Shown here piece by piece: positions 1-64,000 of a stretch of 64,000 bases of DNA. The translations under genes and the position numbers were made by a program. The DNA is from an uncultured Alphaproteobacteria bacterium (GTDB lineage Bacteria > Pseudomonadota > Alphaproteobacteria > Rs-D84): NCBI GenBank assembly GCA_947646585.1, contig CANSHD010000001.1, positions 377,210 to 441,209 on the forward strand, given 5' to 3'. The notes under the pieces were generated by a model. The model made no database searches and was not told where the DNA came from. It saw nothing but the letters and a program-made list of their open reading frames with translations. The number at the start of each line of letters is the position of its first letter. Position 1 is the stretch's first letter.

Positions 1-645
1 GCGGTCAAATTCGGTCTTGTTTTCGCGGTGCTTTAATTTGCGCGCGATATCCTGGCGTGCGATTGACTCAATTGACTCTTCAAACTGACGGCAGTAATGG
101 TCCAGACGCGGATTGTTAAACCGGATATAGCCGGCTTCATTTATGATATGAAACGGCGGCTCAAACGAAGAGTAATCCAAATCAAAACTTACATTATACA
201 AATCCTGCAGAGTACCGCGCCCGGCGATGATATTATTTGCGGATTCATCGTTCCATTTGTAATGGAAATCGCGCAGTTGGTCCTGCAGCTGTTTCAAATC
301 GGCTTTTGACAAAAACGCGCTCAGCGGATATGCACGCGCCACTTTCTTTTCGTCTATGTCCATAATGCTGTCGCTTAGTATCGCATTGCGTAAGCGCAGA
401 CTGTCTATGCGCTGTGCGTCTTGATTTATCACAAACTGCAGCGCCTGCAGCATTCTATTGTTTGCGGCGGAGTCTGTGGCCTCGTTTTTTATTTGCGTGC
501 TGTCTATCTGGGCCTCGATACGCTCAATATCCTTGTCCATTTCATTCAGGCGCTCTTTCGGCGATGTGCATGCGTTCGCCATCATCGCGATAAAGGCAAA
601 CAATGCCGTATGTTTTGCGTGTACTGCCAGATTGTTAAGTTTCAT
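1..645 (-). CDS. Putative lipoprotein / coiled-coil exported protein (partial, runs off window start)
   Basis: Open minus-strand frame from ATG at 645 to base 1 with no stop (215 codons); N-term MKLNNLAVHAKHTALFAFIAMMANAC resembles a signal peptide with lipobox. Confidence 0.6.
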   Translation of the reverse strand, partial: MKLNNLAVHAKHTALFAFIAMMANACTSPKERLNEMDKDIERIEAQIDSTQIKNEATDSAANNRMLQALQFVINQDAQRIDSLRLRNAILSDSIMDIDEKKVARAYPLSAFLSKADLKQLQDQLRDFHYKWNDESANNIIAGRGTLQDLYNVSFDLDYSSFEPPFHIINEAGYIRFNNPRLDHYCRQFEESIESIARQDIARKLKHRENKTEFDR

Positions 646-773
646 AGTTGTTCTGCTCCTCTATGCCCTTTTGTAATAAGTTTTATACTATATTAGTACA
701 AAAAAATCATCTGTCAAGCGATATGTTAACTTTTTCTTGCGGATTTTGTTTATATAATTTATCTTGCCATATT

Positions 774-1511
774 ATGGGGCAAAAATCTATAAGACGTTTT
801 TTTACCAATATCGTTTGTGGCTTTGTATACAGCAAAGACGGCCGCAAAAAGCTGCGGGTGGTTTTAAATTCACCCGTGTTGGAATATGTTCGATTTATTC
901 GCGCCGATACCGGATTGCGCATGCCGCGCCTGCGTTTTTTTGCAGGGTACCAGGCGCGCAGCCTGTTGATTGGCGTCAATAACCGCTGGATTTACAAGTT
1001 TCCGTTGCGCCGCGACAATTACCGTGAACTGGCCCTGCGGGAACAGCGGATAATTCGCGCGCTGGCGCCGATTTCATCAATTCCGATTCCCGATGTTCGT
1101 TTAATAGAGTACAAGGGCATGCTGGTCCGCAAATACGATTTTGTTCAGGGCGCGACACTGCGCACGGCCCCGCGTGATTTGATTATGGCGAACATGGGGC
1201 CGCTGGCGGCGTCTGTGGCGCGGTTTTTGTATGAGGTAGCCCGGGCGGACCCGGCCGAAATTCGTGATTTAAAGCCGTCGCTCGATGCGCGGCCTGGATA
1301 TATGCGCGGCTGGTGCCAGGGCGACATATGCGACAATTTCATGATTGATTTAAAGACGATGAAGATAAAGGCGTTTATCGATTGGGAGGATGCGCGCTTT
1401 TGTGATTTTGCGTACATGTTCGGCTGTGAAAAGCGCAGCCCGGCCCGCGAATTTATGGATGTCGTGCGCAAAGAGTACGACCGTTTATGGAACGCAAATA
1501 GCAAATCGTGA
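774..1511 (+). CDS. Aminoglycoside phosphotransferase / LPS kinase-like protein
   Basis: ORF 648-1511, likely ATG at 774 (MGQKSIRRFF...); kinase-like WCQGDICDNFMID...KAFIDWEDARFCDFAY motif. Confidence 0.55.
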   Translation: MGQKSIRRFFTNIVCGFVYSKDGRKKLRVVLNSPVLEYVRFIRADTGLRMPRLRFFAGYQARSLLIGVNNRWIYKFPLRRDNYRELALREQRIIRALAPISSIPIPDVRLIEYKGMLVRKYDFVQGATLRTAPRDLIMANMGPLAASVARFLYEVARADPAEIRDLKPSLDARPGYMRGWCQGDICDNFMIDLKTMKIKAFIDWEDARFCDFAYMFGCEKRSPAREFMDVVRKEYDRLWNANSKS

Positions 1512-1560
1512 TAAGAATTATTTGCAAAGCTGCGAAAAGATGTTATTATAAAGGCCACGC

Positions 1561-1635
1561 GGTCCCATCGTCTAGCGGTTAGGACATCGGATTCTCATTC
1601 CGGCAACACGGGTTCGATTCCCGTTGGGACTGCCA
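1561..1635 (+). tRNA. tRNA-Glu (anticodon TTC)
   Basis: GGTCCCATCGTCTAGCGGTTAGGACATCGGATTCTCATTCCGG...GGTTCGATTCCCGTTGGGACTGCCA folds as cloverleaf with encoded CCA. Confidence 0.95.
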
Positions 1636-1670
1636 AAATTTTAACGCCCCCGAATGGGGCGTTTAAATTT
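1636..1670 (+). terminator. Intrinsic terminator after tRNA-Glu
   Basis: AACGCCCCcgaatGGGGCGTTtaaatttt hairpin. Confidence 0.7.
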
Positions 1671-1793
1671 TGTGCCGGTCCCCGGGAATTGAACCCGTAT
1701 GTTTTTTTGTTTTAACAATAATTTATGAATTTTGTCCTAGGTTAATAAACAAGTATGTGCTATACCCAAATATATAGCTGCATGGAGGGCCGC

Positions 1794-4424
1794 ATGTCTG
1801 ATATAAAATATTTTGGGAATTTGCTGAAAATTTGTTCTGTTTTACCCGCGTTGCTGGTTATGCCCGCAAAGGCGTTTTATATAACGGATGATATTAAGCT
1901 GAACGAACAATATCCCGACGGGTGTATTGCCGAACCTATTTTTTCAATGGATGGTAAAACAGGGGTTCTAACAACAGAATATATCAGCCTGGTAAGTGGC
2001 GATAATTTCGGTGTTGTCGCACAAAATGCCGGTTCCAGTTTGCTGCTGGGCAACAGAAACACAAAAGATATTTACATTGAATCCCAGGGCGGATACGCCG
2101 TACTGGCACAATTAGGGGCGACGGTATCCGTTGGAAATTCTTTGACCGAGCGCGTGCAGATTATTGCGCCGACCGCCGGCATGTTTCTGTATAATTCGGT
2201 TGCGGACATAAAGGCGCGCAATATAGAAATAATAAATCAGGGCCCGGCAAAGGGCACCCCGACAGGGATAAGCGTACAGGTCGGCGCCAAGGCGGATATT
2301 TCCGGCGACAATATAAAAATACACTCGGATTCCGGCAATGGCATTCAGGTTCTGGGCATCGGTGCGGAATTAAATGTTCACGGCAAGAAAGTCGATGTTT
2401 CAACGGACACCAGCGGCGACAATGCGGCGATTCATGTGGCCAACAATACGTCAAATGCAAGTGACAATTTCGCAACGTTCAATTTGGTCGCCGATGAAAT
2501 AAATGTTAAGGCAAATGTTACCGCCCTTGCCGCGATGAGCCAGGGTGTATTAAACGTAACAGGCAATGCAAAAATTGCGGCAGATGACGCAATCGTGGCG
2601 CGTGGCGGTGCGACGGTAAATGTGAACAGGGACGCCAATAACACATTACAGATGGATGGCGACATACGTTTCCTCTATGACCAGCCCACGTCCGGAACCG
2701 CCATAGATGCGTTTGTGAATGTGACGCTGGCGGGTGCGGAATCTTATTGGAACGGAAATACTGTGCGCGCATATAACGGCGCAAAGCCGACCGATGACAA
2801 GCTGCAGGTGACGGCATCGCGTCTGGATATAACAAACGGCGCCGTATGGAATGCGACGACGGTTGTCGACGACATGACCGACGAAAATGTCGGCCAGGAA
2901 TATGTCGCTTTGAACGATTTAACAATCAATAACGGCACGGTTAACATTCAGGATGCCGACCGCGGCATTACGGTTGACCGGGCCGCGGTCTCGAGCGCGA
3001 CGATTAACGGTGCCGCGATAACGGTCAATGAAACGCTGAACGTGAACGGCGGAAACAATACGTTTAACAGCAATGTTTTTGGCGACGCCGCCACGGTGAA
3101 TATCGCCGACGGTGCAACGCTGAACATGAACAACGCCGTTATGGATGTAAATAAAATCAATCTGGACGGCACGCTGATTGCGACGCTGGACCGTGCGAAT
3201 AACACCGCGCCATTGTTTACCGCAAACGCGTTTGAAGGCAACGGGAATCTGTCGCTGGTTATAAAGGACGAGGGCGAATACAATGTGTTCGGCGGCGCCG
3301 CCTTTGCGGGGATTGATTCGGCCGTTTATAATTTGGATTGAAATGGCGACGGAACGACGGTTCGTGCCGGCCTGAAATCCGCCGGGGACATTGCCGCCGA
3401 TAACGGCCTGTCGGGCACTGCGGCGAATACGGTTCTGGCCTTGACGCGGTCCGGTAATGATATGGGTCTGTTGGCCCAGGAAACATTGTCCGGCGGCGAT
3501 ACAGGTGCCATTGAACATGCCGCCGCGGCATTGAATCCTGAAAATACGGCGTTGGCGCAATCCGTTGCGACCAGCATTCGCAATTCCATCGCCAACATTG
3601 TTTCCGTTCGTCTGGCGGATATGGGACGCAAGCTGGGCAATATCACGCACGGCGTGTCGCACGCCTGGGCCCAGGGCATGCTGAACAAGACGGACAACGG
3701 CGGTGCGTTTGATTATTCCATGCACGGCATCGCCGCCGGATTGGATGTCATTGTGAACAAAGACTTTACGGTCGGCGCCGGTTACGCGTTTCATGGTGCG
3801 GACGCCGACATGCGCGTCCACGATGCGGATATGGATGCGAATACCCTGTTTATATACGGCCAGTATAAGCCGTCGCAGTGGTATGTGAACACAATGGCGC
3901 ATTACACCATGGCGCAGTATGATTATAAGTCTTATGCGTTCGGCCGGACCGTAAACGCGGACCGCGACGTTAATTCGCACGGTATCCAGACCAGGGTCGG
4001 ATATGAGCTGGCAAACGGCGTCACGCCGGAACTTGGGTTAAGCTATCTGCACATGGATTTGGACAAGTACCGTAACGACATGGATTTTTCGGCCTCGGTC
4101 ACCGATGCCGATTTTGTGACGGCGTCGGCCGGTGCGAAATATGCGCTGAACGTGACCCGGTTTGATTCGTTCCTGCTGCGTCCGCAACTGCATGTGGCCG
4201 CAAATTACGACGTCGTATCGCAGACGGATGGCGTCGATGTCATAATTCCGGGTGCGGCGCCGTATGGACTGTCGGCCAAGCGCTTAAACCGTTTCGCTGC
4301 CGAAATGGGCGCGGGCTTAAGCGTGGTGTACCGCCATATGGAGGTCGGCCTGCATTATGACTTGGAATGGCGGGGGCATCATACGTCCCACACGGGTATG
4401 CTTAACGCCAGATACCGTTTCTAA
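1794..4424 (+). pseudogene. Autotransporter (passenger + C-terminal beta-barrel), interrupted by in-frame TGA at 3339-3341
   Basis: ORFs 1755-3341 and 3441-4424 share a frame; passenger rich in NGTVNI/ADGATLNM-type repeats; C-terminal autotransporter barrel ending ...LNARYRF; frame is open between the two ORFs apart from the TGA. Confidence 0.8.
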
Positions 4425-4432
4425 GACATGAT

Positions 4433-4462
4433 AAAAAATCCCCGTTTCGGGGATTTTTTATT
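4433..4462 (+). terminator. Intrinsic terminator after autotransporter
   Basis: AAAAATCCCCgtttcGGGGATTTTTT. Confidence 0.8.
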
Positions 4463-4498
4463 GATATTGCGCCCGTCTGGTATATTATTCCCCTTGCT

Positions 4499-5047
4499 AT
4501 GACCGATACCAAAAAGATTTTAATGTCGGTGGCAATGTTTGTCATCGGCGCCGCCGCATCCGAGGCACAGTCCGTGTCCGACCTGTACGACATAGACGTT
4601 CAAATACGTCATGCGCGCGAACAGATTGACATGGCGCGCAAGTGTCGCGAAAAACAGATAAAGAATACATTGTACAGGAATTCCGATTACAGATATGTGG
4701 CGGAGCATTCGAAAGAGATTGCCGACCTGCGCCGCCAGAACGAGCAGCTGGTCGCCCGTGCATGTGAAATAGTTCGTTGTAAAAATCTGCCGAAAGTCGT
4801 GCTGGTGGCGCATTCGCCGATGGTGTTCATGCTGTATTCGTCAAAGTATCCTGAGGTAAGCTCGCTGCGCGGCATGTATGATTACAACTGTCGCCAGATA
4901 ACGATATACCAGCGGCGCCTGGAAAAAATAGGCGGCATGGAATTGCAGGTAAAAAATCAATATGACAGCGTTATGTATGAGCAAATCAATCGATATCAGT
5001 TAATGATAGATTCTCTGTTGAATGAAAAAATACGCCTGGTGCGTTAA
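4499..5047 (+). CDS. Hypothetical exported protein
   Basis: 182 aa ORF with N-terminal signal-like segment (MSVAMFVIGAAASEAQS) and charged helical body. Confidence 0.6.
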   Translation: MTDTKKILMSVAMFVIGAAASEAQSVSDLYDIDVQIRHAREQIDMARKCREKQIKNTLYRNSDYRYVAEHSKEIADLRRQNEQLVARACEIVRCKNLPKVVLVAHSPMVFMLYSSKYPEVSSLRGMYDYNCRQITIYQRRLEKIGGMELQVKNQYDSVMYEQINRYQLMIDSLLNEKIRLVR

Positions 5048-5086
5048 TGTTATTTTTATAAAACAGGTTGGGGCGCACACAGGGGT

Positions 5087-5246
5087 GTGGGGATGTCCCC
5101 ACTAGTGTTTTGGGAAATCTGTGATTTTCCGAAACACGTACAAAACGTTAATAACGTTTTGCCGTAATCGTATGAAACGTACGATTACAATCCGCGCGAC
5201 GCGCCACGAATAAAAAATGCCCTTGCGGGGCATTATTAATTCGTGG
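5087..5246. repeat. Array of five consecutive perfect or near-perfect inverted repeats
   Basis: GTGGGG-ATGT-CCCCAC; GTGTTTtGGGAAATctgtgATTTTCCgAAACAC; CAAAACGTT-aat-AACGTTTTG; GTAATCGTA-n7-TACGATTAC; CCACGAAT...ATTCGTGG. Confidence 0.85.
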
Positions 5247-5317
5247 TTGGGGCGCACGGATTCGAACCATGATAAAGAGAACCAAAATCTCTTGTCCTAC
5301 CATTAGACGACACCCCA
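5244..5317 (-). tRNA. tRNA-Gln (anticodon TTG)
   Basis: Minus strand TGGGGTGTCGTCTAATGGTAGGACAAGAGATTTTGGTTCTCTTTATCATGGTTCGAATCCGTGCGCCCCAACCA. Confidence 0.95.
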
Positions 5318-5464
5318 AAAGCATTTTGATTATAATTATTCGCCGTAATTTTGCAATAATAAAAAATTATGTGAAAATATAGCTTGCAAACAAATCGTTA
5401 AAATATATAATTATTCAGATTTTTAATCATTTGCTATAACGCTAACATTATAAAGGATATAATC

Positions 5465-5902
5465 ATGGCGCGCAAGGAATTTGTTAAATTGATGGAGGAA
5501 AACGTCCTGATACTTGACCGTTTGGCCGACCGTTTGCGGATTGGCCCGTCAACGCTGTCGGGGTATCCGCGCAACCAGATGGTCGTTCTTGTTCGCCTGT
5601 ATATGGGCGGCCGTGCGCGTTTAAAGGACATTGCCCGGCGCGAGGGTGTGTCGGCGCCGAACCTGTGCGCATCGTTTCGCAAATTGGAACGCGACGGCCT
5701 GGTTCTGCGTGTGGCGGATGAACATGACCGCCGCAACGTATATTATTCCGTGACGGATGCTGGGCACGAATTGGCGGTCCGGGTAATGGAGAATTTCCGC
5801 CGCGGAATAGACAAGATGTTTTCAGGTGTTCAGCGTTCCGATGAAGACGCGCTGACCGCCGCCTTAAAAACAATCAACGGCATTTTAAAAAAGATGGAGT
5901 AG
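5465..5902 (+). CDS. MarR family transcriptional regulator
   Basis: 145 aa; winged-helix: LKDIARREGVSAPNLCASFRKLERDGLVLRVADEHDRRNVYYSVTDAGHEL. Confidence 0.9.
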   Translation: MARKEFVKLMEENVLILDRLADRLRIGPSTLSGYPRNQMVVLVRLYMGGRARLKDIARREGVSAPNLCASFRKLERDGLVLRVADEHDRRNVYYSVTDAGHELAVRVMENFRRGIDKMFSGVQRSDEDALTAALKTINGILKKME

Positions 5903-5908
5903 TACAGT

Positions 5909-7240
5909 ATGCTAAAAATGCGTAATTTACTTGGGTTTGGTGCCCTTGGGGTGACTTTGTGTGCCGCGCCGGCCGATGCGATGGATTTGTCGCTGGCCGA
6001 CACGGTGGACAAGATTGTCGCGGAATCGCAGGATGTGAAAAAGGCCGACGCCAATGTTAAAAAGGCCCAGGCCCAGTTGTCTGCGGCAAATTCGAACAGA
6101 TGGCTGAAACTGGACGGCACTGCGACATATATGAACATGATAAATGTTGAAAATCCGTCGAAGTCAAACAGTATTACATTGCCATCAACAATTGGGGCAA
6201 TGATTGATAAATCGTTTGAAGGGCATGATATAAAGTTGGAAATTCCTGACAATATTTTGTCTTTGGGCGTTTCTGCGACTCAGCCGATTTATACATTCGG
6301 TAAAATCGGCAATGCGGTAAAAAGTGTAAAGTCCGCGATAAAGATGTCAGAGGCCAGCCGTGATTTAACCCTGCGCGAGGTTAAATACAGCGCGGCGGAC
6401 ATTTATTGGACGGCAAAAATGACGGACAATATCGTAAAGATTGCCAAGTCTGATTTAGAGGCGGCCCGCGCCGCGCGCCGCAATCTGGCCACGGCCGGTC
6501 GTGCGAATCGTATAAATTTGGTAAAGATTGAATCGGATATCGCGTCCAAGGAAATCAACCTGTCGGATGCGGAGTTCAATCGTGACACCGCGTATCGCAT
6601 GTTAAAGATTCTGGCCGGTATCGACATGTCAGAGGAAATAACGTTAACGGACGATTTCCCGAAATCTTTTGCGGACATAAACGCGGGCAAGTTAAAAAAC
6701 AATCCTGAATGGGAAATTTTGAACCAGCAGGTTGAAATGTATGAATCCAAGGCGAAATCGTCGCGTGCGGAATATCTGCCGACACTGGCGGCGACCGCTT
6801 CATACAGCTATACCGCAATCGGGCCGGAATACGACACAATGTTTGAGCAGCGTGGCTCCCAGTCCGCATATTGGGGGTTGGCGTTGCAAATGCCGATATT
6901 CCATGGTGGCGCTATTCGTGCAAATGCAACCATGGATGCCATGGACGCCGAGGCTGCACGCCAGGACCTGGATAAATCCAAAAAGTTAAAGACGGAAGAG
7001 TATGACACCGCGGTGAACAGGTACAATCATCTGCGCGGGAATCTGGCGACGCTGGAAAATGCGCGTAATCTGGCGTCCAAGGCGTACCAGTTCTCGACCG
7101 AACGCTTTGCCGCCGGCCAGACGTCGGCCATCGAGCTGGCCGAGGCGTCCGCGGGGCTTTACCAATTGGACATGGCGCTGTTAAATGCCAAGTACAATAT
7201 CTTGATGTCTGCGGAAGCGATAAAAAAACTGGGTGAGTAA
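5909..7240 (+). CDS. TolC family outer membrane efflux protein
   Basis: 443 aa with signal peptide and TolC-like coiled-coil repeats; upstream of RND genes. Confidence 0.9.
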   Translation: MLKMRNLLGFGALGVTLCAAPADAMDLSLADTVDKIVAESQDVKKADANVKKAQAQLSAANSNRWLKLDGTATYMNMINVENPSKSNSITLPSTIGAMIDKSFEGHDIKLEIPDNILSLGVSATQPIYTFGKIGNAVKSVKSAIKMSEASRDLTLREVKYSAADIYWTAKMTDNIVKIAKSDLEAARAARRNLATAGRANRINLVKIESDIASKEINLSDAEFNRDTAYRMLKILAGIDMSEEITLTDDFPKSFADINAGKLKNNPEWEILNQQVEMYESKAKSSRAEYLPTLAATASYSYTAIGPEYDTMFEQRGSQSAYWGLALQMPIFHGGAIRANATMDAMDAEAARQDLDKSKKLKTEEYDTAVNRYNHLRGNLATLENARNLASKAYQFSTERFAAGQTSAIELAEASAGLYQLDMALLNAKYNILMSAEAIKKLGE

Positions 7241-7241
7241 A

Positions 7242-7862
7242 ATGGAAAAGATAAAGGAAAAAATTGTCCGCGTAAAAGAGTGGGCCGGGACCCCGCGCGC
7301 GAAAAAAAGAATCTATGTTGCGCTGGTTGTGGCGCTGGTCGGATGGGTGCTGTTTCGTTTTATCGTAATCGGCATTCAGCACCGCCTGCAGGTCTATAAC
7401 CCCGCGCGTGCCGCAATAACGGACGGCGTTCCGGTGTCCGTTTTGGAAATGAAGCGTGCGCCTGGTGTCGTTTTGGAACCGTTGACGGTAAAGAACAACC
7501 GTGCATACGTGTCCGGCGCGCGTGCGGCGCTGCTGCGTGCGGGGATGAAGGTCGGCGACGGTGAAATTGTTTCTGTCGCGTCGAACATCGACCTGGATAC
7601 GGGTATGCATGTCGTACGTACGCGCGGCGTGGCCGACGGACTGCAGTTTGCTGAGTTTCGCGCTGACGGATATTTTATCCCGGTGCACGCGATATCGGCG
7701 GGCGACGTGTTTGTCGTACGTGACGGCATGGCGCATCGCACGCCCGTTACAGTCGGCCGCCAGGACCGTGACACCGCGTATATCACTGCGGGGCTGACCG
7801 ACGGCGACATGGTTATCGTATCGCGCGTGGCCGACGGCGACAAAGTCAGCATAAAGAAATAA
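7242..7862 (+). CDS. Short RND efflux periplasmic adaptor-like protein
   Basis: 206 aa; N-terminal TM; C-terminal ...RTPVTVGRQDRDTAYITAGLTDGDMVIVSRVADGDKVSIK typical of membrane-fusion proteins; lies between TolC and RND genes. Confidence 0.7.
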   Translation: MEKIKEKIVRVKEWAGTPRAKKRIYVALVVALVGWVLFRFIVIGIQHRLQVYNPARAAITDGVPVSVLEMKRAPGVVLEPLTVKNNRAYVSGARAALLRAGMKVGDGEIVSVASNIDLDTGMHVVRTRGVADGLQFAEFRADGYFIPVHAISAGDVFVVRDGMAHRTPVTVGRQDRDTAYITAGLTDGDMVIVSRVADGDKVSIKK

Positions 7863-7890
7863 AAATCGAAAGAGATAGGAGAAATACGCA

Positions 7891-10800
7891 ATGCTAAACT
7901 TTTTCGTAAAACGACCGATTACGACATTGATGTTTGTTTTGTTCTGGGTCGTTTTGGGACTGGTATCGTTCCCAAAGATGAACATAGAGCGCACACCGTC
8001 GCTGGATTTCCCGATGGTTACGGCGACGTTTGTATATCCCGGTGCCGAGCCTGCGGAAATAGAATCCCAGGTTATTAAAAAGGCCGAAGACGCCATCGCC
8101 GAGGTTGCAAGTTTGAAAAAATTGACCTCGCGCGCGTTTGAAAACGGCGGCTATGTAATGGCCGAATTCAATCTGGGCGTGAATGTTAACGACAAGGCGG
8201 CCGAGGTTAAGACAAAAATCGACGGTCTGGCGTCCGAATTCCCGGATGCGTTAAAGCAGCCCGTTGTTGAAAAGTTGAACCCGTTGCAGGAATCCGTGGT
8301 TGACGTTGTTCTGCGCGGTGCGTCCGCACGTGATTTGGAGGAATATGTCGATAACATTCTGTCCAACAAAATCACGGCGATACCGGGCGTTGCCAGCGTT
8401 GATATTTTCGGTGGCCGCGAGCGCGCGGTCCGCATCGCGATGGACCCGGACCAGATGGCGGCGCGCGGCGTCACGATTGTTGACGTTGTAACCGCGCTGG
8501 GGAACAAGAACTTGAATGTTCCGGGCGGTAAAATCGAATCCGTCGGCAGTTCGTCCAACGTTCGCTTTATCGGTGAATTCGCATCCGTTGCGGAAATTGA
8601 AAACCTGCAGATTGTAAACGCCGAGGGCCAGCGTTTCAAAGTATCCGACATTGCGTCCGTCACCGACGATGCGCGCGATGCGGAAACGGGCGCGCGTTAT
8701 AACGGCGAAGACGTCGTTGTCGCGTCCGTTGTAAAATCGGACGACGGTAACGCCATCAAGATTTCAAAGGCGTTGCGCCAGCGCCTGCCGGATTTGACGG
8801 CCGACATGCAGCGGCGTTTCCCCGGCGCGGAAATGAAAATCATATCGGATTCATCGACGTCTGTTCTGGACGAAACGTACAGCACGATATGGGGCATTGT
8901 CCTGGGTATTATATTCACGGTTCTGGTATTGCTGGCGTTCACGGGAAACTGGCGCTCGACCATTATCGCGGGTGTCGTGATTCCGGCGTCGTTGATTGCG
9001 GGATTCTTCTTTATGGATGCGTCCGGATTTACAATCAACTCTATGACATTACTGGCGTACTCGTCCGCACTGGGGACGTTGGTGTCGAACGCGATTATTT
9101 TGATTGAATCCGCACTGGGTGAAATGCGCAACGGCAAGCACCCGGATGCGGCCGCGGTCGACGGTACGAAAAAAGTTGCGGTTTCTGTTTTGGCGGGTGT
9201 CGGAACAAACGTCGTCGTGTTCTTGCCGCTGGCGTTTATGGGCGGTATCGCGGGCCAGTTCATGTCCCAGTTCGGTATGACGGTTGTGTATTTGACGCTG
9301 CTGTCTTTGCTGTTCTCGTTCACGTTGGCGCCAATGATGATTGCCCAGTTCCTGCGCTTAACCGCGCCAAAGGACAAAAAGTCGCGCGCACTGGAAAAAG
9401 ACATTCCGGAAAAGACGCCGCTGCGCATGTGGTTTGATTATCAGTTCCGTCACCCCGGTCGCGTTGTCGGCATGGCGTTTGCGGTGTTGATTGCGTGCGC
9501 AATGATGATGAAATTCGTCGGAAACGAATTTGCGCCGTCAACCGATACGAACGAAATAACCATCACGGCCCGTGCGCCGATGGGTGCGACGTATGAAAAA
9601 TCGGTCGAGATATCACGCCAGATAGAAGAGGCGCTGAAAGATTTCCCCGATGTTGTCGCGACAACCGCAAAAATCGGTGAAAACGGTCTGCAGAATATCA
9701 CGGTAAAGGTTGACCTGCGTGATTTGGGTCATCCGCGCAAGAAGTCGGACAAGGCCCTGGCGCGTGAAATGATGCCGGTCCTGGCTCAGATTCCGGACGC
9801 TGAAATTCAGATTATGGCGGGCAAGGGCATGTCGTCATCTGTGACATCCGACATGGTGCTGAACATATACGGCGAAGACGACGCGGTTCGCGGCGAATAT
9901 GCGGCGCGTATCCTGGCGGCGACAAACGCCCTGCCAGAGGTGTCCAGCGCCGTCCTGGCCCAGCAGACGCCGAACAATGAAATCCGCTTTGTCCCCAACC
10001 AGGACAAGATGAATTTCTGGGGTGTTCAGAATTCGTACGCGGGTGCGTCACTGCGTGCGGCGCTGTATGGAAACGACGATTACAAGTACAAGGAAAAGGG
10101 CGAGGAATATCCGATTATTCTGGAATTCGCGCGTCCGTTCAAAAACGCGTCGCTGTTTGACAACGTGTATGTAAACTCTCAAAAGGGTATGGTTGCGCTG
10201 TCGCAACTGGGTGAGGTTCAGACTGTTCCGGCAACCTCTGAAATCCGCAGACTCGACAAAAGCCGTATTACCGAAATCGACATAAATATCGGTAAATCAA
10301 CCATGGGCCCGGTTCAGCAAAAGATACAGGCCGCCATTGACGACATGGAATGGCAGCCCGGCTATTACGCCCAGTTTGGCGGCATGTCCGAAACCCAGGA
10401 CGAAACCGCCGGCGAAATCGGCCAGGCGTTTATGCTGGCGACGATATTGACGTTCATGCTGCTGGCGGCGATTTTGAACTCGTTGACACATCCGTTCACA
10501 ATCGCAACGTCAATCATCACATCGTTTGCGGGCGTGTTCATCATGATGTTCCTGTCGGGTGCGACAATGAACGTCGGCGCGATGATGGCGTTCGTTATGT
10601 TGGTGGGTCTGGTGGTTAACAACAACATTCTGGTACTGGAACCGACGATAAAGCGCATATCCGAAGGTGCGGTCGCGCGCGTCGCCCTGTGGACGGAATT
10701 GACGGATAAAAAGAACATGGTCTTGATGACGTCAATCGCCGTTATCACGGGTATGCTGCCCCAGCTGTGGTCAACCGACGGAACCAAGGTCGCGATGGCC

Positions 10801-10932
10801 GCGGTTATGATTGGCGGTATGCTGGCGTCGCTGATTTGGACGTTCACATTAACCCCGGCACTGTTCTTTATGTTGGAACGTACGCGTATCCGCATAAAGT
10901 TGATGCTGAAAAAGCGTAAGCGTAAAAAGTAA
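7891..10932 (+). CDS. RND efflux transporter permease (AcrB/HAE1-like)
   Basis: 1013 aa; MLNFFVKRPITTLMFVLFWVVLGLVSFPKMNIERTPSLDFPMVTATFVYPGAEPAEIE... Confidence 0.95.
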   Translation: MLNFFVKRPITTLMFVLFWVVLGLVSFPKMNIERTPSLDFPMVTATFVYPGAEPAEIESQVIKKAEDAIAEVASLKKLTSRAFENGGYVMAEFNLGVNVNDKAAEVKTKIDGLASEFPDALKQPVVEKLNPLQESVVDVVLRGASARDLEEYVDNILSNKITAIPGVASVDIFGGRERAVRIAMDPDQMAARGVTIVDVVTALGNKNLNVPGGKIESVGSSSNVRFIGEFASVAEIENLQIVNAEGQRFKVSDIASVTDDARDAETGARYNGEDVVVASVVKSDDGNAIKISKALRQRLPDLTADMQRRFPGAEMKIISDSSTSVLDETYSTIWGIVLGIIFTVLVLLAFTGNWRSTIIAGVVIPASLIAGFFFMDASGFTINSMTLLAYSSALGTLVSNAIILIESALGEMRNGKHPDAAAVDGTKKVAVSVLAGVGTNVVVFLPLAFMGGIAGQFMSQFGMTVVYLTLLSLLFSFTLAPMMIAQFLRLTAPKDKKSRALEKDIPEKTPLRMWFDYQFRHPGRVVGMAFAVLIACAMMMKFVGNEFAPSTDTNEITITARAPMGATYEKSVEISRQIEEALKDFPDVVATTAKIGENGLQNITVKVDLRDLGHPRKKSDKALAREMMPVLAQIPDAEIQIMAGKGMSSSVTSDMVLNIYGEDDAVRGEYAARILAATNALPEVSSAVLAQQTPNNEIRFVPNQDKMNFWGVQNSYAGASLRAALYGNDDYKYKEKGEEYPIILEFARPFKNASLFDNVYVNSQKGMVALSQLGEVQTVPATSEIRRLDKSRITEIDINIGKSTMGPVQQKIQAAIDDMEWQPGYYAQFGGMSETQDETAGEIGQAFMLATILTFMLLAAILNSLTHPFTIATSIITSFAGVFIMMFLSGATMNVGAMMAFVMLVGLVVNNNILVLEPTIKRISEGAVARVALWTELTDKKNMVLMTSIAVITGMLPQLWSTDGTKVAMAAVMIGGMLASLIWTFTLTPALFFMLERTRIRIKLMLKKRKRKK

Positions 10933-10959
10933 AAAAACGGGGCGTCGGCCCCGTTTTTA
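10932..10959. terminator. Bidirectional intrinsic terminator
   Basis: AAAAAACGGGGcgtcggCCCCGTTTTT between convergent genes. Confidence 0.8.
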
Positions 10960-11421
10960 ATTACTGTAATGACAGTCGGCGGTGTATTCCCATTTGCCGG
11001 TTGTGTCCGTGTCGCCCGTTCCGGCCGGCACGTAACAGTCCGTAATGACGGTTGATGCCGCCGCCGATGTCCCGGGTTCCGGACAAAGTGTGCACAGCCC
11101 GCGTTTGCCGTATGTTCCCGCCGCGCATTCGTCCGGCAAAACAATCAAAGATTGCACGCATTCGCCATAACTGGCATCCAGTACTTTGGCATTGGGGCCG
11201 CACGGACTATACGGGCCATTCATTACCAGCGTGCGGGACGAGTCGCTGCATCTTCCGCAGTTTGTAAAGTATCGTGTCCGCCCGTTATACGTGCATTCTA
11301 AGTCTTCGCAATTGTAGTAAAGGTTGCCCATGCAACATCCTAGACCGACAGGTGTAAGCGCCGCATGTCCGGCTGTTGGCGCCAGCCAGATTGCCATCAA
11401 TGCGATTACCAATTTTTTCAT
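10957..11421 (-). CDS. Secreted cysteine-rich protein (paralog of 59652-60329)
   Basis: ATG at 11421 with SD AGGAGG; signal peptide MKKLVIALMAIWLAPTAGHA; C-term CAAGTYG...CTLCPEPGTSAA...CYVPAGTGDTDTTG..Y..DCHYSN. Confidence 0.75.
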   Translation of the reverse strand: MKKLVIALMAIWLAPTAGHAALTPVGLGCCMGNLYYNCEDLECTYNGRTRYFTNCGRCSDSSRTLVMNGPYSPCGPNAKVLDASYGECVQSLIVLPDECAAGTYGKRGLCTLCPEPGTSAAASTVITDCYVPAGTGDTDTTGKWEYTADCHYSN

Positions 11422-11636
11422 GTCTAACCTCCTTTTTTCACGCATGAAAAAACCGCTGAATATATCAAGCGGTTGGAGGTTAGCGACTACTGTATAAATA
11501 GTGGTGGTATTCTTGTATATTCCCACGCCCTCCAACCCAGTGGCTGGAGATGCAAAACAATCGCACCGCGTTACGCCGCGCATGCATTTGCGTATACATC
11601 AGGTCGCTAAACCCCGTCATCGGAACCCCCGATGAC
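11422..11636 (-). promoter_or_regulatory. Structured leader RNA with attenuator (copy C of a three-copy family)
   Basis: TTGCAC-N17-TATCAT promoter, 5' CATCGG..CCGATG hairpin, TTAGCGAC/GTCGCTAA long-range helix, GGTTGGAGGG/CCTCCAACC pair, AACCGC..GCGGTTTTTT terminator. Confidence 0.75.
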
Positions 11637-11719
11637 AAAATTATGATATCAATATAAAATTTGCGGTGCAAGCAAAAGGTTGTTATAATGCCGCCGTTAC
11701 AAATATTAAAAGGTTTGTT

Positions 11720-12325
11720 ATGTTAGTAAAAAAAGACATTGTTGTATTTGATTTTGACGGAACGCTGTCGGCGCGCGACTGTAATGTGGAGTTTGCAAAA
11801 TATTGCTTTCGCCATTCTGCGCGCCCGTGGCTGTTTCTGCCGTTGATGGCGGTGTGCGGCGTCGTGCGCTGGGTGAATCCCGACGGTGTTTGGTGGCGTG
11901 AAAAAATCCGCTGCTTTATGACGCCGGAAATGGTTAAAAAATTTGCCCCGGATTTTATCCGCGTGCACAAAAAGGAACGCTTTGGCTGGTCCAAGGAACA
12001 GGTCGCCGCCGAACGCGCCGCCGGTCGCACGGTTGTCCTGATATCCGCGGCGCCGGATTATCTGTTGCAGCCGTTGGTGCGCGACATCACGTTTGATGCG
12101 GTCATGTGCTCCCAGATGGAACCGTCGCGTCCGTGGAAATATAAATTTTTATGCTGGGGTAAGAACAAGGTCTGCGCACTGGACGACTGGGCGAAATCAA
12201 AAAAATATATCCCCCGCGTCGTACGCAGTTATTCCGACAGCCGCTCCGACATGCCGATGATGGAAATCGCGGCCGAGCGCGTATGGGTTGACCGTAAAAC
12301 GGGTTTGAGAAAAGCCTCCTGCTGA
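11720..12325 (+). CDS. HAD-superfamily hydrolase, subfamily IB (phosphoserine-phosphatase-like)
   Basis: VFDFDGTLSARDCNVEF motif I; VVLISAAPDYLLQPL motif II; RSYSDSRSDMPMM motif IV. Confidence 0.85.
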   Translation: MLVKKDIVVFDFDGTLSARDCNVEFAKYCFRHSARPWLFLPLMAVCGVVRWVNPDGVWWREKIRCFMTPEMVKKFAPDFIRVHKKERFGWSKEQVAAERAAGRTVVLISAAPDYLLQPLVRDITFDAVMCSQMEPSRPWKYKFLCWGKNKVCALDDWAKSKKYIPRVVRSYSDSRSDMPMMEIAAERVWVDRKTGLRKASC

Positions 12326-12356
12326 CACGTTTGGCGCGTCGCGCTATAGTGTGGGC

Positions 12357-12620
12357 ATGGCAATATCGTTGATAGATACGTTGTTTGATTTGGTCAGTGC
12401 GGCCAGTGGCGCCCTGGTTGGTGCGATTGTGACAGGATTGTTCAATCGCAATCGTCGGCGCCAACTGACCGACCAGGTTGTTTTAGGCCGCCAGGAACTG
12501 GAAAAGGTAAAGCTGGATAACGAACGCCTGCTGGGCATAATCCGTGACCGCGAAGAAACCATCATGAAAATGGAAATGCAGATTCTGGGCCAGCGTCCCA
12601 CAAAAAAACGGCGGAAATAA
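12357..12620 (+). CDS. Small membrane/coiled-coil hypothetical protein
   Basis: About 87 aa; hydrophobic N-term then charged coiled coil. Confidence 0.5.
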   Translation: MAISLIDTLFDLVSAASGALVGAIVTGLFNRNRRRQLTDQVVLGRQELEKVKLDNERLLGIIRDREETIMKMEMQILGQRPTKKRRK

Positions 12621-12698
12621 CCCGCCGTTTGTTATTTTATGCGGTTTGCTTGAAAAGCTGTGTTTTTATTATATAATGCCTTTACAAGGACTTTGTAT

Positions 12699-13919
12699 AT
12701 GGATTATGTAAGTTTAATTATTGGATTGTTTATTGGCGGTTTACTGGGATATTTATTGCATCCTCGTGATAATTCCGATGCGGTAAACGTTGCACGTTTA
12801 GATGCTTTATTAAAGCAGCAGAAACAGGATATAGAGGCCTTGCGGGCCAAGAATGAGCTCTTGGTTGCCGAGGCCGCGGCCAAACAGCGGGAAATAGAAA
12901 CGCTGACGAATGTTCGTGAAAAAATGCTGAACGACTTCAAAGCCATTTCGGTTGAGCTAATTGAACAGCAAAAAGAATCTGTTGTAGGTACACAGAAAAC
13001 AGTTTTGGCACCGGTTCAACAGGAAATGAAAGATTTGAAAGAAGGCTTTGATAAACGCGTTCAGGAAATGTTGAAAAATTCTATTGAAAATAAAACGAGT
13101 ATTGATGAACAAATAAAGAACATGCTCGATAAAAGTGATAATCTTCAAAAAGAGGCCAGCAATTTAGCCAATGCCTTAAAGAATAAGAAAACACAGGGCT
13201 GCTGGGGAGAAACTTATTTGGAAAATGTTTTGCAGATGCTGGGATTTGTTGAAAATGTAGATTATACCAAGGAAGAATTTTTCCACAGTGAAAATGGCGA
13301 TATTCGTCCGGATTTTATCGTGAATCTGCCTAATAATAAGCGAATAATAATTGATTCTAAGGTGTCGCTGGAGAGCTATCTGAATTACGAAAATGCCGAT
13401 ACGGATGCAGACCGCGAACGCTATGCGGAAGAATTTATACGTGCAACCGAAAGTCATATAAATAAACTTGGGGCCAAAGATTATCAAAAGAAGGTCAAAG
13501 ATTCCGGGTTGGATTATGTGTTTATGTTTATGCCGTTGGAATCGGCATATATCCTGGCTATGCGCAGGAAACCGGAACTGTATGCCGGGGCACAGATGAA
13601 AAATGTCGCGCTTATTACGTCATCGTTGTTATTCCCGATATTAAAGACCGTGGATATGTTATTGAAGCTGGATAAGCAGAACAAGAACATCTCGGAAGTA
13701 ATTGAGATGGTGAACAAGCTGTATGAAAAATATGTCGGTTTTACTGAAAATTTCGCATCTGTCGGCAAAGGAATAGCCGGTGCACAAAAGGCGTATGACA
13801 GCGCATTGAAGCAGTTGACCGACGGCAGTGGAAATATATCCGGTTGGTTTGATAAAATAAAAAAGAAAAGTGGGATAACCACAAACAAAAAGATAGCGCT
13901 GGAATATAAAGATGAATAA
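12699..13919 (+). CDS. rmuC: DNA recombination protein RmuC family
   Basis: N-term TM + coiled coil + nuclease-like GCWGETYLENVLQMLG...RPDFIVNLPNNKRIIIDSKVSLESY. Confidence 0.92.
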   Translation: MDYVSLIIGLFIGGLLGYLLHPRDNSDAVNVARLDALLKQQKQDIEALRAKNELLVAEAAAKQREIETLTNVREKMLNDFKAISVELIEQQKESVVGTQKTVLAPVQQEMKDLKEGFDKRVQEMLKNSIENKTSIDEQIKNMLDKSDNLQKEASNLANALKNKKTQGCWGETYLENVLQMLGFVENVDYTKEEFFHSENGDIRPDFIVNLPNNKRIIIDSKVSLESYLNYENADTDADRERYAEEFIRATESHINKLGAKDYQKKVKDSGLDYVFMFMPLESAYILAMRRKPELYAGAQMKNVALITSSLLFPILKTVDMLLKLDKQNKNISEVIEMVNKLYEKYVGFTENFASVGKGIAGAQKAYDSALKQLTDGSGNISGWFDKIKKKSGITTNKKIALEYKDE

Positions 13920-14418
13920 GTTGCAAATGAAACTTTGCGGGGATTTGGTACTGCGCCAGAAATGCGACGCGGTTGCCGATATTACGCCCGAATTGCTGGG
14001 GACTTTGGACGAAATGGTGGAAATGATGCGCGCCCAAAACGGAGTCGGCCTGGCCGCGCCCCAGGTTGGCGTGCTGCAGCGCTTTTTGGTTATGATGGAC
14101 CCGGACACGGAAACAGTCTATAAAATGATAAACCCGCGCATTGTGTCGCACAGTGACAAGACTGCAAATATGGAAGAGGGATGCCTATCCGTGTTGGGAC
14201 CGGACAACCTGCCGGTGTTTGCGTATGTAACGCGCCCGGCATCGGTCGTTGTCGAATGGACCGATGAAACAGGCGCGGCGTGCGCCGCGGAAATGAGCGG
14301 CGTTCCCGCCCGCATTGTTCAGCACGAGACAGACCACTTGGACGGGATACTGTTCATCGACCATCTGGCATCGGTTCGCCGTGAAATGGTCATGCGCAAG
14401 GTACGGAAACGGAAATGA
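13912..14418 (+). CDS. def: Peptide deformylase
   Basis: Motifs GVGLAAPQVG, EEGCLSV, QHETDHLDGILFID. Confidence 0.95.
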   Translation: MNKLQMKLCGDLVLRQKCDAVADITPELLGTLDEMVEMMRAQNGVGLAAPQVGVLQRFLVMMDPDTETVYKMINPRIVSHSDKTANMEEGCLSVLGPDNLPVFAYVTRPASVVVEWTDETGAACAAEMSGVPARIVQHETDHLDGILFIDHLASVRREMVMRKVRKRK

Positions 14419-15221
14419 AATTGGTTTTAATGGGAACGAACGCGTTCGTCGTTCCAATGTTTGAAAAGATTGCGGATGCCGGCCATGAAATCATGGCCGT
14501 ATTCACGCGCGCGCCGAAACCGGTCGGCCGGAAAAAGGTTTTGACGCCGTCACCCGTGCACGCATGGGCCGATGCGCGCGGCATACCGGTGTTTCACAAT
14601 GTGCGCGAATATGATATGCATCCGGATATGGTTGTTGTCGTGTCGTATGGCGCCATATTGCGCGACAACGTGTTGGACAGCGCGCCGTGCATCAACATTC
14701 ACCCGAGTGACCTGCCGAAATATCGCGGGCCGTCGCCGATACGCACGGCGATTTACAACGGCGACAGTGCGTCCGCCGTATGCCTGATGCAGATAACGGC
14801 GGAATTGGACGCCGGCGATGTCTATATGCGCCACGCCTTTGAAATCGGCGAAAACGATACCAATGAAATGGTTGAGGCGCGCGTTTCGGAAATCGGGGGG
14901 GAAATGCTGGTTGAATATCTGGCGAATCCCGCCGAATTTGCCCCCGTGCCTCAGCATGGAACACCGACGTTCACGCGCAAGTTCACGGGCAGCGATGAAA
15001 TAATAGACTGGGCGCGTTCCCCGCGCGAAATTCATAACCAAATTCGCGCTATTGGTGCGGGACGCACAAAAATAAACGGAATTGACGTCAAGATTTTACA
15101 GACTCGTGTCGTAAACGATAAACTGGAAATATTGCGCCTGCAGCCGGCCGGCAAAAAGCCCATGGATTGGAAGAGCTTTGTAAACGGCCTGCGCGGTGCG
15201 GAAATAAAAATAGGAGAATAA
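14415..15221 (+). CDS. fmt: Methionyl-tRNA formyltransferase
   Basis: MKLVLMGTNAFVVPMFEKI; INIHPSDLPKYRGPSPIRTAIYNGD; ATGA overlap with def. Confidence 0.93.
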   Translation: MKLVLMGTNAFVVPMFEKIADAGHEIMAVFTRAPKPVGRKKVLTPSPVHAWADARGIPVFHNVREYDMHPDMVVVVSYGAILRDNVLDSAPCINIHPSDLPKYRGPSPIRTAIYNGDSASAVCLMQITAELDAGDVYMRHAFEIGENDTNEMVEARVSEIGGEMLVEYLANPAEFAPVPQHGTPTFTRKFTGSDEIIDWARSPREIHNQIRAIGAGRTKINGIDVKILQTRVVNDKLEILRLQPAGKKPMDWKSFVNGLRGAEIKIGE

Positions 15222-15224
15222 AAT

Positions 15225-15437
15225 ATGGAATTTGGCGAAGATGCGAAGCCGTGTCAGTGTGGTTTGCAAAAGATTTGTAAAAACTGCGAAGCCAGCACAA
15301 AAGATTACACGACGAAAAAGACTTATTGCTGTAATCCGGCGTGGTGGTACATGGTTCTGTTCGGACCGCGGCCCGTTTCGCCAACGGATACATGCAGCAA
15401 GCACGCGCTGAAACGCGTCATGACAAGAGAGCGCTAG
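15225..15437 (+). CDS. Small Cys-rich protein (possible metal binding)
   Basis: 70 aa; CQCGLQKICKNC...CC...C; between fmt and the next small ORF. Confidence 0.55.
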   Translation: MEFGEDAKPCQCGLQKICKNCEASTKDYTTKKTYCCNPAWWYMVLFGPRPVSPTDTCSKHALKRVMTRER

Positions 15438-15665
15438 ATGGCCACGAATGGGAAAAACATTCGCAACCCGATGTGCGGCCTGTGGCATGCGAATGTCGTG
15501 CCGTCGCACCTGAACAATAACGGTGCCTGCAAATGTATAAACTGTTTCGGCAATCACTGTCACCATTGCCCGACATATATTGAAAAGGTTGCGTCGGCGA
15601 CAGAGCTGTTTGAAAAACACATTTGCGCACTTTGTATGGAATTTGTTGCGGAAAAGGGAAAATGA
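15438..15665 (+). CDS. Small Cys/His-rich putative zinc-binding protein
   Basis: 75 aa; CKCINCFGNHCHHCP...HICALC; abuts upstream ORF and overlaps truA start (ATGA). Confidence 0.6.
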   Translation: MATNGKNIRNPMCGLWHANVVPSHLNNNGACKCINCFGNHCHHCPTYIEKVASATELFEKHICALCMEFVAEKGK

Positions 15666-16441
15666 CACGATACAGGGTCACTCTTGAATACGACGGCACG
15701 GGGCTTATCGGCTGGCAGGAAAACCGCCAGGGGCCGTCGGTGCAGTCTATTATGAAAGACGCCATCGCGGGATTTTGTGGTACCCGCCCGGACGTTGTCG
15801 CGGCCGGTCGTACGGATGCGGGCGTGCATGCGGCGGCAATGACCGCGCATTTTGATTTGGACACGAATGCGGATGCAAATACCGTTATGCGTGCGGTGAA
15901 TTTTTATTTGACGGGTCGGCCGGTATCCATTCTGTCGTGTGAAATTGTGCCCGATACTTTCCATGCGCGCTTTGACTGCACCGCGCGTCATTACCGGTAT
16001 GTCGTTTTAAACCGTCCGTCGGCGCCTGTCTTGATGGGCGGGCGCGTATGGTGGGTGCCGCGCAAGTTGGATATTTCCGCCATGCGCGTCGCGGCGGAAA
16101 AATTGCTGGGCAATCATGATTTCACCAGTTTTCGCGCCGTCCAGTGCCAGGCGAAAAGTCCGATAAAAACATTGGACGTATGCCGTATAACACAGCAGGG
16201 CGACGAAATAATTTTTGAGTTTTCCGCGCGCTCGTTCCTGCATCACATGGTGCGCAATATTGTCGGCACTTTGGTTGAGATAGGCCAGGGCAAGCCGTTC
16301 GATATCGACGAAATTTTCGCCGCGAAAAATCGCAGTGCCGCCGGCCCGACCGCACCGGCATGCGGGCTGTATTTTATGGGCGCGGACTATTCCATGGACG
16401 CGTCGCCGAATTCATGCGAACCCGTCCCGACGGATAAATAA
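15662..16441 (+). CDS. truA: tRNA pseudouridine(38-40) synthase TruA
   Basis: MTRYRVTLEYDGTGLIGWQ...AAGRTDAGVHA...FLHHMVRNIVGTLVEIG. Confidence 0.95.
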   Translation: MTRYRVTLEYDGTGLIGWQENRQGPSVQSIMKDAIAGFCGTRPDVVAAGRTDAGVHAAAMTAHFDLDTNADANTVMRAVNFYLTGRPVSILSCEIVPDTFHARFDCTARHYRYVVLNRPSAPVLMGGRVWWVPRKLDISAMRVAAEKLLGNHDFTSFRAVQCQAKSPIKTLDVCRITQQGDEIIFEFSARSFLHHMVRNIVGTLVEIGQGKPFDIDEIFAAKNRSAAGPTAPACGLYFMGADYSMDASPNSCEPVPTDK

Positions 16442-18326
16442 CAAATCCGCCGCGCAGGATTTTGTGTGCGCATTTCGGTGCGCGAATGTCAAAATAGGAA
16501 ACGATATAATCAATCCCGTCATCACGGCACAGCGCGTTTATCTCGCGCGACAGCGGCACGAACTTTTGAATATACGCCAGACGGAAATTGTCCGCATCAT
16601 ATGTCCATACGCCACGCGTTGGGGCGCGCCGCTTGTTCGGTGTGTCGGGGCTTTCGCCGTTCAGCTGTTTCCATGTTTCAAATGCGAACATGTGGCCCGA
16701 TGATTTCGCCTTGCTAAATTCCAGTTTCCCGTCATACGAAAACGCAACCAACCCGTGGTCCGGTGCGGCATAGAATACAGGACGCGGATTTGTCGCCGTT
16801 ACAATAATTCCTGCCACAATCAATAGGCCGCCGAATAAATAATTTATCCGATGGCCCAAATCTGTCCGACGGATAAACATGATGCATAAAAATCCAATGA
16901 TAATCAGCACCATCGCGCTGTTCGGAACATGCGGCATGACAATGTTTGCGTACGGAATTTCGGATATTCCGCGCGCCAGGGCCAGCGTCTTTGCATACAG
17001 CGCGTCCGCAATCCCCAGCGGCCAGTTCCAGCCAACTGTCGCCGTAATGGTCCCGACCACCACCAGCGGCATTACCGCAAACGAAAACACCGGCAATAAA
17101 ACCAGGTTACCAATCAGCCCGTATGTCGGCATCAGATAAAAGTGCGCGGTCACAAACGGTGCGGTAAATATTGTCGCGACCAAGGATGTTGCAGCGGCCG
17201 CATAAATCGCATATCCGATTTTCCCGATGCGCGTCGTCCGATTGGATTTGCGCGAACTCCAAAACCATATCAGACCGAATATCGCGGAAAACGACAGTTG
17301 AAATCCGGGTTGCATGACATAGTACGGATTGATAATAAATATAATGCAAAACGCGATGCATATGTTCCGCATGGACAGTGCGTTGCGTCCGATAATAAAC
17401 GCCGCGAATACCAGCGTCGTCATCAGAAAAGCGCGAATGGTCGCGACGTTCATTCCCGATATCATTAAATAAAACAGCAATCCCACCCACGCGCAGCACA
17501 GTGCGGGAATGCGTGCCGGAACGCGGCGCGTTATGTACGGAATCATTCGGAATATGCAGAAAAATATTGCAAACAGCCACCCCGATACCAGCGTCATGTG
17601 AAATCCGCTGATTGACCATACGTGCCCGATTCCAGCCGCGGTCCATATCGCGCTTTCGTCGCGCGGTATCGAATTTTTATACCCCAGCACCAGCGTATCT
17701 GCCAAAAATGATTGCGCCCGGTTATGCAGATAATCGCGCAACGCGTTAAAACCGCCGCCGCCTGCGCGCGCCGTGACGGTGTAATCGGCGATGAAGCCTG
17801 TCGCGCTAAGCCCGTTGAAATACGCCCAGCGTGCGTAGTCAAATGTCTCGGGGGCGTATGACGGTGCGGGCGGGAACAGACTGGCCTCGGCGCGAATGCG
17901 GTCGCCGATTGCAATGTCCGCAACCTCTTCGCCGACGTTTAATCGAACGGTTGCATTTTTGCGTGACGTTGATTTTATCTGCTCGGCCGGAATGGAAATA
18001 AACAGTCTTGTTTTGTCGGGTGTGTAATCGATTTGCTCAACCCGCCCCTCTATTTCCACGCCCCGCATTGGGTAATAAATTCGCGGTGTTGCGATTATAT
18101 GCGTGTACAGAAGTGCGTAAGCCATTCCAAACAGAAATATCGCACCGGCCCGCGCGACGTATTTGTTGTGGCGTATTATGCCAATCGCGACGGCCGTCGC
18201 GGCCGCTGTCGCAGATATGGCGCATGTAATGTTTGATGCGGAAAAGTATGCCGCCGCGCCCAGCGCCATTATAAACGGCACCCACAGGAAAGCGTTTTGA
18301 TATTGCGCTCGCAGCCATTGTTTCAT
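16374..18326 (-). CDS. ComEC/Rec2 family competence protein
   Basis: Multi-TM; WTAAGIGHVWSISGFHMTLVSG motif; ISGMNVATIRAFLM. Confidence 0.88.
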   Translation of the reverse strand: MKQWLRAQYQNAFLWVPFIMALGAAAYFSASNITCAISATAAATAVAIGIIRHNKYVARAGAIFLFGMAYALLYTHIIATPRIYYPMRGVEIEGRVEQIDYTPDKTRLFISIPAEQIKSTSRKNATVRLNVGEEVADIAIGDRIRAEASLFPPAPSYAPETFDYARWAYFNGLSATGFIADYTVTARAGGGGFNALRDYLHNRAQSFLADTLVLGYKNSIPRDESAIWTAAGIGHVWSISGFHMTLVSGWLFAIFFCIFRMIPYITRRVPARIPALCCAWVGLLFYLMISGMNVATIRAFLMTTLVFAAFIIGRNALSMRNICIAFCIIFIINPYYVMQPGFQLSFSAIFGLIWFWSSRKSNRTTRIGKIGYAIYAAAATSLVATIFTAPFVTAHFYLMPTYGLIGNLVLLPVFSFAVMPLVVVGTITATVGWNWPLGIADALYAKTLALARGISEIPYANIVMPHVPNSAMVLIIIGFLCIMFIRRTDLGHRINYLFGGLLIVAGIIVTATNPRPVFYAAPDHGLVAFSYDGKLEFSKAKSSGHMFAFETWKQLNGESPDTPNKRRAPTRGVWTYDADNFRLAYIQKFVPLSREINALCRDDGIDYIVSYFDIRAPKCAHKILRGGFVIYPSGRVRMNSATRPWNSPRP

Positions 18327-18371
18327 GGGCTTATTATAGGAATTTGTGCGCAGTGCGCGCAACGGCAAAAA

Positions 18372-18689
18372 TTACCGTTTGCCAAAAATAAAATCGTTTT
18401 GCGCGGTAAGTGCAATCAGCGCGTCTACATCGTCGTCCGGGGACGACTTTTGGCGTATTGTCTTGCCGCACTTTTCACATTTGTGCGTTATTATAAATCC
18501 GTCGGCCGCGGGCCCGGCGGCCACGGGGCGCATCATGGCGCCGCAATCGGCGGCGCGGTCGCCCGGATTGTTGTCCACATGCCGCGACCACAGGCACCGC
18601 GGACAGTGGTTTGTATATCCGTTTCCACGAACAACTGCGCCGCAATGGGCGCAGTTGAAATCCTCGATTACGCGGGTGAATTTTTTCAT
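18372..18689 (-). CDS. RNHCP domain zinc-ribbon protein
   Basis: NCAHCGAVV...NHCPRCLWSRHVD..PGDRAADCGAMMRP. Confidence 0.8.
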   Translation of the reverse strand: MKKFTRVIEDFNCAHCGAVVRGNGYTNHCPRCLWSRHVDNNPGDRAADCGAMMRPVAAGPAADGFIITHKCEKCGKTIRQKSSPDDDVDALIALTAQNDFIFGKR

Positions 18690-18937
18690 TATATCCCCAG
18701 CGCGCTGCGATACATTTTGGTCAGTTCGTCCGCCTCGTCCAGTTCATCCGGGTCCAGCTTGCGCAGACGTATCATCTGGCGGATATATTTGGGGTCGAAT
18801 CCGGCGGATTTGGCCTCGCTATAGATTTCCTTGATATCGGCGGCAATTGCGGCGGTGTCTTCGTTTAATTTTTCAATGCGTTCTATAATCGTCAGCAACT
18901 GCTGGTTGTCAATGGCGCCGTGGTTTGCGTTTTTCAT
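18689..18937 (-). CDS. gapR: DUF2312/GapR-like nucleoid-associated protein
   Basis: 82 aa; IERIEKLNEDTAAIAADIKEIYSEAKSAGFDPKYIRQMIRLRKLDPDE is the DUF2312 signature. Confidence 0.9.
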   Translation of the reverse strand: MKNANHGAIDNQQLLTIIERIEKLNEDTAAIAADIKEIYSEAKSAGFDPKYIRQMIRLRKLDPDELDEADELTKMYRSALGI

Positions 18938-19027
18938 GAAATTTCCCCTTGTTTATTCCAGAACTTCATGATATACCATAAAAGCTAAAAATCAAGAAAA
19001 ACAAATTTAACAAGCAAGGATTGGATT

Positions 19028-20395
19028 ATGAAAAAATTCACAAAAATCACTTCCTCCATCGGTCCGAAAAGCAGCAGCCCGGAAATGTTGGAAAAAATGA
19101 TTGCGGCGGGCGTAAATGTATGCCGCTTGAACTTCAGCCATGACGGCGGCGACGTCCAGGGTGCAAAAATCGACGCGGTTCGTGAAATTTCCGCGCGCAC
19201 CGGCAACCCGGTTGCGATTCTGGCCGACATGCAGGGCCCGAAACACCGTATCGGCAATTTTGAAACCGAAGACAAATTCCCGATTAAGCCGGGCCAGAAA
19301 TTCGTGTTCGATTCCGATCCGACGCCGGGTAATTCCAACCGTGTTCAGTTGCCGGATATGGACGTTATCCATTCTTTAAAGGCGGGCGACCGTATTTTGT
19401 TGAACGACGGCAAAATCGAAATGCAGGTTGAAAAGGTAAACGCCGACAGCATTGAGGCGATTGTTATCCGTGGTACGGAAATCTGGTCCCGCCGCGGCTT
19501 CAACCTGCCCGATACCGAGGTTGCGACATCCGTTCTGACCGCCAAAGACCGTGGCGACTTGGAATATGTTTTAACCAAGAATCCGGACTTCGTTGCGATT
19601 TCCTTTGTTCAGAAACCCGAAGACGTATTTGAAACACGTGAATTTATCAAGGCGCGTACATCGCACCCGGTAAAAATCATTGCTAAAATCGAACGTCCCC
19701 AGGCGGTTGAAAAAATCGAGGCCATCGTTGACGCGGCCGACGGCATTATGATTGCCCGCGGCGACCTGGCGGTAGAGGTTCCGTTTGAAAAAGTTCCGGC
19801 GATTTCCCGTCGTATCGTGCGTCTGTGCCGTGAACGTAACAAGCCGGTTATCATGGCGACCCAGATGCTGGGCTCCATGGTCAGCAGCGATTTCCCGACC
19901 CGTGCGGAAATTTCCGACATTGCGACCGCGGCGTATCTGCACGTTGACTCTACAATGACGTCCGAGGAAACAACCATCAGCGAAAATCCGCCGTTCGTTG
20001 TTGAAACAATGGCAAAGATTTTGGCGAATGCCGATATGGACTCAATCGAAAACGACCAGGATTGGTCCGATGTCGAAGACCTGGCGGAAAACGACTGGTC
20101 CCTGTCCGTTGCGGTTATGGCGGAATTGAACGACGCTGCGGCAATCGTTGTGTTTGCAAATGACACGACGGCTGCGACGGAAATTTCCTGCCGTCGTCCG
20201 AACATGCCGATTATCGCCGTATGCGACAAAGACTATGTCGCAAACCAGTTGGCGTTGTCGCGCGGCGTTCGTCCGATTTATGATGCGAAACTGTTCGCGT
20301 CGCACGATGCGGCCGCGGCGGCGTCTAAATGCGGCATCAACGGAACCCTGGTTTCCGTATGCGGCGAAAAGCGCATTGTCGCATTGGTAAAATAA
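19028..20395 (+). CDS. pyk: Pyruvate kinase
   Basis: MKKFTKITSSIGPKSSSPEMLEKMIAAGVNVCRLNFSHD...; MIARGDLAVEVP; MATQML. Confidence 0.96.
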   Translation: MKKFTKITSSIGPKSSSPEMLEKMIAAGVNVCRLNFSHDGGDVQGAKIDAVREISARTGNPVAILADMQGPKHRIGNFETEDKFPIKPGQKFVFDSDPTPGNSNRVQLPDMDVIHSLKAGDRILLNDGKIEMQVEKVNADSIEAIVIRGTEIWSRRGFNLPDTEVATSVLTAKDRGDLEYVLTKNPDFVAISFVQKPEDVFETREFIKARTSHPVKIIAKIERPQAVEKIEAIVDAADGIMIARGDLAVEVPFEKVPAISRRIVRLCRERNKPVIMATQMLGSMVSSDFPTRAEISDIATAAYLHVDSTMTSEETTISENPPFVVETMAKILANADMDSIENDQDWSDVEDLAENDWSLSVAVMAELNDAAAIVVFANDTTAATEISCRRPNMPIIAVCDKDYVANQLALSRGVRPIYDAKLFASHDAAAAASKCGINGTLVSVCGEKRIVALVK

Positions 20396-20467
20396 TCGCA
20401 AGATTTTTTCGGTTGTGATTATATCCGCCCTTGACCCAAAGGGCGGATTTTTTGTAGCATTCATAGC

Positions 20468-21586
20468 ATGAGGGTAAGATTTCATCATATTTTTGCATTG
20501 GCGATTGCGTTAATGCCGACCGTATCCGCGGCGGCGGGATATCGTGCGGCGATGGTTGCCGACATGGACACGGGCCGCGTTCTGTATTCTGAAAATGCAA
20601 ACGATTTGAACTACCCGGCCAGTTTAACAAAAATCATGACGCTGTATTTAACGTTCGACGCGTTGGAGCATGGGCGCCTGCACCTGGACGATTATCTGAT
20701 TGTGTCACAGTCTGCGGCCAATGCGTCGCCGGTAAAATTGGGTCTGGCCGCGGGCAGCAAGATAACGGTCGAAGATGCGATAAAGGCCGTCGCCGTCGTG
20801 TCGGCGAACGACGTCGCGCGCGTTCTGGCCGAAAATTTAAAGGGCGGGAAAGAGGGAAACTTTGCCTCGCTTATGACGCATGTCGCGGGTGAAATTGGAC
20901 TGCAGCGCACAAATTTCGAAAATTCGTCGGGTCTGCCGAATGATGACCATATGTCAACCGCGCGCGATATCGCGTTACTGTCAATGGCCGTGTACAAGCA
21001 TTTTCCGCAGTATTGGAAATATTTCGGCATAAAGACATGGACATACAACGGCAAGACTTATACAAACGGCAACCGTTTGCTGGGCTCGTATCCGGGATGT
21101 GACGGAATGAAAACCGGTTTTACGAACAAGTCGAAATATTCATTGGTCGCCACCGCAAAGCGTGACGGTCATCATTTGATGTCTGTGGTGCTGGGGGCGG
21201 AGAATAAGGATGTTCGCGCCGCCGTCGCAACCAATATGTTGAACAAAGGGTTTAATATGCTGGGCACCGGTGCTGCACCGGTTGTAAAGGCGACGCCGGT
21301 CGCGCCGCCTGCGTCCGCGTCCGCGGTGCAGTCGCCGGCCCCGAAAAAAAGTGCGCCCGTATATTCCGCCGGCGCCGCCGGTGTTCAGTTCGGTGCGTTT
21401 TCGTCCGACGCGGCGGCCCGTCAACAGGTTGCGCGCGTCAAACAGTCCGTGGGTGTGACGCCCGTAATTGAACCGACCGGTTCGGGCATGTATCGCGTGC
21501 GTGCAAACGGGCTGTCCGATGCGGCGGCGGCGGATTTAAAATCGCGTGCGTCGGCCGCTGGAATTGATTGCTATATTTTTCATTGA
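20468..21586 (+). CDS. D-alanyl-D-alanine carboxypeptidase with C-terminal SPOR domain
   Basis: YPASLTKIMTLYL (SxxK), VSANDVA (SxN), CDGMKTGFT (KTG); C-term SPOR-like VQFGAFSSDAAARQQVARV... Confidence 0.93.
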   Translation: MRVRFHHIFALAIALMPTVSAAAGYRAAMVADMDTGRVLYSENANDLNYPASLTKIMTLYLTFDALEHGRLHLDDYLIVSQSAANASPVKLGLAAGSKITVEDAIKAVAVVSANDVARVLAENLKGGKEGNFASLMTHVAGEIGLQRTNFENSSGLPNDDHMSTARDIALLSMAVYKHFPQYWKYFGIKTWTYNGKTYTNGNRLLGSYPGCDGMKTGFTNKSKYSLVATAKRDGHHLMSVVLGAENKDVRAAVATNMLNKGFNMLGTGAAPVVKATPVAPPASASAVQSPAPKKSAPVYSAGAAGVQFGAFSSDAAARQQVARVKQSVGVTPVIEPTGSGMYRVRANGLSDAAAADLKSRASAAGIDCYIFH

Positions 21587-21604
21587 TGTTATTATTGGGG
21601 CGTT

Positions 21605-22204
21605 ATGAACTCAAAGATAGAAAAGCTTATCAAACAATTTGCAAAGCTGCCGCGTGTCGGTGCCCGCGGGGGCCAGCGTATCGTGCTGTCCCTGCTGCAG
21701 GATAAAACAGGGCGCGCATCGGCATTGGCCGCGGCGTTGCAAGATGCGGCCGCATCAATTGCGCCGTGTCCGGTGTGCGGTGTGTTAACCGATTGCGATG
21801 CGGGCTCTTGCGAATTTTGCCGCGACGGTGCCCGCGCAAACGGCCAGTTGTGCGTTGTTCGCGACTTGGCGGACGTTTGGACATTGGAAAAGGCGTCCGT
21901 GTTCCGTGGCCGGTATCATATTATCGGCGGATTGTTGTCAGGCGCGGCCGGAACACTGCCGGACGATTTGAATATCGCGTCGCTGCCGGCGCGCATCGCA
22001 AATGAAAACATATCGGAAATAATTTTTGCACTGCCCAACACGGTTGAGGGGAAAACGACACAGCATTATGTTATGTCGGTTATCGGTGAGGCGGCGAATG
22101 TCGGATTTTCCGAATTGGCGTCGGGCGTTCCGCTGGGCGGCGATTTGGATTATATTGATGACGGTACATTGACACTGGCATTCGGGGGACGCAAGGCTTT
22201 ATGA
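21605..22204 (+). CDS. recR: Recombination protein RecR
   Basis: KLPRVGARGGQRIVLSLLQ; CPVCGVLTDCDAGSCEFC zinc finger; Toprim. Confidence 0.95.
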   Translation: MNSKIEKLIKQFAKLPRVGARGGQRIVLSLLQDKTGRASALAAALQDAAASIAPCPVCGVLTDCDAGSCEFCRDGARANGQLCVVRDLADVWTLEKASVFRGRYHIIGGLLSGAAGTLPDDLNIASLPARIANENISEIIFALPNTVEGKTTQHYVMSVIGEAANVGFSELASGVPLGGDLDYIDDGTLTLAFGGRKAL

Positions 22205-23028
22205 CGGACACAATCAATTCTTTGCCGCCTGTTGCGGTCATGATGCGCGATGCCGGACTGGAACCGAAAAAGCAATTCGGCCAGAATTTTTTGTTTGATT
22301 TGAATTTGACCGGTCGCATCGCGCGCAGCGTACCGGATATTGCGAACACCACCGTGATAGAGGTCGGACCCGGCCCCGCGGGATTAACGCGTGCATTGCT
22401 GGCCGCCGGTGCGCCGCGCGTCATCGCGATAGAGAAAGACACCGCCACGGAACCGATATTGTCGCGCGTATCCGCGGCATCCGGCGGGCGTCTGGATGTC
22501 ATTTACGGCGATGCGCTGAAAACGGATTTCGCCGCCATCGGTGTCGATGAATACGCCGTGTGCGCAAACCTGCCGTATAATGTTGGGACGGAATTGTTGA
22601 TTGGCTGGCTGCAGATGATTGCGGCGGGCGCAAAAATAAAATCCATGACCTTAATGTTTCAGCGCGAGGTGGCCCAGCGTATCGTCGCGCGCGTGGGTGA
22701 CATGCAGTATGGGCGCCTGGCGGTGCTGGCGTCGTTAATCGCCGATTGCCGCATATTGTTTGATGTTCCCAACACCGCATTTGTTCCAAAGCCAAAGGTT
22801 CAATCCGCCGTCGTCCAGATAATTCCAAACGACAACAAAATCGCGCGGATAAAAAATTTGGAAAATGTTGAAAAGGTAACGGCGCGCCTGTTCGGTATGC
22901 GCCGAAAAATGATACGCGGAATAATACCGGGCGTACCGTGGGAACGTTTTGGGTTAACCGGCACGGAACGTGCCGAGGAACTGCCGCCGGAAAAATTTCT
23001 GGAACTGGCTGAAAACATAATGCTATAA
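22201..23028 (+). CDS. rsmA: 16S rRNA (adenine1518/1519-N6)-dimethyltransferase
   Basis: KKQFGQNFLFDLNLTGRI...EVGPGPAGLTRALL...ANLPYNVGTELL. Confidence 0.95.
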   Translation: MTDTINSLPPVAVMMRDAGLEPKKQFGQNFLFDLNLTGRIARSVPDIANTTVIEVGPGPAGLTRALLAAGAPRVIAIEKDTATEPILSRVSAASGGRLDVIYGDALKTDFAAIGVDEYAVCANLPYNVGTELLIGWLQMIAAGAKIKSMTLMFQREVAQRIVARVGDMQYGRLAVLASLIADCRILFDVPNTAFVPKPKVQSAVVQIIPNDNKIARIKNLENVEKVTARLFGMRRKMIRGIIPGVPWERFGLTGTERAEELPPEKFLELAENIML

Positions 23029-23051
23029 TACATGGGTAAAGGGAGAGGGAA

Positions 23052-24755
23052 ATGTCATTATCCGTATTGATATTTTTTGCCATATTGTTTGGTCTGGTGT
23101 TCATGCTGCGTGCGGCGCGTATCGGAACGGTTGTCGCGTTTTTGTTCGCCGGCGTTCTGTCGGGGCCGTTTGTTTTGAATCTGTTCCAGTTGACCGACAC
23201 TTGGACGTTCCTCGGGGATTTGGGTATAATCTTTTTATGGTTTAATATCGGCCTGCAGATAAACATGAAACGCCTGTGGCAGATGAAACGCACCATATTC
23301 GGATTTGGTGCAGCCCAGGTCATGATGGTTGCCGTGATGCTGTTCCCGATACTGCATACACTTACGTCTTGGACAATAATGGGAACGATAATGGTTGCGC
23401 TGCTGCTGGCGATGTCCAGTACGTCCGAAGACCTGCAGCTGTTGGCCGACCGTGACGAATTAAACACAGACATGGGGCATCAGACGTTTTCAATTCTTTT
23501 GTTTCAGGATTTGCTGTCGATTCCGTTGCTGGCGATGCTGCCGGTGTTTGCGGGCCGCTCGTTTAATCTGGGGGCGACGGCGATTGATATTCTGGTTTTG
23601 TCCATCGGATTGATTTTGGGTGTCGTTGTTGTCGGGCGGTTGATATTAAACCCGCTGTTGCGCATGGTTGCCAAATTAAAAAGCAAAGAGGCCTTCCTGC
23701 TGGTCATCATGTTGACGATTGCCGTCTGGGCTGTCGCAATGGGGGCGCTGGGCCTGCCGGCGGGTCTGGGCGCGTTCTTGGCCGGTATGCTGATGTCTGA
23801 AACGATTTACCGTCACCAGATAAGCGCCGAAATTTCACCTTACTCCATGCTGTTCTTGGCGCTGTTCTTTGTATCGCTGGGAATGGGATTAAACCTGCCG
23901 TTTTTGATGGAGCGCTGGTACTGGATTTTAATCGGCCTGGGCGGCTTGATTGCAATAAAGTTTTTGGCAATATTCATTGTTGCGCGCGTGCGCGGCGTGC
24001 CGGATTATGACGCGACCAAGATTGCGCTTATCCTGGCCCAGGGCGGTGAATTCGGCCTGCTTATGTTGCAGACCATGAAGCAGGGCGGCATAAACGCAAT
24101 CCCTGCGCCGCACGAAGAAATCCTGGCGGCGATAATAATCCTGTCGATAATAATGACGCCGCTGTTGTTGGCCGTGTACGATTTCCTGCAGCGTCGGGGC
24201 AAACTGTTCCCCCAGCGCCACCCGCGCAAGATTACCGAGATGCAGTCGGACGTTGTCCCCCAGGTTATAATCTGCGGATTCGGGCGCGTCGGCCAGATTG
24301 TGGCGGAAATGCTGGCCGCTCAGAAAATCCCGTATGTCGCGCTTGATTTAAGCGTCAACGCCGTTATGGTCGGGCGCGAGGCCGGATATAACGTCGTGTA
24401 CGGAAATTCTACAACAGCGGATGTTCTGCGCAGTTTCGGATTGGCGCCAAAGAAAACGCGCGCGGTTGTTGTTGCGCTGGACAATGCGACGACGGCGCGT
24501 GAAACGGTGCTGACCATAAAATCGATTGCGCCGCGTGTAAAAATATTCGCACGCGCCCGCAATCTGGCGGATTCAAAATTGCTGTTGAAAGAGGGCGTGG
24601 CCGAAGCACTGCCCGAAACGATGGAATCCTCGTTCTCTTTGGGGTACGGCCTGTTGGAGCATCTGGGCGTTTCCGACGCACGGATAGATGCGCTGTTGGC
24701 CGATATGCGTGCAAATAATTACGAGAAACTAAACACAATATCCGAAGCGCGCTGA
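23052..24755 (+). CDS. Monovalent cation:proton antiporter (KefB/YbaL-like, CPA2) with TrkA-N domain
   Basis: 12-TM plus VVPQVIICGFGRVGQIVAEML Rossmann domain. Confidence 0.92.
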   Translation: MSLSVLIFFAILFGLVFMLRAARIGTVVAFLFAGVLSGPFVLNLFQLTDTWTFLGDLGIIFLWFNIGLQINMKRLWQMKRTIFGFGAAQVMMVAVMLFPILHTLTSWTIMGTIMVALLLAMSSTSEDLQLLADRDELNTDMGHQTFSILLFQDLLSIPLLAMLPVFAGRSFNLGATAIDILVLSIGLILGVVVVGRLILNPLLRMVAKLKSKEAFLLVIMLTIAVWAVAMGALGLPAGLGAFLAGMLMSETIYRHQISAEISPYSMLFLALFFVSLGMGLNLPFLMERWYWILIGLGGLIAIKFLAIFIVARVRGVPDYDATKIALILAQGGEFGLLMLQTMKQGGINAIPAPHEEILAAIIILSIIMTPLLLAVYDFLQRRGKLFPQRHPRKITEMQSDVVPQVIICGFGRVGQIVAEMLAAQKIPYVALDLSVNAVMVGREAGYNVVYGNSTTADVLRSFGLAPKKTRAVVVALDNATTARETVLTIKSIAPRVKIFARARNLADSKLLLKEGVAEALPETMESSFSLGYGLLEHLGVSDARIDALLADMRANNYEKLNTISEAR

Positions 24756-24835
24756 CAATCGCCCCAAACGGGGCGATTATTATTTGCTTTTGCGCGTGCG
24801 TGTGTTATATTTTCATCTGGTAAAAGGAAAGGTAT

Positions 24836-25366
24836 ATGAAAAATATGTTAAAGCTGTTGGCGGTTGTCGCCGGCGTAATCGTATTGGACCAGATATCCAA
24901 GGGATTTTTAATTTATCTTATCACGGGCGGCGTGCCATTGTCGGGCGCGGCGTGGGAAATCGTGCCGGTGCCGTATTTGATGGCCCATGTCACAAGCTTT
25001 TTTAACATTGTATTCACATGGAATCCGGGCGCGTCGTTTTCGTTGTTCCGCGCACTGGGCGAGGTGGCGCCCCTGCTTATAATAATCGCAACCGGCGCGA
25101 TAATCGGCTTTATCGGATACTATGCGCTGCGTCGCGCAAGCGCGGCCGAGCGGCTGCCGCTGGCCCTGATTCTGGGTGGTGCAATCGGCAATTTGATTGA
25201 CCGTGTGCGTTTCGGCGCAGTTGTGGATTTCTTGGATTTTCATATCGGTACGCTGCATTGGCCGGCCTTTAATGTCGCCGATATTTGCATTTGCGTGGGC
25301 GTCGCCCTATATATACTTAACTGGTTTATCGCGCGCCGCGGCGCCGCAACAAAAGGTGGTAAATAA
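24836..25366 (+). CDS. lspA: Lipoprotein signal peptidase (signal peptidase II)
   Basis: VLDQISKGFL; NIVFTWNPGASFS; GGAIGNLIDRVRFGAVVDFLDFH; FNVADICI. Confidence 0.95.
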   Translation: MKNMLKLLAVVAGVIVLDQISKGFLIYLITGGVPLSGAAWEIVPVPYLMAHVTSFFNIVFTWNPGASFSLFRALGEVAPLLIIIATGAIIGFIGYYALRRASAAERLPLALILGGAIGNLIDRVRFGAVVDFLDFHIGTLHWPAFNVADICICVGVALYILNWFIARRGAATKGGK

Positions 25367-25368
25367 TC

Positions 25369-26940
25369 ATGGTAAAATATTTGGATAACAAACCGTCCGG
25401 TTTTCGCCAGTGGAACGCTGCCCGTGACGGGGAAAACAAAAAATCCTGGCTGTCTTCGTTTTTATGGTGGTTTGCGATATTTGTCGCATGTTGGTGGTTA
25501 ATCGGCATATGGATGCGCCCGGCGGCGGACAAAAATGTCGCCACCACTGACGCGCCGGCGCCCATGGATATCTCGGCGGTGCCGGTATCGGAAATTTCCG
25601 CGGATAAAATAAAGTACGACGTTCAGGGGCTGCGCGTCTCGAACGTGTCGCTCAACGATTTCGTCGCAAATGCGGCGGGGGATGCGCGTGTTGTGCTGTT
25701 GCCCGCGGACCAGGGCGCATTTACAGAGGTCGGCCTGCTGTCCCAGAATACGATTGTTCCCGCCGCGAATACAAAATGGAATGTTGCGGGTGACGACATG
25801 GTTTGGCGCAACAGCGCCGGCGTTGAGTTTCGCCGCAACATTACGACCGACGGATATGTAATCACGCTGGCCGATACCGTTAAAAACAACAGCGCCGCCG
25901 CCGTCGCCGTCGCGCCGTATGCGCGCATGGTGCGTTCTGATGCGGACGCCGCGACGGCCGGTGTTTATACCGGGCCTATTGCATATGCAAACAATGACGT
26001 GGAACACGAAAGCTGGCGCGCGCTGAACAAGAAATCGTACGCATACACAACGACGAACGGTTTTGTCGGCTTTGCGGACCAGTATTGGGAAACGGTTGTC
26101 TCGGTTGACCGCCCGGACCAGACGATGCGCACGAAAAAAAGCGCTGACAAGTACGAGGCGGACACCGCCGCCGCCGCGGTCACGATTGCCCCGGGCGATA
26201 CGGCGACAATCGTCACGCACCTGTTTGCAGGCCCGCGCGACCAGTCCGTGTTGAACGGCGCCGCGCCGAAAATCGCCGGCATAAACAAGACCGTCGATTA
26301 CGGCTGGTTCTGGTTCTTGGCGCGCCCGATGCTGTGGCTGCTGAATGCGATACATTCGGTCGTGATGAATTACGGCATCGCAATTATCATTATGACGATA
26401 CTGCTGCGCCTGCTGATGTGGCCGTTGACGCGCAAGTCTTATACCTCAATGGTCGCCATGCAGAAAATGCAGCCTGAAATTGCGCGCATACAGAAACTGT
26501 ACGCCAATGACAAGGCGCGCATGCAAATGGAAATGATGCGCGTGTACCAGGCGAACAAGACGTCGCCCATGTCTGGATGCCTGCCGATGCTGCTACAGAT
26601 TCCGATATTCTTTGCATTGTACAAGGCGTTGCTGATATCGGTTCCGATGCGCGGCGCGCACTTCCTGTGGATACGCGATTTGGCGGCGATGGACCCGTAC
26701 TTTATCCTGCCCGTCTTAATGGGGGCGACCATGTGGCTGCAGTCATATTTGCAGACGCCGAAATCGGCCGGCGCGGGCAATGACGCCGTTGCGCAAAGCA
26801 TGCGAATGATGAAGTGGATGCCGGTTCTGTTCACAATATTGTTTGCGTGGATGCCGGCGGGCCTGGTCCTGTACTGGACGGTGTCCAATCTGTTCGGAAT
26901 AGGGCAGATGTGGCTGATAAAAAAGCGCAGTGCAAAATAA
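25369..26940 (+). CDS. yidC: Membrane protein insertase YidC
   Basis: Periplasmic domain plus YGIAIIIMTILLRLLMWPLTRKSYTSMVAMQKMQPEIARIQ. Confidence 0.95.
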   Translation: MVKYLDNKPSGFRQWNAARDGENKKSWLSSFLWWFAIFVACWWLIGIWMRPAADKNVATTDAPAPMDISAVPVSEISADKIKYDVQGLRVSNVSLNDFVANAAGDARVVLLPADQGAFTEVGLLSQNTIVPAANTKWNVAGDDMVWRNSAGVEFRRNITTDGYVITLADTVKNNSAAAVAVAPYARMVRSDADAATAGVYTGPIAYANNDVEHESWRALNKKSYAYTTTNGFVGFADQYWETVVSVDRPDQTMRTKKSADKYEADTAAAAVTIAPGDTATIVTHLFAGPRDQSVLNGAAPKIAGINKTVDYGWFWFLARPMLWLLNAIHSVVMNYGIAIIIMTILLRLLMWPLTRKSYTSMVAMQKMQPEIARIQKLYANDKARMQMEMMRVYQANKTSPMSGCLPMLLQIPIFFALYKALLISVPMRGAHFLWIRDLAAMDPYFILPVLMGATMWLQSYLQTPKSAGAGNDAVAQSMRMMKWMPVLFTILFAWMPAGLVLYWTVSNLFGIGQMWLIKKRSAK

Positions 26941-26972
26941 AACAAAAGGCCCCGCACGGGGCCTTTTTTATT
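26941..26972. terminator. Intrinsic terminator
   Basis: AAAAGGCCCCgcacGGGGCCTTTTTT. Confidence 0.8.
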
Positions 26973-27306
26973 TGTGCAAATGCATGTACAAACCGTCCGG
27001 TGTCAGCAGCCATGGCGCATGTATTCGCAATGCCCGCTTTGACAAATCGACGCATGTTAATGCGCCGTCGCATTCAAATCCGTTTGGCGCGTCGCACGGC
27101 ATATATACAAATCGCCATCCGGCCGCGCGCAATCGTCGAATACCGTGCATGTTGATATCTATTTTTGCAATGCGTCCCGGTGCGGTGAACTGATACATAA
27201 CCATGTTTCGACCCGCCGGAATGATTGGGGCGCAATGCTTGAATCTGCGGCATATTATACGCGGAAGAATTTTAGAGGTTTTCTCTGAAAATGCGATGAT
27301 TACCAT
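26968..27306 (-). CDS. Hypothetical protein
   Basis: 112 aa ORF between convergent terminator and next minus gene. Confidence 0.45.
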   Translation of the reverse strand: MVIIAFSEKTSKILPRIICRRFKHCAPIIPAGRNMVMYQFTAPGRIAKIDINMHGIRRLRAAGWRFVYMPCDAPNGFECDGALTCVDLSKRALRIHAPWLLTPDGLYMHLHK

Positions 27307-27339
27307 ATTTTGATACCTGTCTGTTGATGATAGTGTTTT

Positions 27340-27693
27340 TTATTCAATCCAGCCTCGTGCGCTCGCCTCTGATTCCAGAGTCTGCATCGCCGTGCGCCAC
27401 AGTGCGGCGGCTTTGTTTTCCGTCCATATATGCTGGTGCGGTGCGCGGCGCCGGTCGCCGAACTGTTTCATTACGCGCAGCTGCTCGTCGCTGATGCGGC
27501 CCGCCAGATACAGTTTTGTTATCAGCGTTTCGACATCGATAAGCTCGCATATGCGGCGCGATTGGTTTGCGCACATGCGGCAGTGAATGTATCCGGCCCG
27601 GATTGATTTTGAATACAAGAACCAGAACCACAGCTGCTCCGCATTTTGGAATTTCTCTGCGTTGATAAAGGTCTTTGCTGTTTGCGATGTCAT
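27340..27693 (-). CDS. Hypothetical protein
   Basis: 117 aa; SD AGGAGA upstream of ATG at 27693; MTSQTAKTFINAEKFQNAEQLWFWFLYSKSIRAGYIHCRMCANQ... Confidence 0.6.
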   Translation of the reverse strand: MTSQTAKTFINAEKFQNAEQLWFWFLYSKSIRAGYIHCRMCANQSRRICELIDVETLITKLYLAGRISDEQLRVMKQFGDRRRAPHQHIWTENKAAALWRTAMQTLESEASARGWIE

Positions 27694-28005
27694 ATGTTTT
27701 CTCCTTAGCTAGTATGACGGTGTTGCATTTGATATATAACTTAAGAATAGAATCCTGTGAATTATTACAACCAATGGTTGAACTGCGAATCGGAAATCTG
27801 ATTCGTTAAGCGTTTTTTAGATTCGATAAGCGAATCGCCGTAAATCACCGAATCGTGTGTTTTTATATCGGCGGCGCGCGCGCATAAAAAAAAGCGCGCC
27901 GAATGGCGCGCAAAAAAGCTGCGTGTTTAATTTTCATTTCTATAAATTCATCTTGCTCATCATCATTGTTTTTCATTTAAAATCCCCGCCGCAGCGGGGA
28001 TTGGT

Positions 28006-30396
28006 TTACAGTATCGGCGGGAAACAGTCGCCACCCGTTTCAGGGCAACAGTTAAACCCTTGGTCGCCCATGTCCGTGTATATTTCACCGGTACAGCAAC
28101 CGTTGGCGTCCGGATTGGTTCCGTCTTCGCATGTGATTGTCGCCGGTGCCTCTTCCTTTGGCAGTGTCTGGAACGGATTTACAATCGCCCCGGTATCATC
28201 GTCATATGTCAGGCCCAGTACTTTTTCATTATAGTCTTTGGTGCCGACGCCACCCGTATTGGCAATGCTGTTTGTATTGCTGGCCGATTGCTGGTTTTGC
28301 CACAGCGCCTCCTGCTTTGCATTGTTAATCGCCTTGTATTGACTGGACTGGCAATAGAACAGAACAGAACTATAATCAAGCCCCGCTTCATTGATTAGCT
28401 GTTCCATACCCGCGGCCAATTTACCGTCCTTGTATCCGACGCAGTATTGGGCCCAGTTAAAGGAACGCACCTGACCCGTCCATGAACCGTCGCTATAATC
28501 CGGTACGGCATCACTGGCTTGATCACGACGCCGGTCTGTTGAATATTCCTTGATTGCACATTTCTTTCCTGTGCTGGCGGCACCGGTGCCACATGTTACC
28601 TGCAAATCCATCGGAGAATATACTGTGATACGTGTCCCCGCCGCAATAGAGAATGGCGGTGTTGTGTTATCCATCATATCGACCAACAGCTTTTGTGCAA
28701 CCTGGTTCCACGCGGTGATAATTTCATTTTTTGCCAGTTCGGACGAGCGCACAGTACCGCTTTGCACAACGGTATTGTTGTCCAAATCAATTTGATTTAC
28801 AAACTTGTCCGCAACCGGCGCAATCATGTTCACCGCCGCCGGCACAATCGCGGTCAGCATCGGCATAACAAACTGCTCCAGGTAATCCGTGCTGCCACGC
28901 CCCGGAACGCCTGTGCGTCCCTGTGCGTCGGCTGAGAACGGATCCTGAGCCTTGCTTTGGAAATTGAATTCCACACCGTTCGGCAAAATAAACTGGTACC
29001 AGCGGATATCCATACGACCGATGGATGTGTATGGTCCCGGCAATTTACCTGTCACATAACCCATCAACAGGGTGCCGGCCGGAATAACAACCGTGCGTCC
29101 GTTGTCGGCATAAACGTTGCGGTCAACCGTTGCGCGCACCGGCAAAGTGTTATTGGCCAAAGCCTCCGGGTCTGCGCGTATTTCAGATACTATTGTTGCC
29201 GGAATCGGTTTATATTGGCGCAGAATAAAGCTGCGGTCATATGGCATTGTATTTGTTACGGAGCCGCCACTGGAATCAAAACTGACCTCTGTCGGCGCCT
29301 CGCTTATCTGCATACCGCTGACCGCATTGTTGTTAATCGCCATTGTGCCGACCGGCGCCACGTCGATATCGGCGGCGACACTCGATTTTTTAGTCGGTGC
29401 CGAAGACAGTTGCGGCAACGCCCCACCCGATATGGTGGAATAACCGATATGTTCCGCATCGGTGCCGATTTTCTTTGACGGGTCCTTTATGTCCGTGATA
29501 ATGCCGTTGTCCGGATTGTATGTTCCGGTCGGGCTGTCACAGTTTTTGTCGGAAAACGGGTGGAAATAATACGCACCGCGTTCCGGTTTTATCCAACCGA
29601 TTTGACGCCCAGACGCATTATATCCCGGAAAAGCAAAGTCAGAGCAGGATTCCGCCCGTGCCGCAGGCGCAGGTTCTGGCTCCGCCGCAGGTGCGGGCGC
29701 CGGCTTTGGCGCGGGCGCGCTGATAACCGGCAATGCCGGGGCGATTGCCTCTATATCCTGTTTGATTTCTTCTTTTATCGGCTGGGGCGCTGTCGCCGGT
29801 TCCGGAATCGGTTCCGGCTCTGGCTCTGGTTCCGGTTCTTTTACCGGTGCCGGTGCGGGCGCCGGCTTTACCGGTTCGGCTTTCTTTTCGCCGACCGCGC
29901 CCAGCACCATCGTTATTTTTTCCGTTTTTTTCAGACTGTCCGTCTCTCTCGCACCGCGCCAGTCTACAAACAGTGACGCGCCGGTTGGGGCCATGGCGAC
30001 CGTCGGTGCGTATTTTACGGTTATTCTGCAACCGTGGTCTTTGTCTATGATAAGTGTGTCGGTCGAGCACTGTTCGGATATCGACAAACCGTCTATATTG
30101 CTGTTCAGCCGCGGCTTCAGAATTTTCACTGGCGCGCTGGCGGTTATTATGTATTCTTCAGTCCGTGTGGCGTCCACCGGCGTGTCCGACCAATCCAGCG
30201 TTCCCGTCGGGTCCACGAATAATTGCAATTTGCTGTCGTTCGGCTCTTTTATATCCTCGGCCTTTTTGCGCCAGCCGCCCACCAACAGCGTCAATAGAAT
30301 CAGCACGATTACAAACGCCGCCGCCAGCAGCAGCCATTGCACATGCTTTGGCGTGGTCTTGCGCAAATCTGAAAATTGCTGTTTAATTTTGCTCAT
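28006..30396 (-). CDS. virB10: Type IV secretion VirB10/TrbI-like (DotG-like) protein with Cys-rich C-terminal tail
   Basis: Single N-term TM, Pro/Glu-rich linker, VirB10 domain (SFILRQYKPIPATIVSEIRADPEA...VRATVDRNVYADNGRTVVIPAGTLLMG). Confidence 0.85.
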   Translation of the reverse strand: MSKIKQQFSDLRKTTPKHVQWLLLAAAFVIVLILLTLLVGGWRKKAEDIKEPNDSKLQLFVDPTGTLDWSDTPVDATRTEEYIITASAPVKILKPRLNSNIDGLSISEQCSTDTLIIDKDHGCRITVKYAPTVAMAPTGASLFVDWRGARETDSLKKTEKITMVLGAVGEKKAEPVKPAPAPAPVKEPEPEPEPEPIPEPATAPQPIKEEIKQDIEAIAPALPVISAPAPKPAPAPAAEPEPAPAARAESCSDFAFPGYNASGRQIGWIKPERGAYYFHPFSDKNCDSPTGTYNPDNGIITDIKDPSKKIGTDAEHIGYSTISGGALPQLSSAPTKKSSVAADIDVAPVGTMAINNNAVSGMQISEAPTEVSFDSSGGSVTNTMPYDRSFILRQYKPIPATIVSEIRADPEALANNTLPVRATVDRNVYADNGRTVVIPAGTLLMGYVTGKLPGPYTSIGRMDIRWYQFILPNGVEFNFQSKAQDPFSADAQGRTGVPGRGSTDYLEQFVMPMLTAIVPAAVNMIAPVADKFVNQIDLDNNTVVQSGTVRSSELAKNEIITAWNQVAQKLLVDMMDNTTPPFSIAAGTRITVYSPMDLQVTCGTGAASTGKKCAIKEYSTDRRRDQASDAVPDYSDGSWTGQVRSFNWAQYCVGYKDGKLAAGMEQLINEAGLDYSSVLFYCQSSQYKAINNAKQEALWQNQQSASNTNSIANTGGVGTKDYNEKVLGLTYDDDTGAIVNPFQTLPKEEAPATITCEDGTNPDANGCCTGEIYTDMGDQGFNCCPETGGDCFPPIL

Positions 30397-30420
30397 TTGA
30401 TACTCGTTATTCGCTACTCG

Positions 30421-30783
30421 TTATTCGATATAGGTTGCTCTGGTGTTTCGCATCAGCCCGCTTAACATCTGCAATATGCTGTCCATTTGTTTTAATAATT
30501 CTTCCGCCGTGTTCTGTGCGATAAACTTTAAATCTCTCGCAAGTGTTATTTGGTATCTCAGCTCTGCCGCCGAGCCTCGTGATATTCCAATAAAGTGTAT
30601 TGTTTCGCCCGATGTTTTTCTAGCTGCGCCTTCAGCTAAATTTGAATTTATTGACACTGCGGCGCGTCTCATTTGTGATACCAATCCGAATATTTCGCTT
30701 TTTGGGAATTTTTCAGTCACGGCATAAACGGACAAGGTAATTTGATGCGCCTTTTTATAAACATCAAGGTCTTGTATCAGCAA
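30421..30783 (-). CDS. Four-helix bundle protein (23S rRNA IVP-type / bAvd-like)
   Basis: 120 aa; LDVYKKAHQITLSVYAVTEKFPKSEIFGLVSQMRRAAVSINSNLAEGAARKT matches the four helix bundle family signature. Confidence 0.92.
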   Translation of the reverse strand: MLIQDLDVYKKAHQITLSVYAVTEKFPKSEIFGLVSQMRRAAVSINSNLAEGAARKTSGETIHFIGISRGSAAELRYQITLARDLKFIAQNTAEELLKQMDSILQMLSGLMRNTRATYIE

Positions 30784-30842
30784 TACTTGTATCCCCCTTC
30801 CTAAATCACGAATACGAATTTCGAATCACGAATATCGCCCAC

Positions 30843-32387
30843 TTACTGAATCCGAACAACACTGCAGCTGGCGCCGCTGAATTTCAGCAGCTGGTCGCAC
30901 AGCTTCTGCGCCGTGTCAATATCGCTCATCGGTCCGATGCGCAGACGGTACAGGCGCGCCGTCGATGAAGCCGCGCCCAAATCGCCGACACCCTGTTCGT
31001 CAACGGCAAAGAATACCATGTCCTTGTACGGCGTCAGCAGACCCTGGCCGTCTTCACCGCTGAACTTGGCCAGCAAGCCGGTCCAGTAATCGTCCAAAGC
31101 CTTTACCGATGTATCGGATTTCAGTTCAACCGCAACACCGCTTTGATTGCTGGTAATCAGCGGAATGTTCGACTGTGGCAGATAGCTGCCTGCGGTAACG
31201 CGTTCTGTCGGCATCATCGTTACGCCCGACGCGGTCGCAACCGCACCGCCGGCCAATGAGGCCTGGCCGTATGCGGATTGGCCGTATCCCATCGGCATGT
31301 ATGTGCCGGCGCCGGTTGCGGCGCTGGCATTTTGTCCGACGTATATCGGGGTGCCTGTGTAATTTGTTCCGGCCATGTTCATGGCGTTGACATCCATCTG
31401 ATATGCAATATTGTTCAGCGATTGATTCGACATCATTGATTGTGCAACATTCGCCTCCGCCAGTGCCATGACAGACGCTGTATCCGCAATCAGGAACGGC
31501 TTTTCACGCTTTTTGATGCATACGATACGCTGGCCGCTGCGCAGAATCATGTCGCCGACCGACTCTACAATCAACAGACGTCCGTCTTCGCCGTCCGTGC
31601 GGAATCCGACCGGGGATTCGCCCCCCTCAACCAACAGGGACACCACCGGACGCTGGGTCATTGCGATAACCTTGTCGCCAAAGTCAATGTATGTGAATAT
31701 GCGGTCGCGCCATACGCGTTCCGGCGCGATTACGTAATCGTCCGGATTGGGTACGAATATATCCAGGTCAAAACGAAATTCCGACGGGTCGATTTTCATG
31801 GATTTTATCCATCCGTAATCTTCGCCGTCAACGCCGACCGTACTGGACGCGTTCGACTTTTTTGCAAATATGGAATTCATGCTGCCTGCGGCCGCGGCGG
31901 TTGTGTCGGCGGACATTGGCAGTGTCGCGTTCCCGTCAAGCACGACGTCAACCTGGGAATATGTAATTTCGCTGGAGTTGGACGGCTCCGCGCGCAGGTA
32001 AAACAGATATGTGTTTCCGGATTTGCCCTGAACAATCATGTTAGTGTCGCCGCCCTGGGTCGCGCTCTGCGGGCTGATGAACATTGTACGCGAGCCTTGG
32101 ACCGCGTCAATGTTAAACATTGCGTTGTTCCCGACGATAACGTCGGCAATCTGTTCGCCGTTCGGCAATGTTATCATTGTCGCCATCCCGTTGCGCAGCT
32201 TTATCGGCAACACGCTGCCCGCGGCCCAGCTAAGCTGAGCATAGCCCGGCTTTGTACTGCCGGCGGCCATGTTGGCGTTCGGATTGTCCCACGCGGTCTG
32301 CGCGGCAACGGCGGGCGTGCCTGCAACGCATATCGCCCCCAGGCAGAATATAGAAATATTTAATTTAATTGCGCTTGCGAATGTCAT
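30843..32387 (-). CDS. virB9: Type IV secretion VirB9/TrbG-like protein with C-terminal SPOR-like domain
   Basis: Signal peptide; VirB9-like core (VRDRIFTYIDFGDKVIAMTQRPVVSLL); C-term YRLRIGPMSDIDTAQKLCDQLLKFSGASCSVVRIQ. Confidence 0.75.
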   Translation of the reverse strand: MTFASAIKLNISIFCLGAICVAGTPAVAAQTAWDNPNANMAAGSTKPGYAQLSWAAGSVLPIKLRNGMATMITLPNGEQIADVIVGNNAMFNIDAVQGSRTMFISPQSATQGGDTNMIVQGKSGNTYLFYLRAEPSNSSEITYSQVDVVLDGNATLPMSADTTAAAAGSMNSIFAKKSNASSTVGVDGEDYGWIKSMKIDPSEFRFDLDIFVPNPDDYVIAPERVWRDRIFTYIDFGDKVIAMTQRPVVSLLVEGGESPVGFRTDGEDGRLLIVESVGDMILRSGQRIVCIKKREKPFLIADTASVMALAEANVAQSMMSNQSLNNIAYQMDVNAMNMAGTNYTGTPIYVGQNASAATGAGTYMPMGYGQSAYGQASLAGGAVATASGVTMMPTERVTAGSYLPQSNIPLITSNQSGVAVELKSDTSVKALDDYWTGLLAKFSGEDGQGLLTPYKDMVFFAVDEQGVGDLGAASSTARLYRLRIGPMSDIDTAQKLCDQLLKFSGASCSVVRIQ

Positions 32388-32418
32388 TCCAATCCTTCCC
32401 TTGCTCAGAACGTGGGCT

Positions 32419-33093
32419 TTATTCGAAATTCAGCGGGTCGCCGTTTCCGCTTTGTATTTCATATCGGCTAACGCGTATCCCCAGCGGGTTGTTCAGCCTT
32501 TCGCCCCATTTTATGGTTGTTTCGTCTTCCTTTTCCAATTCCATTATGATTTTATATTCTTTCCGTGGCAGTTGTCCATCATTATTTGCACATATATAGT
32601 TAAAAGTCGCCTCCCACGTTAAACCGTCCGCACGATACTTGCGCACGCCGCCGGCCGGGAACTCCACCGTGCAGGACATGTCGATGATTACATCGGAATA
32701 CATCAGCGCCTCACGCATTGCGGTGTTGGCGAATTCTTCGAATACGGCGGGTGTCGACCACATGTTGACGACGCCGTCGTCGCCGTTGCCCCATTTGCGC
32801 TGCATGACATTGGCGTTTCGAACGATTTCATTGCGCGCCTTGACGTATTCTTTTACAAACGACTGCAGATACAGTTCGGTCGTGTTGATTTTGTCGGATT
32901 TCAGCGGCATGGCGTACAGGCGCACCTCCATGTCCGGGCGTGGCTGCGTGGTCAGAAAAAACACCTGGGGCCGGTCCAGCGGGAACAGCTGCCACAACGT
33001 CACCCCCAGCGTCCCCAGCACAACCAGGGCCGTTGCAAACACAAAGGTCATAAGCCTTGACAGCAAAACAGGTGGTTCAACGCGTTCCGGCAC
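32419..33093 (-). CDS. virB8: Type IV secretion VirB8-like protein
   Basis: N-term TM then LYLQSFVKEYVKARNEIVRNANVMQRKWGNGDDGVVNMWSTPAVFEEFA; precedes virB9-like gene. Confidence 0.75.
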   Translation of the reverse strand: MPERVEPPVLLSRLMTFVFATALVVLGTLGVTLWQLFPLDRPQVFFLTTQPRPDMEVRLYAMPLKSDKINTTELYLQSFVKEYVKARNEIVRNANVMQRKWGNGDDGVVNMWSTPAVFEEFANTAMREALMYSDVIIDMSCTVEFPAGGVRKYRADGLTWEATFNYICANNDGQLPRKEYKIIMELEKEDETTIKWGERLNNPLGIRVSRYEIQSGNGDPLNFE

Positions 33094-33354
33094 TCGATCT
33101 CCCTCTTCGATGATTTATTTGATTGTAGAAAAAAAATTATAATCCCTGCAAGCGAAAAAAAGCAAAAAATCGCTTTCTTGGGGAATTTTTGGCATGTTTT
33201 TTTAGATATTTGCATCAATGTATTGTTTTTGTGTGCTTTTTTGCTTGCAGGGGGCAAGATAAAATCTTATAATACTTTCCGCTTGATTTTCCGTGTGCGT
33301 GTGGTATTGTAGCGCAGACTATGTTGGCGCATATGCGGCAAAACAGGTATAAAA

Positions 33355-33428
33355 AGGGGCATAGTTCAACGGTAGAATATCGGTCTCCAAAACCGCGGAT
33401 GAGGGTTCGATTCCTTCTGCCCCTGCCA
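33355..33428 (+). tRNA. tRNA-Trp (anticodon CCA)
   Basis: AGGGGCATAGTTCAACGGTAGAATATCGGTCTCCAAAACCGCGGATGAGGGTTCGATTCCTTCTGCCCCTGCCA upstream of secE-nusG. Confidence 0.96.
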
Positions 33429-33483
33429 ATGAAAAATGCCGGATTTATAGGCAAAAGCAGACGGAACAGGGCGAGATTTGTTT

Positions 33484-33663
33484 ATGAAAAAAATACTGGA
33501 ATATATTAAATCTGTGCGCAGCGAATGGTTTAAAATCGTATGGCCGTCGCGTGACAGTGTTATTCGTGCAACTATTATGATTCTTGTGTTTTCCGGTCTG
33601 GCAGCGTTGTTCTTTTTTGTCGTTGACAGTGCGTTGAACGCAATTGTCGGCTGGATATTCTAA
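33484..33663 (+). CDS. secE: Preprotein translocase subunit SecE
   Basis: 59 aa; KSVRSEWFKIVWPSRDSVIRATIMI; position before nusG. Confidence 0.93.
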   Translation: MKKILEYIKSVRSEWFKIVWPSRDSVIRATIMILVFSGLAALFFFVVDSALNAIVGWIF

Positions 33664-33685
33664 TAGCGTCAGGGGGCGAAATATA

Positions 33686-34219
33686 ATGGAAGGCAATATG
33701 CAGTGGTTTGTCGTAAATGTTCATACCGGGTGCGAGGACAAGGTTGCGCGCGGTCTGCGTGAACAGATTGACAAGCGTCGTTTGAATGCTTTGTTTGGTG
33801 AAATTTTGGTCCCGACCCGCGAAGTGACAGAGATTAAGGGCGGCAAACGCGTAAAGTCCGAAAGAAAATTTTTCCCGGGCTATATCGTTGTTCAGATGGT
33901 TATGAATAACGAAACGTTTTCCCTGGTAAAATTGATGCCTCAGGTTGTTATGTTCTTGGGTGCCAAGAACAAGCCGATTGCGGTCAGCGAAGAAGAAGCG
34001 CGCCGCCTGCTGCGCCAGGTGGAAGAGGGCAGCGTGGTTACCGAAGACGTTGAATACGAGGTGGGCCAGGAAGTGCACGTTATCGACGGGCCGTTCGCCG
34101 GCTTTAACGGTATCGCGTCCGAGGTTGACAATGTAAAACAGAAAATGACGGTTACAATTCTGGTGTTCGGTCGTGAAACCAGCGTTGAACTGGAATTTGA
34201 ACAGGTTGAAAAGATTTAA
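33686..34219 (+). CDS. nusG: Transcription termination/antitermination factor NusG
   Basis: MQWFVVNVHTGCEDKVARGLREQI...FFPGYIVVQM...VHVIDGPFAGFNG. Confidence 0.96.
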   Translation: MEGNMQWFVVNVHTGCEDKVARGLREQIDKRRLNALFGEILVPTREVTEIKGGKRVKSERKFFPGYIVVQMVMNNETFSLVKLMPQVVMFLGAKNKPIAVSEEEARRLLRQVEEGSVVTEDVEYEVGQEVHVIDGPFAGFNGIASEVDNVKQKMTVTILVFGRETSVELEFEQVEKI

Positions 34220-34324
34220 CAACCGACCGAGTTTTTGGATTTTTGCGAAATGTCTTCGTTAAAAATCCGGCGGTAGATGCGCCACATCGTACCGCGACAC
34301 TAACCAAAAAAATGGAGTGAAAAA

Positions 34325-34756
34325 ATGGCAAAGAAAGAAGTTAAGGGATTGGTCAAACTGGTCGTCCCTGCAAAACAGGCAAATCCTGCGCCTCCGATTG
34401 GACCGGCGTTGGGTGCGGCGGGTGTTAACATCGCCGAATTCTGCAAACAGTTTAACGACAAGACTGCTGATAAAACACCGGGTATGCCTATCCCGTGCAT
34501 AATCACTGTTTATACTGACCGCAGCTTTGAATTTATCATGAAGCTGCCGCCGGTGTCGTACTATATCAAAAACGCATTAAAGCTGAAAATCGGCTCCCAC
34601 AAACCGGGCCGTGATTTCGTCGGCACAATTTCCAAGGCTCAGATTAAGGAAATCGCCGAAGCGAAAATGCCGGACTTGAATTGCTCTACCATTGAATCTG
34701 CGATGAACATCGTTGCGGGTCAGTGCCGTTCCATGGGCGTAAAGGTGGAGGAATAA
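34325..34756 (+). CDS. rplK: 50S ribosomal protein L11
   Basis: [34 protein letters not shown]. Confidence 0.98.
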
Positions 34757-34759
34757 GAT

Positions 34760-35434
34760 ATGAAAGCTACTAAAAGACAACAGACTTGGAGCGCGCTGGA
34801 CCAGGATAAAATGTATCCTTTGGCGGATGCCATTGATGCATTGCGCGCATTCACATCCAAAAAGTTCGACGAAAGCTTGGAAATCGCAATCCGTCTGGGT
34901 ATCGATGTAACCAAGGCCGACCAGAACATTCGCGGCATGCTGTCGTTGCCGAACGGCACCGGCAAGAAAGTCCGCGTCGCCGTATTCACAATCAACAGCC
35001 AGGACGAAGCCAAAAAGGCTGGCGCCGATGTTGTTGGCGGCGAAGAGCTGATTGAAAAGGTTGCCGGTGGCGAAATCAATTTCGACCGCGTTATCGCGAC
35101 ACCGGACATGATGCCGAAAATGTCGAAAATCGCGCGCGTTTTGGGCCCGAAGGGCTTGATGCCGAACCCGAAACTTGGTACGGTTACAAACAACGTCGCC
35201 GAAGCGGTTGCGACGGCCAAGGCGGGTCAGATTGAATACCGTGCGGAAAAGAAAGGTATTATCCACGCCGGTATCGGTAAAATGTCTTTCCCGACCGAAA
35301 AGTTGGTTGAAAACGCCATGGCGCTGATAGAGCAGCTGAAAAAGGTAAAACCGGCGTCCTCCAAGGGCCAGTATATTCTGGGTATCTCGATTGCGACAAC
35401 CCAGGGTCCGGGTCTGAAGATTGACGCGAAATAA
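34760..35434 (+). CDS. rplA: 50S ribosomal protein L1
   Basis: KKFDESLEIAIRLGIDVTKADQNIRGMLSLPNGTGKKVRVAVF. Confidence 0.98.
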   Translation: MKATKRQQTWSALDQDKMYPLADAIDALRAFTSKKFDESLEIAIRLGIDVTKADQNIRGMLSLPNGTGKKVRVAVFTINSQDEAKKAGADVVGGEELIEKVAGGEINFDRVIATPDMMPKMSKIARVLGPKGLMPNPKLGTVTNNVAEAVATAKAGQIEYRAEKKGIIHAGIGKMSFPTEKLVENAMALIEQLKKVKPASSKGQYILGISIATTQGPGLKIDAK

Positions 35435-35436
35435 TA

Positions 35437-35640
35437 ATTGCGTGCCCGGGCGCTGTCCGGGCGCGCAAACACAGATTTCTGTCCAAGACTGATGGTGCAG
35501 CAACGCTTAATTCCCATCATAGACAAAGAAAAAATTCTTTGGGGCAGGAAAAAGCCCCGCGCACCAAAAGCGCGCGGGAAACGGCCCCAACCGGGGCGAC
35601 CCGGCTGGAAAGTTAACAAAATGAAGTAAGGATATAATAG
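35437..35640 (+). promoter_or_regulatory. Probable L10 leader (rplJ-rplL autoregulatory mRNA structure)
   Basis: About 200 nt structured GC-rich intergenic region between rplA and rplJ; position as in known L10 leaders; not modelled. Confidence 0.5.
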
Positions 35641-36120
35641 ATGAAACGCGAAGAAAAATCAGATTTGATTTCAGCGTTGCAGTCGTCCTTGAAAGATGCA
35701 AACGGTATCTTCGTGGTTGAAAACCACGGTGTGACTGTAAAAGAAATGGAAGAGCTGCGCAATGAACTGCGTCCGCTGGTTTCCATGTTCAAAGTCGTAA
35801 AGAACCGTTTGATGAAATTGGCGTTGAAAGACACCGATTTCGAACCTGTATCCGAAATGATGAAGCGTCCGACCGCGGTTGCGATTGCGACGGACGGCTT
35901 GGCGGTGACCAAGGTTCTGGCAAAATTTGCGGAATCTCACCCGAACCTGACGATTGTCGGTGGTAAAATGGATGCAGACGTTCTGGACACAGACGGCGTT
36001 ATGCAATTATCCAAGCTTCCGTCCTTGCTGGAAATCCGCGGCACAATCGCGCGTATCCTGGTCGAACCGGGTTCTCGTTTGGCGCGTGTTTCAGCAGAGT
36101 ATGGAAAGAAAGAACAATAA
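35641..36120 (+). CDS. rplJ: 50S ribosomal protein L10
   Basis: ANGIFVVENHGVTVKEMEELRNELRP..FKVVKNRLMKLALKDT. Confidence 0.97.
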   Translation: MKREEKSDLISALQSSLKDANGIFVVENHGVTVKEMEELRNELRPLVSMFKVVKNRLMKLALKDTDFEPVSEMMKRPTAVAIATDGLAVTKVLAKFAESHPNLTIVGGKMDADVLDTDGVMQLSKLPSLLEIRGTIARILVEPGSRLARVSAEYGKKEQ

Positions 36121-36168
36121 TAAAATGCGGAATGGCAACATTCCAACATTACCAATAGGAGTAATAAA

Positions 36169-36534
36169 ATGGCAGACATTCAGAAATTAGTTGAAGAATT
36201 GTCCAAATTGAGCGTTTTGGAAGCTGTTGAACTGTCCAAGGCGTTGGAAGAAGCGTGGGGCGTAAGCGCCGCCGCCGCAGTTGCAGTAGCGGCCGGCCCG
36301 GCTGCCGCCGCGGCTGAAGAAAAGACGGAATTTGACGTTGTTCTGGCCGAAGTCGGCGCGAACAAACTGGCCGTCATCAAGGCTGTAAAAGACATCACCG
36401 GCCTGGGCCTGGGCGAAGCGAAAGCCCTGGTCGAAGGTGCGCCGAAGACTGTTAAAGAAGCAGTTGCCAAGGACGAAGCTGAAAAGCTGAAAGCGACCTT
36501 GGAAGGTGCCGGTGCCAAGGTTGAATTGAAATAA
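36169..36534 (+). CDS. rplL: 50S ribosomal protein L7/L12
   Basis: [48 protein letters not shown]. Confidence 0.98.
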
Positions 36535-36695
36535 TTCACCCCATCGGAACCTGATGGTTCTTGTACCAAAATGCCGCGGTTTCCGCGGCCTGCCGCCGCC
36601 CGCTTGGGAATAAAATTCCCAGGCGGGCCGAGCGGCGTAAAAAGCATATAAAAAAAGTTTGTTTGCAAAACGCACAAAAAAAAGGATTAAAACCC

Positions 36696-39600
36696 ATGGC
36701 AGTTATCCAGAAAATTAGAAAATCTTTTGGTAAAAGTTTTTTGCAAACTCCGCTTCCTGATTTGGTTGAAATTCAATACGATTCCTACAAAGATTTCCTG
36801 CAGGCGGACGTAGAGCCGCAGAACCGTAAAAACATCGGTTTGCAGAATGTTTTTTCTTCGATGTTCCCAATCAAGGATTATGCGGGAATTGCCGATTTAG
36901 AGTTTGTCGAATATACACTGGACAAGCCTGTCTATAACGTCAAGGAATGCATGCTGCGCAATATGACATATTCCAGCAAGCTGAAATTGAAGCTGAGATT
37001 GATTTTATGGGACGTCGCCGAAGATGGCAAGAAAACGCTGCGCGACATCAAGGAACAAGAGATATTTATGGGCGAAGTGCCGCTTATGACAGAACGCGGC
37101 AGCTTTATCGCATCGGGTGTGGAACGCGTAATCGTTTCCCAGATGCATCGTGCCCAGGGTGTGGTTTTTGCAACGACAAAAGAAGCCAAGGTTGCGGGCA
37201 ATCCGACGACTTACACCGCGCGTATTATCCCTGAACACGGCTCCTGGATTGATTTTGAAGAAGCCAAGGGCGTAATCTACGTCCGTATCGACCGCCGCCG
37301 CAAGGTTCCGGCAACAGTATTGCTGCGCTGCCTGCCGACGGCCGAAGACGAAAAGAAATGGGCTGCAGACCCGCGCAAGCCCGGTATCCGCGGCATGAGC
37401 GATACGGAAATTTTAGGCGCGTTTTACAAGCGCATTCCGTTGTCGTTTGACGGCGCGCTGTGGACCGGTGAAACATCCGTGTTCGAAGGTCTGGACAAAT
37501 ATCGTCTGAACTATGATTTGGTAAATCCGAAAGACAAAAAAGTATTGGCGTCCAAGGGCGACCGTTTGAATACAAAACGCCTGTCCAAGATTATGGCGGC
37601 CTCTAAAAAGTTCGGCATCAACGCCGAGGCTTTGGTTGGCGAATACCTGTTCGACCCGATTACCAACGCGGGCGAGGTTGTATTCCCGGCCGGCACGGAA
37701 ATAACCGAAGAGGTTCTGGCCGATTTGGAAAAGATGGACGTAAAGGAAATTTCCCTGATTGCCATCGACAATACGACGATTTCCGCGCACATGCGCAACA
37801 CATTGCTGGCCGACAAGACCACAAACCGTGAAGAAGCGTTGATTGAAATCTATAACATCATTCGTCCGGGCGAACGTCCGACGCTTGAGGCGGCAATCAA
37901 CCTGTTCACCCGCCAGGGATTTGACCCGGCATATTATGACCTGTCCGCGGTCGGCCGCTTTAAGATGAACAAGCGTCTGAAAATTGAATCCGGCAAAAAA
38001 CCGGAAGACGAACGCACATTGACCAAGGGCGACTTCCTGGCTGTGTTAAAGACGCTGACAAATATTATCGACCGCAAGGACGTTGTCGACGATATCGACA
38101 ATCTGTCGAACCGCCGCGTTCGCACGGTTGGCGAATTGCTGGAACAGAATTTCCGCACCGGCATGGTTCGTATCGAACGCCTGGTCCGCGAACAGTTGTC
38201 CAGCCCGAATATCGCCAACATGCAGCCCCAGGATGTAATCAATGTAAAGCCGTTGATGTCCTTGGTTGCGGAATTTTTAGGCACATCCCAGCTGTCACAG
38301 TTTATGGATGCGTACAATCCGTTGTCCGAATTGGAACACAAGCGTTTGATTTCCGCGTTGGGTCCGGGGGGCTTGAACCGCGAACGTGCCGGTATCGACG
38401 TCCGAGACGTTCACCCGACACACTATGGCCGTCTGTGTCCTATTCATACACCCGAGGGGGCCAACATTGGTCTGATTAACCATTTGGCCACATACGCGCG
38501 TGTAAATCCGTACGGCTTTATCGAAACACCGTATTACGTTGTCGAAAACAGCAAGATTACCGACAAGATGGTATATTTAACCGCGGACGAGGAACTGGGC
38601 CACAAAATCGCGCAGGGTAACACCCCGACAACGGCGACCGGTGTCTTGGCCGAAGATATGGTGACGGCCCGTGTTGACGGCGAATTTACAATGGTTCCGA
38701 AAAACGAAATCGACTTAATCGACGTTGAGCCGCGCCAGGTGGTGTCCATTGCGACCGGACTTATCCCGTTCGTTGAAAACGACGACGCGAACCGTGCGCT
38801 GATGGGTTCAAACATGCAGCGCCAGGCCGTTCCGTTAATGCGCGTTCAGGCACCGTTGGTCGGTACCGGCATTGAACGCGAAGTGGCGCGCGATTCCCGC
38901 ACCGGCAAGGTTGCAAAGCACAGCGGTATCGTTGAATCCGTTGACGCGAACCGTATCGTTGTAAAGTGCATGAACAGCCGCAATGTCGTGACTGGTGTTG
39001 ATATTTACAACCTGGAAAAATTTGAACGTTCGAACAGTGAAACTTTGATTCATCAAAAGCCGCTGGTAAAGGTTGGCGACCGCATTTCCGCGGGCGACAT
39101 TATTGCCGACGGTGCGTCGATGAACTATGGCGAACTGGCGTTGGGTCGCAACGTGCTGGTGGCGTTTATGCCGTGGCGCGGTTATAACTACGAAGACTCC
39201 ATCGTTATTTCCGAACGCATTTCCCGCGATGACGTTTTCACGTCCATCAAGATTGTTGAAAAGGAATTCAAGGTTCGCGATACGCAGTTGGGGCCCGAAA
39301 GCTTTACACGCGATATCCCGAACGTCGGCGAAGAAGCACTAAAGAATCTGGACGAGTCCGGTATCATTTATGTTGGTGCGCGCGTGAAGCAGGGCGACAT
39401 TTTGGTCGGCCGCGTATCGCCGAAATCCGAAACATTGCTGACCCCCGAAGAAGCGCTGCTGCGCAACATCTTTGGTGAAAAGGCGCTGAATGTAAAGGAT
39501 ACGTCGCTGCGCGTTGGCCCGAATGAAGAGGGTACGGTTATCGGTGTTAACGTTTTGACCCGTCACGGTGTCAAGAAAGACGAACGCACCCAGATGATTG

Positions 39601-40832
39601 AGCTGCAAAAGATTGAAAAAATCAACAAAGACCGCGATGAGGAAACAAGCATCATCGAAAAGGGCTTTGCGGACCAGGTGTTCCAGATTGCCGAAGGCCA
39701 GACAATCGAATCCGGCACGGGCAGCTTGAAACCGTTCATTGGCAAAAAGCTGACGGGCGAAGTGTTCGAAGGCATCAAGGCGTCCGATGTAAAGAAACTG
39801 GTCGTCAAGAACAAGGAAGCACAGGCGAAAATCGACGAACTGCGCGAACAGCATATTGTAAAGCTGAAACTGCTTAACGAACGTGCCGACGCAGAGGTTG
39901 CCAAGGCGACCGAATCCAATTCGCTCAATGCCGGCGTTCTGAAAGAGGTAAAGGTTTACATTGCGCACAAGATGAAACTGCAGCCGGGTGACAAAATGGC
40001 TGGTCGTCACGGAAACAAGGGTATTGTGTCAAAGGTTGTTCCGATTGAAGACATGCCGCACTTGGCGGACGGTACGCCGGTTGACCTGGTACTGAATCCG
40101 TTGGGTGTGCCGTCGCGTATGAACATCGGCCAGATTTTGGAAACCCACCTTGGTATGGCGGCGCGCACATTGGGCGCCCAGATAGGCGAGGTTCTGGAAG
40201 AAGTCAAGGCAAAGCGTGCGGTCACGGACGACCTGCGCAATATCATGGGCAAAGTCTATGGCAAGGACGTTGCGGACAAGCTGGAAAAGATGACCGACAC
40301 TGATGTCCGTGCCGAGGCCGCATTGTTGCGTGACGGTGTTCCGATGGCGACGCCGACATTCGACGGCGCCACACCCGAAGACATTCGTCGCATGCTGAAA
40401 CTGGCGAAACTGCCGGAAACGGGTCAGTTTGATTTGTACGACGGTATGACCGGTGAAAAGTTTGCGCGTCCCGTAACGGTTGGTGTTATGTACATGCTGA
40501 AACTGCATCACTTCGTTGATGAAAAGATTCACGCACGTTCCACCGGCAGCTATTCATTGGTCACGCAGCAGCCGCTGTCCGGTAAGGCCCACATGGGTGG
40601 CCAGCGACTGGGTGAAATGGAGGTATGGGCGCTGGAAGCGCACGGTGCCGCCCACCTGTTGCGCGAGATGCTGACGGTAAAATCTGACGATATTGTCGGC
40701 CGTAACAAGATGTATGAATCCATCATCTCTGGCAGCAACGATATCCAGACCGGCACGCCTGAGGCCTTTAATGTGTTCGTTCGCGAACTTAAAGGTTTAG
40801 GCCTGGCGATGACACCAAAGAAAATGGACTAA
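36696..40832 (+). CDS. rpoB: RNA polymerase subunit beta
   Basis: MAVIQKIRKSFGKSF...; LSQFMDAYNPLSELEHKRLISALGPGGLNRERAG. Confidence 0.98.
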   Translation: MAVIQKIRKSFGKSFLQTPLPDLVEIQYDSYKDFLQADVEPQNRKNIGLQNVFSSMFPIKDYAGIADLEFVEYTLDKPVYNVKECMLRNMTYSSKLKLKLRLILWDVAEDGKKTLRDIKEQEIFMGEVPLMTERGSFIASGVERVIVSQMHRAQGVVFATTKEAKVAGNPTTYTARIIPEHGSWIDFEEAKGVIYVRIDRRRKVPATVLLRCLPTAEDEKKWAADPRKPGIRGMSDTEILGAFYKRIPLSFDGALWTGETSVFEGLDKYRLNYDLVNPKDKKVLASKGDRLNTKRLSKIMAASKKFGINAEALVGEYLFDPITNAGEVVFPAGTEITEEVLADLEKMDVKEISLIAIDNTTISAHMRNTLLADKTTNREEALIEIYNIIRPGERPTLEAAINLFTRQGFDPAYYDLSAVGRFKMNKRLKIESGKKPEDERTLTKGDFLAVLKTLTNIIDRKDVVDDIDNLSNRRVRTVGELLEQNFRTGMVRIERLVREQLSSPNIANMQPQDVINVKPLMSLVAEFLGTSQLSQFMDAYNPLSELEHKRLISALGPGGLNRERAGIDVRDVHPTHYGRLCPIHTPEGANIGLINHLATYARVNPYGFIETPYYVVENSKITDKMVYLTADEELGHKIAQGNTPTTATGVLAEDMVTARVDGEFTMVPKNEIDLIDVEPRQVVSIATGLIPFVENDDANRALMGSNMQRQAVPLMRVQAPLVGTGIEREVARDSRTGKVAKHSGIVESVDANRIVVKCMNSRNVVTGVDIYNLEKFERSNSETLIHQKPLVKVGDRISAGDIIADGASMNYGELALGRNVLVAFMPWRGYNYEDSIVISERISRDDVFTSIKIVEKEFKVRDTQLGPESFTRDIPNVGEEALKNLDESGIIYVGARVKQGDILVGRVSPKSETLLTPEEALLRNIFGEKALNVKDTSLRVGPNEEGTVIGVNVLTRHGVKKDERTQMIELQKIEKINKDRDEETSIIEKGFADQVFQIAEGQTIESGTGSLKPFIGKKLTGEVFEGIKASDVKKLVVKNKEAQAKIDELREQHIVKLKLLNERADAEVAKATESNSLNAGVLKEVKVYIAHKMKLQPGDKMAGRHGNKGIVSKVVPIEDMPHLADGTPVDLVLNPLGVPSRMNIGQILETHLGMAARTLGAQIGEVLEEVKAKRAVTDDLRNIMGKVYGKDVADKLEKMTDTDVRAEAALLRDGVPMATPTFDGATPEDIRRMLKLAKLPETGQFDLYDGMTGEKFARPVTVGVMYMLKLHHFVDEKIHARSTGSYSLVTQQPLSGKAHMGGQRLGEMEVWALEAHGAAHLLREMLTVKSDDIVGRNKMYESIISGSNDIQTGTPEAFNVFVRELKGLGLAMTPKKMD

Positions 40833-40920
40833 AAACGGCTGCGCCGTGCGGGGGCGAAAAGTCCACCCCGCGCGGCGCGCGCGACAATACTGTGAAAGCG
40901 ACTTGAAAGGAGCAAAATAT

Positions 40921-43900
40921 ATGACAAATATGTTGCAGAAGATATTCGGACAAATTGAAACAAAAGAACAGTTTGACGCACTGCGCATTACCATCGCATC
41001 ACCCGAGGAAATTCTGTCCTGGTCCCATGGCGAGGTAAAAAAGCCGGAAACAATCAACTACCATTCATTAAAGCCGGAGGCCGAAGGCCTTTTCTGCCAG
41101 CAGATTTTCGGCCCGGTCAAAGATTATGAATGCGCCTGTGGAAAGTATAAGCGTATCAAATTCCGCGGCATTGTCTGCGAGCGTTGCGGTGTAGAGGTCG
41201 GTTCTTCGACCGTTCGCCGTGAACGCATGGGCCATATCAAACTGGCGATGCCGGTTGCACACACATGGTTCCTGCGCGAAGGCAAGATTGCGACACTGTT
41301 GAACAATTTGCCGCAAAAGAAATTGGAACAGGTTATCTCTTATGATGCATATATCGTAATTGAACCTGGTTTGACCAATTTGAAACAATACGATGTAATC
41401 AGCGAAGACGAATACCAGGCCGCGGTCGAAGAATTCGGCGCGGACGCATTCCACGTCGGCATCGGCGCCGAAGGTGTGCGCAGCATTATCGCAAACCTGG
41501 ACATGGGCGACGAACGCACGCGCCTGCGCGCTGAGTTACAGGAAACCAAGTCCGAGGCCAAGCGCAAGGCGCTGATTAAGCAGCTGAAACTGGTTGAGGC
41601 GTTCTTGGATTCCAAAACGGACCCGGCATGGATGTTGCCGGATATCATCCCGGTTATCCCGCCGGATATGCGGCCGTTGGTCACATTGGATGCGGGACAC
41701 GTTGCGGCGTCCGACCTGAACGATTTGTATCGTCGCGTTATTATCCGCAACAACCGTCTGAAAAGATTTATGGAAATGCACGCGCCGGAAATCATTGTCC
41801 GCAATGAAAAGCGCATGCTGCAGGAAGCGGTTGATTCCTTGTTCGACAACGGTCACAAGGCGCGCCCGATGGTTTCCCAGAACCGTCGCCCGCTGAAATC
41901 GCTGTCAGATTCCCTGCGTGGTAAGTCCGGTCGTTTCCGTATGAACATGTTGGGTAAGCGTGTGGATTATTCCGGTCGTTCCGTAATTGTGTCGGGTCCG
42001 TCCCTGAAACTGCACCAGGTTGGTCTGCCGAAAACAATGGCGCTGGAATTGTTCAAGCCGTTCGTTTATGCACGCCTGCTGGCGGGGGATTATGCAAACA
42101 CGCTGAAAACCGCCCGCAAGATGGTTGAAAACGGCGAAGACGTTGTTTGGGAAATTCTGGAAAAAGTTATTTATCAGCATCCGGTTCTGTTGAACCGTGC
42201 GCCGACATTGCACCGTTTGTCGCTGTTGGCGTTTGAACCGGTTCTGATTGAGGGCAAGGCCATTCGTCTGCACCCGTTGGTATGTAAGGGCTTTAACGCC
42301 GACTTTGACGGTGACCAGATGTCTGTCCACGTTCCGATTTCGCTTGAGGCGCAGCTGGAGGCACGCACATTGATGCTGTCGTCCAATAACGTTCTGTCGC
42401 CGGCCAGTGGCGAGCCTATGATTGTACCGTCCCAGGACATGGTTTTGGGTGTGTACTACATCTCGCTGATTAACGGCGAACACACCGACAAGTCGCCGCG
42501 TTTTGCGAACATGGACGAAGTACAGTTGGCGTTGGAAAACAAATCCATCACACTGCACACCCCGATTGTTGCGCGTATCAACGGCAAAATTTACAAGACG
42601 ACCGCGGGCCGTATGATTTTGGGCGAACTGTTGCCGAAAAAGGACAACATGCCGTTCGATTTGGTGAACAAGGTCATGCCGGTTAAGGAAATCAAGGCTT
42701 TGCTTGCCACGACATATGAACGTTGCGGCGACAAGGACACGATTCTGCTGGCCGACGCACTGAAGAACACCGGTTTCGAACAGGCGGCGCGCAGTGGTAT
42801 TTCCATCGGTTTCGACGACATCGTAATTCCGGCGGAAAAGCAGGAAATGATTGCGAACGCTGAAAAGGCGGCCGAAGAAATCGAACAGCAGTATCAGAAC
42901 GGTTTGTTATCCGGCGGCGAACGTCACAACAAATTGATTGACTTGTGGCAAAAGACTACCGACAAACTGGGTGACCTGGCGTATGCCGCATTGGGCAAGA
43001 CGTCCGGCGACCAGTGGAACTCCATCTTGATGATGGCGTTGTCCGGTGCCCGTGGTTCCAAGACCCAGATTCAGCAGTTGGCCGGTATGCGCGGTATGAT
43101 GCAGAAGCCGGACGGCTCTATTATTGAGGTTCCGATTATCTCGAACTTTAAAGAAGGCTTAACCATGTCCGAATACTTTACGTCCACCCACGGTGCGCGT
43201 AAGGGTATGTCGGATACGGCGTTAAAGACCGCTGACGCGGGTTACTTGACACGTCGTCTGGTTGAATTGGCCCAGAACACGGTTATTACCGAACACGACT
43301 GCGGCACGACCGAATACATCACTGCGAAACCCGTGTACCAGGGTTCCAGCCTGTCGGTTGCGCTGGGTGACGTTGTGTTGGGACGTACGGCGGCCAACGA
43401 CATTATCCACCCGATTACCAAGGAAGTCATTGTTCCCAAGGGCGAGCTGATTACAAAAACACTGGCCAAGAAAATCAATGAATCCGGCCTGCCGAGCGTT
43501 GACGTACGCAGTGTGCTGACATGCTGCAGCGACGGCCTGTGCGCAAAGTGCTATGGTATGGACCTGTCGCGCAATGCGCTGGTTCATGTCGGCGAGGCGG
43601 TCGGTGTTATCGCGGGCCAGTCCATTGGTGAACCGGGTACCCAGTTGACTCTGCGTACCTTCCACATCGGTGGTATTGCGGCCGGTGGTGCGGAAAGCCA
43701 CTTTATCGAGGTTCCCGTATCCGGTAAAATCAAACTGTCCGGTGTCAACACGATTAAGAACTCGGCGGGTCGCGTTGTCGTTCTGTCGCGTAACGGCGAA
43801 TTGGCCGTTGTCGATGACAAGGGCGCGAAACTGTTCACAGCCAGCCTGCCGTATGCGTCGATGCTGATTGTAAACGACGGCGATGCGGTCGAAAAGGGCG

Positions 43901-45030
43901 CCAAGGTTGCGGAATGGGATCCGTATTCGAACACAATCATCGCGGAAAAAGACGGTATTGTGAACTTCAACGACCTGGTCGAAAACGTATCGTACCAGGA
44001 AGAAGTCGATTCCATGACCGGCATCGTTTCGCGCAAGGTTATCAACTGGAAGACGAACACCAAAAAGGCGTTGAAGCCGGCGGTGACGTTGGTTGACGAA
44101 AAGGGCAATGTCCTGTCGCTGGGCGGCAAGAAGATTGCGGAATACCTGTTGCCGATTTATTCGGTACTGAACGTTGCGAACGGCGCGCATGTGTCGGCGG
44201 GTGACGTTCTGGCGCGTATTCCGGTTCAGACCAAGCGTACAAGCGATATTACCGGCGGTCTGCCGCGTGTTAACGAATTGCTTGAGGTTCGTCGTCCTGC
44301 AAACCCGGCCCTGTTGGCTGAGGTTGACGGTACAGTCGAACTGGAAGACGCCAAGAGCAAGATTATCATTCGCATCGAACCCGATGACGGCACGGCGCCG
44401 GTTGAATATGCGGTTCCAAAGGGTACAAACCTGTTGGTGCGCAGCGGCGATACCGTACGCAAGGCGGATAAATTGGTCGACGGCGACCCGGTCCCGCAGG
44501 ATATTCTGCGCATCCTGGGCCAGAAAGCCCTGGCAACCTTTATGGTTGAACAGATTCAGCAGGTTTACCGTCTGCAGGGCGTGGTAATCAACGACAAGCA
44601 CATTGAAATCTTGATACGTGAAATGACACGCCGCGTTGAAATCACCAATCCGGGCGACACGGGCTTCTTAATGGGCCAGGTTGTCGACCGCGTTGATTTC
44701 GAAGAAGAAAATGCGCGCGTCGCCCGCGACGGCGGCAAGCAGGCCGAAGCCTCCCAGGTACTGGTCGGTTTGACACGTGCGTCATTGACATCGCGTTCGT
44801 TCATATCCAACGCATCGTTCCAGCAGACGACAAAGGTGCTGGTTGATGCGGCGATTTCAGGTTCCACCGACAAACTGGTTGGTATCAATGAAAACCTGAT
44901 TGTTGGCCGTCTGATTCCGATTGGAACCGGTGCGTATGTACGCCGCGTTCGCGAAATCGCGAAAGAAGAAGAAAAGGCCGAGCGTCTGGCACGCGAAGGC
45001 AACGCTCAGCAGCAGTTGCTGAACATATAA
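40921..45030 (+). CDS. rpoC: RNA polymerase subunit beta'
   Basis: NADFDGDQMSVHVP; CGKYKRIKFRGIVCERCGVEV. Confidence 0.98.
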   Translation: MTNMLQKIFGQIETKEQFDALRITIASPEEILSWSHGEVKKPETINYHSLKPEAEGLFCQQIFGPVKDYECACGKYKRIKFRGIVCERCGVEVGSSTVRRERMGHIKLAMPVAHTWFLREGKIATLLNNLPQKKLEQVISYDAYIVIEPGLTNLKQYDVISEDEYQAAVEEFGADAFHVGIGAEGVRSIIANLDMGDERTRLRAELQETKSEAKRKALIKQLKLVEAFLDSKTDPAWMLPDIIPVIPPDMRPLVTLDAGHVAASDLNDLYRRVIIRNNRLKRFMEMHAPEIIVRNEKRMLQEAVDSLFDNGHKARPMVSQNRRPLKSLSDSLRGKSGRFRMNMLGKRVDYSGRSVIVSGPSLKLHQVGLPKTMALELFKPFVYARLLAGDYANTLKTARKMVENGEDVVWEILEKVIYQHPVLLNRAPTLHRLSLLAFEPVLIEGKAIRLHPLVCKGFNADFDGDQMSVHVPISLEAQLEARTLMLSSNNVLSPASGEPMIVPSQDMVLGVYYISLINGEHTDKSPRFANMDEVQLALENKSITLHTPIVARINGKIYKTTAGRMILGELLPKKDNMPFDLVNKVMPVKEIKALLATTYERCGDKDTILLADALKNTGFEQAARSGISIGFDDIVIPAEKQEMIANAEKAAEEIEQQYQNGLLSGGERHNKLIDLWQKTTDKLGDLAYAALGKTSGDQWNSILMMALSGARGSKTQIQQLAGMRGMMQKPDGSIIEVPIISNFKEGLTMSEYFTSTHGARKGMSDTALKTADAGYLTRRLVELAQNTVITEHDCGTTEYITAKPVYQGSSLSVALGDVVLGRTAANDIIHPITKEVIVPKGELITKTLAKKINESGLPSVDVRSVLTCCSDGLCAKCYGMDLSRNALVHVGEAVGVIAGQSIGEPGTQLTLRTFHIGGIAAGGAESHFIEVPVSGKIKLSGVNTIKNSAGRVVVLSRNGELAVVDDKGAKLFTASLPYASMLIVNDGDAVEKGAKVAEWDPYSNTIIAEKDGIVNFNDLVENVSYQEEVDSMTGIVSRKVINWKTNTKKALKPAVTLVDEKGNVLSLGGKKIAEYLLPIYSVLNVANGAHVSAGDVLARIPVQTKRTSDITGGLPRVNELLEVRRPANPALLAEVDGTVELEDAKSKIIIRIEPDDGTAPVEYAVPKGTNLLVRSGDTVRKADKLVDGDPVPQDILRILGQKALATFMVEQIQQVYRLQGVVINDKHIEILIREMTRRVEITNPGDTGFLMGQVVDRVDFEEENARVARDGGKQAEASQVLVGLTRASLTSRSFISNASFQQTTKVLVDAAISGSTDKLVGINENLIVGRLIPIGTGAYVRRVREIAKEEEKAERLAREGNAQQQLLNI

Positions 45031-45037
45031 AGCATCC

Positions 45038-45078
45038 GCTCCGGGCGCCGCGTGACGGGGCGCCCGGGGTTAAATTTT
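45038..45078 (+). terminator. Intrinsic terminator after rpoC
   Basis: CCGGGCGCCgcgtgacgGGGCGCCCGGggttaaatttt. Confidence 0.7.
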
Positions 45079-45138
45079 CCTTGCAAACGTGGGGAAAATA
45101 AATAAAATAGACACGAGTTTTAAATAAAAGGATTCAAA

Positions 45139-45288
45139 ATGGCTACGCCAAAAAGTAAAACCAGTAAAGCACGCAGCGCCCAGCGCCGCTCGCATGACGC
45201 ATTGTCCGTAATGCCGTCAAGTGTCTGCAAGACATGTGGCGAGAAAAAACGTCCGCATCATATCTGTGCGGCATGTGGTGCGAAATAA
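45139..45288 (+). CDS. rpmF: 50S ribosomal protein L32
   Basis: 49 aa MATPKSKTSKARSAQRRSHDALSVMPSSVCKTCGEKKRPHHICAACGAK (not in supplied ORF list); precedes plsX. Confidence 0.95.
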   Translation: MATPKSKTSKARSAQRRSHDALSVMPSSVCKTCGEKKRPHHICAACGAK

Positions 45289-45355
45289 TAACCATTGGGA
45301 TATAGGGGCAGACATGGGCGCATCTTTTTTGCACCCGTCTGCTTTTTTAATAGAC

Positions 45356-46420
45356 ATGTCATCAGAAAAGAAAATAATTGCGATTGATGCGATGGGGGGC
45401 GACAAGGGTCCCGCGGCCGTTTTCGGCGGCATGAATCAGTTTCTGTATCAAAACGCCGATGCGGATGTTTTTTTCCGTGTTTTCGGCGATGAAACAAAAC
45501 TTCGTAAGTTGATGGGCAAATATCCGCGTGTCGGTCGCAACTGTGAAATTATCCATGCGCCGAACGCCATTCGTGCAACGGACAAGGTTCGCGATGTTAT
45601 CCGTCATGCCCAGGACACGTCAATGTACATGGCGATAAAGGACGTCCGCGAAGGGCGCAGCGCCGCCGTTATCAGCGCGGGCAACACCGGTGTGCTAATG
45701 TCGCTGGCGAAACTGGCGCTGAAAACGATTGACGGTATTTCTCGCCCGGCCATCACAACCATGTTGCCGTCCGGCGGCGGTGACAGCCGCGTTGTCATGC
45801 TGGATTTGGGTGCAAATATTCAGTGCGACGCAATAAACCTGTTTGACTTTGCGGTATTGGGCAGTGTTTATGCCGAAAAAATCGGCAACATGCCGCGCCC
45901 GAAACTGGGTGTGCTGAATATCGGCGAAGAAGACACCAAGGGTAATGAAACCCTGCGTCATTTGAACCAGGTGCTGTCCGCACACAAAGACGCGCTGCCG
46001 TATGACTATGTCGGTTTTGTCGAGGGTACGGACATCAGCGCGGGCGATGTTCAGGTTGTCGTCACCGACGGCTTTACCGGAAACGTTGTATTAAAAACGG
46101 TTGAGGGTACGGCCCGTTTAATAAAGCGTGTTTTGATGGATAATTTGAAAAAGTCCACATTGGCGAAAATCGGCGCGTTCTTTTTGATTCACGTGTTTAA
46201 GCGCTTAAAGCACAAGATTGACCCGCGCTCTTACGCCGGGGCAATGTTCCTGGGGCTAAAGGGCTTTGCGGTTAAAACGCACGGTAACAGTGACGCGCTG
46301 GCGTTTGCGAATTCCATTCGCCATGCATACGGTTTAATCGGTGCGAATTTGAACGATTTGATTGCGGCGCGTGCGCAATCGGTATCACAAATCCGCGAAG
46401 AGCTGATTAAGGAAGAATAA
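45356..46420 (+). CDS. plsX: Phosphate acyltransferase PlsX
   Basis: KKIIAIDAMGGDKGPAAVFGG...VISAGNTGVLMSLAKL...VTDGFTGNVVLKTVEG. Confidence 0.96.
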   Translation: MSSEKKIIAIDAMGGDKGPAAVFGGMNQFLYQNADADVFFRVFGDETKLRKLMGKYPRVGRNCEIIHAPNAIRATDKVRDVIRHAQDTSMYMAIKDVREGRSAAVISAGNTGVLMSLAKLALKTIDGISRPAITTMLPSGGGDSRVVMLDLGANIQCDAINLFDFAVLGSVYAEKIGNMPRPKLGVLNIGEEDTKGNETLRHLNQVLSAHKDALPYDYVGFVEGTDISAGDVQVVVTDGFTGNVVLKTVEGTARLIKRVLMDNLKKSTLAKIGAFFLIHVFKRLKHKIDPRSYAGAMFLGLKGFAVKTHGNSDALAFANSIRHAYGLIGANLNDLIAARAQSVSQIREELIKEE

Positions 46421-46424
46421 ACAA

Positions 46425-46458
46425 AATCCCACCCGCCAAACGGCGGGTGTTTTTTAAT
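46425..46458 (+). terminator. Intrinsic terminator after plsX
   Basis: AAATCCCACCCGCCaaacGGCGGGTGTTTTTTAATTT. Confidence 0.8.
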
Positions 46459-46672
46459 TTGCACCTTAAAATCTTTATGCTATAATTCCAAATGCATCGG
46501 GTGACACCCGGTGTGGGGCTTAACAACCTCTCAAAGTTTTTCAACTCCACAGCCGGTTGGAGGGTTGCGAATATATTGAATAAGCAACGCTATATACTTT
46601 GATAGTTGTTAACCTCCAACCGCCCATTCGTCACGGGCGGTGTTTTTAATTTTAAAAACCATGGAGGAAAAA
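46459..46672 (+). promoter_or_regulatory. Promoter plus structured leader RNA/attenuator (copy A)
   Basis: TTGCAC-N16-TATAAT then GCATCGGGTgacACCCGGTG, TTAACAAC(46520)/GTTGTTAA(46605), GGTTGGAGGG/CCTCCAACC, CCGCCC..GGGCGGTGTTTTT. Confidence 0.8.
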
Positions 46673-46906
46673 ATGAAATCAGTACTAATCGAATGTCGGC
46701 ATCTGGGCCGGGAGTTTAAACATGCACGCAAAACCGCATGTATTCCCATGCGTGATGCCGCAAAAATGCTTGGGTTTGATATCCGAACTTTGGCCAAATA
46801 TGAAAGCGGTAAACAACCGATGCCGGACAGCATGACGCAGCGTTTGGCGCATTACGGATATATTTTGCTGCGTGCAAAATATCTGACCGATACGCGTAAA
46901 AAATAA
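46673..46906 (+). CDS. Small HTH (XRE-like) regulator-like protein
   Basis: 77 aa; EFKHARKTACIPMRDAAKMLGFDIRTLAKYESGKQPMP is HTH-like; SD GGAGGAAA. Confidence 0.7.
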   Translation: MKSVLIECRHLGREFKHARKTACIPMRDAAKMLGFDIRTLAKYESGKQPMPDSMTQRLAHYGYILLRAKYLTDTRKK

Positions 46907-46998
46907 AAAAACAAGACCGGTGGCAATTGCTTGCCACCGGCGTCTCCTCTCCTTCCGATTTCTCGGAAACTGTTGCCCGTAACCGCTGTGTGTAATTA

Positions 46999-47334
46999 TT
47001 ATGCGGCCATGGCACGCGTGCCCTCGGCAGAGCCGTCGGCCGCGTCGATAATCTTTTTTGCCTCTGCAAATACCATTTCTTTTACGCGCAGCGCCAATGT
47101 CTTGGTATCCAGACCCTCGGCGGCGACTTCAAAATTATCCGTGCGAATCTGCAGCGACACGTATGCGCCGACCAGCGATGTGCGCGGCAAATCTTCAATA
47201 GAACGCGGGGCGTTGTTGTGGCCGATTTTCAACTCGTCCGACAGCGATATAATCTGGCGGTCTTCGTTAACCCATACCGTCGTTGTCAGGACCTTGTTTA
47301 AGGCAATCATTATTTCTTTTATGTTTTTTGCCAT
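46999..47334 (-). CDS. Hypothetical protein
   Basis: 111 aa; MAKNIKEIMIALNKVLTTTVWVNEDRQIISLSDELKIG; SD AAAGGGGGG just upstream. Confidence 0.6.
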   Translation of the reverse strand: MAKNIKEIMIALNKVLTTTVWVNEDRQIISLSDELKIGHNNAPRSIEDLPRTSLVGAYVSLQIRTDNFEVAAEGLDTKTLALRVKEMVFAEAKKIIDAADGSAEGTRAMAA

Positions 47335-47713
47335 GGCTATCCCCCCTTTCTGGATTTTGGCCGAAAATATAAATATTTCGTGTATTTACACCGGTATTTA
47401 CATTTTCTGAATAAAACTTTGTCTGTTTTTCTTCGTTTTTGGCGGAAATCTGCATTTTTATGCGGTTTTCCGGGCTTTGTGTCTCTTTTTCTCTTGTCTA
47501 TACACGAATCATAGAACAAAAACGAATCGCAGGTCAAGCGGAAAATATATTCATTTAAAATTTATTTTATAAATACTGTTTGTGTCGCGTTGTGTCATGA
47601 AATCCCATAAGATTATTATAATATGTCATTGACAACCAAAAAAGCGCGTGCTACATTGTACCCGAAGAACGGCAGACGTCGGGTGACCCGCCCGCAAAAA
47701 CATAAGAAAATAA

Positions 47714-48163
47714 ATGTCATTGTTTCTCTCATCTTATGAAAATCGTTTGGATACAAAGGGGCGAATTTCTGTTCCGGCGTCTTTCCGGGCTTCAATTTCC
47801 ACAGATAAATTTGCCGGTGTTGTTCTGTATCGCTCGTTCACAAACAATTGTATAGAGGGGTTGACCATGGCCCGGATGGAGCAACTGGCCGCCGCCGCCG
47901 ACAAGATGGGCGTATTCGACAGCGGTTTGGACGATTTGTCGGCGATGCTGTTTGCGGATGCGCGCCCGCTGGCCTTTGATGTGGCGGGGCGTATTGTTAT
48001 TCCGGCCGACATGTTGCGTCATGCCGGTATTACCGACCGCGCCGTATTTGTCGGCCGCGGGAACAATTTTCAGATATGGGAGCCGTCCGCATTCCGCGCG
48101 GCCCAGGAAAAATCCCTGCAGAATCTGCGCACCGCGCGTCCGGATATTAAAATTTCAGAATAA
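47714..48163 (+). CDS. mraZ: Transcriptional regulator MraZ
   Basis: ENRLDTKGRISVPASFRA...DVAGRIVIPADMLRHAGI..AVFVGRGNNFQIWEP (two AbrB-like repeats). Confidence 0.93.
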   Translation: MSLFLSSYENRLDTKGRISVPASFRASISTDKFAGVVLYRSFTNNCIEGLTMARMEQLAAAADKMGVFDSGLDDLSAMLFADARPLAFDVAGRIVIPADMLRHAGITDRAVFVGRGNNFQIWEPSAFRAAQEKSLQNLRTARPDIKISE

Positions 48164-48164
48164 A

Positions 48165-48195
48165 AAAACACCGGCGTTTGCCGGTGTTTTTTTAC
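48165..48195. terminator. Intrinsic terminator
   Basis: AAAACACCGGCgtttGCCGGTGTTTTTTT. Confidence 0.8.
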
Positions 48196-50180
48196 CACAG
48201 CTTTACGCGCTTTTCCGGGGCAAGATACATTTTATCGTCACCTGTTACGCCGAATGCGTCATACCATGCGTCGATATGCACGACAATGCCGTTAACGCGG
48301 TTGCGGCCCAGTGAATGCTCGTCCATTTTTGTTAAACGCAATTCCTCGGCCGGGCGAATGTTTTGCGCCCATGCGCCGGCATATGCCAAAAAGAATCGCA
48401 TATCCGGCGTCAACCCCACACTGGCATTTGACGGTGTGCCGAATTTTTTATATGCGTCATATGCGATTGTTATGCCACCGTAATCGGCCAGATTTTCGCC
48501 CAGTGTAAATTCGCCGTTTGCATGCACGCCGGGTGCGACGATTATACCGTCGAAAAAGTTTTTCAATACCGCCGCGCGCGCATCAAATGCGGCGCCGTCC
48601 GCGTCTGTCCACCAATCGTTAAGGTTTCCGTTCTTATCAAACTTGCGGCCCGAGTCGTCAAACCCGTGTGTCATTTCGTGTCCGATAATCGCGCCGATTG
48701 CGCCATAGTTGAACGCGTCGTCGGCCGCCATGTCAAAGAACGGATACTGCAGTATTCCCGCCGGGAAACAGATTTCATTTGTTGACGGGTCGTAATACGC
48801 GTTGATTTCATGCGCGTTCATGTACCACAACGTCGGGTCGTTTTCGCGGCCGATTTTGTTCATCCAGAAATTGTCTTCAAATTCCGAGACGCGAACCATA
48901 TTGTCCCACAGCGATACGTCCGGGGAAATGTGCAATTCGCTGTAATCGCGCCACTTGTCCGGGTATCCGATTTTGGCCTTGAACGTGCCCAGTTTTTCCA
49001 GCGCCTTGTCCTTTGTTTCACGCGACATCCAATCCAGATTTTCAATGCGTGCGGCATATGCGCGCTGCAGATTTTTAACCAGTTTCTGCATTCGTGCCTT
49101 GGCCGCGGCCGGGAAGTATTTGTCCACGTACAGGCGGCCGATTTCTTCGCCCAAAACGCTGTCCAGTAATCCGACCGCGCGCTTCCATTTGGGTTTCTGT
49201 TCTATCTGGCCCGCCATGGTGCGGTTGTAAAAGTCGAACGATATGTCGTATGTCTTGTCGTCCAGATATGTGTCGGCGGCCTCTATTATACGGAATTTCA
49301 GGTAATCCTTTATCAGGTTTATGTCCGTGTCGTGCATTATTTTTATGGACTCGGTAATCGCGGACGGCTGGGCAATGTTTATATGCGTTGCCGCCGACGC
49401 GCCGCGCGCCGCCAGATAAGTGTCCCAGTCGAATCCGGGAAATTCGCGCTTGATTTCCTCGATGGACATTTTGTGATAATTCGCATGCGGGTCGCGCAGA
49501 AGCTCTTTTGTGTGGAATGAACGCGCCATGCGTTCCTCCAGTGCGTACAGTTTGTCCGCGTCTATCTTTACATCAAAGTTTTTGGACTGGTCCGCGATGA
49601 ATTTTTTATATTTCTTGCGAATTTCGACCGACTTTTCATCCGTGTCAAAATAATAGTCGCGCGACAGTCCCGTGCCGCCCTGAACAATGTTATACAGGAA
49701 ATGTTCGCTGTCCATTTCGTCCAGTGCCACGCCGTCGCCCCAGAACCCGCCGGACCAGCGGTGCGCCCGCCCCAGATATTTCGGCAAATCGTCCGCGGAC
49801 TTTATTTCGTCCACCGCATCCAGATAGGATTGTACCGGCGCCGTCTTTTCCAGATTGCGGCGCGCGTCGTCCATAACTATTTTATACAGCGTTCCGATTT
49901 TTCCGTCGTTGTTTTCCGCGATTTGGCGAACGCGCTCCAGATTTGTGTCGTGCAGAATTTCAAACGCGCCATATCTTGCATAATCGTCGGGAATCGGGTT
50001 CGCGTTACGCCACCCGCGCGTGGCATAGTCGAAAAAGTCTTCGCCCGGACGCACCGATGTGTCCATGTTCTCTGTCTTGATTCCTGCGGTCATGTTTTTC
50101 TCCTGTGTGTAAAAGCGGGCCACGCAAAGCGCGCATACAACCCCGAATATTCCGATTATATTTAGAATTTTGTTTTGCAT
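48192..50180 (-). CDS. M13 family (neprilysin-like) metallopeptidase
   Basis: IIGHEMTHGFDDSGRKFDKNGNLNDWW; LGENLADYGG; C-term KMYLAPEKRVKLW. Confidence 0.95.
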   Translation of the reverse strand: MQNKILNIIGIFGVVCALCVARFYTQEKNMTAGIKTENMDTSVRPGEDFFDYATRGWRNANPIPDDYARYGAFEILHDTNLERVRQIAENNDGKIGTLYKIVMDDARRNLEKTAPVQSYLDAVDEIKSADDLPKYLGRAHRWSGGFWGDGVALDEMDSEHFLYNIVQGGTGLSRDYYFDTDEKSVEIRKKYKKFIADQSKNFDVKIDADKLYALEERMARSFHTKELLRDPHANYHKMSIEEIKREFPGFDWDTYLAARGASAATHINIAQPSAITESIKIMHDTDINLIKDYLKFRIIEAADTYLDDKTYDISFDFYNRTMAGQIEQKPKWKRAVGLLDSVLGEEIGRLYVDKYFPAAAKARMQKLVKNLQRAYAARIENLDWMSRETKDKALEKLGTFKAKIGYPDKWRDYSELHISPDVSLWDNMVRVSEFEDNFWMNKIGRENDPTLWYMNAHEINAYYDPSTNEICFPAGILQYPFFDMAADDAFNYGAIGAIIGHEMTHGFDDSGRKFDKNGNLNDWWTDADGAAFDARAAVLKNFFDGIIVAPGVHANGEFTLGENLADYGGITIAYDAYKKFGTPSNASVGLTPDMRFFLAYAGAWAQNIRPAEELRLTKMDEHSLGRNRVNGIVVHIDAWYDAFGVTGDDKMYLAPEKRVKLW

Positions 50181-50183
50181 TTT

Positions 50184-51245
50184 TTACCTTATCAATTCTA
50201 CCAGCATATGGTCCAAAGTCAACAGCCCCGTTTCCGTCGCGCACAGTCTGTCGCCATGTCGCCGGACCATTTGCGGGTTGCGCTCCGCCCATTGCCAGTC
50301 TGTGACCGCGTCGACGTCGGGCGTTATTTTAACGCCGCGCCGCGTGCGCATTCCGGTAATGATTTTTTCCGCCGCGCGCGCCGCCGCCGTCATCGGTGTG
50401 AACATGACGCCGGCGCCCATCTGCTCGTACCATGTGTCATGCAACAGAACGCGTCCCGCGGCGCCGCGTCCGATGCCGATATACGGTGCGCCGTCCCATA
50501 CGTTGGCGTTGTGGCGGCATTCCTGGGCCGCGTCGGCGTAATTCGACACCTCGTACCGGCCCAGGCGCAGCGTGCCCGCAATTGCACAGTACATGTCGGC
50601 CATTTTAGACTCTGTCGGCATGGCCAAATTCATTTTGCCAAATGGCGTGGCGGGCTCTATCGTCAATTCGTACATAGAGCAATGCCCGATACCCATATCG
50701 TTAATGTCGCGGCACATTTGCAAAACATCATCGGTCCTGTCCCCCGGCAGGCCGTATATAAAATCCGCGCTGACCCGAATGCCACGTGACATGGCGTAAT
50801 CTATCAACCGGCGCGCCTGGTCCGCGGTGTGGCGCCGCCCCAGAAATTTTAATTTTTCATCGTCAAACGATTGCACCCCCACCGACAGGCGGTTTAACCC
50901 CGTTGCAATAAATTCGTTCAGTTTTTCCGGTGTTATGGTGCCGGGATTGGCCTCCGCCGTTATTTCGATGCCGGCCGGAATGTGAAAGCGTTCGGCCAGT
51001 ATATCCATGATTTTGGAAAACGTTTCTGTCGGCATCAGTGACGGTGTCCCGCCGCCAAAGAATATCGTCGGCACTGAAACCGGCCCCAGTATGTCTGCCC
51101 AATGGTTGATTTCGGCGCATATGTCGCGGGTGTATTTTTCCCAGTCCGGACGCACGGCGGCCGAATAAAAGGCGCAGTAATTGCATTTGGATGCGCAAAA
51201 TGGGACGTGTATGTAAATATTGTGTGGGGCGCTCATACGCGGCAT
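50184..51245 (-). CDS. hemW: HemW-like radical SAM protein
   Basis: IYIHVPFCASKCNYCAFYS; FFGGGTPSLM; LSVGVQSFDDEKLKFLGRRH. Confidence 0.93.
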   Translation of the reverse strand: MPRMSAPHNIYIHVPFCASKCNYCAFYSAAVRPDWEKYTRDICAEINHWADILGPVSVPTIFFGGGTPSLMPTETFSKIMDILAERFHIPAGIEITAEANPGTITPEKLNEFIATGLNRLSVGVQSFDDEKLKFLGRRHTADQARRLIDYAMSRGIRVSADFIYGLPGDRTDDVLQMCRDINDMGIGHCSMYELTIEPATPFGKMNLAMPTESKMADMYCAIAGTLRLGRYEVSNYADAAQECRHNANVWDGAPYIGIGRGAAGRVLLHDTWYEQMGAGVMFTPMTAAARAAEKIITGMRTRRGVKITPDVDAVTDWQWAERNPQMVRRHGDRLCATETGLLTLDHMLVELIR

Positions 51246-51315
51246 TGTAGCGCCGAACGCACTTCTTGCAAGGTTTAAATTATTATGTTATAATCACCAC
51301 GTGCGGATTTATGGA

Positions 51316-52848
51316 ATGAAAGCGAGATTTTATATATTTTTATCCGGGATAATTTTACCCCTTGCGGCAATGGCCGCGAACGAGGGTGTGCCGTCCTATT
51401 ATCAAACGTCAAAAGGGCCCAATGCCAACCAGGTCGGCTATGGCCAGTACAGCCAGCAGGGCTATTCAAAATATGTTGGCAATTCCGGCCAGAAACAGGT
51501 CGTCGGCACGCGCAGCACGTCTTATCAGGTTCCGCGTCAGTCTGCGGCGCCGACAACTTATGGCACCATGACTACGAATGGCATCGCGGTTCCCGCTGAA
51601 TCTGAACGTCGGACTAACATTTATGCCGGGTATTCGCGCCGTTTTGCTGATTTTGAGTTTAAGACGGGTGTAAATTCCATTCTGGAATGGGACGACATGG
51701 TGTTCAATGAAATCAATGTCGGGGCCCAGCATAACTTTTCTTTGCGTAATTTTGACATGTTTGTCTATGGCCAGTATGCGTATGGCAAACTGGAACATGG
51801 CGGTCTGTCCATGGACTATGATCTGGAACCGTATGATTCATCTAAGCCCGAAGAAGGTATCTTTACAATATCAATGGGAAATCAGACGGGAACTTCTAAC
51901 CATTTCAAGTTTGGCATCGGTGCGCATCATGTCTGGGATATCGGCGGGTGGAAACTGTCGCCGTCAATCGGGTATGAAATATTTAAGCATAATCTGAAGA
52001 TGTCGGATCATTATTATCCGAACCCTGGCATCTATCTGCCTTTGCTGACAACTAATGGTGACTATGTCTTTGGTGACGCAGAAGGTAATTATTTCGTCCT
52101 GGGCCAGGGATTAGAGGCCCCCGACGGTCTGTATCAGGTATGTATGTCGCCTGAAGATATTAAGTTGGTTGATACGTCTGTGATATCTGGCGGTGGGCTG
52201 GTGCCACTGCCGTCGGGCGGGCTGCATATAACAGATTATAATACATCAATGGGAACAACACCGTGGGGTGTGGGGCCGGGTGACTGTGTGGTAATTGGTG
52301 GTGATGGCCCGGTTGTTGTAGAGGGGACAACGCATATTTACGACACGACATGGAGTGGTTTTTACGTCGGGCTTGAGGTGGAAAAGCAAATGACCCTGAC
52401 GGACAAGCTGCGCTTTTATGTTCAGTTCGGGCTGCCGAAATATTCGTCCGACGGCACATGGCCGATGCGCGACGACTGGCAGCAAAACCCCAGCTTTACC
52501 GACGAAGGCAGCAAGGGCGCATATTCATACACTGCTGAAATGGAATACAACATGCGTCTGTCTGATCGCCTGCAACTGGCGTTAAAGGTGGACACAAATC
52601 TGTTCCATGTGGGTAAGATTCCGGGTAAACTTTATATCGCGGAATATACGGACGTGGCGGTAGATGAGAATGGTAATCCAATCTTTAACAAGGAAATTGT
52701 TATAGATCCGGTCACCGGTGCGCAAACGGAAGTATATGTGCCTATGCTGGAAACAATACCGGCCCATACCGAGCATGTCAGTAATTCTTTGAAAGAAGCT
52801 ACATGGCAGTCTTTCGGCCTGCACCTGGGACTCAAATACGCGTTTTAG
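51316..52848 (+). CDS. Outer-membrane beta-barrel-like protein
   Basis: Signal peptide MKARFYIFLSGIILPLAAMAA; alternating amphipathic strands; terminal ...LHLGLKYAF. Confidence 0.75.
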   Translation: MKARFYIFLSGIILPLAAMAANEGVPSYYQTSKGPNANQVGYGQYSQQGYSKYVGNSGQKQVVGTRSTSYQVPRQSAAPTTYGTMTTNGIAVPAESERRTNIYAGYSRRFADFEFKTGVNSILEWDDMVFNEINVGAQHNFSLRNFDMFVYGQYAYGKLEHGGLSMDYDLEPYDSSKPEEGIFTISMGNQTGTSNHFKFGIGAHHVWDIGGWKLSPSIGYEIFKHNLKMSDHYYPNPGIYLPLLTTNGDYVFGDAEGNYFVLGQGLEAPDGLYQVCMSPEDIKLVDTSVISGGGLVPLPSGGLHITDYNTSMGTTPWGVGPGDCVVIGGDGPVVVEGTTHIYDTTWSGFYVGLEVEKQMTLTDKLRFYVQFGLPKYSSDGTWPMRDDWQQNPSFTDEGSKGAYSYTAEMEYNMRLSDRLQLALKVDTNLFHVGKIPGKLYIAEYTDVAVDENGNPIFNKEIVIDPVTGAQTEVYVPMLETIPAHTEHVSNSLKEATWQSFGLHLGLKYAF

Positions 52849-52870
52849 TTTTTAAACGGAGGAATTTGGA

Positions 52871-53944
52871 ATGATTTCCAAAAATATGTTGCGCATTGGC
52901 GCAGTGTTTCTAATGCTGTTTTCTGGCGTTCCGGCAAATGCCGACCGTGGTGCGTTTGATATGGACCGCTGGGACGAAATCATGGCAAATGTTCGCAACC
53001 GCGCCGCCGCCCAGAATATATCCGACGCCACGATAAAGGCAACGCTGCGTAACCCGGCATTTATTCCGTCCATCGTGCGCAGTGATAAAAATCAATCAGA
53101 ATTTAAACTGACGCTGGACCGGTATCTTGCCCGCACGGTCAGTGCCGCGCGCATCGCAAATGGCAAAAAGATGCGCGCAAAATATCCGACAATGCTGTCG
53201 CGCGTGGAAAACCGGTTTGGTGTGCCGCCGCATGTTATTTTGGCGTTCTGGGGGCTGGAATCCAACTATGGCGAGCACAAAGCCGCACATAATCTAAGAG
53301 ACGCGTTTTTAACATTAATGTATGACGGGCGCCGTGAAACGTTCTTTGGGAACCAGTTGCTGGCACTGATGAAAATCGCCGACGACAATGGTCTGGACAT
53401 AACCCAGATTCGCGGCAGCTGGGCCGGCGCCATGGGACATTTTCAGTTTATTCCGACCACATTGGCCGCATACGGTGTTGACGGCAACGGCGACGGTCAT
53501 ATCGATATAATCGGCAGTGTCGGCGACGCAATGTTCAGTGCCGGAAATTATCTAAACAAATTGGGCTGGAACCAGAACGAGCGGATTGTCCGCGCTGTTA
53601 TTGTGCCGGCGGATTTTGACGCATCGCTGTTAAAGGGCGACGTGAAAAAAGATTTGTCACAGTGGGCGGCGATGGGCGTAATGCTGCCCGATGGGGGCGC
53701 GTTGCCTAATTCGGCAATGGTTGCGGGATTGGTCGCGGACGCGGCGGAAATAGAGGCCGCAAATGCGCCCGTTGAATCCGGCATTGCACCTGTTGAATCC
53801 GACATGGATACCGATGTCGCGCCGCGCCCGGTTATTCATGCATATTTGACATATCCGAATTTTTACCGGATAAAAAAGTGGAACAACTCCAACTGGTATG
53901 CAATTGCCGTCGCAACACTGGCCGATGAATTGAAACAGCCGTAA
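52871..53944 (+). CDS. Lytic murein transglycosylase (MltB-like)
   Basis: VPPHVILAFWGLESNYGEH; GSWAGAMGHFQFIPTTLAAYGVDGNGDGHIDI. Confidence 0.94.
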   Translation: MISKNMLRIGAVFLMLFSGVPANADRGAFDMDRWDEIMANVRNRAAAQNISDATIKATLRNPAFIPSIVRSDKNQSEFKLTLDRYLARTVSAARIANGKKMRAKYPTMLSRVENRFGVPPHVILAFWGLESNYGEHKAAHNLRDAFLTLMYDGRRETFFGNQLLALMKIADDNGLDITQIRGSWAGAMGHFQFIPTTLAAYGVDGNGDGHIDIIGSVGDAMFSAGNYLNKLGWNQNERIVRAVIVPADFDASLLKGDVKKDLSQWAAMGVMLPDGGALPNSAMVAGLVADAAEIEAANAPVESGIAPVESDMDTDVAPRPVIHAYLTYPNFYRIKKWNNSNWYAIAVATLADELKQP

Positions 53945-54025
53945 AATCGTTAAAAATAATAATAATTGCGAACGGTTTGATTCTTTGATAATCTTCCCAG
54001 ATAGGAAATATATAAAGGATATATA

Positions 54026-54991
54026 ATGGCTATCAAAGTCCGTGACTATGAGGTTCGATTGGCGCGAAACAAAGAAGAACGCCGCCAGGTTCGTGCCCTG
54101 CGATACGATGTTTTTATCGAGGAAGAGGGTGCCACCCCCAGCCCGGAGCAGCAGGCCCTGCGCGAGGAATGGGACGATTACGACCGTTATGCGGACTATC
54201 TGGTCGTGCTGCATGCCGGCCGCGTTGTCGGAACGTATCGTATTATCAACCGCGCCGCGGCGGAAAAGATGGGCGGATTTTACACGGAAACCGAATTTAA
54301 TTTAACCAAGATAAAGCGCGCGCGCGGAAACATTGCGGAAATGTCGCGTGCATGCGTCGCCCGTGAATATCGTGAAAATGCGCTGGTTATGCGCATGCTG
54401 TGGGCGGGTCTGGGCGAATATATTGTAAAGCGCAAGATTGCGATTCTGTTCGGTGTGGCGTCGTGGGTTGGAAAAAATCCGGTGGCGTCCGCCCAGGCGA
54501 TATCATACCTGTATTACAATCATCTGGCGCCGTTGAACATGCGCCCGACGGTAATTACGGATAATTTTGCAGAGGGTGTAAATCCAAAGCTGTCGCGTAT
54601 GAACATTTTGCCTGAGGTGTTTGTTGACCGCGACATGGCGGTGCGTGAAATGACGCCGCTGATAAAGGGATACCTGCGCCTGGGCGCGCGCTTTGGCCGC
54701 GGTGTGTTTGTCGATGCGCCGTTTAACTCGTATGACGTGTTCGTACTGTTAAAGACCAAGGATATCGAGCCCGCATATCAGAAACACTTTTTAGGCAAGG
54801 AAAACGCCCTGGCCGGAATGGCGGACCCGGATGCCGGCGGCACAATGCGCACGATTGGCAAAATCGTTTCTTTCCCGGTAACGGGCCCGTTAAAGGTAAT
54901 GGGGGCGTTTATTGAATTCCTGTTGCGCGAAGATGCGGCCGACGCCGAATATCGTGACGATTCCAAAGACGAAACGGATACGGAGAATTAA
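54026..54991 (+). CDS. olsB: L-ornithine N-acyltransferase-like (OlsB), GNAT/hemolysin-like
   Basis: EVRLARNKEERRQVRALRYDVFIEEEGA...; ISYLYYNHLAP; adjacent to OlsA-like acyltransferase. Confidence 0.82.
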   Translation: MAIKVRDYEVRLARNKEERRQVRALRYDVFIEEEGATPSPEQQALREEWDDYDRYADYLVVLHAGRVVGTYRIINRAAAEKMGGFYTETEFNLTKIKRARGNIAEMSRACVAREYRENALVMRMLWAGLGEYIVKRKIAILFGVASWVGKNPVASAQAISYLYYNHLAPLNMRPTVITDNFAEGVNPKLSRMNILPEVFVDRDMAVREMTPLIKGYLRLGARFGRGVFVDAPFNSYDVFVLLKTKDIEPAYQKHFLGKENALAGMADPDAGGTMRTIGKIVSFPVTGPLKVMGAFIEFLLREDAADAEYRDDSKDETDTEN

Positions 54992-54992
54992 C

Positions 54993-55823
54993 ATGGCCCG
55001 CGTGCGCAGACAAAACATATTCAACACAACGTTTGCGACGATAAAGTTCGGCCTGTTCTGGATTTTGGTATTTTGTCAGCTGCCGATAATAATATTGTTG
55101 CCGCGCGGCCGCGCTAGCGTCTGGTACATGCGCGTGTTTATGTGGTTCCTGTTGAAAACGGCGGGCATTCGCGTGCGGGTGCAGGGGCGGTTAACCGAAC
55201 ACCGGCCGCTGTTGGTTATCACGAACCATATGTCCATATTTGAAATCGCCACATTCCCCGTCGCATTCGGCGGCAGCTTTGTTGCCAAAAAAGAATTGGA
55301 ATCATGGCCGATTGTCGGATGGGTTGCAAAAAAGTTCGGCGTGATATTCGTCGACCGTCGTCCGTCGCACGCGGCCGAGGCTTTGGCCGTTGTGCAGCGC
55401 ACGGTGCAAAGCGTTCCGTACCCGATGTTTTTGTTCCCAGAGGGCACGACGACAAACGGCGCGTATGTAAAGGCGTTTAAAAGCACTCTGTTTAACTTTG
55501 TGGAAAATTCCAACGTCGTGGTGCAACCCATGGTGACCGTGTATCGTCATCTGGACGGCACGCCGATATCGGACACGGATATGGCGACGCATTATGCGTA
55601 TTTTGATAATAAAAAGATAGAGCAGGGCCCGCTGGCCCCACGCGAACGCAGTGCATTCGCCCAGCTGTTTCATATAATGGTTGTGGGCGGATTCCGCGTT
55701 GATATCACTGTTTTGCCGCCGCCGCCTTTGGCGGGTATGGACAGAAAACAGATTGCGGCGACGCTGCAGAAACAAGTATCGGACGAATATATGCAATTAA
55801 AAGATAAAGAGATAAAAAAATGA
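54993..55823 (+). CDS. olsA: 1-acyl-glycerol-3-phosphate acyltransferase-like (OlsA)
   Basis: TNHMSIFEI (NHxxxxD-like), FPEGTTTNG. Confidence 0.85.
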   Translation: MARVRRQNIFNTTFATIKFGLFWILVFCQLPIIILLPRGRASVWYMRVFMWFLLKTAGIRVRVQGRLTEHRPLLVITNHMSIFEIATFPVAFGGSFVAKKELESWPIVGWVAKKFGVIFVDRRPSHAAEALAVVQRTVQSVPYPMFLFPEGTTTNGAYVKAFKSTLFNFVENSNVVVQPMVTVYRHLDGTPISDTDMATHYAYFDNKKIEQGPLAPRERSAFAQLFHIMVVGGFRVDITVLPPPPLAGMDRKQIAATLQKQVSDEYMQLKDKEIKK

Positions 55824-57256
55824 AAACTGCAATAACACCCACGCGCGCTGAGAATTTCAGCGAATGGTACCAGAATTTAATAACCGCGGCCGATTTGGCG
55901 GAAAACGCCCCGGTTCGCGGCTGCATGACGGTAAAGCCGTACGGCTGGGCGATATGGGAATTGATGCGTGATGAAATGGACCGCCGCATAAAGGCCCAGG
56001 GCGTTCTGAACGCAAATTTCCCGTTGTTAATACCGATTGATTTCTTTAACCGCGAGGCGGAACATGTCGCCGGCTTTGCCAAAGAGGCGGCGGTTGTCAC
56101 GCACTATCGCTTAAAGATGATTGACGGCACGCTGCAGCCCGACCCGGAATCAAAATTGACCGAGCCGTACATAATCCGCCCGACGTCCGAAACCATTATC
56201 GGCGAGGCCATGTCGCGCTGGGTTCAGTCGTATCGCGACCTGCCGATGAAATTGAACCAGTGGGTGAACGTAATGCGCTGGGAAATGCGTCCGCGCATGT
56301 TCCTGCGTACGTCCGAATTTAACTGGCAGGAAGGCCACAACGTATTCGCCACGCACGAAGAGGCGAACGCCGACGCGCGCAAAATGCACAAATTATACGG
56401 CGACTATATGCGTGATGTTCTGGCGATTCCGGCCATCATGGGCGAAAAAACGCCAGAGGAAAGATTTGCCGGCGCCGACCACACATACACGACCGAACAG
56501 ATTATGCAGGACGGCAAGGCATTGCAGGCCGGCACGTCCCATGATTTAGGCCAGCATTTCTCGAAATCGTTCGGTATAAAATATCTGGGAACAGACGGCG
56601 CGCTGCATCATGCATGGACGACGTCCTGGGGAACGTCCACACGTATGATGGGGGGCCTGTTCATGACGCACAGTGATGACGACGGCTTGGTCCTGCCGCC
56701 GGCGGTCGCCCCGTACCAGGTTGTGATTATCCCGTTGGTTCGCGACGGCAATGACGACGAATTAAACGCGTACTGCGAAAAAATCGGCGCCGATTTGCGC
56801 GCCCGCGGCATCCGCGTTCTGGTCGACGCGTCCGATATGCGCGGCCCGGATAAAATGTGGAAATGGATTAAGCGCGGCGTGCCGTTGCGCGTGGAAATAG
56901 GCGGCCGTGAAATGGCGGACGGCCAGATAACGGTCACACGCCGCGATTTGGGCAAGGCGTCAAAGCAAACGATTGCGGCCGATGAATTTGTGGGCGCCGC
57001 CGCCGACATGCTGCGTGCGATGCATGACGACATGTATAACGCCGCCGCGGCGCGCAATGCAAAAATGATAAAGAATGTCGATTCTTTGGACGCGTTGGCC
57101 GCGGCGTTGGCGGCGGGCGAAATCGGCTTCTTCCGCTTAAAGTATGATTTGACACTGGATGCGGCATTTGATGCGATTATGGAAACGTACAAGGTGTCGC
57201 GCCGTTGTCTGGACGATGCCGACCCGACGTATGTGTTTGTTGCAAAATCGTACTAA
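55820..57256 (+). CDS. proS: Prolyl-tRNA synthetase, archaeal/eukaryotic-type architecture
   Basis: LTEPYIIRPTSETIIGEAMSRWVQSYRDLPMKLNQWVNVMRWE; TSWGTSTRMMGGLFMTHSDDDGLVLPP; C-terminal ...KSY. Confidence 0.93.
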   Translation: MKTAITPTRAENFSEWYQNLITAADLAENAPVRGCMTVKPYGWAIWELMRDEMDRRIKAQGVLNANFPLLIPIDFFNREAEHVAGFAKEAAVVTHYRLKMIDGTLQPDPESKLTEPYIIRPTSETIIGEAMSRWVQSYRDLPMKLNQWVNVMRWEMRPRMFLRTSEFNWQEGHNVFATHEEANADARKMHKLYGDYMRDVLAIPAIMGEKTPEERFAGADHTYTTEQIMQDGKALQAGTSHDLGQHFSKSFGIKYLGTDGALHHAWTTSWGTSTRMMGGLFMTHSDDDGLVLPPAVAPYQVVIIPLVRDGNDDELNAYCEKIGADLRARGIRVLVDASDMRGPDKMWKWIKRGVPLRVEIGGREMADGQITVTRRDLGKASKQTIAADEFVGAAADMLRAMHDDMYNAAAARNAKMIKNVDSLDALAAALAAGEIGFFRLKYDLTLDAAFDAIMETYKVSRRCLDDADPTYVFVAKSY

Positions 57257-57257
57257 A

Positions 57258-57291
57258 ATAAAATCCCCGCCGTTTGGCGGGATTTTTTATT
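57258..57291. terminator. Intrinsic terminator after proS
   Basis: AAAATCCCCGCCgtttGGCGGGATTTTTT. Confidence 0.8.
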
Positions 57292-57499
57292 TGCGTGATT
57301 TATAGGCCAACAACGAAAACGCCGCATTCATCAGACGACGCATCACGTCTTCGGGAAAGACATCTTTCCCAATTTCACAACGTTTGTATTGCTCCTTTGA
57401 CATACGCAGTAACGCCGCCGCCTCCGGCGTGGTTATGCGCAGAAACTTGCGCGCCAAACGCATTGCGTTGCCATAGTATTTTGCATCAACCAGAACCAT
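57287..57499 (-). CDS. Small HTH-like protein, paralog of 46673-46906
   Basis: 70 aa MVLVDAKYYGNAMRLARKFLRITTPEAAALLRMSKEQYKRCEIGKDVFPEDVMRRL...; shares leader RNA with 46673 gene. Confidence 0.7.
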   Translation of the reverse strand: MVLVDAKYYGNAMRLARKFLRITTPEAAALLRMSKEQYKRCEIGKDVFPEDVMRRLMNAAFSLLAYKSRK

Positions 57500-57713
57500 T
57501 TTTTCCTCCACTGTTTTTCAATTAAAAACACCGCCGTGATGAAGGGCGGTTGGAGGTTAGTAGCTATTTTATCAATAGTGCTGCTTATTTAGATATATCA
57601 CAGCCCTCCAACCGGTTGTGGAGTTTTTTTAGATAAAGAGGCTACTACACCTCACACCGGGTATCACCCGATGCATTATGAATTATATCAGAAAAGTCGG
57701 GGTTTGCAAATGT
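57500..57713 (-). promoter_or_regulatory. Promoter plus structured leader RNA/attenuator (copy B)
   Basis: Minus strand TTGCAA-N16-TATAAT-N7-GCATCGGGTGATACCCGGTG, TAGTAGC/GCTACTA, GGTTGGAGGG/CCTCCAACC, ACCGCC..GGCGGTGTTTTT. Confidence 0.8.
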
Positions 57714-57715
57714 TT

Positions 57716-57797
57716 ACTGGATTGCAGCGCTTCGTTCGCAATGACAGTGAGCCTAGAACGATTGTCATTGCGAGCCCGCAGGGCGTGGCAATCCAGT
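57716..57797. repeat. Palindromic interspersed repeat (ACTGGATTGC...GCAATCCAGT)
   Basis: 82 bp with terminal 10-bp perfect inverted repeats and inner TCGCAATGACA/TGTCATTGCGA. Confidence 0.85.
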
Positions 57798-57822
57798 TAA
57801 TAATGCCATTTGCCGCGTCTGC

Positions 57823-59205
57823 TTAATACCGGTCGTATATCACCGGCGTCTTGTTTATCGTATAGATACGGCCGTCATTCTCGCGGTTATAGTATATGTA
57901 CATAACGTTTGATATCTGGTCGTGAATCCACGGATTGGCGTTGCCGATAACCTGGCGCTGGGTGTTGTGGGGAAATACGCGGTGGAACGTATTGTCGAAC
58001 ACGCGCGTGTATGCGTCGTCAAAAGACGCGCTGGTTACCATGTTCATTATGATGATTCCGTTCGGCGCCACGCGGGATTTTATGCGCGCCATAAATTCCG
58101 CCGTAATTAAATTTTCCGGAATCTGATACGAATTTGAATACACGTCCAAAATGATTAAATCATATTCCATGTCCGTGTTTTTCAAATACTGGCTGGCGTC
58201 GCGAACGACGAATTGTTTGTTTGGGGTTAACTTTTGCTTTAAAAATTCTTTTTCCGAAATGTCTTTCAGCGTCCCCTCGATATCGACAAAAGTGTAATAG
58301 TTAAACGTGTCTTTCAGCCCCGCCGTAAATCCGCCGGCCCCCAGAACCAGAATCTTGCGGCGCCGGTCGCGCGGCATGTTATAAATGAAATTGTCGTTGA
58401 TATAGTTTATATATTCGGCGCCCAGTTCCATGTCCGGATAATACACCGACATCGGCAGGCCGTTCATATACAGAATTTTAACCGAACCCCCGTCCGTCAC
58501 GGAAATGGTGGAATTCGCATTGTTGACCAGAATCCCGAAATGTTTGCGCTGAACCGTGTCGCTGTTTATCATCACGGCCGCGCCGAATATGGCCGCCGCC
58601 ACAACCCATATCCACCAGCGCCGCCGACATATCAGCGCGCCACCCAGCCCCAGCGTCACCACCAGCATGATTGTGTGATTCACACCGATAAACGGCATTA
58701 ACAACAGTGTCGTCGCAATGGACGCCATAACGGAACCGATTGTATCCCACGCCATGATATTTCCGGCATAATTCGTATTGTATTTATGCAGTATTCGCGA
58801 CAGCAGGGTTGTGTTGTACCCGAACAGGAACGGTCCCACGGACAGCATGGCGATAGAGAATATAAATGTTTGAACAAATCCCGCGCGAACCCCTGCCGCG
58901 TACATCCATTCAAAATATTTCGATATTAACGGAAAAGAACCGGCCAGTATCGCCATAAATGCAATCGCCAGAAAACTGACCGCCAGTATTCTACGCGCCC
59001 GCGCCGCGCCGATATTTCCGCGCGTGCCTAAAAAATATCCCAGTGACATGAATCCCATAAAGCAGCCCATGATAATGCTGGTGATTACGGCGGCGCTGCC
59101 GACAAAGAAAGACAGCTGTCGCATCACGACCAGCTCCAGCGACATGCTGACAAATCCGTTCAAGAATATTAAAAACACCAACCACAGACGCAGTTTTTTT
59201 GTCAT
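57823..59205 (-). CDS. Membrane-fused spermidine synthase-like protein
   Basis: N-terminal multi-TM then ILVLGAGGFTAGLKDTF..YTFVDIEGTLKDISEKEF...DLIILDVYSNSYQIPENLITAEFM. Confidence 0.85.
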   Translation of the reverse strand: MTKKLRLWLVFLIFLNGFVSMSLELVVMRQLSFFVGSAAVITSIIMGCFMGFMSLGYFLGTRGNIGAARARRILAVSFLAIAFMAILAGSFPLISKYFEWMYAAGVRAGFVQTFIFSIAMLSVGPFLFGYNTTLLSRILHKYNTNYAGNIMAWDTIGSVMASIATTLLLMPFIGVNHTIMLVVTLGLGGALICRRRWWIWVVAAAIFGAAVMINSDTVQRKHFGILVNNANSTISVTDGGSVKILYMNGLPMSVYYPDMELGAEYINYINDNFIYNMPRDRRRKILVLGAGGFTAGLKDTFNYYTFVDIEGTLKDISEKEFLKQKLTPNKQFVVRDASQYLKNTDMEYDLIILDVYSNSYQIPENLITAEFMARIKSRVAPNGIIIMNMVTSASFDDAYTRVFDNTFHRVFPHNTQRQVIGNANPWIHDQISNVMYIYYNRENDGRIYTINKTPVIYDRY

Positions 59206-59267
59206 TTGCGTTTCCTCCCTTGCGGGGAAAATCTTAGCCAAAAAAGTATACCGTCGCAATGCAAATT

Positions 59268-59585
59268 TTAGTGCGCGTTCAGCAGTCTTACGTCGGCGAA
59301 TTCCGGGTGTCGGTTGAACATTGCGGCGGCGAATGGACACAGGGCGATAACCTTGCGCTGTTGCGCGCGCGCCATATCGACCACCGCCGACACCAGCCCC
59401 AGTCCGACGTGCGCTCCGCGGTATCCGGCATCAACCTCCGTATGGTCTATTATCATTTTGTCGCCGCCCGTCTGTACAAAGGTGATTTCGCCGACATTAT
59501 GCCCGTCACAGTGCGCATAAAAGCCCTGGCCGTCGTCAAACAAAATATATTTCACATCGTATGCCATGTCGCCCTCGTTGAACAT
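59268..59585 (-). CDS. YidJ-like short GNAT acetyltransferase
   Basis: MIIDHTEVDAGYRGAHVGLGLVSAVVDMARAQQRKVIALCPFAAAMFNRHPEF. Confidence 0.82.
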   Translation of the reverse strand: MFNEGDMAYDVKYILFDDGQGFYAHCDGHNVGEITFVQTGGDKMIIDHTEVDAGYRGAHVGLGLVSAVVDMARAQQRKVIALCPFAAAMFNRHPEFADVRLLNAH

Positions 59586-59651
59586 AAAAATTATAGCCGG
59601 ACGATTGCCGCCCGGCCATAGGGTTGTTATCCCTCACAGTTTTTTACCTCA

Positions 59652-60329
59652 TCACAGGCTGCTGTAATAACAGGGGCTTTTGTAAGTATAGCTGCCGGTT
59701 GTGTCGGAACCGGATGTCACATAGCATTGCTGAACTCTTTGGGCCCCGGCGGCCGAATTCCCAAAAGACGGACATCTGGTGCAGGTGCTGCTGGCGCTTA
59801 CCGCCAGGCCATAGTATCCCGCCGCGCATCTGTATTCCTTTCCGCTGTCTTTGCATGTGCCGCAGTCACATGTACGCGTTGTGCGCTGTTGCAGGCCGAT
59901 TTTTCCGGATACGCTGGTCCATGCGCTGTCGGTGCAGTTGCTGCACGCCCTGCAGCATGTTTTATATGTATATGAAAACAGTGCCTGACAGGCACTGCCT
60001 GTCCCCGTCTTTTCCGTCAGGGTATATCCGCTGGGGCACGACGTACAGGATGTCATTTTAATACATAACGTCACCGGGGTGCCGCCACTGTCCGGGTCCA
60101 GTGTCGCACCACAGTTGGAACAGTAATCGGTATAATATACATACCCCGTCGCTGCGCAGTTCGTTCCGCGTGTAACATTTTGCAGATTGGAGCTGCAGGA
60201 TGATACAACGGTGCATGTATGCGTCTCAACCGGTTGATAACCGCCGCCCGGCTTCAGCGTCAGCGCGCCTGCCGCAAATGTGCCGCCAATCAAAATGGCG
60301 ACCGCCCAAAGTCCCGTTTTCATATTCAT
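59652..60329 (-). CDS. Secreted cysteine-rich protein (paralog of 10957-11421)
   Basis: Signal peptide MNMKTGLWAVAILIGGTFAAGA; about 20 Cys; C-term CAAGYYG...CTRCPSFGNSAAG..QQCYVTSGSDTTGSYTYKSPCYYSSL. Confidence 0.75.
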   Translation of the reverse strand: MNMKTGLWAVAILIGGTFAAGALTLKPGGGYQPVETHTCTVVSSCSSNLQNVTRGTNCAATGYVYYTDYCSNCGATLDPDSGGTPVTLCIKMTSCTSCPSGYTLTEKTGTGSACQALFSYTYKTCCRACSNCTDSAWTSVSGKIGLQQRTTRTCDCGTCKDSGKEYRCAAGYYGLAVSASSTCTRCPSFGNSAAGAQRVQQCYVTSGSDTTGSYTYKSPCYYSSL

Positions 60330-60499
60330 TGTTTTTATTTCCTCCTAATCCAAACGTCCGTTTTGATTAGGCAATGCGGCTCTTGAAAAAAAAGGCCGAA
60401 AAGGTGGGGTTTTGCTACATAAAAAAACGTCCTGAAAAACGGACGTTTAAATTAGGCATATATTGCTACGATTATATGCCGTGGTTTCCCTTGTGTCAA
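60330..60499 (-). promoter_or_regulatory. Consensus sigma70 promoter with attenuator-like 5' UTR
   Basis: Minus strand TTGACA (60494-60499) N17 TATAAT (60471-60476); AACGTCC..GGACGTTTTTTT terminator; distal arm 60436-60456 complementary to proximal arm 60344-60364. Confidence 0.75.
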
Positions 60500-60505
60500 T
60501 GTGTT

Positions 60506-61435
60506 TTAAATCGCATCGTAATTTGCGCGGATTATTTTCCCGGATTTGCGCAAATTCGTCGCCTCGCCCGATGACAGTTTCGGGTGCAGACTGGCCACGA
60601 CGCCGTCCGCGCCGACTATGCGCGGCAAAGACATCGCCAGCTTTTCGCGGCCCGCGCCGTCAACCGTGCTGACCGTCAATATGCGTCTTTCGTCGTTAAC
60701 GATACTGCGCAGCAAATCGGCTACCGCCGCGCCGATGCCGTCCCATGTCGCGCCGCGTCCGCGGATAATTTCATATGCCGCATTGTGCACGCGGTATTCG
60801 ATTGTCTGGCGTGCGGCGGCGGTAATCGGATTTTTCGTCTGTCGGCAGAATTCGTCCAGCGGCAGTCCGCCCACACTGGCCGCGGCCCATGCGACAACGC
60901 TGCTGTCGCCGTGTTCGCCCAGAACGTATGCGTGAACGGCGCGCGTCGAAACCCCCAGCGTCCGCCCCAGTATCGTGCGCAGGCGCGCCGTGTCCAGCAT
61001 TGTTCCCGTTCCGATTACGCGCGACGCCGGCAGTTTGGACAGTTTCTGGGCCAGCATTACCATCACGTCCAGCGGATTTGTAACGATTATCAGTTTTACG
61101 CGTTTCGCGTCAACGTTCGCCATGACCCGCGGGATAATGTCGGATACAACCGCGACATTTTTTTGCAACAGGTCCGTGCGCGTCTCGCCCGGTTTTTGGT
61201 TTGCGCCCGCCGCGATTATGACAATGTCGGAACCGCGCATTGCGCGATAGTTGTTCGCGGCGCTGATTTTTATGTCGTATGAAAACGCCGCCGCATGCCC
61301 CAGGTCTTCGGCCGCCGCGCGTGCGCGCAGACCGTCGCGGTCAAACAATACCATCTCGTGTGCCAGACCGGTTCCCGCCACCGCCGTGGCGACGGCTGCC
61401 CCAACCGCGCCGATTCCTATAATCGATATTTTCAT
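60506..61435 (-). CDS. ldh: L-lactate/malate dehydrogenase family protein
   Basis: MKISIIGIGAVGAAVATAVAGTGLAHEMVLFD; VIGTGTMLDTARLRTIL; VLGEHGDSSV. Confidence 0.88.
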   Translation of the reverse strand: MKISIIGIGAVGAAVATAVAGTGLAHEMVLFDRDGLRARAAAEDLGHAAAFSYDIKISAANNYRAMRGSDIVIIAAGANQKPGETRTDLLQKNVAVVSDIIPRVMANVDAKRVKLIIVTNPLDVMVMLAQKLSKLPASRVIGTGTMLDTARLRTILGRTLGVSTRAVHAYVLGEHGDSSVVAWAAASVGGLPLDEFCRQTKNPITAAARQTIEYRVHNAAYEIIRGRGATWDGIGAAVADLLRSIVNDERRILTVSTVDGAGREKLAMSLPRIVGADGVVASLHPKLSSGEATNLRKSGKIIRANYDAI

Positions 61436-61475
61436 CTCTCTTCCTCTTTTTTTATCTCATGGTATATTATAACAG

Positions 61476-61505
61476 AAAAAACGGGGCGCACCCCGTTTTT
61501 TTATA
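61476..61505. terminator. Intrinsic terminator
   Basis: AAAAACGGGGcgcaCCCCGTTTTTTT. Confidence 0.8.
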
Positions 61506-62085
61506 ATATCATGTTTTCCGAAACAAAATCCCAGTTCGCCAGGTTATCCCAAACCGCGTCTATGAAATCCGCGCGGCGGTTCTGGTAATCCAGATAGTAG
61601 GCATGCTCCCATACGTCGATTGTGAACAGCGGCGTCATCCCGTGCGCAATCGGCGTGTCCGCGTTTGCGGTCGTGATGATTTTGTACTCCGTGCCGTCGC
61701 GTACAATCCACGCCCATCCGCTGCCGAACACCGACAGGGCGGCCGTGCGGAATTTTTCGCGCATGGCGTCCGCGCCACCGAATGCGTCGGCCAGTTTTTT
61801 CGGCACGCTCATCTTTGTGTCGGCCGGTTTCAGACAGTTGAAAAAGAAATCATGGTTATACACCTGGGCGGCGTTGTTAAAAATCTTTTGGTCGTTGTTC
61901 ACGGATGTGCGCACGATTCTGGTCAGCGGCATGTCCTCGTACGCGGTGCCGGCAATCAAATCGTTCAGGTTTTTTATGTATGTTGCGACATGCTTGCCGT
62001 GATGATACGCCAGTGTTTCCGCGCTGATGTGCGGCGCCAGTGCGTCCGACGCATACGGCAGCGGGAATTGTGATAATGAAAACAT
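61501..62085 (-). CDS. sodB: Superoxide dismutase (Fe/Mn)
   Basis: FPLPYASDALAPHISAETLAYHHGKHVATYIKNLN; NHDFFFNCL; DVWEHAYYLDYQNRRADFIDAVW. Confidence 0.95.
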   Translation of the reverse strand: MFSLSQFPLPYASDALAPHISAETLAYHHGKHVATYIKNLNDLIAGTAYEDMPLTRIVRTSVNNDQKIFNNAAQVYNHDFFFNCLKPADTKMSVPKKLADAFGGADAMREKFRTAALSVFGSGWAWIVRDGTEYKIITTANADTPIAHGMTPLFTIDVWEHAYYLDYQNRRADFIDAVWDNLANWDFVSENMIL

Positions 62086-62223
62086 ATTGGCTCTCCTTTT
62101 TTTCTGTATTTTGCGCGCAGTGCCCACATAACACAACAGGAATTTTTTAAGAATTTTATAACAAAAAGGTCTTGCGCCGCATGGCGCCGGTTTTTATAAT
62201 CAGAACATCGCAAAGGAGAAAAT

Positions 62224-62793
62224 ATGAAAAAATTATCTATTGTATCGGCCGCAATGGGCCTGGCATTCATCGGTTCTGCATCGGCTGCGGATATCACGGT
62301 TTACTATTCGCCGACATGCCCGCATTGCCACCATGCGCGTGATTTCATTAACAATACGCTGATTTATGAATATCCGACCATCAAAGTGACCGAGGTCAAT
62401 GTTATGGACCAGGCAAATCTGGAAAAGTTCCAGCAGACTTTGGAAAAGTGCAAATTTGAATCCGGCGGCGTTCCTGTAATTGTTGTCGGTGACAAGTGCG
62501 AACAGGGCTATGCCGACTTTATGCAGGACACATTGCGCCAGCATGTAGAGGCGGACATGTCGGACGCGGACAAGAAAGCCGCGGCTGAAAACAAAGCCGA
62601 AATGGAAAAAGACGCCGAGGGTTTTAAGGCCGCCAACGCGGACCGCGCGAACGCTGTATCTGAATATAATGCCGCAGAAGCTGCGGTCGCTGCGGAAAAG
62701 GGCGGTAATTCCACGATTTGGTTCTGGGGCTTGCTGGTTGTGCTGGTCGCGGGCTTGGGCTTTGTCTTGGTTAAGAAGGGCAAGCGCAATTAA
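62224..62793 (+). CDS. Periplasmic glutaredoxin-like protein with C-terminal TM anchor
   Basis: Signal peptide; ITVYYSPTCPHCHHARDFI (CPHC); GGVPVIVVGDKCEQGY; C-terminal TM + KKGKRN. Confidence 0.75.
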   Translation: MKKLSIVSAAMGLAFIGSASAADITVYYSPTCPHCHHARDFINNTLIYEYPTIKVTEVNVMDQANLEKFQQTLEKCKFESGGVPVIVVGDKCEQGYADFMQDTLRQHVEADMSDADKKAAAENKAEMEKDAEGFKAANADRANAVSEYNAAEAAVAAEKGGNSTIWFWGLLVVLVAGLGFVLVKKGKRN

Positions 62794-62815
62794 GACCATA
62801 ACGACGGTGTAGGAA

Positions 62816-63595
62816 ATGTTTGATTTAACCAGTCTTGATTACATATACATCGGCGTTATATTGGCGTCCACAATATGGGCGACGATTCGCGGCGGGATTT
62901 ATGAAACGGTGGCGACCCTGTCATGGGTTGTCGCCGCGGTGACCGCGCGATTTGTATCGCCCATGCTGGACGGATTGCTGCAGCGCTGGTTCGGCCTGGC
63001 CGAATCGACGGTGGGGACGCTGGTGTCGTCATATTTCATCGTTTTCTTTGTAATATTGTTGGTTGTCGGTTTCTTTAACCAGAAACTGCGCGACAAGATT
63101 CAGGAAAGCATGATGAACGTCACGGACCACACGCTGGGCGTGATATTCGGCATTGTGCGCGGAATTGTCGTGATGGGCGTGGTGTATTGGGCCGCGCTGT
63201 GGTACTATTCCGATGCGCCGATGATGCCGCGCTGGATTGCGGATGCGCGCACGCGCCCGATTATGCAGTTGACGGCGGTAAAGCTGGATAAATGGTTCCT
63301 GCCCGGGGCGGAAAACAAATTGCTGCAGCGTGATGTTGCCGGCACCCAGGAAGCGATTGAAATCTATAACAACTTGATAAATCCGGCCGTATCCGATAAA
63401 CCGGCATCCCCGGCCGCCGAAAAGCCGGGCGCACCGGCCCCGGCGCCGAAACCGGCGCCCGCGCCCGCACCGGTCGATGACGACCCGGCGAATGAGACGG
63501 GATATAAATCGTCGGAACGCACGGCGCTGGAAAATCAGTTGTTACAAATTGAATCCGCCGCACGTGCCGCCGCAGAGCGCGATGCAGCAGAATAA
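62816..63595 (+). CDS. cvpA: CvpA family protein
   Basis: Four-TM CvpA-like domain; Ala/Pro-rich C-term. Confidence 0.85.
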   Translation: MFDLTSLDYIYIGVILASTIWATIRGGIYETVATLSWVVAAVTARFVSPMLDGLLQRWFGLAESTVGTLVSSYFIVFFVILLVVGFFNQKLRDKIQESMMNVTDHTLGVIFGIVRGIVVMGVVYWAALWYYSDAPMMPRWIADARTRPIMQLTAVKLDKWFLPGAENKLLQRDVAGTQEAIEIYNNLINPAVSDKPASPAAEKPGAPAPAPKPAPAPAPVDDDPANETGYKSSERTALENQLLQIESAARAAAERDAAE

Positions 63596-63625
63596 AAAAT
63601 CGCCCGTTCGGGCGATTTTTTTTAT
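63594..63625. terminator. Intrinsic terminator
   Basis: AAAAATCGCCCgttcGGGCGATTTTTTT. Confidence 0.8.
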
Positions 63626-64000
63626 TTGTGTTTATATGCCAATACATATGGAACGAATTTCACGCCCAATCCGTCCGGTAACCATTCGCGCGGGATGATA
63701 ATGCTGTTATGCTGGCCGGCGGCCATTTTTTGCACCTCTGTTCTGTTGGCCGCATTTATTAACCGGGCCGGTTTTATCGTCGCCTTGTCCATTGTTCCCG
63801 GCAGAATAAACGTGATTTCATCGCCGGCCTTTATTTCATTGCGCAATTCCAGTGTGATTTCGTCGTCGGTTGCGTTTGTTATGACGCCGGCGGCATGATA
63901 TTCGGATGTGCTGCGCGTGGTGTCGTAATCATGCGCGTCCGGTCCGACGGGACCGTCAAAGAATGCGGTTGTGTATCCGCGTGTTTCCAAAACGTTCAGC
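63622..64000 (-). CDS. U32 family peptidase (YegQ-like), partial, runs off window end
   Basis: LNVLETRGYTTAFFDGPVGPDAHDYDTTRSTSEYHAAGVI...NEIKAGDEITFILPG. Confidence 0.75.
   Translation of the reverse strand, partial: LNVLETRGYTTAFFDGPVGPDAHDYDTTRSTSEYHAAGVITNATDDEITLELRNEIKAGDEITFILPGTMDKATIKPARLINAANRTEVQKMAAGQHNSIIIPREWLPDGLGVKFVPYVLAYKHK

Follow-up and report, generated by a model that had tools for sequence, protein, structure and literature searches.

The window, the whole 64,000-nt stretch of DNA analysed here, comes from the 968-kb genome (2 contigs) of an uncultured gut alphaproteobacterium, and on its minus strand a predicted promoter and a structured leader RNA lie in front of a gene for a small protein (copy B; Table 1). 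The original prediction had called this gene HTH-like, in agreement with a match to Pfam HTH_31 slightly below the cut-off (E 2e-5). All the strings that it quoted were located on the minus strand, including TTGCAA-N16-TATAAT-N7-GCATCGGGTGATACCCGGTG; the spacing from promoter to hairpin equals that of copy A at 46,494, GAGGT-G-TAGTAGC is complementary to GCTACTAACCTC, and the inner hairpin is GCTG..CAGC. A leader was thus present as proposed, but the element proved larger, comprising a 5' hairpin, an a1 hairpin, b1, hairpin B, a core and a terminator. The 5' hairpin differs in composition in sibling copies and still forms a hairpin. A dispersed repeat (GTCATTGCGAG...GCAATCCAGTAA) lies immediately 5' of copy B, at 57,710-57,800, and the same repeat precedes several of its siblings (L002, L003, L004 and L006). 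Copy B and the sibling at C2:88137 are followed by genes for an identical 70-aa HTH protein, and repeat, leader and gene may therefore be co-duplicated.

Table 1. Features of the copy B leader and the other leader copies, in window coordinates.
Feature	Position	Strand	Remark
Element copy B, promoter and structured leader	57,524-57,709	minus	
Predicted sigma70-like promoter TTGCAA-N16-TATAAT, copy B	57682..57709	minus	from sequence; spacing matches copy A
5' hairpin GCATCGGGTGATACCCGGTG, copy B	57655..57674	minus	predicted RNA start
A' hairpin GAGG-n8-CCTC, copy B	57638..57653	minus	position equals a1 of P1 C4
Target a1 (TAGTAGC), in A' hairpin loop, copy B	57641-57647	minus	
Target b1 (TTTATC), copy B	57632..57637	minus	
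Hairpin B (CTCCA..TGGAG), copy B	57606..57623	minus	competitor for 5' strand of closing stem
C4-like core, copy B	57548..57613	minus	covariation; covariance models R1 and R2
Closing stem GGTTGGAGG:CCTCCAACC, copy B	within 57548..57613	minus	part of C4-like core
Hairpin C, copy B core	57580-57604	minus	
Hairpin D, copy B core	57564-57578	minus	
Antisense b', loop of hairpin D, copy B	57568-57573	minus	
Antisense a', junction, copy B	57558-57564	minus	
Intrinsic terminator ACCGCC..GGCGGT-GTTTTT, copy B	57524..57550	minus	3 nt in common with closing stem
Shine-Dalgarno TGGAGG of the HTH gene behind copy B	57505-57510	minus	
Small HTH protein gene, 70 aa, behind copy B	57287..57499	minus	
Copy A leader	46494..46647	plus	5' of 77-aa HTH gene, CDS from 46673
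Copy C, expanded leader	about 11443..11645	minus	5' of exported Cys-rich protein gene, CDS from 11421 (minus)

The window holds three copies of the element: A, B and the expanded copy C. A DNA search of the genome returned ten similar stretches, seven of them full-length (78-100% identity, copy B included) and three partial. Since MAFFT put the 5' arms of expanded copies in the wrong place when the first 11 copies were aligned, covariance modelling was restricted to the core. The core model R1 gave 52 matches in the genome, 49 in sense orientation, and the Rfam sRNA-Xcc1 model added six copies with a longer hairpin C.

We then examined covariation across 48 copies. The results showed that the core helices (the closing stem and hairpins C and D) were paired in 98.7% of cells and that both sides had changed in 13 of the 18 core pairs, a count equalled in none of 500 shuffles; sliding the partners against each other abolished the pairing. 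The element is thus a structured leader RNA with compensatory stems rather than a mere repeat, as first proposed. A second covarying layer was found in the complementarity of a1, in the loop of the A' hairpin, to a', in the junction before the closing stem, and of b1, in the segment after the a1 hairpin, to b', in the loop of hairpin D. Two a1b1:a'b' helices could be drawn in 48 of 49 copies (33 distinct a' and 45 distinct b'); most swapped partners also yield two helices, so the evidence lies in the strength of pairing and not in its presence. The mean energy was -16.9 kcal/mol for own partners versus -10.5 for swapped ones in this genome, and -16.1 versus -9.8 in 57 copies from other genomes, with none of 5000 permutations as low in either set. 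General orthogonality of the guides was dropped as a claim, because, by the two-helix score, many pairings of one copy with another arise by chance. Judged from sequence, the "covarying stems" of the original prediction are two antisense/target pairs, a1:a' and b1:b'.

That prediction had also placed a binding pocket in a conserved loop. The loop is indeed conserved, but its usual form, found in most copies, is GAATATATTGAATAA, and copy B carries the variant GATATATCTAAATAA. The pocket itself found no support: covariation is strongest in the a'/b' guides and the a1/b1 sites that they target, as also in phage C4 RNA, and the loop forms the apex of hairpin C and is retained also in phage sRNA-Xcc1-type RNAs, where a short additional hairpin interrupts it (GAATA-[CAACACCCnnnnGGG]-GAATAA). 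The element would be a metabolite riboswitch if this loop bound a ligand and the terminator served as the expression platform, and a conserved loop, exclusive stems, a terminator and many targets would all suit such a design; transcription-terminating riboswitches and attenuators likewise have exclusive stems and an intrinsic terminator just 5' of the gene. Unlike in riboswitches, however, the alternative stem here involves antisense guides that are nearly copy-specific, with no common ligand site indicated. Because phage antisense RNAs before antirepressor genes have the same loop and core, the guides differ in almost every copy, and no Rfam riboswitch matched in the window or the sibling loci, we consider that this is probably not a metabolite riboswitch, a reading to which we give very little credence. 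At the gathering cut-off, Rfam found only tRNAs across the window; weak matches such as Leu_leader, BSnc120 and rnk_pseudo lay off the element and below the cut-off, and were rejected.

Permissive Rfam scans gave full-length, sub-threshold matches to sRNA-Xcc1 (RF02221) at the elements. Against a gathering cut-off of 53 bits, siblings scored 26-36 bits and the long-hairpin copies of this genome up to 48 bits; most copies, copy B among them, fall under the cut-off, and copy B itself gave no RF02221 match up to E 10. Full-length matches occurred in 27 of 59 genomes of relatives (one above the cut-off) and in none of 14 controls, and, at the level of the phylum, in 59 of 399 genomes, 40 of them above it. 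Conversely, model R2, built solely from the copies of this genome, found phage-type sRNA-Xcc1 loci at identical coordinates. The two models detect each other's members, so that homology to sRNA-Xcc1 was tested in both directions, and the core is homologous to RF02221 in its closing stem, two inner hairpins and conserved AAUA/GAAUAA. The above-cut-off loci carry the same a1 hairpin and b1 5' of the Rfam model and, collectively, another a/b-like site downstream; their adjoining genes include Bro-N, KilA-N, P22_AR_N, Phage_pRha and SymE. The copies described here share with sRNA-Xcc1 the core, GAAUA/GAAUAA, the upstream a1 hairpin and b1, the junction a' and the loop b'. They differ from it in a usually shorter hairpin C, in the missing a2b2 at the ribosome-binding site, in a terminator overlapping the closing stem, in their many copies per genome, and in their association with surface-protein and HTH genes instead of antirepressor genes or SymE.

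Two loci form bridges between the phage-type RNAs and the leaders. An IMG/VR viral contig (L196) carries the GAATATATTGAATAA loop and a member of the same subfamily 5' of a Rha antirepressor gene, with a canonical a2b2 (TTAAGAA...ATATAAG) immediately before the Rha start codon, and in a genome of the same genus (L018) an sRNA-Xcc1 that exceeds the cut-off comes with an a2b2-like site 5' of Phage_pRha. At another locus, before a P22_AR_N gene, sRNA-Xcc1 is accompanied by a sub-threshold c4-2 RNA (RF02944, 34.8 bits; L082:2890-2958), and both RNA types may possibly reside in one prophage. Elsewhere a CRISPR array with CRISPR-DR4 repeats (L088:24-1193) lies directly 5' of sRNA-Xcc1.

C4 RNA is an antisense immunity switch in phages. 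The leaders share with the C4 of phages P1 and P7 (RF01695) the order 5' hairpin, a1, b1, hairpin and C4 body, with a1 and b1 upstream of the body and complementary to a' and b' within it; the P1 record is annotated in the order a1, b1, c4, a2, b2, icd. In both, the second hairpin holds b' in its loop and the junction holds a', and the P1 C4 sequence folds alike. Expanded copies, for example in the upstream region of G000 C2:197742, carry a second terminator-like hairpin and T run in the interval between b1 and the core, and a terminator-like hairpin likewise sits between b1 and c4 in P1. Unlike P1/P7 C4, the leaders lack a2b2 and have a terminator after the core. The C4 clan model gave no match at the gathering cut-off in the window and none in sibling loci, and R2 did not match P1 C4, so the link to P1 C4 rests on layout, with no covariance-model match either way; in Rfam, C4 belongs to clan CL00128 and sRNA-Xcc1 to no clan. 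The core starts with GGW in 43 of 49 copies, and C4 is reported to carry this motif where RNase P cuts it (PMC5320573). C4-derived sRNAs also form a family in Acinetobacter baumannii, in which the a' guides vary and processing apparently takes place at GGW (PMC5320573). Its Group 1 RNAs likewise stem from phages, have multiplied in the genome of a bacterium and differ in their guides (PMC5320573), but are described as C4-family sRNAs, whereas the elements here are terminator-bearing leaders of the sRNA-Xcc1 type with a recurring gene set. Taken together, the identity of the element as C4-type, of the sRNA-Xcc1 kind, is well supported. In the part of the literature covered, we came across no description of C4 or sRNA-Xcc1 RNAs that serve surface-protein genes as leaders with a terminator.

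We next compared target sites and terminators. Downstream a2b2 pairing in this genome was not above that of swapped partners (850 of 5000 permutations); the corresponding value for 21 phage-type loci was 1 of 5000. A whole-genome search with copy B's a1-N0..28-b1 returned nothing beyond the site of copy B itself and, as reverse complement, this copy's a'b', and the search with copy A's a1b1 gave one extra match, likely due to chance. In 44 of 49 copies the core is immediately followed by a terminator hairpin and its T run (shuffled downstream DNA: 3.3 on average, maximum 8), and in 41 of 49 this terminator overlaps the closing stem by exactly 3 nt; four or five of the 49 copies are without one. 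A terminator was also present in 54 of 57 copies from other genomes, and one of any kind at 1 of 22 phage-type loci.

These terminators could also end small RNAs. Each copy might be mainly an sRNA gene, yielding a 150-200-nt RNA that acts in trans, with the downstream genes incidental. Six tandem sets have no recognised gene between the copies, each tandem copy carries its own predicted promoter, and several sets have a common guide specificity, all of which would fit this; so would the known relatives, since Xanthomonas sRNA-Xcc1, located 5' of symE (PMC12444791; PMC2996969), is an abundant 88-nt sRNA (PMC2996969) and the Acinetobacter C4-like RNAs are sRNAs (PMC5320573). However, the genome offers no second site for copy B and a single, probably fortuitous one for copy A, and most copies precede an ORF with a Shine-Dalgarno sequence at a near-constant distance, the start codons mostly lying about 45-50 nt past the core. 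We therefore regard an sRNA gene as rather unlikely. The tandem sets are L058 (G000 C2:186-888), L071 (C2:54904/55130), L060 (C2:77379/77607), L063 (C2:97737/97973), L072 (C1:482226/482486) and L008 (C1:544813/545078); in several pairs the guides of the upstream copy fit a1b1 of the downstream copy, which could mean neighbour-to-neighbour regulation.

To compare the closing-stem state with the terminator state, we used pseudoknot-free equilibrium folding. The 5' arm of the terminator overlaps the closing stem by 3 nt, so both cannot form completely. Forcing the closing stem left zero a1b1:a'b' pairs, and forcing the terminator permitted about 18; the terminated fold had the lower energy in 38 of 38 copies. 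For the competing hairpin B, the longest helix measured 7.3 with own, 6.0 with swapped and 5.0 with shuffled partners. When a1b1 was masked in copies A and B, the closing stem replaced the terminator in the predicted fold. The same mask flipped the fold in 12 of 44 copies, chiefly compact copies before HTH genes (random mask, 2 of 44), and the flip was dropped as a property general to all copies. By sequence and folding, the leader thus has an intrinsic terminator exclusive with an alternative stem, as an attenuator does, and two mutually exclusive predicted states are well supported.

The same region could instead act on translation: the closing stem's 3' strand (CCUCC...) would serve as an anti-Shine-Dalgarno, and the hairpin resembling a terminator would be secondary. 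Among 17 TCAGG copies, 13 have a CAGGAG Shine-Dalgarno, and among 14 TTGG copies none has, a hint of association whose Fisher p of 2e-5 is inflated because paralogues inherit Shine-Dalgarno and closing-stem classes together. The terminator, however, separates the closing strand from the Shine-Dalgarno, and translational control seems improbable.

We consider it reasonably probable that in this leader a C4-type antisense module of the sRNA-Xcc1 kind has been domesticated and attenuates transcription in cis. The direction of switching and its trigger are modelled as follows. By default, a1b1 would pair with a'b' of the same transcript, hairpin B would capture the 5' strand of the closing stem, and the terminator would form and keep the gene off. 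If a1b1 were occupied or held apart, as might happen when a different transcript releases a C4 fragment of identical specificity, the C4 core would close, weakening the terminator and allowing read-through into the gene, with the C4 fold as antiterminator. Lacking a phage target site and bearing a terminator, the leader appears to be a common "dimmer" for genes of surface proteins and small regulators.

The genes behind the copies encode small HTH proteins and many proteins with a predicted signal-peptide-like start, often Cys-rich; a few of the products are probably outer-membrane proteins. Of the proteins with a signal-peptide-like start, those tested gave no Pfam or NCBIfam match. The gene at 59,652-60,329 (minus) codes for 225 aa; its product is Cys-rich, also starts like a signal peptide and resembles these proteins in style, and no leader copy was detected in front of the gene. 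More speculatively, the leaders might form a specificity-coded RNA network, in which each has its own a/b "address" and processed C4 fragments activate or repress nascent leaders; we hold this to be a long shot. On that network reading, tandem copies with a common address would point to locus-specific rather than gene-specific action, a suggestion we make just as hesitantly.

Of 202 genomes from the order, 174 gave an R2 match at E 1e-6 or better, and almost all of these belong to the same family as the window; most genomes of its genus carry 2-47 copies. Exact-pattern matches in a named collection were metagenome-assembled genomes. Almost all bear the label Alphaproteobacteria or uncultured proteobacterium, and many derive from the rumen or gut; they include Candidatus Enterousia and one labelled Rickettsiales. 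The analysis joins three things treated separately so far: phage C4 RNA, the poorly understood sRNA-Xcc1 family and the very abundant leaders of small gut Alphaproteobacteria. It suggests that the sRNA-Xcc1 family should be remodelled to include the upstream a1b1. If the attenuator reading is right, a phage immunity RNA would have become a genome-wide attenuator through loss of its target site and a 3-nt terminator overlap, and there would be a testable handle on the control of dozens of exported Cys-rich proteins in uncultured bacteria. If the network reading were also true, a 1-Mb genome would vary its surface proteins singly using RNA alone.
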